35,914 nucleotides of DNA from an uncultured Mucilaginibacter sp. (GTDB taxonomy: Bacteria > Bacteroidota > Bacteroidia > Sphingobacteriales > Sphingobacteriaceae), in contig CAIYNX010000150.1 in the NCBI GenBank assembly GCA_903927645.1, positions 1-35,914 of the forward strand, in the 5' to 3' direction. The notes below the pieces were generated by a model that searched no databases, was not told where the DNA came from, and was given only the letters and a program-made list of their open reading frames with translations. Positions within the stretch are counted from its first letter, which is position 1. Each line of letters opens with the position of its first letter. The translations under genes and the position numbers were made by a program. Below, one piece after another: positions 1 to 35,914 of the stretch.

Positions 1-448
1 ACCACCTTGCCATATGTCCATTACTAAACCATTCTTTATAAAAACCTATGTATTCATCATTACTTACCTCAAAAATAAATTTGGGTTTTCCATCGGGCCA
101 CCATCCTTTATGTATACCTTCCTTATGGTTATTTATATACAGGCGTTCTTCCATCAGTTGTTTGTTGGGATACCATTTACGGGTAATTCCTTCCAATAAA
201 CCATGATAATAACCTACAACAAAGGCAGTATCGCCAGCGGCAAATAGACCAAAAACATGTCCAGTAAATGGTTTCTTATGGTAAAAAACAGTATCCTGAT
301 TTTTAGAAAGCGCCGAATTTATTTCGTTTATGTACTTAGCTGGAATTTTTTTTGGTGTTTTTAAAGCACTATTATCCCTTTCGTACCAAATACAAGAAGT
401 ACTTAACATGAAAAAGATAAAAATGACTTTAAAATTGATTATTTTCAA
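1..448 (-). CDS. YwqK/MORN-2 repeat lipoprotein, 3' end cut by window edge
   Basis: This gene is not in the ORF track. Reading the minus strand from a TTG at 448 gives an open frame to base 1 (149 codons). It begins with a typical lipoprotein signal: a Lys-containing start, a hydrophobic stretch (FKVIFIFFML) and a lipobox ending STSC, so the mature protein should be lipidated and exported. The body has MORN-2/YwqK-type repeats, with phrases such as KWYPNKQLMEERLY and GWWPDGKPKF matching the pattern G-x-W-x-x-N/D-G. YwqK-family proteins are often labelled toxin-antitoxin antitoxins, but the repeats only indicate a beta-hairpin scaffold and I assign no activity. The TTG lies 7 nt after the stop of the YHYH gene, so it is probably the last visible gene of the sigma-factor operon. 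An internal ATG at 409 would lose the signal peptide, so TTG is preferred. The C-terminus lies outside the window. Confidence 0.72.
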   Translation of the reverse strand, partial: MKIINFKVIFIFFMLSTSCIWYERDNSALKTPKKIPAKYINEINSALSKNQDTVFYHKKPFTGHVFGLFAAGDTAFVVGYYHGLLEGITRKWYPNKQLMEERLYINNHKEGIHKGWWPDGKPKFIFEVSNDEYIGFYKEWFSNGHMARW

Positions 449-455
449 ATTGTAA

Positions 456-1265
456 TTAATTTGATATAGTACCGGCTGTACCGTAAAATCCTGACCCATT
501 TAAGTAAGGTGCCTCTTGGGTAAAGTGATAATGATAGATCCCGTTCGGGTAATCGGCGGTAACACTTGTATGGCCATGATAGGTATCTAAATCGCTATCT
601 GTTAAAGTTTTGCCGTTTTCTTGCGGTCCATAAACCGGGAAGCCATCCAATAGAAAACCTAACAATGCCGAACTGGTAAATTTTGTTTGGGTAAGATATT
701 TAGGTTCTACATGGTAATGATATACACCACTATTTTGAGGGTGGCCCCAATATTGGTCAAATCCGGCTACCTCATTGGTAAGCGGACTACCACCCGCTGC
801 ATATTGATTAAAAAATACAACACCATTTAAGGCAATGCCTATAGGCCCAAGAGGTGTGGCAGCATGGCTTGTAGCAACCGTTGGGTTTAAAGGTATTTTT
901 ATGGTTATGCTTTGTGATGATATTGAATTACCGTTGTTTGCAAAAGTATTTCCATTGTAAGTAGTACCAGAAAATGCTTCGTACAGGGAGTTTGAGGTGG
1001 GATAGTAAACACTTTTATGGTCGGGTAAATTAGTAGTTTTAATGGTAATATAAGTTCCATCGGATGTTATGCTGGATGCGCCATAAATTTTTTTGTAAAC
1101 ATCGGGTACGGTAGAAGAACTACTTGCGGTTGTAGTAGTATCCGATTTTTTACAGGCAAATAAAGCCTCAGCAAGAAATATAATTAAACCAATTTTAGCA
1201 AGGTATTTAAATGTTATGTTTTTCATATTTAAGGTTTTATTGTTTTTAAAATTTATATGTTTCAT
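456..1265 (-). CDS. YHYH-domain lipoprotein
   Basis: A 269-residue exported lipoprotein. The N-terminus has a signal peptide with lipobox ALFAC followed by KKSD and a Thr/Ser-rich linker, then a YHYH domain (Pfam family named for this motif). Two YHYH motifs are visible, GVYHYHVEP and GIYHYHFT, plus a DTYHGH motif and FLLDGFPVYGP, all family hallmarks. The biochemical function of YHYH proteins is not established; the clustered His suggest metal binding, which is inference. The start at 1265 overlaps the upstream stop in a TAATG junction, which suits translational coupling. An internal ATG at 1226 would give a more ordinary signal-peptide length and is a real alternative. The gene sits downstream of an ECF sigma factor and a CpxP-like protein, suggesting an envelope-stress or metal-related role. 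Confidence 0.85.
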   Translation of the reverse strand: MKHINFKNNKTLNMKNITFKYLAKIGLIIFLAEALFACKKSDTTTTASSSSTVPDVYKKIYGASSITSDGTYITIKTTNLPDHKSVYYPTSNSLYEAFSGTTYNGNTFANNGNSISSQSITIKIPLNPTVATSHAATPLGPIGIALNGVVFFNQYAAGGSPLTNEVAGFDQYWGHPQNSGVYHYHVEPKYLTQTKFTSSALLGFLLDGFPVYGPQENGKTLTDSDLDTYHGHTSVTADYPNGIYHYHFTQEAPYLNGSGFYGTAGTISN

Positions 1266-1849
1266 TAATTGTTTGGCGGCAGTGGCCCTTGCGGCCGGTC
1301 TGCTGGTTGTTGTCCTCCGTCATTTGGTCGGCCACCGTTTGGTCGGTCGTTGTTAGGTGGGGGCGGAGGCATATCGCCATTACCCGGTCCATTAGGTGGC
1401 CCTTGTCTGTTAAGCATTTGTAAAACCTGATTTATAATGCCATCCAGCTTTTTCTGTTGTTGAGGCGTTAATATCAACCTTAAGTCATGAAAATGGTTAA
1501 AGGTAGTTTTATTAATTAAAGCATAATTTTCACCAATTTTATTTAATAATGAATCGATGGTTTTCTGTTTGGTATAACCATTTCCAATATTTTTAAACAA
1601 ACTGTCTTTTAGCAGGTTTATTTTTTCGTTCAAATCTTCCACAGTTTGGTGATGGGCTCTTCGCAAAACTTCGAATTTTTCAATTTGGGTTTGCGACATA
1701 TTGAGCTGTTGTATTAGAAACTCTTGAGTTGGCGCATGCCTCTTATCAAATAAACTTGGTTTTCCATGTCGCCAAACTAAAACCAATACAATGCTGTTAA
1801 TGCAAACAAGTATTATTACAATAATGGTCCAGATGGTATTTTTTTTCAT
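1265..1849 (-). CDS. CpxP/Spy-like periplasmic protein (periplasmic heavy-metal sensor family)
   Basis: A 194-residue protein with one N-terminal hydrophobic segment (about residues 7-27, WTIIVIILVCINSIVLVLVW) that would act as signal anchor or uncleaved signal. It is followed by a mostly helical region with heptad-like spacing. Two helical hairpin motifs resemble the LTxxQ signatures of CpxP/Spy/ZraP proteins: LNMSQTQIEKFEVLRRAH and LILTPQQQKKLDGI. Proteins of this family bind misfolded periplasmic proteins or metals and damp envelope-stress signalling. The last 45 or so residues are low-complexity Pro/Asn/Gly (PPPPPNN and similar), likely a flexible tail. The gene lies 11 nt after the putative anti-sigma gene and overlaps the YHYH gene start by one base. 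It has no Cys-rich or obvious His-rich metal site, so a metal-sensing role is uncertain. Confidence 0.75.
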   Translation of the reverse strand: MKKNTIWTIIVIILVCINSIVLVLVWRHGKPSLFDKRHAPTQEFLIQQLNMSQTQIEKFEVLRRAHHQTVEDLNEKINLLKDSLFKNIGNGYTKQKTIDSLLNKIGENYALINKTTFNHFHDLRLILTPQQQKKLDGIINQVLQMLNRQGPPNGPGNGDMPPPPPNNDRPNGGRPNDGGQQPADRPQGPLPPNN

Positions 1850-1860
1850 TGTAATATTTA

Positions 1861-2178
1861 TTAATAGTTATTTTGAATGCCTTGTAAATTGTAATCCTCC
1901 GAAAAGATGTTTAAATCATTGGTTTTAATGGATTTATTTGAAGTATTTGTTCCCAGTAAATAATTGTATGAGATAATATTGATAGCAATAAAAAATACGA
2001 GCATTGCAGCCAGCCTATACAATGGCCAAATAATTGGCTTTTCAATTTGCCCATCCAAGTCATCAATGCGATTTTTAATTCGTGTATACAGAAATTCATT
2101 CACATCAACTGATTGAATGTTATCAATGCTTTTTAATGCTTCATCAGCTTGTTTTTCTGCTTCCTTTAAATTCTTCAT
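1861..2178 (-). CDS. Small single-pass membrane protein, probable anti-sigma factor
   Basis: A 105-residue protein: about 48 acidic/basic cytoplasmic residues, one transmembrane helix (about residues 52-74, LYRLAAMLVFFIAINIISYN), then a short outer part ending in LQGIQNNY. Its ATG overlaps the sigma-factor TGA in an ATGA junction, the usual arrangement for an ECF sigma and its cognate regulator. The topology fits a membrane anti-sigma factor that holds the sigma factor at the inner membrane. No HxxxCxxC zinc anti-sigma motif is present, so the assignment rests on position, size and topology rather than a recognised domain. Confidence 0.6.
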   Translation of the reverse strand: MKNLKEAEKQADEALKSIDNIQSVDVNEFLYTRIKNRIDDLDGQIEKPIIWPLYRLAAMLVFFIAINIISYNYLLGTNTSNKSIKTNDLNIFSEDYNLQGIQNNY

Positions 2179-2741
2179 GATGCATAATATTTTGTTAAAC
2201 TTTTTCTCAAATTCAATTTTGCTCTTGTTAATAACGACTCTATAGCTCCTTCATTTAATTGCATGATCTCGGCAATTTTTTGTTGGCTGCAATGTTCAAC
2301 CTTTTGTAATAAAAAAGCCGTTTTTTGCTTGTCGGGCAATTCATCAATCGCTTTAAATAGTAGGGCCGCTTTTTCTTTGTTTTCCATTAATACCCCCGGA
2401 TGGTCAAAGTTTACAGGTTGATAAATTACCTCGTTTTCGCTGTTAAATAATGATAGCAAGGTTGCAAACCTTTTTTTTCTTTTAGCTTTACGTAAATAAT
2501 CGAGTGATTGATTAACGCTTATCCGATAAATCCAAGTGCTTAATTTTGCTTCACCTTTAAACCCACCAATAGTTTCATAAATTTTTAAAAAAACATCCTG
2601 CGTTACTTCTTCAGCATTTTCAACATCACGCAAAAACCCCAATACGGTATTGAACACACTTTTTTTATAGGTGTTTACCAATTGCTCGAAAGCTTTCATA
2701 TTGCCTCCTGTAACCGCATTAACTAATTCTTGGTCACTCAA
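2175..2741 (-). CDS. ECF-type RNA polymerase sigma-70 factor
   Basis: A 188-residue sigma factor with only regions 2 and 4. Region 2 contains the core-binding and -10 recognition segment (ENAEEVTQDVFLKIYETI, then LSTWIYRISVNQSLDYLRK), and region 4 contains a helix-turn-helix (LPDKQKTAFLLQ, then QQKIAEIMQLNEGAIESLLTRAK). It would direct RNA polymerase to a small regulon, probably including its own operon. The start is TTG at 2741; no in-frame ATG lies upstream before a stop, and the first internal ATG (MKAFEQL) would remove part of the usual N-terminus. It is the first gene of the operon running to the left edge. The stimulus is unknown; CpxP-like and YHYH partners point to the envelope. Confidence 0.93.
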   Translation of the reverse strand: MSDQELVNAVTGGNMKAFEQLVNTYKKSVFNTVLGFLRDVENAEEVTQDVFLKIYETIGGFKGEAKLSTWIYRISVNQSLDYLRKAKRKKRFATLLSLFNSENEVIYQPVNFDHPGVLMENKEKAALLFKAIDELPDKQKTAFLLQKVEHCSQQKIAEIMQLNEGAIESLLTRAKLNLRKSLTKYYAS

Positions 2742-2776
2742 AAGTTTGCCTGATTTTAAATTATTGGACGCCGATA

Positions 2777-2804
2777 TTTATTATTTCCTTCGAAAAATAA
2801 TAAA
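2777..2804 (-). terminator. AT-rich hairpin downstream of rlmN (weak candidate)
   Basis: A perfect 10-bp inverted repeat (TTTATTATTT paired with AAATAATAAA, 8-nt loop) lies between the rlmN stop and the sigma-factor start. The stem contains no G or C, so it would be a weak terminator. It could instead be part of the sigma operon leader. Confidence 0.25.
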
Positions 2805-2860
2805 ATAATCCTGCTATTGAATTTTGAAGGGTATTTATTGAAAGGGTATAAATTAATTTT

Positions 2861-3916
2861 TTAAGAAACTTGCTCTTTGATGGCTAACTGACCACAAGCT
2901 GCGTCAATATCCTTACCCCGACTTCGGCGTAAATTTGTATTAATATCATGACTACGCAAATATTCGGCAAAAGCCTCTACCTTATCCTCTCCTGCATTGA
3001 TATAGCTGGCAAATGAAATTGGGTTATATTCAATAATATTTACTTTACAGGGTATATGCTTACAGAATCTGGCCAATTCAACCGCATCTTGTAAGCTATC
3101 ATTTACACCATCAAATATGATGTATTCATAAGTAACCAGATTCTTTGTTTTGGCATAATAATACTTCAATGCCTCGGCAAGTGCCTTTAATGAATTTTGT
3201 TCATTAATTGGCATGATGGTATTTCGTTTCTCATCATTGGCAGCATGTAATGATAAGGCTAGATTAAATTTTACTTCATCATCACCAAGTTTTTTTATCA
3301 TTTTAGCAATGCCTGCTGTTGAAACGGTAATTCTTTTGGCGGCCATATTTAAACCTTCTTCGGAGGTTATTTTATCAATGGATTCCATTACATTTTTATA
3401 GTTGAGCAAAGGCTCGCCCATACCCATATAAACAATGTTTGATAATGGGATACCATAATTTTCTTTGGCTTGTTTATCAATTAAAACAACTTGATCATAA
3501 ATTTCATCCGGATTTAAATTGCGCTTACGTTCCATGTATCCGGTTGCGCAAAATTTACAAGTTAGGCTACAGCCTACTTGCGATGAAACACAAGCTGTCA
3601 TCCTACCCGGCGTTGGAATCAATACCCCTTCTATCAAGTGCTTATCATGAAGGATAAAGGAATTTTTTATAGTTTTGTCTGAACTAAATTGCGAATGGTG
3701 AATTTTAACATTATTAATCACAAAGTTTTCATCCAGCTTTTTTCTTAGTTCTTTTGATAAGTTACTCATATCTTCAAAACTAATACATGCTTTTTTCCAA
3801 AGCCATTCATAAACTTGCGAGGCTCTAAAGCCTTTTTCTCCCATAGCTTTAAAACTTTCCTGTAATGCAGGCAAGTCAAGACTACGGATATCAATTTTAT
3901 TATTTAGTGTTAACAC
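2861..3916 (-). CDS. rlmN: 23S rRNA (adenine(2503)-C(2))-methyltransferase RlmN (also tRNA A37)
   Basis: A 351-residue radical SAM enzyme that methylates C2 of A2503 in 23S rRNA and, in studied homologues, A37 of some tRNAs, acting in the cytosol. The N-terminal accessory domain contains FRASQVYEWLW. The 4Fe-4S cluster motif CxxxCxxC is C116, C120 and C123 (GCSLTCKFCATG). The two Cys of the mechanism are visible: C109 (in ACVSSQVGC) and C341 near the C-terminus (DAACGQL). The SAM-binding GMGEPLLN follows the cluster. The start is GTG at 3916; no ATG occurs early in the frame and the conserved N-terminus needs this start. The gene is a single unit transcribed away from the neighbouring amidohydrolase, with a TACTTTTG element only 4 nt before the start. 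Confidence 0.97.
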   Translation of the reverse strand: MLTLNNKIDIRSLDLPALQESFKAMGEKGFRASQVYEWLWKKACISFEDMSNLSKELRKKLDENFVINNVKIHHSQFSSDKTIKNSFILHDKHLIEGVLIPTPGRMTACVSSQVGCSLTCKFCATGYMERKRNLNPDEIYDQVVLIDKQAKENYGIPLSNIVYMGMGEPLLNYKNVMESIDKITSEEGLNMAAKRITVSTAGIAKMIKKLGDDEVKFNLALSLHAANDEKRNTIMPINEQNSLKALAEALKYYYAKTKNLVTYEYIIFDGVNDSLQDAVELARFCKHIPCKVNIIEYNPISFASYINAGEDKVEAFAEYLRSHDINTNLRRSRGKDIDAACGQLAIKEQVS

Positions 3917-3920
3917 CTTG

Positions 3921-3928
3921 CAAAAGTA
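3921..3928 (-). promoter_or_regulatory. Candidate -7 promoter element for rlmN
   Basis: On the minus strand the octamer TACTTTTG exactly fits the Bacteroidota -7 consensus TAnnTTTG and ends 4 nt before the GTG start. If used, transcription would begin at or next to the start codon (leaderless mRNA). No clear TTG -33 element is seen at the expected spacing, so confidence is limited. Confidence 0.35.
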
Positions 3929-4056
3929 CTAATTAAAAAAATATTTTTTATTCATGTAACCTTTTGATATAAAAAACAGTATTAGCGCCAATAATTAACA
4001 AACAGGATAAAAACTGTTTTTTAAAATACTTTTATTTTTTTATAATTTATTTGTAC

Positions 4057-5232
4057 ATGAAAAGTTTTCAAGCCGATTATGTTTTTCCTGTTAGTTCTGG
4101 TCCAATAAGAAATGGTATTGTTACTGTTGATGATACGGGAAAGATACTTTCAGTATCTGAACCTTATGCAACAGCGGAACAATTATCAATTCAGGTTAAA
4201 AAACTGAGTGGAATTATTTGTCCCGGTTTTATAAACACACATTGCCATTTAGAGCTTTCGCACCTTAAAGGAAAAATTGAAATGGGTAAAGGTTTAGTTA
4301 ATTTTATAAAGGATGTACAACAATTTAGAGGTTCGGATAAAAATGAGATACTTGATTCCGCACTTATAGCCGACGCAGAAATGTATAAAAATGGCATTGT
4401 AGCAGTTGGTGATATCTCTAATACTAATTTAACTATTCCTGTTAAAAAAAGTAGTAAATTATATTACCACACTTTTATAGAAGCCTTTGGTTTTGTACCC
4501 AATCAGGCCGAGGAAGTTTTCAAAAAATCTTTAAGTTTGCTAGAAGATTTTAAACCAATGGCGTGCTCAATTACACCTCACGCGCCATATTCGGTTTCAA
4601 AAGATTTATTTAAGCTTATTAAAAACCTGAGTAAATTTGGTAATAATTTATTGAGTATTCATAATCAGGAAAGCGCCGACGAAAATAAGTTCTTTAGATA
4701 TAAAACCGGATCATTGGTTGAATTATATCAACATTTTGGCATAAACATTGACTTTTTCAAACCACAAGCTCGAAATTCTTTACAAACTATTGTGCCTCTG
4801 CTTACCAATAACCAAAGGATTTTATTTGTTCATAATACCTTTACAAATTTAAAGGACTTGTATTTTGTAAAGCGATTTGATAGAAACATCAGTTTTTGTT
4901 TTTGTCCAAATGCCAACTTGTATATTGAAAACTGTATTCCTAAAATAAACCTATTTTTAAATCAAGGGTTTAATCTTACCCTTGGTACAGACAGTTTAGC
5001 CTCAAACCACGGCTTGTCTATATTGGATGAAATGAAGGTAATTCAAAATAAACTACCAGATATTAATGTCGAAACATTGATTGAATGGGCTACATTGGGA
5101 GGTGCTAAATTTCTGGGAATTGACCACGAAAAGGGTAGCTTAGAGCCTGGTAAATCTCCGGGTTTGAACTTAATTTCAGGTCTTAATGAATGGTCATTTA
5201 CAACCGAAACTACAGTTACACCTTTAATTTAA
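4057..5232 (+). CDS. Amidohydrolase-superfamily metal-dependent deaminase/hydrolase
   Basis: A cytosolic TIM-barrel amidohydrolase of the ATZ/TRZ/cytosine-deaminase-like group. In track numbering, metal and catalytic residues are visible: the HxH pair H64/H66 (THCHLELSH), H177 (TPHAPYS), H204 with E207 (SIHNQES), H261 and D314 (LGTDSLASNHG). CPNANLYIEN is a typical substrate-loop signature of this group. The substrate cannot be read from sequence; S-adenosylhomocysteine/methylthioadenosine, aminodeoxyfutalosine or guanine-type deamination are possible. The track starts at TTG 4051, but an in-frame ATG two codons later (4057) is preferred. It is divergent from rlmN and followed at 67 nt by acylphosphatase. 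Confidence 0.85.
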   Translation: MKSFQADYVFPVSSGPIRNGIVTVDDTGKILSVSEPYATAEQLSIQVKKLSGIICPGFINTHCHLELSHLKGKIEMGKGLVNFIKDVQQFRGSDKNEILDSALIADAEMYKNGIVAVGDISNTNLTIPVKKSSKLYYHTFIEAFGFVPNQAEEVFKKSLSLLEDFKPMACSITPHAPYSVSKDLFKLIKNLSKFGNNLLSIHNQESADENKFFRYKTGSLVELYQHFGINIDFFKPQARNSLQTIVPLLTNNQRILFVHNTFTNLKDLYFVKRFDRNISFCFCPNANLYIENCIPKINLFLNQGFNLTLGTDSLASNHGLSILDEMKVIQNKLPDINVETLIEWATLGGAKFLGIDHEKGSLEPGKSPGLNLISGLNEWSFTTETTVTPLI

Positions 5233-5299
5233 ATACATTAGTTTTAGTAAAACTTATAAGGGTGAATAAATAGTTATTTGTAATTTTTACTTTTACAGA

Positions 5300-5581
5300 A
5301 TGATTAAACACCTCGATATCATTGTAACAGGCAAAGTGCAGGGAATAGGTTTCAGGTTCTCAACCAAAGCTGTTGCCGATCAATTGGGGGTAAAAGGTTT
5401 TATTAAAAATGAACCCAATGGCAATGTTTTTATTGCTGCCGAGGCCGATGATATTTCGATGGAAATGTTTTTAGATTGGTGTAATGAAGGCCCAGAAGGT
5501 GCTCAAGTCAATTCAGTTGAAACAACTACCGCAGAATTAAAAAACTATCGTAATTTTGAACTTGTAAAAAAGGGATTTTAA
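5300..5581 (+). CDS. acyP: Acylphosphatase
   Basis: A 93-residue single-domain enzyme that hydrolyses the carboxyl-phosphate bond of acyl phosphates in the cytosol. The family signature GKVQGIGFRFS holds the catalytic Arg (R19), and KGFIKNEPNG holds the catalytic Asn (N37), spaced as in characterised acylphosphatases; GNVFIAAE follows. The length is normal for the family. The gene lies between the amidohydrolase and the flippase on the same strand with short gaps (67 and 30 nt), so co-transcription is likely although no functional link is apparent. The upstream octamer TACTTTTA resembles a -7 element with one mismatch, 4 nt from the ATG. Confidence 0.95.
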   Translation: MIKHLDIIVTGKVQGIGFRFSTKAVADQLGVKGFIKNEPNGNVFIAAEADDISMEMFLDWCNEGPEGAQVNSVETTTAELKNYRNFELVKKGF

Positions 5582-5611
5582 TACCGATGGTTCACCTTTA
5601 ATTTTTCTTCA

Positions 5612-7096
5612 TTGTCAACTGCTAAAAAATTTGCTGGTCAAACGGCTATTTATGGGGTAAGTACCATAGCCCAAAGGTTATTGAGTTCATTGCTCACGCC
5701 ATTATATACCTCGGTACATCTTCCTGCAGTATATAGTATTTTCTCCACCATGTTTGCTTACGCCTCTTTATTGCAAGCAGTGCTCTCGTTTGGTATGGAG
5801 ACCACCTTTTTTAGGTATTTAATTAAATATGTTGATAATAAAAAGCAAGTTTATAATAATGGTTTTTGGGCTGTTTTTATGATAAGCATGTTGTTTTTAT
5901 CAATCACGCTACCATTTACAAATGCCATTGCCGGGTTTATAAAAATTGGCAAACATACCTCACTACAAGAAATTAGCCTCTATATAAAATATTTTGCAGG
6001 TATTTTAGTGCTTGATGCTTGGTGCGTTATCCCCTTTGCCAAATTGCGTGCCGATGGTCGCCCGGTAAAGTATGGTCTAATTAAGCTCATTAACATTACC
6101 ATCACCGTAATATTGAATTTAATTTTCATTTTCGGTATTCCTTGTATTATTAAGCATCATTTTTTAGGTGCTATTTGGTTAAAACATTGGTACGTAAACG
6201 GATGGATAGTTTATGTTTTTCTATCAAACCTAATTGCAAGTTTTTTCACTCTATTACTTTTATTGCCCGAACTAATAAATTTACGACCTGTATTTGATGG
6301 TAAAATGTTTAAAGAGATGCTGGTTTACAGTTTTCCGGTACTCATAGCTAACTTATCATATATCATTAATGAAAATGGCGATAAAATATTACTAGGTAAA
6401 CTCCTTAAAACCAACATCGAACATGATTTGGGTGTATATGCTGGCTGTGCCAGGATATCGATATTCTTAAGTATCTTTATTCAAGCCTTTAGGTTGGGAG
6501 CTGAGCCTTTTTTCTTTAGTCATGCTAAAAACAAGAATTCAGGACAAACCTACGCGCGCATTATGGATTATTTTGTAATTACCGTTTGTGTAATTTTTGT
6601 GGCGGTAATTGCCAATATTCAAATTCTAAAGTATTATGTTCATGACCCTTCCTATTGGGTAGGGCTTAATGTGGTACCACCCTTGCTTTTTGGTTATGTT
6701 AGTTTAGGTATTTACATGAACCTATCAATTTGGTACAAACTATCCGACCAAACAAAATATGGCTTGTATATCTCAGGTATTGGCGCATTTTTAACAATCG
6801 TTTTAAATGTAATCTTTATCCCGAAATATAGTTATATGGCTTCGGCATGGGTATCGTTAATTGCTTATACCACTATGATGGTGCTTTCCTATGTTTGGGG
6901 ACAAAGAAATTATCCCATTCCTTATAATATTAAAAAGAACCTTTCCTATATTATTTCATCAATAGTAATTGTTTTTTTATCTTTCACCATATTTAAGCGT
7001 AATATTTTTGCCGGTAATATATTATTGATTTTATTTATGGCTGCAGTTTTATTTTTTGAGGGCAAGAATTTAAAGAACCTATTTTTTAAACAATGA
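5612..7096 (+). CDS. MOP-superfamily polysaccharide/lipid-linked oligosaccharide flippase
   Basis: A 494-residue inner-membrane protein with about 12-14 hydrophobic segments and the start typical of Wzx/RfbX-like flippases ([20 protein letters not shown]). Such proteins move lipid-linked sugars across the inner membrane for O-antigen, capsule, glycoprotein or peptidoglycan precursor assembly. The substrate is not evident and no glycosyltransferases are adjacent. The start codon is TTG at 5612; the conserved N-terminal helix begins immediately after it and no ATG precedes it in a plausible position. The last codon overlaps the dut ATG in an ATGA junction, so translation of the two is likely coupled. 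Confidence 0.88.
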
Positions 7097-7527
7097 ATAT
7101 TAAAATAATAAATAAATCAAAAAACGGTTTGCCCGCTTACGAAACTGAACATGCAGCGGGAATGGACCTACGCGCCGACGTAGAAGAAGTAGTTTATTTA
7201 AAACCGATGGAGCGTAAGCTAATTGCTACTGGTTTACACATTGAGCTGCCGATTGGTTATGAAGCCCAAATTCGTCCACGCAGTGGGTTGGCATTCAAAT
7301 TTGGAATTGGTATAGTTAATTCTCCGGGAACTATTGATGCGGATTACAGAGGTGAAATTAAAGTGTTGCTTATCAATTTTTCGGACCAGATTTTTGAAAT
7401 AAAAGCCGGTGATCGTATCGCACAAATGATTATTGCTAAACATGAAAAAGCCACATGGGTACAAGTAGAAACATTAAATGAAACAACAAGAGGGGAAGGT
7501 GGTTATGGACATACAGGCACCAAATAA
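7093..7527 (+). CDS. dut: dUTP diphosphatase (dUTPase)
   Basis: A 144-residue trimeric-type dUTPase that converts dUTP to dUMP and diphosphate, keeping uracil out of DNA and supplying dTTP synthesis. All five conserved motifs are visible in order: [26 protein letters not shown] (with the catalytic Asp), DRIAQMI, and the C-terminal [10 protein letters not shown], a variant of the more usual RGxGGFGSTG lid. The length is normal. The ATG lies within the last codons of the flippase gene (4-nt overlap), so expression is probably coupled to it. Confidence 0.97.
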
Positions 7528-7595
7528 TTAACAGCAATTAAAATGCATTATAAATTAATGAGTTTAATTTTTATTGTGTAATTACAAAAGGTTAA

Positions 7596-9389
7596 ATGAA
7601 ATATATGAATGCTAAAACTTACATTTTTACCGGTACCAGAAGTGGAAATTTTCTGAACAGGATAATTATGTATGTAGTTTTTATAGCCTTTTTTCATGTT
7701 CCAATTGTTACTTATTCACAAAATAATGCTACTGGAAAACCTGAAACTTCCAACAAACCACTTACTTATACTGATACACTAATTATAAATCAATTATTTT
7801 TTCAGGGGTTGAAAGAGAAGGTGACAGATAATTTGCCCAAAGCCGCTGAAACTTTTAAACGGGTTATTCAAATTGACCCCAATAATGATGCCTCTATTTA
7901 TGAACTAGCCAACATAAAGAAAAGATTAAATAATTACACTGAAGCGCAAAGTTTGTTAGAAAAAGATGTAATTATAAACCCTGAAAATGAATGGTATTGG
8001 CTTGCTTTGGCAAATTGTTATGAAAATGGCAATGATTTTGTAAAACTGGAAAAGGTTTTTGGCGAATTAATAAGGTTAAACCCCGATAAACCTGAATATT
8101 ATTTAAATAAAGCAAATGCATATTTTTTTGATGGAAAATATCAGGAGGCTTTAGATGTTTATGCACAACTGGAACAACTAACAGGTATTACAGAAGATTT
8201 GCTAATAAGTCGCCAAAAAATTTATTTAAGGCAGGGTAAAATAGATTTGGCTGCCAAACAATTGGAAGATAGAATAGCTGAAAACCCTCATCAACCCAAA
8301 TATTATTTATTTCTTTTTGAAATCTATAAAACGAATAATTCGATCGACAATGCCATCAAAACATTGCAAAATGGTATAAAATCAAACCCAGGCAGTGGTT
8401 TATTACACCTTGAATTGGCCGAGATTTATAGAAACAGAAAAGAAGAAAATAATAGCTATAATGAATTACTATTAGCTTTTGCCGACCCTGAAATTGAGCT
8501 TGACCAAAAAGTGGGCATCATTGCCGGATATTTACCAAAACAACCTGATGTTGTTAATAAGTCAAATGCACTTCAACTATCCAAAATTTTGGTTGATGTT
8601 CACCCTAACGAGGCTAAAGCATATGAGGTTTATGGTAATATGTTATTGCAAAATGGGAAAGTTACCGAGGCCAAGACAATGTACCGAAAATCATATTCGC
8701 TCAATAATCAGGTTTATGAAGTGCAAGAACAACTTGTTAGGATTGAACTTAGTGAAAATAATTTTGACGCCTCCATTACAGACGGTGAAAACTCTTTATC
8801 ATTTTTTCCAAATCAAGCATGGATGAATTATTTAGTAGGTGTAGCTTGGCTACAAAAAAATAATTATAATAAAGCATTGCAATATCTTCAAAATGCCACC
8901 GCTTTAAGTGCGGATGATAAGGAGTTACTATCACAAAGTTATTCGGCCTTAGGCGATTGCTATAATAGCTTAAAAGACAATAGAAATTCTGATCTTTCAT
9001 ATGAAAAATCACTTTCATACAATCCCGACAATGGATATACGTTAAATAACTATGCGTATTATTTATCGCAAAGAGGAGTAATGCTTGACAAAGCAGCGCG
9101 TTTATCAAAACATGCCAATGATTTGCAACCCGATATTGCCTCATTTCAAGATACATACGCTTGGATACTTTTTAAGAAAAAAGAATATTCTGATGCTAAA
9201 ATTTGGCTTGAAAAGGCATTAAACAATAATAAAAATAAAAGCAATGTTTTAGTTGAACATTACGGTGATGTTATGTATTATTTAGGTGATACGGAAAAAG
9301 CAGTTGAAAGTTGGAAAAAGGCGAAAATTTCAGGCAATAACTCACCGGTTTTAGAAAAAAAAATAAATGAAAGAAGGTATATTGAATAA
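7596..9389 (+). CDS. Exported tetratricopeptide-repeat protein
   Basis: A 597-residue protein with an N-terminal hydrophobic signal (about residues 24-40, IIMYVVFIAFFHVPIVTYS, then QNN), so probably periplasmic or envelope-attached. The rest is an array of TPR helices; recurrent patterns include AAETFKRVIQIDPNN, YYLNKANAYFFDGKYQEAL, DLSYEKSLSYNPDNG and DAKIWLEKALNNN, with roughly a dozen units. TPR arrays are protein-binding scaffolds, and the partner cannot be inferred from sequence. The 3' end overlaps the start of the DUF4292 lipoprotein gene by 23 nt, indicating translational coupling and perhaps a shared envelope function. Later ATGs close to the signal (7605 or the MYVVF Met) are alternative starts. 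Confidence 0.85.
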   Translation: MKYMNAKTYIFTGTRSGNFLNRIIMYVVFIAFFHVPIVTYSQNNATGKPETSNKPLTYTDTLIINQLFFQGLKEKVTDNLPKAAETFKRVIQIDPNNDASIYELANIKKRLNNYTEAQSLLEKDVIINPENEWYWLALANCYENGNDFVKLEKVFGELIRLNPDKPEYYLNKANAYFFDGKYQEALDVYAQLEQLTGITEDLLISRQKIYLRQGKIDLAAKQLEDRIAENPHQPKYYLFLFEIYKTNNSIDNAIKTLQNGIKSNPGSGLLHLELAEIYRNRKEENNSYNELLLAFADPEIELDQKVGIIAGYLPKQPDVVNKSNALQLSKILVDVHPNEAKAYEVYGNMLLQNGKVTEAKTMYRKSYSLNNQVYEVQEQLVRIELSENNFDASITDGENSLSFFPNQAWMNYLVGVAWLQKNNYNKALQYLQNATALSADDKELLSQSYSALGDCYNSLKDNRNSDLSYEKSLSYNPDNGYTLNNYAYYLSQRGVMLDKAARLSKHANDLQPDIASFQDTYAWILFKKKEYSDAKIWLEKALNNNKNKSNVLVEHYGDVMYYLGDTEKAVESWKKAKISGNNSPVLEKKINERRYIE

Positions 9390-10188
9390 CCATATTATAA
9401 ACCATCCAATAAGAAAATTGGGTTTTACCACAGTTCTTTCATTAGTTTTTCTTATTTTATTTGGTAGTTGTAAGGTTAAGAAACAATTGATAGTAACTCA
9501 AGTAAAAAAGAGCGATACTGCTATCATAGTAAATGATAAAATAGTTCAGATACAAGCTGGCCAAACATCGTTTGAAACATTTACTGGTAAGGCACGTGCT
9601 AAGCTGGACATGGGCGATAATAAATATGACGTAACTTTTAATATCCGAATCAAAAATAATGAGAAGGTTTGGATTTCGGTAACAGCATTGGCCGGTATTG
9701 AAGCTGCTCGTATATTGATTACTCCGGATAGTATTTGGCTTATTAACCGTTTGCAGGGTGTGTTTTTTAAGAAGCCTTTAAGCTATGTTAAAAATTTGGC
9801 TGGCAATGATTTAAATAAGGCAATTGGCGCATTATTAATTGGCAATATTATTGATGACATTTTAAATAATAAAGGAGCTATATCAACGCGTACCGATACA
9901 ACACAATTAACCGGAAGTATAAATAGCATGGATTACAGTTTACTGATAAATAAAAATTTAAAGCCATTGCAAACGGTGTTAACAAATCTTAATAAAGGGC
10001 AGGAATTGCAAATAACCAATAGTGGTGAATTTATGGTTGGGAATAAAATAATCCCGGAGCAAATTGATATTAAGGTGCTAACAAGCACAAAAAAGATTCA
10101 ATTAGGGCTACATTATTTAAAAGCAGATTTCAATCAACCAGTGGAATTTCCTTTTACTATTCCTGAAAGTTACCATGAAGTTCAATAA
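9367..10188 (+). CDS. DUF4292 outer-membrane-type lipoprotein
   Basis: A 273-residue protein with a lipoprotein signal: positively charged start, hydrophobic core TTVLSLVFLILF and lipobox FGSC followed by KVKK. The mature part resembles DUF4292 proteins of Bacteroidota: FTGKARAKLDMGDNKYDVTFNIRIKNNEKVWISVTAL, then ARILITPDSIWLINRLQ. The alternating beta-strand pattern recalls LolA/LolB-like lipoprotein carriers, but that is structural inference and no function is established. Its start lies inside the end of the TPR gene (23-nt overlap), and a hairpin follows its stop before the EnvC-like gene. Confidence 0.82.
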   Translation: MKEGILNNHIINHPIRKLGFTTVLSLVFLILFGSCKVKKQLIVTQVKKSDTAIIVNDKIVQIQAGQTSFETFTGKARAKLDMGDNKYDVTFNIRIKNNEKVWISVTALAGIEAARILITPDSIWLINRLQGVFFKKPLSYVKNLAGNDLNKAIGALLIGNIIDDILNNKGAISTRTDTTQLTGSINSMDYSLLINKNLKPLQTVLTNLNKGQELQITNSGEFMVGNKIIPEQIDIKVLTSTKKIQLGLHYLKADFNQPVEFPFTIPESYHEVQ

Positions 10189-10191
10189 TTT

Positions 10192-10224
10192 ATAAACAAA
10201 ATGATTGTTAAATTTTTTGTTTAT
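10192..10224 (+). terminator. Candidate Rho-independent terminator after DUF4292 gene
   Basis: A perfect 10-bp inverted repeat (ATAAACAAAA with TTTTGTTTAT, 13-nt loop) begins 4 nt after the DUF4292 stop and is followed by a T-rich stretch. The stem is AT-rich with a single G-C pair, so it may terminate only partially. Confidence 0.4.
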
Positions 10225-10279
10225 TTTATCTTTAAATATTTTGAGTACTTGTTGTGCAGTAGTAATAAATCAGAATTAA

Positions 10280-11563
10280 ATGAAATTTTATAAAGCGATA
10301 TTTTTCTTACTTTTCATCTTATTGTCGGCCAAGGTATTTTCTCAAAGCTCTGATGATTTAAAGCGCGACAAAAAAAAGTTTATGCAGGAATTGGAGCAAT
10401 TAAACCGCGAGTATGAAGAAACATCAAATAATAAAAAAGTAAGCTTAAAGCAGTTAAGCATATTAAAACAACAAATAGCCACACGCGAAAAAGAAATAAG
10501 CAATATAAACTCTCAACTAAGAGGGTTGGATAATCAAATTTTAGAAACCACCAATTCGGTTCATAACCTTCAAAGCCAATTAACCCTTTTAAAAAACGAG
10601 TATGCCGCAATGGTAATATTCACCTATCATAACCAAAGCTCCTACAATAAGCTTATGTTTATTTTTGCGGCTAAAGATTTTAATCAATCATACAAGCGTT
10701 TAAAGTATCTTCAACAAATTGGCACCTATCGTGAGCGGCAGGCTAAGTATATTCAAGCAATGCAGGCCGAGTTGGAAGTTAAATTGTTAATACTTGATAA
10801 AAGTAAAAAGGACAAGAGTAACCTACTTACCGACCAGAAAAAAGAAAAAGAGGTTTTAGGCAAGGAAAAAAATAACGAGGTAAAAGTAGTTGCTGAGCTT
10901 TCAAAGCATCAAGGTGTTTTAAAACAACAACAAAAAGAAATTCAACGTAAAATTGCTAAAACAAATAAAGCCATTAATTTGGCCATAAAACGGGATATAG
11001 AAGAAGCCAGGCGTAAGGCAGAAGCAGAAGAAAAACTGGCTTCTAAGGATGTGAATGCAAAAACAGGTTCAACTTCAAGTACACGAAAAAAGGCTATTAG
11101 CAATAGTTCAACAAATAGCGAAGTGCTAAACTCAACCCCCGAGTCGGTAAAGCTTTCAAACAACTTTTTAGAAAACCGTGGCTCATTGCCATGGCCGGTA
11201 ACAAATGGTGAAGTTAAACAGGGTTTCGGTATTTACCGAGATGAATTAGGTATTGAAAATGAAAGCTTTGGTTGGGATATACGTACCAATGCCGGTGCTA
11301 ATGTTAGAGCAGTTTTTGAGGGGGAAGTAAAGCAGGTACAAGATATTAGTGGTACTTTTTTAATAATGATAAAGCATGGCGAATATTATACCGCCTATTC
11401 AAATCTCCGAACTGCAAATGTGAAAGTGGGTCAACAGGTAAGTACAAAGCAAATAATTGGAACTGTTGCTACTGATCAAACATCGGGTGAGGCAATTATT
11501 AGTTTTTCATTGTATAAAGGTCTTACTGCCGTTAATCCTAAAATTTGGTTAACATCCAATTAG
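10280..11563 (+). CDS. EnvC-like murein hydrolase activator with degenerate LytM domain
   Basis: A 427-residue exported protein: signal peptide (FYKAIFFLLFILLSAKVFSQ), a long coiled coil (about residues 25-250, heptads rich in K, E and Q), a Ser/Thr linker and a C-terminal LytM/M23 domain (about residues 300-427, LPWPVTNGEVKQGFG onward). In active M23 peptidases zinc is held by HxxxD and HxH. Here the first His position is Ser (SFGWD), the HxH region reads ISFSLY, and the HGxxYxTxYxHL motif ends YSNL. The metal site is therefore lost, as in E. coli EnvC, which activates amidases instead of cutting peptidoglycan. The likely role is activation of N-acetylmuramoyl-L-alanine amidases at division or during envelope remodelling. 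It is followed 59 nt later by two tatA genes. Confidence 0.88.
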   Translation: MKFYKAIFFLLFILLSAKVFSQSSDDLKRDKKKFMQELEQLNREYEETSNNKKVSLKQLSILKQQIATREKEISNINSQLRGLDNQILETTNSVHNLQSQLTLLKNEYAAMVIFTYHNQSSYNKLMFIFAAKDFNQSYKRLKYLQQIGTYRERQAKYIQAMQAELEVKLLILDKSKKDKSNLLTDQKKEKEVLGKEKNNEVKVVAELSKHQGVLKQQQKEIQRKIAKTNKAINLAIKRDIEEARRKAEAEEKLASKDVNAKTGSTSSTRKKAISNSSTNSEVLNSTPESVKLSNNFLENRGSLPWPVTNGEVKQGFGIYRDELGIENESFGWDIRTNAGANVRAVFEGEVKQVQDISGTFLIMIKHGEYYTAYSNLRTANVKVGQQVSTKQIIGTVATDQTSGEAIISFSLYKGLTAVNPKIWLTSN

Positions 11564-11566
11564 TTT

Positions 11567-11600
11567 TTGAATGTTATAAAATTATTATTGTCTATATTTG
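11567..11600 (+). promoter_or_regulatory. Bacteroidota-type promoter upstream of first tatA
   Basis: A TTG at 11567-11569 and an exact TAnnTTTG octamer (TATATTTG, 11593-11600) are separated by 23 nt, at the upper end of usual spacing. The octamer ends 22 nt before the tatA ATG, giving a plausible short leader. Confidence 0.5.
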
Positions 11601-11622
11601 TAGCCTCAATTAATAAAGTATT

Positions 11623-12054
11623 ATGCAGATTTCGAGCATTTTGTTTATTGGAAATTTATTTTCTTCAGATATGCTACTTATTTTGGTAGCTGCCCTAATG
11701 CTTTTTGGAGGCGATAAGCTTCCGGAGATAGCAAGAGGGATTGGTAAGGGCTTGCGCGATTTTAAGGATGCATCAGAAGGGGTGAAACGCGAAATAAATA
11801 ACCAAATTAACATGCTTGAAGAGAAAAAGACTGAAGAAAAATTAAATGAGCAGGCGGCACAACATCATATAGCCTCGAGCAATACCTATGATTCAAGTTA
11901 TCATTCTGGTGTTGAAAATACCATTCCTGTACTTGATAATCACCAGGCTTCTTCTGATGACAATACCGAAAATAAAGATAGTAACTTAGATCAACACAAT
12001 TATACCAATAATCATGTTGATGCTTCACAGCATGGACATATAACTGAGCATTAA
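11623..12054 (+). CDS. tatA: Twin-arginine translocase subunit TatA/E with long hydrophilic tail
   Basis: A 143-residue TatA-family protein. An N-terminal transmembrane helix (LLILVAALMLF) is followed by the hallmark FGGDKLPEIARGIGKGLRDFKDA amphipathic helix. TatA subunits oligomerise at the inner membrane to make the passage through which TatC/TatB-bound folded proteins are exported. The C-terminal 65 or so residues form an unusual Asn/Asp/Ser tail with nine His, predicted disordered and cytoplasmic; I recognise no function for it. The helix hinge and FGG motif are intact. It probably has its own promoter and is followed 33 nt later by a second, short tatA paralogue. No tatC is present in the window. 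Confidence 0.92.
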   Translation: MQISSILFIGNLFSSDMLLILVAALMLFGGDKLPEIARGIGKGLRDFKDASEGVKREINNQINMLEEKKTEEKLNEQAAQHHIASSNTYDSSYHSGVENTIPVLDNHQASSDDNTENKDSNLDQHNYTNNHVDASQHGHITEH

Positions 12055-12087
12055 AAAATTAATATTAACCTTTAAAAATTATAAATC

Positions 12088-12291
12088 ATGGGACTTTTGG
12101 AACCACAGCACATACTATTAATTGTATTGGCACTATTATTGTTTTTTGGCGGTAAAAAAATACCTGAACTAATGAGAGGTTTAGGTAAAGGCATGAAAGA
12201 ATTTAAAGATGCCCAAAATGGTGAACCAAGTAGCAATACCACCAATACTACCAACACTACAACTCATACCGACGAAAAGCCTAAAGCATAA
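12088..12291 (+). CDS. tatA: Twin-arginine translocase subunit TatA/E, short paralogue
   Basis: A 67-residue minimal TatA/TatE protein: transmembrane helix ILLIVLALLLFF, FGGKKIPELMRGLGKGMKEFKDA amphipathic helix and a short Asn/Thr-rich tail. It shares the core with the gene just upstream (GGxKxPExxRGxGKGxxxFKDA) but lacks the long His-containing tail, so the two look like a tandem duplication with diverged C-termini. One may serve a TatB-like role, but the sequence does not show which. A strong terminator hairpin follows at 12394. Confidence 0.92.
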   Translation: MGLLEPQHILLIVLALLLFFGGKKIPELMRGLGKGMKEFKDAQNGEPSSNTTNTTNTTTHTDEKPKA

Positions 12292-12393
12292 CAAATTAGT
12301 AAAATTTGGGCAAAATATTGTAGCTTTTAGTTTGGTATTTACTGGTTTAATTTAAAACCATACAGCCTTGAATTTTGTAGTATTTTTTAATAC

Positions 12394-12438
12394 AAACTTA
12401 CCTATTGACCTAAAATCAATTCAATAGGTAAGTTTTTT
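12394..12438 (+). terminator. Strong Rho-independent terminator closing the tat unit
   Basis: A perfect 15-bp inverted repeat (AAACTTACCTATTGA at 12394-12408 with its complement at 12421-12435, 12-nt loop) runs directly into six Ts (12433-12438). It ends only 11 nt before the gatA ATG, so gatA transcription must start inside or just after it, or depend on readthrough. Confidence 0.8.
12405..12436 (+). promoter_or_regulatory. Candidate gatA promoter embedded in the terminator
   Basis: Inside the hairpin, TTG (12405-12407) and TAAGTTTT (12429-12436, one mismatch to TAnnTTTG) are separated by 21 nt, the favoured Bacteroidota spacing. Transcription would start a few bases before the gatA ATG. 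This is a pattern match only. Confidence 0.35.
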
Positions 12439-12449
12439 ATTTTAGCCGT

Positions 12450-13874
12450 ATGACTAAAGTTTATACCTCTTTAAATGAAATAAAGAGTGATATCAAAGCA
12501 AATAAAATTAGCCTAGAAAGCCTTGTTAAAGGGTACCTTGAAAATATTAAACAAAATGCTGATTTAAACGCTTTTAATGAAGTATTTGAAGAAGAGGTAT
12601 TAATTTCTGCAATAAATGTAGATGCCAAGATAAAAAATGGCACCGCTGGTAAATTAGCCGGAATGGTAATTGCCATAAAAGATAATATTTGCTACAAAGG
12701 GCATAAATCAAGCGCATCTTCAAAAATTCTTGAGGGCTTTACCGCTATATATTCTTCAACGGTGGTTGAACGGTTATTGCAGGAAGATGTTTTAATTATT
12801 GGACGTTGCAACTGCGATGAATTTGCAATGGGTGGCTCTAATGAAAACTCATATTATGGCCCTGTAAAAAACTTTGCCAAAAAGACCAAAGTCTCAGGCG
12901 GTTCATCAGGAGGCTCGGCAGTGGCAGTTCAAGCAAATATGTGTTTAGCGGCCTTAGGTACTGATACTGGTGGTTCGGTTAGGCAACCAGCTTCCTTTTG
13001 TGGGCTTATTGGGCTAAAGCCAACCTACGGCAGAATATCACGACATGGCATAATTGCTTATGCATCCTCTTTTGATCAGGTAGGTACTATTACCAGATCA
13101 ATTGACGATGCTTCGTTGCTATTAGAAATACTAGCAGGTGCTGATGAGTATGACAGTACACTTTCTACCCAAAGAGTACCCGCGTTTTCACAAAACTTGA
13201 CCACCCCATCGCCCAAAAAAATTGCTTATTTACAGGAGGCCCTCACAAGCAACGGTGTAGATGAAGAAGTAAAGAAAATATTTAACCACCATATTCAAAA
13301 ACTAAAGGCCGAAGGGCATATTGTTGAACCTATAGCATTTCAATATCTTGATTATTTAGTACCTACTTATTATATATTAGCAACTGCCGAAGCATCTTCC
13401 AATTTGTCGAGATATGATGGTGTACATTACGGCTACCGTAGTACCAACGCAATTGATTTACAAAGCACCTACAAAAAGTCGCGCTCAGAAGGTTTTGGCA
13501 AAGAAGTAAAACGCCGAATTATGCTTGGCACTTTTGTTTTAAGTGCAGGTTATTATGAGGCCTATTATGCCAAAGCACAAAAGGTAAGAAAACTAATAAG
13601 GCAACAAACAGATGCAATTTTAAATAATTATGATTTTATTATGTTGCCAACTGCCCCCGAGCCGGCATTTAATATAGGTAATGAAGAAAGCGATCCTATT
13701 AAAACTTATTTGCATGATATCTTTACAGTTCAAGCTTCTCTTACCGGAGCACCTGCAATTTCATTGCCTGCAGGTAATAATAAAATAGGTTTACCCATCG
13801 GTTTGCAACTAATAACAAAAAATTTTGAAGAGCAAGAACTGTTAAACTTTTCAAATTATTTCTTAAAACTCTAA
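12450..13874 (+). CDS. gatA: Asp-tRNA(Asn)/Glu-tRNA(Gln) amidotransferase subunit A
   Basis: A 474-residue amidase-signature enzyme, the glutaminase subunit of GatCAB. It releases ammonia from glutamine and feeds it to GatB, which amidates Glu-tRNA(Gln) or Asp-tRNA(Asn) in the cytosol. The Ser-cisSer-Lys triad is visible: K77 (AIKDNI), S152 (in SGGSSGGSA) and S176 (TDTGGSVRQP). The 75- and 24-residue spacings equal those of the characterised S. aureus enzyme. PTYGRISRHGIIAYASSFDQVG and the C-terminal GLPIGLQLI are also typical. The length is normal. gatB and gatC are not in the window. The ATG lies immediately downstream of the tat terminator. The MltD-like gene follows closely and is probably co-transcribed. 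Confidence 0.97.
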   Translation: MTKVYTSLNEIKSDIKANKISLESLVKGYLENIKQNADLNAFNEVFEEEVLISAINVDAKIKNGTAGKLAGMVIAIKDNICYKGHKSSASSKILEGFTAIYSSTVVERLLQEDVLIIGRCNCDEFAMGGSNENSYYGPVKNFAKKTKVSGGSSGGSAVAVQANMCLAALGTDTGGSVRQPASFCGLIGLKPTYGRISRHGIIAYASSFDQVGTITRSIDDASLLLEILAGADEYDSTLSTQRVPAFSQNLTTPSPKKIAYLQEALTSNGVDEEVKKIFNHHIQKLKAEGHIVEPIAFQYLDYLVPTYYILATAEASSNLSRYDGVHYGYRSTNAIDLQSTYKKSRSEGFGKEVKRRIMLGTFVLSAGYYEAYYAKAQKVRKLIRQQTDAILNNYDFIMLPTAPEPAFNIGNEESDPIKTYLHDIFTVQASLTGAPAISLPAGNNKIGLPIGLQLITKNFEEQELLNFSNYFLKL

Positions 13875-13928
13875 AAAGATAATATATTGGCAATTAATTT
13901 TTTATTGTTTACCGAATTATGGTTGAAA

Positions 13929-15290
13929 ATGAATAGATTATTTATTCTAATGATCTTTATTTTATCGGTTCAATTTGTTAGGGCAAATTCAATCGCAAAA
14001 ACATCAAGGCATCATAAACACAGTAAAAAGAGAGTTTCCTTTTTATCAAAGGCTAATCCTGAAACGGCTATTTTACGTTTAGGCAGTATAAATGCTAACC
14101 CTGATGAATTTAAACTTAGGTTAGATTCCATTGCGAAAGACATCCCTTTAGATTATAATTTATATGTTCAAGGATATATCAATTTATACCTAAGGCATCG
14201 TACAGAAATGGCACAGGTTTTAGGTTTAACTAAATATTATTTCCCAATTTATGAAAAAGCATTTCATGAGGTAGGCATACCCGATGAAATAAAATATCTA
14301 TCAATTGTTGAATCGAAACTAAACCCATTGGCTGTGTCGCGGGTGGGTGCTACTGGGCCTTGGCAGTTTATGTTTAAAACAGCCAAGAACTACGGCTTAA
14401 GTATTGATAAATACGTTGATCAGCGGCGAGACCCAATTCAGGCAAGTTATGCAGCGGCAGCTTATTTAAAGGATGCCTATGAAGAGTTTGGCGATTGGTT
14501 GTTGGCTATTGCTTCTTACAATTGTGGTAAAAAGAATGTTGAAAAGGCCATTGAAAAAAGTGGTGGTTCAACTGACTTCTGGAAAATACGCAATTATTTA
14601 CCAATGGAAACCCGAGGTTATGTGCCAGCATTTATTGCTATTAATTATGTTTTCAATTATTACAACATTCATAATATTATACCTAAGGATTGTAACTGTT
14701 CTATAAAAACAGATACAGTATTGGTTGATAAATACCTTACCTTAAAAGATATTTCAAAAAAATTGAACCTTGATTTTGCCATATTGGCGAGTTTAAATCC
14801 TCAACTGAAAAGGAAAGTTGTAAATGGATCAGTAAGTAATCCAGGTCGACTTATACTTCCTGAAGAATTAGGCGAACAATTTAAAACGCAATTCGGAAAT
14901 GTTGAGGTACATAACCAAGATTCATTATTGGTTGCTAATGTATTGCTTTCAAAAAAAACACCAACCAAGGTCGAAAATTTGCCTCGTTATCATAAAGTTA
15001 AAAAAGGGGAGACCTTGATAGATATTGCCGACAATTATGGTCTGGATGTACAAGATTTAAAACTTCTTAATAAAATTAAAGGTTTTAAATTACCAGTTGG
15101 AAAGAAAATAAAGTTATATGGTACCATACCAAAAGTTGAGAAAAAACACTTCCGCAAAAAAAGAGGTTATTTAGCTTATAACACTTTTAAAATAGATGAA
15201 TTATTAGTTATGTTCAATTTCTCAAGCAAGCTAAATAATGAAAAAGAAAAATATTTTATTGGTATACATAAAGGTAATTTAATTATATAA
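13929..15290 (+). CDS. MltD-like lytic transglycosylase with LysM domain
   Basis: An exported peptidoglycan lytic transglycosylase that cleaves the MurNAc-GlcNAc bond to form 1,6-anhydro ends. Starting at the ATG 13929 (14 codons inside the track ORF, which begins at TTG 13887) gives a clean signal peptide (MNRLFILMIFILSVQFVRANS). The SLT domain has the catalytic Glu in LSIVESKLNP, then GATGPWQFM and ASYNCGKKNVEKAI, all classical family-1 motifs. A linker with a weak LysM-like segment (LTLKDISKKLNLDF) precedes a clear LysM (YHKVKKGETLIDIADNYGLD to LPVGKKIKLYG). The C-terminal 55 or so residues after LysM are basic then hydrophobic and match nothing I recognise. It follows gatA closely with no terminator between. 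Confidence 0.9.
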   Translation: MNRLFILMIFILSVQFVRANSIAKTSRHHKHSKKRVSFLSKANPETAILRLGSINANPDEFKLRLDSIAKDIPLDYNLYVQGYINLYLRHRTEMAQVLGLTKYYFPIYEKAFHEVGIPDEIKYLSIVESKLNPLAVSRVGATGPWQFMFKTAKNYGLSIDKYVDQRRDPIQASYAAAAYLKDAYEEFGDWLLAIASYNCGKKNVEKAIEKSGGSTDFWKIRNYLPMETRGYVPAFIAINYVFNYYNIHNIIPKDCNCSIKTDTVLVDKYLTLKDISKKLNLDFAILASLNPQLKRKVVNGSVSNPGRLILPEELGEQFKTQFGNVEVHNQDSLLVANVLLSKKTPTKVENLPRYHKVKKGETLIDIADNYGLDVQDLKLLNKIKGFKLPVGKKIKLYGTIPKVEKKHFRKKRGYLAYNTFKIDELLVMFNFSSKLNNEKEKYFIGIHKGNLII

Positions 15291-15367
15291 TCGAAAAGAA
15301 GCGTTTAAGTTGCTTAAATATTCTTTCTTAATTAAGCTCCTATAGGGTTTATAGATTGTAATTTTAA

Positions 15368-15375
15368 TAACTTTG
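15368..15375 (+). promoter_or_regulatory. Candidate -7 promoter element for maeB
   Basis: The octamer TAACTTTG exactly fits TAnnTTTG and ends 10 nt before the maeB ATG, implying a very short leader. No TTG -33 element at proper spacing was found. Confidence 0.35.
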
Positions 15376-15385
15376 AAATAAAAAA

Positions 15386-17662
15386 ATGAACAAACCAACC
15401 CTTAACCAGGATGCGTTAAACTATCATTCAAAAGGAAGACCGGGTAAAATACAAGTAGTACCTACTAAACCTACAAATTCACAACGCGACTTAACAATGG
15501 CCTATTCTCCGGGGGTTGCAGAGCCGTGTTTAAGAATTGCCGACAATCCTGATGATATTTACAAATATACCGCCAAAGGAAACTTGGTAGCAGTAATTAG
15601 TAATGGAACTGCAGTTTTGGGTTTAGGCAATATTGGTCCTGAGGCTAGTAAGCCCGTAATGGAAGGAAAAGGTTTGCTATTTAAAATATATGCTGATATT
15701 GATGTTTTTGACCTTGAAATAAATGCCACAACCGTTGATGAGTTTGTTACTATTGTAAAATCACTCGAACCCACTTTTGGAGGGATAAATTTAGAAGACA
15801 TATCCGCTCCTACCTGTTTTGAGATTGAACGCAGACTTAAAGCCGAAATGAAAATTCCGGTTATGCATGATGACCAACATGGAACAGCTATTATATCGGG
15901 GGCTGCCTTGTTAAATGCCTGCGAAATTCAAAATAAAAAACTTAGCGAGATAAAAATGGTGATAAGCGGTGCCGGTGCTGCAGCCATCTCTTGTTCAAAA
16001 ATGTACCTGGCGCTCGGTGTTCAAAAGAAAAATCTGGTCATGTTTGATATCAATGGTTTGATAACTCCCGAACGGACCGACCTTGATTCAATAAGATTGG
16101 ATTTTGCCACAAATAGAAAAGATATCACCACCCTGGCCGAGGCCTTAATTGGGGCTGATGTTTTTGTTGGTCTTTCGGCAGGAAATATTGTAACGCCCGA
16201 GATGCTAAAAAAGATGGCAAAAAACCCCGTTGTTTTTGCCATGGCAAATCCGGTTCCCGAAATTGACTATAACTTGGCAATCAATTCGCGTGATGATATT
16301 ATCATGGCAACCGGCCGATCAGATTTCCCAAACCAAGTAAATAATGTTTTGGGTTTCCCTTATATTTTTAGAGGAGCCTTGGATGTTAGAGCTACTGCTA
16401 TTAATGAGGAAATGAAGATTGCCGCTGTAAACGCCATCGCCGAAATGGCAAAAAAGCCTATACCAGAAGCCGTTAATCTTGCCTATAATACAACCAATTT
16501 GAAGTTTGGGCGTGATTATATTATTCCGAAGCCGATGGATCCAAGGCTCATAACCGAAGTATCGTCGGCAGTGGCAAAAGCAGCAATAGCTTCAGGTGTG
16601 GCACGAAAGGAAATAACTGATTGGGATAGTTATCTCGAAGGTTTGAGGTCGAGGATTGATATAAATGATAAGCTGCTCCGTAACCTAACAAATAAGGCGA
16701 AACAAAATCCAAAACGTATTGTATTTGCCGAGGCCGATACCTATAAAATTTTAAGAGCTGCCCAAATAGTTAAAGAAGAAGGTATTGCCACTCCAATTTT
16801 GCTTGGTAACATCAACCGAATTAAGCAAATTATGAAAGATAATGATATTGAACTGGGAGATGTTCAAATTATTGATCCGGAAGAAAATGGCGAACATTTG
16901 GAGGAATATGCCAATTATCTATATACCAAACGGCAGCGACGGGGTGTTACTCAATATGAATCGAGAAAGTATTTGCATGATCGTAATTACTATGGAGCTT
17001 GCATGGTTCAATTTGGTAGGGCAGATGCCTTAATTTCTGGTCTGACTAAAGATTATGTAACTACCATAAAACCAGCGCTTCAAATTATCGGTACCGAGGA
17101 TGGCGTAAGCAGGGTAGCAGGTATGTATATGATGATTACAAAAAAGGGCCCCATATTTTTTGGAGATACAACTGTGAATGTTAACCCAACTGTACAAGAA
17201 CTGGTGGATATTACGGTTTTAATTGAACATTCAGTTCGAAGGTTTAACATTAACCCAAGAGTGGCCTTACTATCCTATTCTAATTTTGGTTCGAATGAAG
17301 GCCTAATTCCTGAAAAGACAAGAGAAACTACCAAAATTTTGCATGAAAAATATCCGGATATGATTGTAGACGGCGATATGCAGGCAAACTTTGCATTAAA
17401 TGAAAGCTTATTGGCTGATAATTTTCCTTTCTCTTCATTAAAAGGTACACCTGCCAATACGCTAATATTCCCAAATCTGGAATCGGGAAATATTGCCTAT
17501 AAATTATTACAGGAAATTGGTGGAGCAGAGGCGGTTGGCCCTATTTTATTAGGCTTAAAAAAACCAGTGCATGTTTTGCAATTAGGCAGTTCGGTTAGAG
17601 AAATAGTGAACATGATAACCATTGCGGTAATTGACGCACAGGCAAAGGAATTAGGCTTATAA
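15386..17662 (+). CDS. maeB: NADP-dependent malic enzyme, MaeB type (malic enzyme + phosphotransacetylase-like domain)
   Basis: A 758-residue two-domain protein. Residues about 1-425 form malic enzyme: [38 protein letters not shown], the metal-binding [12 protein letters not shown] and MHDDQHGTA, and a Rossmann fold ([19 protein letters not shown], about residue 192). It oxidatively decarboxylates malate to pyruvate, supplying NADPH. Residues about 432-758 resemble phosphotransacetylase ([33 protein letters not shown]), usually a regulatory rather than catalytic domain in this fusion. Length and fusion are normal for MaeB. It heads a maeB-ruvA-sprA cluster. Confidence 0.95.
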
Positions 17663-17727
17663 TAATAGAAAGTGTTAAATTGATAGGTTGGTTTATGATA
17701 ATCATTTATCTTTAATAAAAATTTAGA

Positions 17728-18312
17728 ATGTACGCATATATTGATGGAAAATTAGTTTTTAAAAGTGCTGCCTATGTAGTTATTGATGCTGGAGGTGTAG
17801 GCTATCATATTAATATTTCATTAAATACGTATGCCCAAATTGAAAATATAGAGCGTTGTAAACTTTTTACTTGGTTACATGTAAAGGAAGATGCCCATAC
17901 CTTATACGGTTTTGCTGATGAGGGTGAACGCAGGTTGTTTTTACATTTAATTTCTATACCAGGTATTGGACCAAATACAGGTAGAATGATGTTATCTTCA
18001 ATTACTCCAATAGAGATACAAAATGCAATAATTGGCGGTAATGTTTCGTTGATTCAAAGGATTAAAGGAATAGGGCCAAAGTCTGCACAAAGAATCATTT
18101 TGGAGTTACAAGACAAGCTTAAAAAGGAAGGTCCGGAAACATTGAGCACTGCTCCATTAAATAAGACCGCGGCAGAAGAGGCTCTTTCTGCTTTAGTAAT
18201 GCTTGGATTTAACAGGAATATTGCTGAGAAAGTTTTAGAAAAAGAAATAGGTAAAGCAGGAAACGACCTAAATGTGGAGCAATTAATAAAATTGGCGTTA
18301 AAAAATTTGTAA
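17728..18312 (+). CDS. ruvA: Holliday junction branch migration complex subunit RuvA
   Basis: A 194-residue protein with the three RuvA domains: an N-terminal OB fold (MYAYIDGKLVFKSAAYVVIDAGGVGYHINIS), two helix-hairpin-helix motifs (SIPGIGPNTGRMM and IKGIGPKSAQRII), and domain III that contacts RuvB (AAEEALSALVMLGFNRNIAEKVL). As a tetramer it binds Holliday junctions and targets the RuvB motor. It lies 65 nt after maeB and 19 nt before sprA. Neither ruvB nor ruvC is nearby. Upstream TATCTTTA is a one-mismatch -7 candidate. Confidence 0.97.
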   Translation: MYAYIDGKLVFKSAAYVVIDAGGVGYHINISLNTYAQIENIERCKLFTWLHVKEDAHTLYGFADEGERRLFLHLISIPGIGPNTGRMMLSSITPIEIQNAIIGGNVSLIQRIKGIGPKSAQRIILELQDKLKKEGPETLSTAPLNKTAAEEALSALVMLGFNRNIAEKVLEKEIGKAGNDLNVEQLIKLALKNL

Positions 18313-18331
18313 TTTAAATATACTCGATACT

Positions 18332-21300
18332 TTGACTAAACATTTTACTTACAAATTTGCCCTTCTTATTTTTCTGCTTGCCAGTGTTGCATGCGCGCAG
18401 AATTTATTTGCCCAGGAGCAAACTGAACAAGTAAAAAAAGATACCACAAAAATTAAGGTACCATTAACTTATACTGAAACTAATAATTTTAGACTAAGGC
18501 ATGGTATTTTTGACCCCGACCCTCAAAATCTGGTACGAACAATTGAGTACGACCCGAAAACAGGTAATTATGTGCTTTATGAAAGAGTAGGAAATTTGTT
18601 ATATCGGCCGCCACTACAATTAACTTTTCAAGAATACCTGGAACTTTCACAAAAAATAAATAGGCGAAACTATTTCAGTCAATTAGCTAGTAATTATGCT
18701 TACCAATCACAGCAGCCTGGCTTTTTGCTACAAACCAAGATACAAAGTGAAGCTTTTAACCAAATTTTTGGTGGTACTAATGTTGATTTGAGACCACAAG
18801 GTTCGGCAGAGGCAATTTTAGCCGGGCAGATAACCAAAAGCCAAAATCCATTATTCAACACGGCGCAGCAAAATCAGTTCAATTTTAATTTTGATCAAAA
18901 AATTCAACTAAACCTTACCGGCGATATTGGTACCAAATTAAAAATTACCGGTAATTATAACACCGATTCGCAATTTCAATTTGAAAACCAGGTAAAGCTT
19001 GACTATACAGGCACCCCTGATGAAATTATTCAAAAAATTGAAATTGGTACCGTAAACATGCCTTTACCAACTACCTTAATACAAGGCACTCAATCATTGT
19101 TCGGTTTAAAAACCAAGTTAAAATTTGGTAAGCTCGATGTAACTACCATATTGGCGCAACAACGGTCAAAATCTCAAACAATCACTATTTCTAATACAGG
19201 GCAACAGGGGCAGTTTAAAGTATCAGCATCGGCATATGAGGCCAATAAACATTACTTTTTATCGCAGTATTTTCATGATAACTATAATAAGGCCCTAGCT
19301 AATATTCCAATAATTAGTTCCAATATAAACATCACTAAAATTGAAGTTTGGATTACCAACCGAACCAATGTAACCACAGGATCTCGTGATATACTTGCCT
19401 TTTTAGATTTGGGCGAAAACAAGCCTTATAACCAAACCTTGGTTAGAGGTGGAGCCGGTTTTTCCGCGCTTCCGGCAGGGTTTCAAGGCCCTGGTTTTAA
19501 TCAACAATCCAACTCTTTGCTCCGTAATTTGCCAGCTAATGCTCGACTTTCCAACGATCCGCAAAATACCATATCAAATTATTTTTCAGGAAGTCAAGGT
19601 GGTGCTGATAATTATGCAAAACTAAAATATGCAAGGCAATTAACCACCAAAGAATATACACTGCAACCACAATTGGGCTATATTTCATTAAATACTCCAC
19701 TAAATAATGATGAGGTTTTAGCGGTTGCATACCAGTATACAGATAATGGAGTAGCTTATCAGGTTGGGGAGTTTACCTCAGATATTCCGGTAAACCCTAC
19801 TACCGCGAATGTTTTATACGTAAAGTTGTTAAAAAATCAACTCGTTAAAACAAGTTTGCCAACTTGGAATTTAATGATGAAAAACATTTATTCATTAAAT
19901 GCTTCACAAATTAGCCCAAATAATTTCAAACTTTCAATTTCTCGACTTGATGATGTATCTGGAATTACCAAATCAATTATGGAGGAGGGCCCCTCAACTA
20001 CAAAAAGCAAGTTATGGCTACAACTGGCCGGGCTCGATAATCTGGATCAACAACAACAAAAACAACCTGATGGTTATTTCGATTTTTTAGAAGGCGTAAC
20101 CATCAATTCACAATATGGCCGCATTGTGTTCCCGGTATTGGAACCTTTTGGTGCCGACCTTTATAACCAATTAAAAGGTAATCAACCAAGTCCCAACCCA
20201 AATCTTGCTAATAGATATGTGTTTCAACAATTGTATGATTCAACCCAAACGGTTGCGCAACGCTTGTTTCCTAATTTAAACAGATACACCATACAAGGTA
20301 CTTTTTCATCTTCGGGTGGGTCAGAATTTCAACTAAATGCGGTTAATATACCACAAGGTTCAGTAACAGTAAATGCAGGTACCTTACAATTAAAGGATGG
20401 GGTTGATTATACCATTGATTACAGCTCCGGAACCATCCGGATATTAAATACGGCCATTTTATTATCGGGCCAACCAATTTCGGTAAATGTTGAGAATAAT
20501 ACACTATTTGGTGTTCAGCAAAAAACTTTAATGGGTAGTAGGTTTGATTACCAAATGAGCGACGATTTAAAATTAGGTGCTACCCTTATGCACCTTACAG
20601 AACAACCTGTTACTCAAAATGAGGTGATTGGTAATTCTTCAATTTCAAATACGCTTTACGGCTTTGATGCAAATTACAATACTGATTCAAGATTTCTTAC
20701 CAAAATGGTTGATGCTATTCCGTTTATTCATACAAAAGTACCATCATCCATAAATTTTACCGGAGAATTTGCCCAATTATTACCCGGCAATCCCTCCACA
20801 ACTAACTTTGGAGGTGCTAAAAATGGTACGGTATATTTAGATGATTTTGAAAACAGCACTTCATTTATTGATGTGAAGAGCCCAACCGGATGGCAAATTT
20901 CGGGAACACCACAAACGCCATCATTCCCGGAATCAAACTATTTTAATGATTTGCGATATGGCTATGGGAGGGCACGTTTAGCATGGTATACCATCGATCC
21001 TGTTTTTTATTCCGGGTCTTCTATCCCCATCAATGCCAACGAACTTTCAAACCATTATGTAAGGCAAGTATTGCAGAATGAGGTTTTCCCTACGCAACAA
21101 TCGCAAACCGGCCAACCTTACAATATACCTACGCTTGATCTTGCTTATTACCCAATGGTGAGAGGCCCTTATAACTATGATGTGCAAAACATTAATACAG
21201 ATGGTACTCTTCAAAACCCTTCTGGCAGGTGGGCAGGTATTTTTAAAGGGCTTAATTCAAATAATTTTGAAGCACTAAACGTGGTTTATATTGAATTTTG

Positions 21301-24300
21301 GATGATGGACCCTTTCATTTATAAACCAAATTCAAAAGGTGGAAATCTATATTTTAACTTAGGTAATATATCAGAAGATATTTTGAAGGACGGGCAAAAA
21401 AGCCTTGAGAATGCCCTTCCGGTAAATGGCGATACGAGCCAAGTTACCAAAACTGTTTGGGGCAAAGTATCCAGTACCCAAACCGTTGTAAATTCCTTCG
21501 CCAATGATCCAACAGTAAGAGCATTGCAGGATGTTGGCTTAGATGGATTAAATGATACAGATGAAAAAAATTATTTTTCAAAATCGGTACTGCAAGTTCA
21601 AGCTAAAACAAATGCTGATGCAGCAAATGCCTTTGCCACCGACCCTTCATCAGATGATTACCAATATTATCAGGGTCCTTCTTTAGATAAAGTAAATGCA
21701 GGGATATTACAACGTTATAGTAAATATAACGGTACCGAAGGTAATTCGCCTACTACACAACAATCGCAAGCACTTCTTGGTTTAACAACCTCAGCTGCAA
21801 CACCGTCTCCTGATGGCGAAGACATTAACCATGATAATAACATGGATCAGGATGAAGAATTTTTTGAATATAAGGTGCACTTAACGCCACAAGACTTATT
21901 TGTAGGTAATAAATATATCACCAATAAAATTACCTCACAAGTAAAACTGGCCAACGGTATCACTCAACCAGTAACTTGGTATCAATTCAGAATTCCAATT
22001 AATACACCGGATGCCCGTTTTGGAAATATTCAGGATTTTAAATCCATCCGTTATATGCGGATGTATTTGAATGGCTTTGAGGATACTACTGTATTACGTA
22101 TGGCTACATTGCAATTGGTGCAGGGTTCATGGATTGGTTTTAACATACAAAATGTTCCTTCAAATGTTATTGCAGATCCGGGCTTGGGGCTTTCACCTCC
22201 GGTAGATAATTCTACGCTGGATGTAACGGCTGCAAACCTTTTTGATGATGCCAACAGAACGCCGATTCCTTATGTAGTTCCTCCGGGTATTCAGCAACAA
22301 ACAAATGTTAGCAGCTTACAGGCCAATACTAAATTAAATGAACAGTCATTATCAGTAGCAGTTACAAATTTGAGCGATGGGTACTCAAGAGCAGCCTATA
22401 AATTATTAAATAAAGACTTGCGCCAATACAAAAACTTAAACATGTTTATACATGCAGAAAGTAATCCTTCAACAAATACGCCATTAAGGGATAACGATCT
22501 TAATGCATTTGTTAGGTTAGGAACAGATTTTACCGAAAATTACTATGAATATGAATTGCCCTTGCAAGTAACCCAACCAGGTACTTCTGATCCGAATGCT
22601 GTTTGGCCTGCACAAAATGAATTAAACTTACAGCTACAAACGCTTGTTAATGCAAAATTAAAAAGAGATACTTCGCACTACAATGGCAAACCCTGGCCAT
22701 TATCGCTACCATTTAAATATAATAATATAACCATTGTAGGTCAGCCCGACTTAAGTCAGGTTTCTACCATTATGTTAGGAGTACGCAATCCGTTAAGAAC
22801 AAACGCTACTTCATCCAAGGATGATGGGCTTTCAAAATCGGCTGTAGTTTGGTTTGATGAATTGCGTTTAACTGATTTTAAAGAACAAGATGGATGGGCA
22901 GCTACCGGCAGGTTAAGTGCTAAATTGGCTGATTTTGCCAATATCTCTGTTTCATCAAGTAAAAGTACTGCTGGTTTTGGTCCGCTCGAATCAACTATTG
23001 ACAATAGGAGCATGGATAATAATTCCACTTACGATATTACAGGTACTTTTGAATTGGGTAAATTCTTTCCAGCTAAATCAGGGGTGCATATCCCTCTATA
23101 TGTTGATGTTTCACATCAGGTTAGTGCGCCGGAGTATAATCCATCTTCACCTGACGTATTGCTTAGTCAATCACTTGATGCTGCAAAAACAGCGCAACAA
23201 CGAGATTCAATTAGAAATGCCACTGAATCTATCACCAGCCGTACCAGCATCAATTTAACCAATGTTCATATTTCAAATACAGATCCTAAGGCAAAAGCTA
23301 AAATATTATCTATTACTAACTTGAATACTAGCTTGGCCTATACCGAATATTTACACCATGATTTTACGGTTCAAAATAATGTGGAGCGGACGTATCACGT
23401 AGCCTTTGCCTATAACTATTCTGATAAAGCAAATTATACAGAGCCATTTGCCAAAATAATTAAGAAGAATTGGCTATCACTTGTAAAGAGCATTAATTAT
23501 GATTTGGTGCCAACCAGACTAAATTATAGCATCAATTTCGATCGTTTTTATTCGGAAAGTACATTGCGAAACAATGACCCTAGCTCAATAATTCCAATAC
23601 CTACCTCTTTTAATAAAACATTTAATATAACCAGGATATATGGTTTAGGTTGGAATTTAACAAAATCACTAACAATGGATATTGATGCCACCAATTTATC
23701 AACTGTTGATGAACCGGTAGGGCGATTGGATGGCTTAAAAGTGGACACACTTTGGCATAATATTTTAACCTTGGGGCGCACCACAAATTATAATCATTCC
23801 TTAAATTTTGCATATACTGTTCCTTTAACAAAAATTTCATTTTTAGATTGGACTACCTTGGTAGTTCATTATACCACGCATTTTACTTGGCAAGGGCAGC
23901 CATTATTTGCCATTACCGATCCGCAATATGATGTTGGAAATACCATTCAAAATTCAAAACAGATACAGTTTAATCCTTCATTAAATTTTGTCACGCTTTA
24001 TAATAAATTCCCTGCCTTAAAAAGGGCTTTGGCCGACAGAGAAAATAGCAACTTTTTGATCAATTTACTTACAAGTATAAAAAGTGTTAGCGCTACTTAT
24101 ACCCAAACAAGAGGAACTTTTATCCCCGGATATTTACCACAGTCGACTTTTGCAGGGCAGGACTTTACCTATAATTCACCGGGCATTGGATTTTTATTAG
24201 GGAGCCAAGCCGATCTTCGTTCCAGAGCCTTGGCCAATGGCTGGATAAGTACCGATACACTTCAAAATCAACAATATTCAAATACCTATTCGGAAGATTT

Positions 24301-25405
24301 ACATTTAAGAGGAACTATTGAACCTATTAAGGGGTTAAAAATAGATTTAACGGCCTACAGAACACAGGATCATACCTATCAAAGTAATATTAAATCACTT
24401 GATGGCACCAATAATATACAAGAGCTTAACCCGATTACTACTGGAAACTATACCATAAGTTATATGACTATAGCAACCTCATTTTCAAAAATTTCGGGAA
24501 TTGACAATACTTCTGCTACTTACCAAAAGTTTTTGGATAATGAAAGTACAATCTCACAGCGTTTAGGTAAGTCGAACCCAAACTCAACAGGACCATCCTC
24601 AAATGGCTTTGCTGATGGTTACGGACCTAATTCACAAAATGTGTTAGTGCCAGCATTTCTTGCCGCCTATACCGGTAAGAGTGTTTCAACATCAAGCTTA
24701 AACCAGTTTCCATCTATCCCAATTCCAAACTGGTTAATGTCATATAATGGATTAAGTAAACTAACCTTATTTAGCGACCTCTTTGAATCGATCGATATAA
24801 AAAATGGTTACAGATCGTCCTATAATATAAATGGCTATAGTACTTCATTGCAATATAAGCAAGCAAACGGGGCAGTTTCTACCCGAGATGCCAACAATGA
24901 TTTTCTACCTTATTATCAATTTTCGCAGGTTAGTATATTGGAACAATTTGTACCCCTGTTTGGAATTGATGCCCGATTTAAGGACGGAATGACCGCATCG
25001 CTTGAATTTAGAAAAAGCCGGGCCTTAAGTTTAAGTATTTCAAATACGCAATTAGCACAACAAAATTTAAATGTTTATGTATTTGGCTGGGGTTATCATG
25101 CAAGAGATTTCCATTTTCCTTTTGGATGGTTTAGCGAAACTACCAATAAAAAAGATGTAAATTTTAAAGTGGATTTTTCATTACAGGATAGTAAAACTTT
25201 AATTTATCAATCAGGAGTGCCGGGTGCCCAAATATCATCAGGATCACAAAATATAGCAGTAAAACCATCAATTGATTATATGATTAATAAGGTTTTCAAC
25301 CTTAACTTCTTTTATGATTCAACCATCACAAAGCCATATACATCACAAACATTTGTTACCGCATCAACAACCTTTGGTATAAATATTAAAATGATATTAC
25401 AATAA
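18332..25405 (+). CDS. sprA: SprA, type IX secretion system outer-membrane translocon
   Basis: A giant 2357-residue protein with an N-terminal signal (YKFALLIFLLASVACAQNLFAQ). It is close in length to Flavobacterium johnsoniae SprA (about 2400), the very large single-chain beta-barrel that forms the T9SS translocation pore. N-terminal SprA-type motifs are visible, such as GTPDEIIQKIEIGTVNMPLP followed by LFGLKTKLKFGKLDVTTILAQQ. About residue 830 is GTVYLDDFENSTSFIDVKSP, and alternating amphipathic strands fill the rest. Secreted cargo would carry C-terminal T9SS signals. The start is TTG at 18332, 19 nt after ruvA, and the signal peptide begins directly after it, so co-transcription with ruvA is likely. 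No other T9SS genes (gldKLMN, porV, sprE) are in the window. The frame is intact. Confidence 0.96.
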   Translation: MTKHFTYKFALLIFLLASVACAQNLFAQEQTEQVKKDTTKIKVPLTYTETNNFRLRHGIFDPDPQNLVRTIEYDPKTGNYVLYERVGNLLYRPPLQLTFQEYLELSQKINRRNYFSQLASNYAYQSQQPGFLLQTKIQSEAFNQIFGGTNVDLRPQGSAEAILAGQITKSQNPLFNTAQQNQFNFNFDQKIQLNLTGDIGTKLKITGNYNTDSQFQFENQVKLDYTGTPDEIIQKIEIGTVNMPLPTTLIQGTQSLFGLKTKLKFGKLDVTTILAQQRSKSQTITISNTGQQGQFKVSASAYEANKHYFLSQYFHDNYNKALANIPIISSNINITKIEVWITNRTNVTTGSRDILAFLDLGENKPYNQTLVRGGAGFSALPAGFQGPGFNQQSNSLLRNLPANARLSNDPQNTISNYFSGSQGGADNYAKLKYARQLTTKEYTLQPQLGYISLNTPLNNDEVLAVAYQYTDNGVAYQVGEFTSDIPVNPTTANVLYVKLLKNQLVKTSLPTWNLMMKNIYSLNASQISPNNFKLSISRLDDVSGITKSIMEEGPSTTKSKLWLQLAGLDNLDQQQQKQPDGYFDFLEGVTINSQYGRIVFPVLEPFGADLYNQLKGNQPSPNPNLANRYVFQQLYDSTQTVAQRLFPNLNRYTIQGTFSSSGGSEFQLNAVNIPQGSVTVNAGTLQLKDGVDYTIDYSSGTIRILNTAILLSGQPISVNVENNTLFGVQQKTLMGSRFDYQMSDDLKLGATLMHLTEQPVTQNEVIGNSSISNTLYGFDANYNTDSRFLTKMVDAIPFIHTKVPSSINFTGEFAQLLPGNPSTTNFGGAKNGTVYLDDFENSTSFIDVKSPTGWQISGTPQTPSFPESNYFNDLRYGYGRARLAWYTIDPVFYSGSSIPINANELSNHYVRQVLQNEVFPTQQSQTGQPYNIPTLDLAYYPMVRGPYNYDVQNINTDGTLQNPSGRWAGIFKGLNSNNFEALNVVYIEFWMMDPFIYKPNSKGGNLYFNLGNISEDILKDGQKSLENALPVNGDTSQVTKTVWGKVSSTQTVVNSFANDPTVRALQDVGLDGLNDTDEKNYFSKSVLQVQAKTNADAANAFATDPSSDDYQYYQGPSLDKVNAGILQRYSKYNGTEGNSPTTQQSQALLGLTTSAATPSPDGEDINHDNNMDQDEEFFEYKVHLTPQDLFVGNKYITNKITSQVKLANGITQPVTWYQFRIPINTPDARFGNIQDFKSIRYMRMYLNGFEDTTVLRMATLQLVQGSWIGFNIQNVPSNVIADPGLGLSPPVDNSTLDVTAANLFDDANRTPIPYVVPPGIQQQTNVSSLQANTKLNEQSLSVAVTNLSDGYSRAAYKLLNKDLRQYKNLNMFIHAESNPSTNTPLRDNDLNAFVRLGTDFTENYYEYELPLQVTQPGTSDPNAVWPAQNELNLQLQTLVNAKLKRDTSHYNGKPWPLSLPFKYNNITIVGQPDLSQVSTIMLGVRNPLRTNATSSKDDGLSKSAVVWFDELRLTDFKEQDGWAATGRLSAKLADFANISVSSSKSTAGFGPLESTIDNRSMDNNSTYDITGTFELGKFFPAKSGVHIPLYVDVSHQVSAPEYNPSSPDVLLSQSLDAAKTAQQRDSIRNATESITSRTSINLTNVHISNTDPKAKAKILSITNLNTSLAYTEYLHHDFTVQNNVERTYHVAFAYNYSDKANYTEPFAKIIKKNWLSLVKSINYDLVPTRLNYSINFDRFYSESTLRNNDPSSIIPIPTSFNKTFNITRIYGLGWNLTKSLTMDIDATNLSTVDEPVGRLDGLKVDTLWHNILTLGRTTNYNHSLNFAYTVPLTKISFLDWTTLVVHYTTHFTWQGQPLFAITDPQYDVGNTIQNSKQIQFNPSLNFVTLYNKFPALKRALADRENSNFLINLLTSIKSVSATYTQTRGTFIPGYLPQSTFAGQDFTYNSPGIGFLLGSQADLRSRALANGWISTDTLQNQQYSNTYSEDLHLRGTIEPIKGLKIDLTAYRTQDHTYQSNIKSLDGTNNIQELNPITTGNYTISYMTIATSFSKISGIDNTSATYQKFLDNESTISQRLGKSNPNSTGPSSNGFADGYGPNSQNVLVPAFLAAYTGKSVSTSSLNQFPSIPIPNWLMSYNGLSKLTLFSDLFESIDIKNGYRSSYNINGYSTSLQYKQANGAVSTRDANNDFLPYYQFSQVSILEQFVPLFGIDARFKDGMTASLEFRKSRALSLSISNTQLAQQNLNVYVFGWGYHARDFHFPFGWFSETTNKKDVNFKVDFSLQDSKTLIYQSGVPGAQISSGSQNIAVKPSIDYMINKVFNLNFFYDSTITKPYTSQTFVTASTTFGINIKMILQ

Positions 25406-25488
25406 TCGGTTTAATATAATAAACCTAAGTTGTTGATTGGTAAATTTATAATAAATAGGAATAAAGGTTATTGGGGGGTGCTTAATAA

Positions 25489-26187
25489 TTAGTTCGATTT
25501 TCTGACCTTACCCGAACCAATTGAATTTGAGCTAACGCTGGCATTGCCGGTATAATATACACTGCCGGAGCCAATTATATTCGCATCAATTTTGTTGTTG
25601 GCTATTAGGTAAACATTGCCCGAACCCGCTATAGAAATATTTGATGTTTGTGTAATTAATTCCTTAGCTAGTATTTCGCCCGAACCTGCTATCGATACGC
25701 TAATTTTATTTGATGAACCTGTAAGATGTGTGGAACCTGAACCTGCAATGGACACATTTAAATAATCTGATTTTATATTAGCAGTAATATCGCCCGAACC
25801 AGCAATTGATATGGCAGTTTTATTTCCTTCTAAACTACCCAACTCCAAACTCAAGTTTCCTGAACCTGCATTGCTTAATTCAGCTATTGATTTTGCAGTT
25901 ATGTATACCTCTATATGGCCATTATAATGGTAATTGTAATGTTTTTTAAACTTAATTTTTAAGTTATTGTCATCAACAAAAGTTTCTATTTCGTTTAAAA
26001 TAGCCTTGTCAGCAACTATTTTAACACTCTCGGTTCCATTTATTTTAATATGAACATTAAACGGACCGGCTGATGAAATAGCCTTAAACCCCGAAACAGA
26101 TCTGGTTTCTTCGTTTTGAGCGTAAAGGTTTTTTTGGATTGATAATACAATTAAAGTACATACTAATGTGTAAATTATTTTTTTCAT
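25489..26187 (-). CDS. Head-GIN (DUF2807) exported beta-repeat protein
   Basis: A 232-residue exported protein with signal peptide (IIYTLVCTLIVLSIQKNLYAQN). The head is typical of the DUF2807/auto-transporter adhesin head-GIN family: FKAISSAGPFNVHIKINGTESVKIVAD, then IETFVDDNNLKIKFKK. The second half is a ladder of short strands with recurring GSG turns: NAGSG, four copies of SIAGSG, IIGSG and SIGSG, spaced about 16-21 residues, which suggests a right-handed beta-helix. The family is common in Bacteroidota, and a surface or adhesion role is only inferred from its name. It converges on sprA (83-nt gap) and is separated from the phoU gene by a terminator. Confidence 0.88.
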   Translation of the reverse strand: MKKIIYTLVCTLIVLSIQKNLYAQNEETRSVSGFKAISSAGPFNVHIKINGTESVKIVADKAILNEIETFVDDNNLKIKFKKHYNYHYNGHIEVYITAKSIAELSNAGSGNLSLELGSLEGNKTAISIAGSGDITANIKSDYLNVSIAGSGSTHLTGSSNKISVSIAGSGEILAKELITQTSNISIAGSGNVYLIANNKIDANIIGSGSVYYTGNASVSSNSIGSGKVRKSN

Positions 26188-26300
26188 GATGATTGTTTTC
26201 TATAAGATGCGCCTAGATACCAATATGTTGCATAAAATTAATATAATTAAATAAATACCAAGCAGGCTCCATCAAAAAATAATATCAAAGTAATTGACAT

Positions 26301-26328
26301 AAAAAAAGGCAGATTTAGAATCCACCTT
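26301..26328 (-). terminator. Rho-independent terminator of the pst-phoU operon
   Basis: Read on the minus strand, AAGGTGGATT and AATCTGCCTT form a 10-bp stem (two G-U wobbles) with a 3-nt loop, followed by seven Ts. It begins 24 nt after the phoU stop. On the plus strand the wobbles become C-A mismatches, so it should act only on the minus strand. Confidence 0.75.
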
Positions 26329-26352
26329 CCTATATTTAAATTTATTTGGTTA

Positions 26353-27039
26353 TTAATCTTCACCTTCAAATTTTCTTTTGCTGCTTTCAAGATGCTTTAA
26401 AACCTTAGCCTCAATATAAAAAATAATCTCTTCAGCAATATTTTTTGATTGATCGCCTACACGTTCTAACTTTCTAATGATAGATAACATATATAGCGCC
26501 TCCGGAATAGTATCAAAATCGGCTTTTATTAATGCACTTATGGTGTGAGGAGCATTTTCATTTATATCATCTAAAACATCGTCCCTTTTAAAAATACTGC
26601 GTGCAAGTTCTGTATCTTCCTTTTCAAAAGCCGTTCTTGTATCGCTTAATATATTAATGGCTTCATCATACATACGCAACAAGGAGGTGCTTTCCATTGC
26701 TGCAGGTTCAAAATAGACGGATGATTCAATAATAAACAAAGCAATGCCTGCCGCAATATCTCCAATGCGTTCTAAATTTGAGTTTATTTTTAAAGCAGCC
26801 AAAATAAATCGAAGGTCCACCGCTACAGGGCAATGTAAGGCTAAAATGTTCTCGCAATCTCTGTCAATTTTTAGCTCGAAGGAGTTAACCCTTTTTTCTT
26901 TTATTAAAACTTCTCTTGCAAGGTCTTTGTCAAAATTTACCATGGCCTCTTTGGCCTTGTTTAATTGAGATTGAACCAAAACCCACATACTTACCACTTC
27001 CTTTTTTAGGGTGGCTATTTCACTTTCAATTGCTGTCAT
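26353..27039 (-). CDS. phoU: Phosphate signalling complex protein PhoU
   Basis: A 228-residue all-helical PhoU with its two three-helix repeats. The first repeat contains FDKDLAREVLIKEKRVNSFELKIDRDCENILAL, with LRFILAALKINSNLERIGDIA, and the second contains ALYMLSIIRKLERVGDQSKNIAEEI. The acidic E/DxxxD patches that bind metals are conserved. PhoU links Pst transport to the PhoR-type kinase and keeps the Pho regulon off when phosphate is plentiful. It is the last gene of the pst operon, 94 nt after pstB. No phoB/phoR genes are in the window. Confidence 0.96.
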   Translation of the reverse strand: MTAIESEIATLKKEVVSMWVLVQSQLNKAKEAMVNFDKDLAREVLIKEKRVNSFELKIDRDCENILALHCPVAVDLRFILAALKINSNLERIGDIAAGIALFIIESSVYFEPAAMESTSLLRMYDEAINILSDTRTAFEKEDTELARSIFKRDDVLDDINENAPHTISALIKADFDTIPEALYMLSIIRKLERVGDQSKNIAEEIIFYIEAKVLKHLESSKRKFEGED

Positions 27040-27133
27040 ATGGTTAAGTTTTAAATATGATTTAACGAGTTTTTTTCATTTAAATTTTAAGGAGATAGAA
27101 TCATTATATTCAACATATAAAATTTAAACCTTA

Positions 27134-27892
27134 TTAGCTAAATCTTCCGGTAATGTAATTTTGTGTTCTAGTATCATTGGGCGAGGTAAACATCTTTTTA
27201 GTGTTATCAAACTCTACCAATTCTCCCATATAAAAAAAAGCTGTTTTATTGCTTATGCGTGCAGCTTGTTGCATATTATGGGTTACAACAATTAAGGTGA
27301 ATTTTTCTTTTAATTCATTAAATAGTGTTTCAATACTAGCGGTTGATATTGGATCGAGGGCGGAGGTTGGTTCATCAAACAAAATAACTTCGGGTTCCAT
27401 TGCTATGGCTCTGGCAATACATAAGCGTTGTTGTTGTCCTCCTGATAAAAATGTCCCTTTTTTATGTAATGAATCCTTTACCTCGTTCCATAATGCTGCA
27501 GATGTAAGAGATTTTTCTACTATATCGTTTTGTTCTGTTTTTGAAATTTTTAATCCGTTTAGCTTATATCCGGCAATTACATTATCATAGATACTTAAAT
27601 TGGGGAAAGGATTTGGTCTTTGAAACACCATGCCAATTTTATACCTAACAAAGATAGGATTCATGGTATAAACATCATCAGCATATAATTTTATCGATCC
27701 TTTGGTGCTTGCTCCAGGTATCAATTCGTGCATGCGGTTTATACAACGTAAAAAAGTAGTTTTTCCACAGCCTGATGGACCCATAACGGCAATTACTTGA
27801 TTTTTTTCAATAGCCATTGATACATCTTTTACAACATGATTACTTCCAAACCATGCGTTAAATTTAGTAGAGCTTAAAACTGGATGTTCCAT
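27134..27892 (-). CDS. pstB: Phosphate ABC transporter ATP-binding protein PstB
   Basis: A 252-residue ABC ATPase that powers high-affinity phosphate uptake. It has Walker [10 protein letters not shown] (residues 38-46), Q-loop QRPNPFP typical of PstB, signature LSGGQQQRL (149-157), Walker [13 protein letters not shown] (169-180) and H-loop VTHNMQQA. The [15 protein letters not shown] ending is family-typical. The ATG overlaps the end of pstA by 19 nt, implying coupled translation in the pstSCAB-phoU operon. Confidence 0.98.
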
Positions 27893-28716
27893 TTCTTTGT
27901 AATGAACTTGGTAAATAAATTTAAAAACAATACGATCATTAACAATATAAATGACGCCCCCCAGGCCATATTAATTTGTTCTTCATAAGCGCTGGTAGCA
28001 TAAGTATAAATCAAGCGTGGTATGCTTTCCATTGCTTTTCCCATATTTAAATTCAAATGGTTATCGCCAAATGCTGTAAAAAGTAAGGGAGCGGTTTCGC
28101 CAATAATTCTTGCTATTGACAATATAATACCAGATGATATTCCGGCAAAGCCACAAGGAAGTATTACTTTTAAAATTACCATATGATAAGGTACCCCTAA
28201 AGCCAAAGCAGCTTCTTTGAGGGAAGGTGGCAAAAGCAATAAGGTTTGTTCGGTTGACCTGATAACAATAGGTAGCATCATAATGGCAAGTGCTATACTA
28301 CCTGAATATCCGGAAAAACCCAATGGCTTTACTAGCCAAAAATAAACAACAATGCCAATAATTATGGAAGGTACTCCTTGCAAAATATCAACACATAAAC
28401 CTGTAAAATATGATAATTTGGTTCCAGGATTTTCGCTTAAATATATTCCGGTTAAAATTCCAATTGGTATTGAAATAACCGAGGCAACTGTAATAATTAA
28501 GAAGCTTCCTACAATGGCATTTGCAATACCACCTCCTTTTTCGCCCTCCGGAACAGGGACATTGGTAAGAAAATGCCAATTTATTTGCATTGCACCTTGC
28601 TTAATTATAAATAACAGTACGACAATTAATGGGATGGTAACTAAAAATGCAAAGAAAATAACAATTGCCTTAAATAATATGCTTTTGGTGTTTCTTAATT
28701 TTAAACGTGCTTCCAT
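27874..28716 (-). CDS. pstA: Phosphate ABC transporter permease PstA
   Basis: A 280-residue inner-membrane permease with about six transmembrane helices. Family motifs are [32 protein letters not shown] and the cytoplasmic EAA loop [21 protein letters not shown], which docks on PstB, then [12 protein letters not shown]. With PstC it forms the phosphate channel. The start is 3 nt after the pstC stop and the gene overlaps pstB by 19 nt. Confidence 0.97.
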
Positions 28717-28719
28717 TTT

Positions 28720-29637
28720 TTATTTATTGTTATATAATGAAATAATACGCTTACCTATCAAGTTAATGATTACTGTTAAAAAGAATAATACCAACCCAAG
28801 TTCAATAAGGGCCGAAAAGTATAGTGTATGATCGGCTTCACCAAATTCGTTGGCTATAACACTGGCCATTGTGCTGCCCAAGCCAAAAAAAATGTTTTTA
28901 AATGAGCTTGCAATAGCACTGTTATTACCTATAAGCATCGTAACCGCCATGGTTTCGCCTAATGCTCTTCCAAGTGATAATAAAACACCAGCAAATAATC
29001 CTGAACGGGTATATGGCAGAATTACAGATTTGATTACCTCATACCTGGTAGCACCTAATGCATAGGCTCCTTCTTTTAAGGGTGAAGGAACCATTTTAAT
29101 TAAGGTCATACTTAGTGTTGCTGCATAAGGAATAATCATTACAGCCAGTACTATGGAGGCGGTAAATACACTCACACCATAATTGGCTACTCCAATTGCC
29201 AATTGAAAATTTTTGATGATAGGAACCAAAACAAACAAGGCCCAGAAACCATAAATAATTGATGGTACCGCAGCTATAAGTTCGATGGTATTTTTAAGTA
29301 AATTTGATAACCAGCCAGTGGTATTATATTCTCCTAAGTAAATTCCTATGGCAATTGAAAAGGGAATCGAAATAATTAATGCTGTAAATGAAGTAAGCAA
29401 TGTGCCAATTAAAAAAGGTAATGCACCATAAGCATTGGTTACCGGATTCCATTGATTACCCCATAGGAATTTAATCCCAATTGATTTTATAGTTGGAGAT
29501 GATTGAATAACAAGTGTAACTAATACGCCCGCAACTATAATCAACAATATTACGCTCATTACAACTAATATAAACTTAAAAACATTATCCCATTTCAATT
29601 GGGCATATGATAAGTCTAATCTTTTATTATTATCCAT
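28720..29637 (-). CDS. pstC: Phosphate ABC transporter permease PstC
   Basis: A 305-residue inner-membrane permease with about six transmembrane helices. Typical segments are WNPVTNAYGALPFLIGTLLTS, SIPFSIAIGIYLGEYNT, AAVPSIIYGFWALFVLVP, the EAA loop KEGAYALGATRYEVIKSVILP and GRALGETMAVTMLIGN. It pairs with PstA, encoded 3 nt downstream, and lies 86 nt after pstS. Confidence 0.97.
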   Translation of the reverse strand: MDNNKRLDLSYAQLKWDNVFKFILVVMSVILLIIVAGVLVTLVIQSSPTIKSIGIKFLWGNQWNPVTNAYGALPFLIGTLLTSFTALIISIPFSIAIGIYLGEYNTTGWLSNLLKNTIELIAAVPSIIYGFWALFVLVPIIKNFQLAIGVANYGVSVFTASIVLAVMIIPYAATLSMTLIKMVPSPLKEGAYALGATRYEVIKSVILPYTRSGLFAGVLLSLGRALGETMAVTMLIGNNSAIASSFKNIFFGLGSTMASVIANEFGEADHTLYFSALIELGLVLFFLTVIINLIGKRIISLYNNK

Positions 29638-29723
29638 TTTTTAGTATAAGAGTTAATCGCAATTTAAATGATATTAAAATAAATACAGCATCTTTTTTTG
29701 GGGTCGAAATTTTGTTTAACGCA

Positions 29724-30779
29724 TTATTTTAAAATTGGTTTACCACCGTATGTTGCTGATTTTAAAATTTTTTCCGCAATTTTTAATGCCGAATTTGAAA
29801 GTGGTGCATAATTTAAAGGAGCACAATAAGCTTGTCCTTCATGGATATTGTACCATAATAATTTTAATAAATTGGTTGCTTTTGTTACACTTTGTTTGCT
29901 ATATTTTTGATCCTTATAAATCAAAGCCCACGTAAAACTTGCTATGGGATAACCATTTGGGTTATCTGTATTTGTAATAGATACTACAGCATCAGCGGGT
30001 AAATTAGTAATATCGCTCGACAAAGTGGTTGAAGCTAAATTTGCCGGAATATATAAGCCTGATTTATTTTGGATATCGGCAAACAACATTTTATTTTGAA
30101 TAGCAAAGGCCAATTCAACATAGCCAATGGCACCGGGAGTTTGCTTAACAAAACTTAAAACGCCCGAATTTCCTTTTTCACCCAATCCTGCAGGCCAATA
30201 AACAGCGCTTGCTTTGCCTACATTTTTGGCCCAGGTTGAATTTACTTTTGTTAAATAATCAGTAATTATATAAGTTGTTCCACTACCGTCTGAACGATGG
30301 ATGACAGCAATTGGTTGGTTCGGAAGTTTAACCCCCTTGTTGGAGGCGGCTATGTTTGGGTCGTTCCAGTTTGTAATTTTCCCTAAAAATATATCACCCA
30401 GGGTTTTGCCTGAAAGTTTTAGCTTTGTTTTTAATCCTGGTAAATTATATGAAATAACTACCGCTCCTGATGCCATGGGTATTTGCAAAACTTGTGCCCC
30501 CATTTTTTTTGTTTGTTCTTTATTTAAAGGCGCATCAGAAACCCCAAAGTCGACAGTTTTATTATTTAATTGCAAAATTCCGCCTCCCGAACCAATTGCT
30601 TGATAATTTACCCTAACATGGTTTTTAGATTCATATACCGAAAATATTTTTGAAAATAAGGGATTTACAAAGGTAGAGCCTGCACCAATTAATGAATTAT
30701 CTTGGGCATACGTAGAAAATGCAATACATAACCCTATGCAAACAAAAATTATGGTGCGTATGTCTTTAAGTAATTTCAT
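29724..30779 (-). CDS. pstS: Periplasmic phosphate-binding protein PstS
   Basis: A 351-residue exported solute-binding protein with signal peptide (IIFVCIGLCIAFSTYAQ). Phosphate-contact motifs are visible: GAGSTFVNPLFSKIF near the mature N-terminus, IGSGGGILQL, VDFGVSDAPL, and HRSDGSGTTYIITDYL. SSGAIGYVE-like GAIGYVELAFA and NYAPLS near the C-terminus are also typical. It captures inorganic phosphate and delivers it to PstCA. It is the first gene of the operon, preceded by a long AT-rich gap where phosphate-responsive control sites are expected; no defined Pho box could be recognised. Confidence 0.96.
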   Translation of the reverse strand: MKLLKDIRTIIFVCIGLCIAFSTYAQDNSLIGAGSTFVNPLFSKIFSVYESKNHVRVNYQAIGSGGGILQLNNKTVDFGVSDAPLNKEQTKKMGAQVLQIPMASGAVVISYNLPGLKTKLKLSGKTLGDIFLGKITNWNDPNIAASNKGVKLPNQPIAVIHRSDGSGTTYIITDYLTKVNSTWAKNVGKASAVYWPAGLGEKGNSGVLSFVKQTPGAIGYVELAFAIQNKMLFADIQNKSGLYIPANLASTTLSSDITNLPADAVVSITNTDNPNGYPIASFTWALIYKDQKYSKQSVTKATNLLKLLWYNIHEGQAYCAPLNYAPLSNSALKIAEKILKSATYGGKPILK

Positions 30780-31397
30780 TGGTTTTTAAAATAATTAAAT
30801 GGTAATACGAAATTCCAAATTGGGTTATTTATTACTTCTTACTTAGAATTTATGTGGATTGCGTTCTGAATGTAATTTAAATGTTTTATAAGTCAATCTT
30901 CATCTAATAAAACTTTATTCTTAAACCTTTATTATGTTATTTGTTGATCCAAATTTACATACTAAATGGTTTAATAGCCACTCTAAAATGCTTTTGAATT
31001 AAAAGGTATTCTATTTGCAAATTTTAATCAGGTATATCAACTGTTTAGTTTTATTTTTCTTTTGATTTAAAATTAATATACTAATCATGATTCGAAATTT
31101 TAAAAAAAATCAATAAAGGTTTAGAGTAGTAATTAGACCTTTCTTGTACAATGGTGCTTGTAATGAAACCCTTATTTATAAATTGTAGTAATTAAATGAG
31201 TTTTTTAATAAAATAATTTAAATACAAGCAATCCAAAGGTGATCAATTGGCGTTATTTTAATGTTAAGTGTATATTAAAATTTAACCAAAAATCCAATCT
31301 CTTTTTAATCGAAATTCGACATCAATAAAACCTAAAATTCTTTAAAATATTAACTATAGCAATCAAATAGTTAGTTTGTTAAATTGATATGATAAAC
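30780..31397. other. AT-rich region without a recognised gene upstream of pstS
   Basis: About 620 nt (720 nt between stop and start codons) with no ORF over 60 codons and no recognisable RNA gene. It contains one exact minus-strand TAnnTTTG octamer (TAAATTTG, plus-strand 30950-30957) about 170 nt upstream of pstS, without a clear -33 element. It also contains a small plus-strand hairpin at 31115-31142 (10 bp including two G-U pairs, 8-nt loop). It probably holds the pst promoter and leader. Confidence 0.6.
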
Positions 31398-31443
31398 AAA
31401 TTCAACAAACAACCATTGTAAAATGTGGTTGTTTGTTGAATTT
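31398..31443 (-). terminator. Terminator hairpin downstream of the S9 peptidase gene
   Basis: A perfect 18-bp inverted repeat (arms 31398-31415 and 31426-31443, 10-nt loop) lies 57 nt beyond the peptidase stop on the minus strand. It is followed by a moderately T-rich stretch (TTTGTTTATC). The symmetrical stem could act in either direction. Confidence 0.7.
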
Positions 31444-31499
31444 TATCAAGGATAACTATTGAAATAGCTTTAACTGATTGCAACTTCAAATCAATATCG

Positions 31500-33473
31500 C
31501 TATTTTAAATATTTATTATACCAATCAATATACCGCTGTAAGCGGTCAACTTGATAGCTTGGAATATTAATACCGTGGTATTGGTTAGGGTATAAAATTA
31601 GTTCGGTAGGAATATTTTGTGATTTTAGGGCCATATACATTTGCTCACTGCCAACGGTAGGAACATTAAAATCTTTCAAGCCCGACATGAACAGAACGGG
31701 TGTTTTAATTTTATCGGCATGATAAAATGGATACGATAAGCTTATCCATTTATCTTGGGCTTTCCAGGGTGGTCCAATTTCATTGTCATATTGCAAAACA
31801 TATTGGTCGGCACCATACATACTGCTTTGTAAGGCACTTCCGGCGCCTGCGGCCGCTGCTTTAAATCTCGTATCTGAAGCTATGGTATAATCAGTTAAAA
31901 TACTGCCATAACTCCATCCACCAATGCCTAAGTGTTCCGGATCTGCAATTCCTTGTTTTACCAGTTCGTCAACTGCTCCTAATAAATCAATTACTTCCTT
32001 ATTACCCCAATCTGCATTTATTGCTTTGCAATAATCAATACCTCGGCCATTACTTCCTCTGTAATTTACCGCGGCTACTGCATAGCCGGCACAAGCAAGT
32101 GTTTGCCTAATATCATCAAAGGTATAATCATCCTGATCAACCGGTCCACCATGGATATATAGAATGAATGGTAATTTTTTTGATTTGGTGCTATCAGTTG
32201 TGTAAAGCAAACCTGAAACATCTGTGCCATCTTTACTTTTTGATTTAAAACCTTCAACATGGGCAAATTGAATATCTTTAAGCCAATCTTGGAGGTGTGT
32301 TATTTTTTTGATAATATTTTTTTCTAAACTATATAGCTCAATAGGTCGGTAAGGGGAGCTGATTTCCAACACCCAGCTATCATTCAAATAGGCTAGGTTG
32401 TTTAAAATGCCATAATTCCCGGTATTTAGGGTGGTAATTTTCTTTGTTACAAGGTTATATGAATCCAGGTATTGTTTTCTGTCATCAGGTACTAAAAATG
32501 ATATGCTTTTACCGTCTTTACTCCAATTTGCCGATACCACTGGTCTGTCAAGTTGTTGGGTAATACTCACATTGTTTTTGCCGTCTGCATCCATCAAACA
32601 TAAAATGTCCTGATCGTACATGATATAGTCAACATCACTCGTCGATCTTAAATAGGCTATATGCTTGCCATCCGGGCTGTATTTAGGGTTATTATCATGC
32701 CCTTTCCATGTTGTTAGCTGATGGATTTCGCCATTGGGTTTAGCTTCTATGGTAAAAATATCAAAATTGTCATTCCTGTCGGGATCTGCAGTATGATTGC
32801 TTACAAAAGCAATGTGACTTCCATCAGGCGACCAATTGATGCTATTTTCGTCGGTATTGCCTTTTGTAAGGGTATCAAGTTTTTGTGTAGCAATGTCAAA
32901 AAGATAAATATGGGTATGTAAATGTTGAAGATATCCTTCTTTATCTTGTTTAAAATGATAGCGATCTATTTTTATAGGTAGCGGAACTTTGGGAGCTTCT
33001 TTACCTTTGTTTTCTGGATCTTGAATTAATAAGGCTATTTTTTTAGAATCGGGCGACCATTCATATCCGCTCAAATCACCTTTTATATCAGTAAGCTTTC
33101 TAGCTTCGCCACCACGTCTGTCTAATAACCAAATCTGGTCGCCGTTTTTTGAATCTCTTGATGACAGGAAGGAAATAAATTTCCCATCCGGGCTCCATTT
33201 AGCAGAGGTGGCCGATTCCTCCTTTTCATGGGTAAGTTGAATACTTTCATCGCCCTTTATGCTTTGCATCCATAAATTTGTCACTCTTTTATCTGCTGCC
33301 GAATCTACCTCAGCCAGGTTGTAAATTACCCATTTATCATCGGGCGATACTTGCGGTTCGCTTAGTGTTTTTATTTTTAATAAATCAGCAGGTTTAAATA
33401 GCCTGGTTTTGTTTTGAGCGTATAGCCCATTACAAACAATGCCAATTACACAAATGAGTATGTATTTTTTCAT
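31500..33473 (-). CDS. S9-family (prolyl oligopeptidase-like) serine peptidase
   Basis: A 657-residue exported peptidase: signal peptide (YILICVIGIVCNGLYAQ), a WD40-like beta-propeller (PD40-type blades such as SPDGKFISFLSSRD, SPDSKKIALL, SPDGSHIAFVSNH, SPDGKHIAYLRST), then a C-terminal alpha/beta hydrolase domain. The catalytic triad is visible: S521 in GGWSYGS, D601 in SGLKDFNVP and H633 in QYHGI. The family comprises dipeptidyl and acylaminoacyl peptidases acting on short peptides, with the propeller gating access; substrate specificity is not readable here. It lies downstream of a SusD gene but is separated from it by a strong palindromic terminator, so it is probably its own unit, possibly processing peptides imported by the SusCD pair (inference). 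Confidence 0.93.
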   Translation of the reverse strand: MKKYILICVIGIVCNGLYAQNKTRLFKPADLLKIKTLSEPQVSPDDKWVIYNLAEVDSAADKRVTNLWMQSIKGDESIQLTHEKEESATSAKWSPDGKFISFLSSRDSKNGDQIWLLDRRGGEARKLTDIKGDLSGYEWSPDSKKIALLIQDPENKGKEAPKVPLPIKIDRYHFKQDKEGYLQHLHTHIYLFDIATQKLDTLTKGNTDENSINWSPDGSHIAFVSNHTADPDRNDNFDIFTIEAKPNGEIHQLTTWKGHDNNPKYSPDGKHIAYLRSTSDVDYIMYDQDILCLMDADGKNNVSITQQLDRPVVSANWSKDGKSISFLVPDDRKQYLDSYNLVTKKITTLNTGNYGILNNLAYLNDSWVLEISSPYRPIELYSLEKNIIKKITHLQDWLKDIQFAHVEGFKSKSKDGTDVSGLLYTTDSTKSKKLPFILYIHGGPVDQDDYTFDDIRQTLACAGYAVAAVNYRGSNGRGIDYCKAINADWGNKEVIDLLGAVDELVKQGIADPEHLGIGGWSYGSILTDYTIASDTRFKAAAAGAGSALQSSMYGADQYVLQYDNEIGPPWKAQDKWISLSYPFYHADKIKTPVLFMSGLKDFNVPTVGSEQMYMALKSQNIPTELILYPNQYHGINIPSYQVDRLQRYIDWYNKYLK

Positions 33474-33524
33474 GAAGTTTTAAAATGGTTTTTTTATTTA
33501 TGAAACATTGCAATTTAAAATTAA

Positions 33525-33568
33525 TAAAAAAGAAACAGCCGTAAAATTTTACGGCTGTTTCTTTTTTA
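33525..33568 (-). terminator. 44-bp perfect palindrome, terminator of the SusCD unit
   Basis: Every base from 33525 to 33546 pairs with 33547 to 33568. The core CAGCCGTAAAA with its complement gives a GC-containing stem flanked by A6/T6. On the minus strand it lies 15 nt after the SusD stop and ends in a T-run, an ideal Rho-independent terminator. Being symmetrical, it can work on both strands. Confidence 0.85.
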
Positions 33569-33583
33569 AATACACTTATAAAA

Positions 33584-34996
33584 TTAATAACCCGGGTTCT
33601 GCACTAAATTTGGATTCGCATTTAAATCCTGCAATGGAATAGGGAATACCAATTTAGGTGAGTTATATTTTAGCGGAGTAACATCCTGCTTGGTCCTTTT
33701 GGCATCGTGCAAAAAGAAACCACCTTCAAAAGCCAATTCGTAAACCCTTTCTTGCAGTACGTCATCAATTGTAATTCCTCCGGGAGTTGGAGTTTCTCCA
33801 TCAGACCCAAGTCCACTATCTGCTGAATATAAATAAACACCAGCTCTGGCTCTAATCACATTTACATCATTGATTGGTGTATCGCCAATGGCTGATTTAG
33901 AGGATATTCTTAAATTAGCCTCTGCCCTTATTAAATATAGCTCGGCTAAGCGTATAATGTGCACATTGCCATATACGTTATCAAATTTATCGCATCTTAA
34001 AACACCACCACTATCCTGGTTGTAAAGAGATGCGCGGGTATCATCCTCGTCAAAATCATTAAGAAAGCTATCCTGCACAATAATATCTCCACGTCCAGAA
34101 TTATCCGCAGATGCATAAAAAGTATTTAGATAATTAGTTCCTTGCTGGTTGGTTACTTGAAATGCAAAAATATCTTCAGCGGTATTGTCAATATGCACCT
34201 GACCGGGGTATGGAAACTCATCAGCGTAATTAGCATTTAAAGAAAATGCGCCCGAGGCTATCACAGTTGTTGCCTCCTTAGCCGCATTTGCATAATCACC
34301 TTTTTGCAGGTATAAACGCGCTAAAATTGCTGCAGCGCTATACTTATTTGCATAGAAACTATTACTGGCCGGTAGTTTATTTTCGGCATCTGTTAAATCA
34401 GCAATGGCTTGTTGATACACTTGGGAAACGGTTGATCTGGTAACGTAAGATGTAGCACTGATAACGGTTGTAGGTGTAAGGACAATAGGGACACCCAAAT
34501 TTGTTGCAGGGTCGCCATCGTTCCAGGCTCTTCCAAACATGCGTACCAAATCAAAGTAAACCATGCCGCGTAAAAATTTGGCCTCACCTTCTGTACGAGG
34601 TGCATCGGCTGCAGCAACTTTACTCAAATTGGCTATTACGTTGTTTGCCTGATTGATAACCTGATAGGCATCGGCCCAAACATTGTTAACAAAGCCATTA
34701 TCATTTGGTATGGTTTGGCTAACCATTTGTGTTAAACCCTGGTAGGTTCCTTGCCAATTAATTTCTGTTTGGGTAGCTTGTAAATCAGCATACAAATAAA
34801 TTCCACCACCATACAAATCAGCCTGAGCAGCGCGGTTATATGCACCTACCAAAGTGATTTGAACATCTTTGGCAGTTAATATGGCGTTTTGTTGCTTAAT
34901 TTCTTGGTGTGGATTCAGATCCAATGCCTTATTACAAGCATCGAGCAAAAAGATTGAACTTAATGCGATTATATAGAGATATTTAATTTTTTTCAT
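33584..34996 (-). CDS. SusD/RagB-family outer-membrane nutrient-binding lipoprotein
   Basis: A surface lipoprotein of about 470 residues that caps a SusC transporter and captures the nutrient. The start is set at ATG 34996, ten codons inside the track ORF, because it gives a clean lipoprotein signal (MKKIKYLYIIALSSIFLLDAC) and a 16-nt gap after the SusC stop. SusD hallmarks include the N-terminal NPHQEI, an AEAKFLRGMVYFDLVRMFG helix, LARLYLQKGDYANAAKEATTVI (TPR-like), a LAELYLIRAEANLR helix and the C-terminal ELAFEGGFFLHDAKR with NPNLVQNPGY. The substrate (glycan or peptide) is not evident, and no glycoside hydrolase is adjacent; the nearest enzyme is the S9 peptidase. It is co-transcribed with the upstream SusC gene. 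Confidence 0.95.
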   Translation of the reverse strand: MKKIKYLYIIALSSIFLLDACNKALDLNPHQEIKQQNAILTAKDVQITLVGAYNRAAQADLYGGGIYLYADLQATQTEINWQGTYQGLTQMVSQTIPNDNGFVNNVWADAYQVINQANNVIANLSKVAAADAPRTEGEAKFLRGMVYFDLVRMFGRAWNDGDPATNLGVPIVLTPTTVISATSYVTRSTVSQVYQQAIADLTDAENKLPASNSFYANKYSAAAILARLYLQKGDYANAAKEATTVIASGAFSLNANYADEFPYPGQVHIDNTAEDIFAFQVTNQQGTNYLNTFYASADNSGRGDIIVQDSFLNDFDEDDTRASLYNQDSGGVLRCDKFDNVYGNVHIIRLAELYLIRAEANLRISSKSAIGDTPINDVNVIRARAGVYLYSADSGLGSDGETPTPGGITIDDVLQERVYELAFEGGFFLHDAKRTKQDVTPLKYNSPKLVFPIPLQDLNANPNLVQNPGY

Positions 34997-35012
34997 TGTC
35001 TTATTATTAATA

Positions 35013-35914
35013 TTATAATCCAACATTTAATCCAAAAGTGATAGTGCGGGGCTGAGGTGCCGAGTAAAAATCAACCCCAAGGTTGATATTGGTTGCTTGA
35101 AAATCTGCATTTACTTCCGGATCCCATCCTGTGTATTTAGTAATGATGAACAAGTTATAAGCATTCATATATAACCTCAATCGATCTATTTTGAATTTTT
35201 CTAATATTTCCTTAGGTACGTTGTAACCAAATGATAAGGTTTTTAAACGTACATAGTTGCCAGATGACAAATACCTGCTTGAAGGGTTAGTTCCGTTTGC
35301 ATAAAATAGTCTTGGTTCAGGAATATTGGTTATATCACCGGGCTTGTTCCAATAATTCATTTGATCAACTGTTTGGTTATCAAATCCGTTACTGGCATTA
35401 GCGCTCATATATTGGCCACCGCCATTATATATTTTATTACCAAAGGCGCCGTAAAAAGTAAAGGATAAATCAAACCCAACGAATGAAAAATTATTGGTGA
35501 TACCACCAGTAAAAGTTGGGGTTGGATTACCCAATGGAACATTTTGTGCCGCATTATAATCGTTGGTAGTATTTCTGTTTATTGTACCATCAGCATTTTT
35601 GGTATTTAAATAATATATCGCATCACCATTAGCCGGATTAACACCAGCGTACTCGCGGCCATAAAATACCCCAATAGGCTGCCCTTCTATTACCCTGTTT
35701 AAATCGGAATTTTTTAAAGGATCAGATATAATTTGACCGGCAACATATGTTACTACATTCTTATTATAGGCAGCATTTATATTGGTGCTCCACTTAAAAT
35801 TTTTACCGACAAAGTTTTCGGATGATAAAGTGAATTCAAATCCTTGATTATAAAGTTTCCCTAAATTTTGTAATTGTGTGCTCAAACCTAATGTTGTAGG
35901 TATGTTTACAATCA
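35013..35914 (-). CDS. SusC/RagA-family TonB-dependent outer-membrane transporter, C-terminal part
   Basis: The last 300 or so codons of a SusC-type barrel; the 5' part lies beyond the right edge. The track ORF starts at an internal TTG (35885), but the frame stays open to the window end and reads IVNIPTTLGLSTQ just upstream. Typical SusC C-terminal features are QLQNLGKLYNQGFEFTLSSENF, NAAYNKNVVTYVAGQ, FVGFDLSFTFYGAFGNKIYN, the GNYVRLKTLSFGYNVPKEIL strand, LRLYMNAYNLFIITKYTGWDPEVN and a PRTITFGLNVGL terminal strand. It would import the substrate bound by the SusD partner using TonB energy. The stop is 16 nt before the SusD start. Confidence 0.95.
   Translation of the reverse strand, partial: IVNIPTTLGLSTQLQNLGKLYNQGFEFTLSSENFVGKNFKWSTNINAAYNKNVVTYVAGQIISDPLKNSDLNRVIEGQPIGVFYGREYAGVNPANGDAIYYLNTKNADGTINRNTTNDYNAAQNVPLGNPTPTFTGGITNNFSFVGFDLSFTFYGAFGNKIYNGGGQYMSANASNGFDNQTVDQMNYWNKPGDITNIPEPRLFYANGTNPSSRYLSSGNYVRLKTLSFGYNVPKEILEKFKIDRLRLYMNAYNLFIITKYTGWDPEVNADFQATNINLGVDFYSAPQPRTITFGLNVGL

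Follow-up and report, generated by a model that had tools for sequence, protein, structure and literature searches.

The locus at the left end of the window, the whole 35,914-nucleotide stretch of DNA from an uncultured Mucilaginibacter sp. analysed here, raises the question of what is controlled by an ECF sigma factor encoded alongside a one-helix membrane protein and a run of exported proteins. The first-pass annotation saw five packed minus-strand genes as one sigma-controlled envelope unit, serving either envelope stress or a metal response. An ORF check agreed with the five genes and their order, strand and spacing, with Pfam backing the sigma, YHYH and MORN_2 assignments, and the reading as a sigma-controlled envelope operon is supported; the five-gene extent is not, a sixth gene, encoding an SCO protein, being present on a second contig (C223).

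Layout of the locus and its continuation beyond the window

The putative six-gene operon consists of sigma, anti-sigma, sensor, YHYH, MORN and SCO genes, with a putative promoter before the first:

2764..2792, minus strand: putative promoter of ECF-sigma type, CGAAGGAA-N14-CGTCCAA, lying 51 nt upstream of the TTG of the sigma gene
2175..2741, minus strand: ECF sigma factor gene, TTG start (PF04542 8e-15, PF08281 2e-13)
1861..2178, minus strand: putative anti-sigma factor gene, single transmembrane segment, ATGA overlap with the sigma gene
1265..1849, minus strand: gene for a CnrX-like, membrane-anchored periplasmic sensor (Metal_resist/CpxP superfamily), 11-nt gap after the anti-sigma gene
456..1226, minus strand: YHYH lipoprotein gene (PF14240), ORF extendable to 1265
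1..448, minus strand: MORN-2 (YwqK-like) lipoprotein gene, TTG start after a 7-nt gap (PF07661 1e-7), 3′ end lost at base 1
L106:8134-8418, minus strand: continuation of the MORN gene on the joined contig C223
L106:7493-8161, minus strand: SCO1/SenC gene, the sixth of the locus, beyond the window on contig C223 after MORN

Window positions 1-141, at the start of contig G000:C150, overlap exactly over 141 bp with the end of G000:C223 from the same genome, and the break at the window start is an assembly break, not the true end of the locus. The SCO orthologue was found on C223 with the SCO-like gene of L022, the closest relative, as query (78% identity). On the joined sequence SCO is followed by a ComF-like phosphoribosyltransferase gene, with no metal efflux pump in the operon. 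The close packing described earlier was retained for the ATGA overlap and the 11-nt and 7-nt gaps; the TAATG overlap was not, with YHYH probably starting at 1226 and not at the ATG at 1265, since the L022 orthologue begins with an ATG matching 1226 and lipobox Cys25 is conserved (67 of 68 sequences). The TTG start of the sigma gene is likewise kept in L022. Elsewhere in the window, on the plus strand at 18332-25405, lies an SprA-type gliding/type IX secretion gene (PF14349), of a kind ordinary in the Bacteroidota phylum.

The regulatory triad and its promoter motif

The identity of the first product as an ECF sigma factor was borne out by PF04542 and PF08281 and by PDB sequence matches, which were to ECF sigma factors including CnrH (6e-8), with RpoE, SigW and SigH scoring better. 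The second is, as first described, a one-helix membrane protein, conserved in position in 18 homologues; its layout resembles that of CnrY, a short cytoplasmic N-terminus being followed by one transmembrane segment and a short tail with a near-invariant terminal tyrosine. Searches of Pfam, NCBIfam and PDB gave no significant match to this protein, and no sequence match to CnrY, so that the putative anti-sigma role of the 1861..2178 product is drawn from its layout.

The third protein had been described as CpxP/Spy-like, but is closer to CnrX. CpxP/Spy stress chaperones carry two LTXXQ motifs and are soluble periplasmic proteins with no transmembrane anchor; the window protein has one LTPQQ, an N-terminal helix (3-28) resembling an anchor and a sub-threshold LTXXQ Pfam match, and does not match this type. 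It scores below threshold for Metal_resist (PF13801, 4e-4), with homologues above the cut-off, and the sensor profile matched Spy (2e-4), NccX (4e-4) and CnrX (7e-3) among PDB sequences. By fold, the sensor model was matched best by CnrX (3epv; a modest E of 5e-3, probability 1.00, TM 0.78 on the target), CnrX entries ranking ahead of CpxP and Spy. Two histidines, His66 and His119, are invariant across 31 sensor sequences with a mean identity of 26%. His119 falls on a metal ligand of CnrX and His66 lies two residues off CnrX E63; the CnrX ligands H42, H46 and M123, the last being required in CnrX for Ni/Co signalling, have no conserved equivalents in the alignment, and since only the H119 position matches, the choice of metal is not readable from the sensor. 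Because the sensor models closest to CnrX and has two invariant histidines, the triad appears closer to CnrH-CnrY-CnrX than to a stress system of the CpxP/Spy type. In CnrYXH, metal binding by CnrX, a Ni/Co sensor, frees CnrH from CnrY (PMC7689651). CnrX-like sensors were detected in 149 of 396 Bacteroidota genomes, mostly without YHYH nearby, and their usual role may therefore be broader than copper. At L233-L252, CnrX-like sigma triads lie near second Spy-like proteins, MbnP/MbnH and TonB-type receptors.

The earlier proposal that the sigma factor controls its own operon is supported by a putative ECF-type promoter motif, CGAAGGAA-N14-CGTC, found ahead of the sigma gene at 2792-2767. The underlying AAGG/CGTC pattern came from a search for dyads in the regions ahead of sigma genes. 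In relatives the motif stands ahead of sigma, anti-sigma or YHYH genes, and at L049 and L052 ahead of both the sigma and the YHYH gene. In the discovery set it was found before sigma genes in 8/51 cases (0.5 in shuffles) and before YHYH genes in 10/83 (0.7 in shuffles), all ten in loci with the triad; there is some circularity in these scores, as the same set supplied the matrix, and some of the loci are close kin. Among loci not used to build the motif, 10/43 scored above the 99% null level with 0.4 expected. Control genes exceeded this level in 6/438 cases, the top three of which occupy the place of the anti-sigma gene and are read as such genes, missed by labelling. Within the window the motif has a single match (0 in 100 shuffles). 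The exact motif occurs twice in the genome, the only gene-proximal match being that of this operon; the other site (C196) was set aside with no gene close behind it, and a backwards control pattern gave one genome match as well.

The YHYH, MORN and SCO genes across the Bacteroidota

Using YHYH as the query, 80 relatives were chosen from 85,000 species genomes. MORN lies directly after YHYH in all 80, and SCO follows MORN in all 77 loci where this could be tested, the three remaining contigs stopping earlier. The same trio accompanies nearly all close YHYH matches in an evenly drawn sample of 396 Bacteroidota genomes and a family-level sample of 201 genomes, and this recurrence across many Bacteroidota families places the gene arrangement far above chance. 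The MORN family splits cleanly from other MORN-2 proteins, with 24 matches in the 396 genomes at E<=2e-27 and the next at 3e-23. Its matches have YHYH upstream except for G381, G000:C24 and the window's own two contig pieces; the G381 match, adjoined by neither SCO nor YHYH, was set aside. No description of a YHYH-MORN-SCO arrangement was found in the literature searched.

In 30 of the 80 relatives YHYH has the sigma/anti-sigma/sensor triad beside it, upstream in 24, divergent in five and downstream in one. On a FastTree phylogeny the presence of the triad switches at least 15 times, which marks it as a detachable regulator. As the other 50 relatives have YHYH with no adjacent triad, the constant unit, judged from gene order, appears to be YHYH-MORN-SCO joined by this detachable regulator and not the five-gene set. 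The sigma-linked context first proposed for YHYH thus stands in part: an adjoining triad is missing from most relatives, but it recurs in three orientations, and these, together with a common promoter motif found before YHYH mostly in triad loci, argue that the link is real. Counted by genome, YHYH and the sensor family showed no enriched co-occurrence (about 15/38 against 134/358, by eye); only their physical linkage is enriched. No constant upstream partner was found for YHYH operons lacking the triad, which are preceded by an M1 peptidase, MFS, peroxiredoxin, TonB-type or other gene, all different. At the same site in Mucilaginibacter, the triad is present in the window, L022 and L093 and absent in G024, G030 and L086, a pattern not taken as simple loss because the YHYH copies sit in different parts of the FastTree phylogeny. 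The culturable Mucilaginibacter psychrotolerans (L023) also carries the triad. In two loci the main YHYH gene is separated from the triad by a second YHYH gene that has diverged (L025 3288-4280, L026 3111-4310). The YHYH-MORN-SCO system occurs in expanded form at L198 (G466:C39, 135-9221), where two MORN-SCO pairs and several YHYH-like genes are clustered with anti-sigma and sensor genes and one for a small EF-hand-like protein.

In SCO, C94xxxC98 and H183 are invariant in 75/75 sequences including that of this genome, and the L022 orthologue matches PF02630 at 1e-25. In true SCO proteins CxxxC and His serve as copper ligands, and SCO-like proteins can also work as thiol-disulfide enzymes. The C-terminal cysteine of MORN is kept in 39/39 aligned proteins. 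YHYH matches PF14240 at 2e-25 (90.4 bits against a cut-off of 25), and H70, H162, H170, H172, H217, H219, H232 and H234 are invariant in 68 close homologues. The D157/H162/H170/H172/D194/D214 core is universal among YHYH proteins; an extra set, H70, H219, H232 and H234, is constant in SCO-linked YHYH and replaced in most longer YHYH without MORN-SCO, and fits a second metal site. The AlphaFold model (pLDDT 89, pTM 0.80) clearly matches viral YHYH proteins of phages and giant viruses. It has no fold match in PDB, where sequence searching gave only SufS fragments, rejected as spurious.

Copper proteins recur around these genes. This genome has a second MORN-SCO pair (L195, G000:C24, 607-3264), joined by an ATGA overlap to a preceding gene for a full-length multicopper oxidase lipoprotein; it is the only such pair seen behind a non-YHYH gene, and is one locus, on a contig of 3.5 kb. 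YHYH is followed in G039 by a multicopper oxidase with 56% identity to that of this genome, and relatives of the same oxidase lie near longer YHYH in G275 and G260. Longer YHYH is found directly behind an MbnH-like di-haem protein in 7/8 loci of relatives, usually with MbnP before the MbnH-like gene where there is enough flank, and the set itself stands behind the same sigma triad in G057, G102, G268 and G045. MbnP and MbnH have been discussed as partners in copper homeostasis, with direct evidence then lacking (PMC3621798). A redoxin-like protein with a TCNHCPFA motif, perhaps an SCO stand-in, adjoins the multicopper oxidase in YHYH loci (L256 7444-8079, L262 6299-6904, L268 7651-8268).

Proposed mechanism and comparison with known systems

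Between the two responses first proposed, the CnrX-like sensor, SCO and the copper-protein neighbours favour the metal option. We hold it moderately probable that the locus is a self-regulated, metal-responsive six-gene operon, with a CnrHYX-like switch, probably for copper, driving the YHYH-MORN-SCO trio. Periplasmic metal would be bound by the sensor around His66 and His119, the metal-bound sensor would loosen the grip of the anti-sigma on the sigma factor, by analogy with CnrH-CnrY-CnrX, and the freed sigma factor would transcribe all six genes from CGAAGGAA-N14-CGTC. The effectors would be the YHYH lipoprotein, the MORN-2 lipoprotein with its conserved C-terminal cysteine and the SCO copper chaperone; YHYH would act as an extracytoplasmic metalloprotein, most likely copper-loaded or copper-handling, supplied with copper by SCO and with MORN helping docking, and might use the metal in oxidase-like chemistry, buffer it or supply copper. 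We infer from neighbours and residues that copper is the signal, how the sigma factor is released, how metal passes between the proteins and how YHYH uses it. The switch may respond to copper excess or to copper need: CnrX-type systems answer metal excess; MbnP- and SCO-type effectors suggest supply.

An envelope-stress operon, in which a CpxP/Spy-type chaperone feeds back on the anti-sigma, SCO works as a thiol-disulfide oxidoreductase and envelope repair in general falls to the YHYH and MORN lipoproteins, would be in keeping with the CpxP/Spy/CnrX superfamily of the sensor, its profile match to Spy (2e-4), the CpxP and Spy entries among its fold matches and the small Spy/LTXXQ-like proteins adjoining other triads (L238, L242, L250). 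It is unlikely, given that CnrX ranks ahead of both by fold, that the sensor family holds two invariant histidines at 26% mean identity and that SCO retains all three copper ligands in the company of recurrent copper proteins. The missing M123, needed by CnrX for Ni/Co signalling, counts against the triad sensing nickel, cobalt or zinc as part of a general metal-resistance unit, as do the copper-type effectors and the lack of an RND or other efflux gene, such that this possibility, which draws on the structural kinship of the sensor to a Ni/Co sensor (PMC7689651), is improbable.

A zinc-dependent envelope hydrolase, with the SCO neighbour serving redox maintenance and not metallation, would account for the universal 3-His/Asp core of YHYH and the fold common to phage and giant-virus proteins, and the YHYH domain of phage tails has been predicted to be a zinc-dependent hydrolase (PMC7824862). 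The constant SCO linkage, and the MbnP/MbnH and multicopper oxidase genes beside longer forms, would be unexpected for such an enzyme, and the extra histidines track the SCO-linked forms, making this reading quite unlikely.

PF14240 occurs in bacteria, phages, giant viruses and diatoms, and no tested function for it was found in the literature searched, nor a true sequence or fold match in PDB. The near-invariant copper-chaperone link, the association with MbnP/MbnH and multicopper oxidases and the sigma promoter motif give the family a specific and cheaply testable role, copper handling at the cell surface, and the findings suggest a sigma-based route of metal signalling in Bacteroidota. More tentatively, and with slightly more doubt than belief, YHYH proteins may form a novel class of extracytoplasmic copper proteins with a MORN-SCO maturation cassette of their own, and a CnrHYX-like copper-sensing switch of Bacteroidota may govern the operons for YHYH, MbnP/MbnH and multicopper oxidase, which would be exchangeable parts of a single copper network.

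Among known systems, the phage tail YHYH domain shares with the window protein its Pfam family, predicted fold and 3-His/Asp core, whereas the latter is a lipoprotein in its own right, with four additional histidines conserved. SCO1/SenC copper chaperones are likewise lipoproteins with fully conserved CxxxC and His; here the gene stands beside those for YHYH and MORN lipoproteins. The methanobactin-associated MbnP/MbnH pair is copper-linked and precedes longer YHYH, partly behind the same sigma triad, but is absent from the window operon, the SCO-linked short YHYH being a separate arrangement; copper binding by MbnP was reportedly addressed in later biochemical work. CnrYXH of Cupriavidus metallidurans also encodes together an ECF sigma factor, a small one-TM anti-sigma, here putative, and an anchored sensor of the CnrX fold. 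In contrast to CnrYXH, the gene order here is sigma-anti-sensor, the sensor has His66 and no equivalents of H42, H46 and M123, the anti-sigma is not recognisably homologous to CnrY, and the putative targets are YHYH, MORN and SCO in place of an RND pump.
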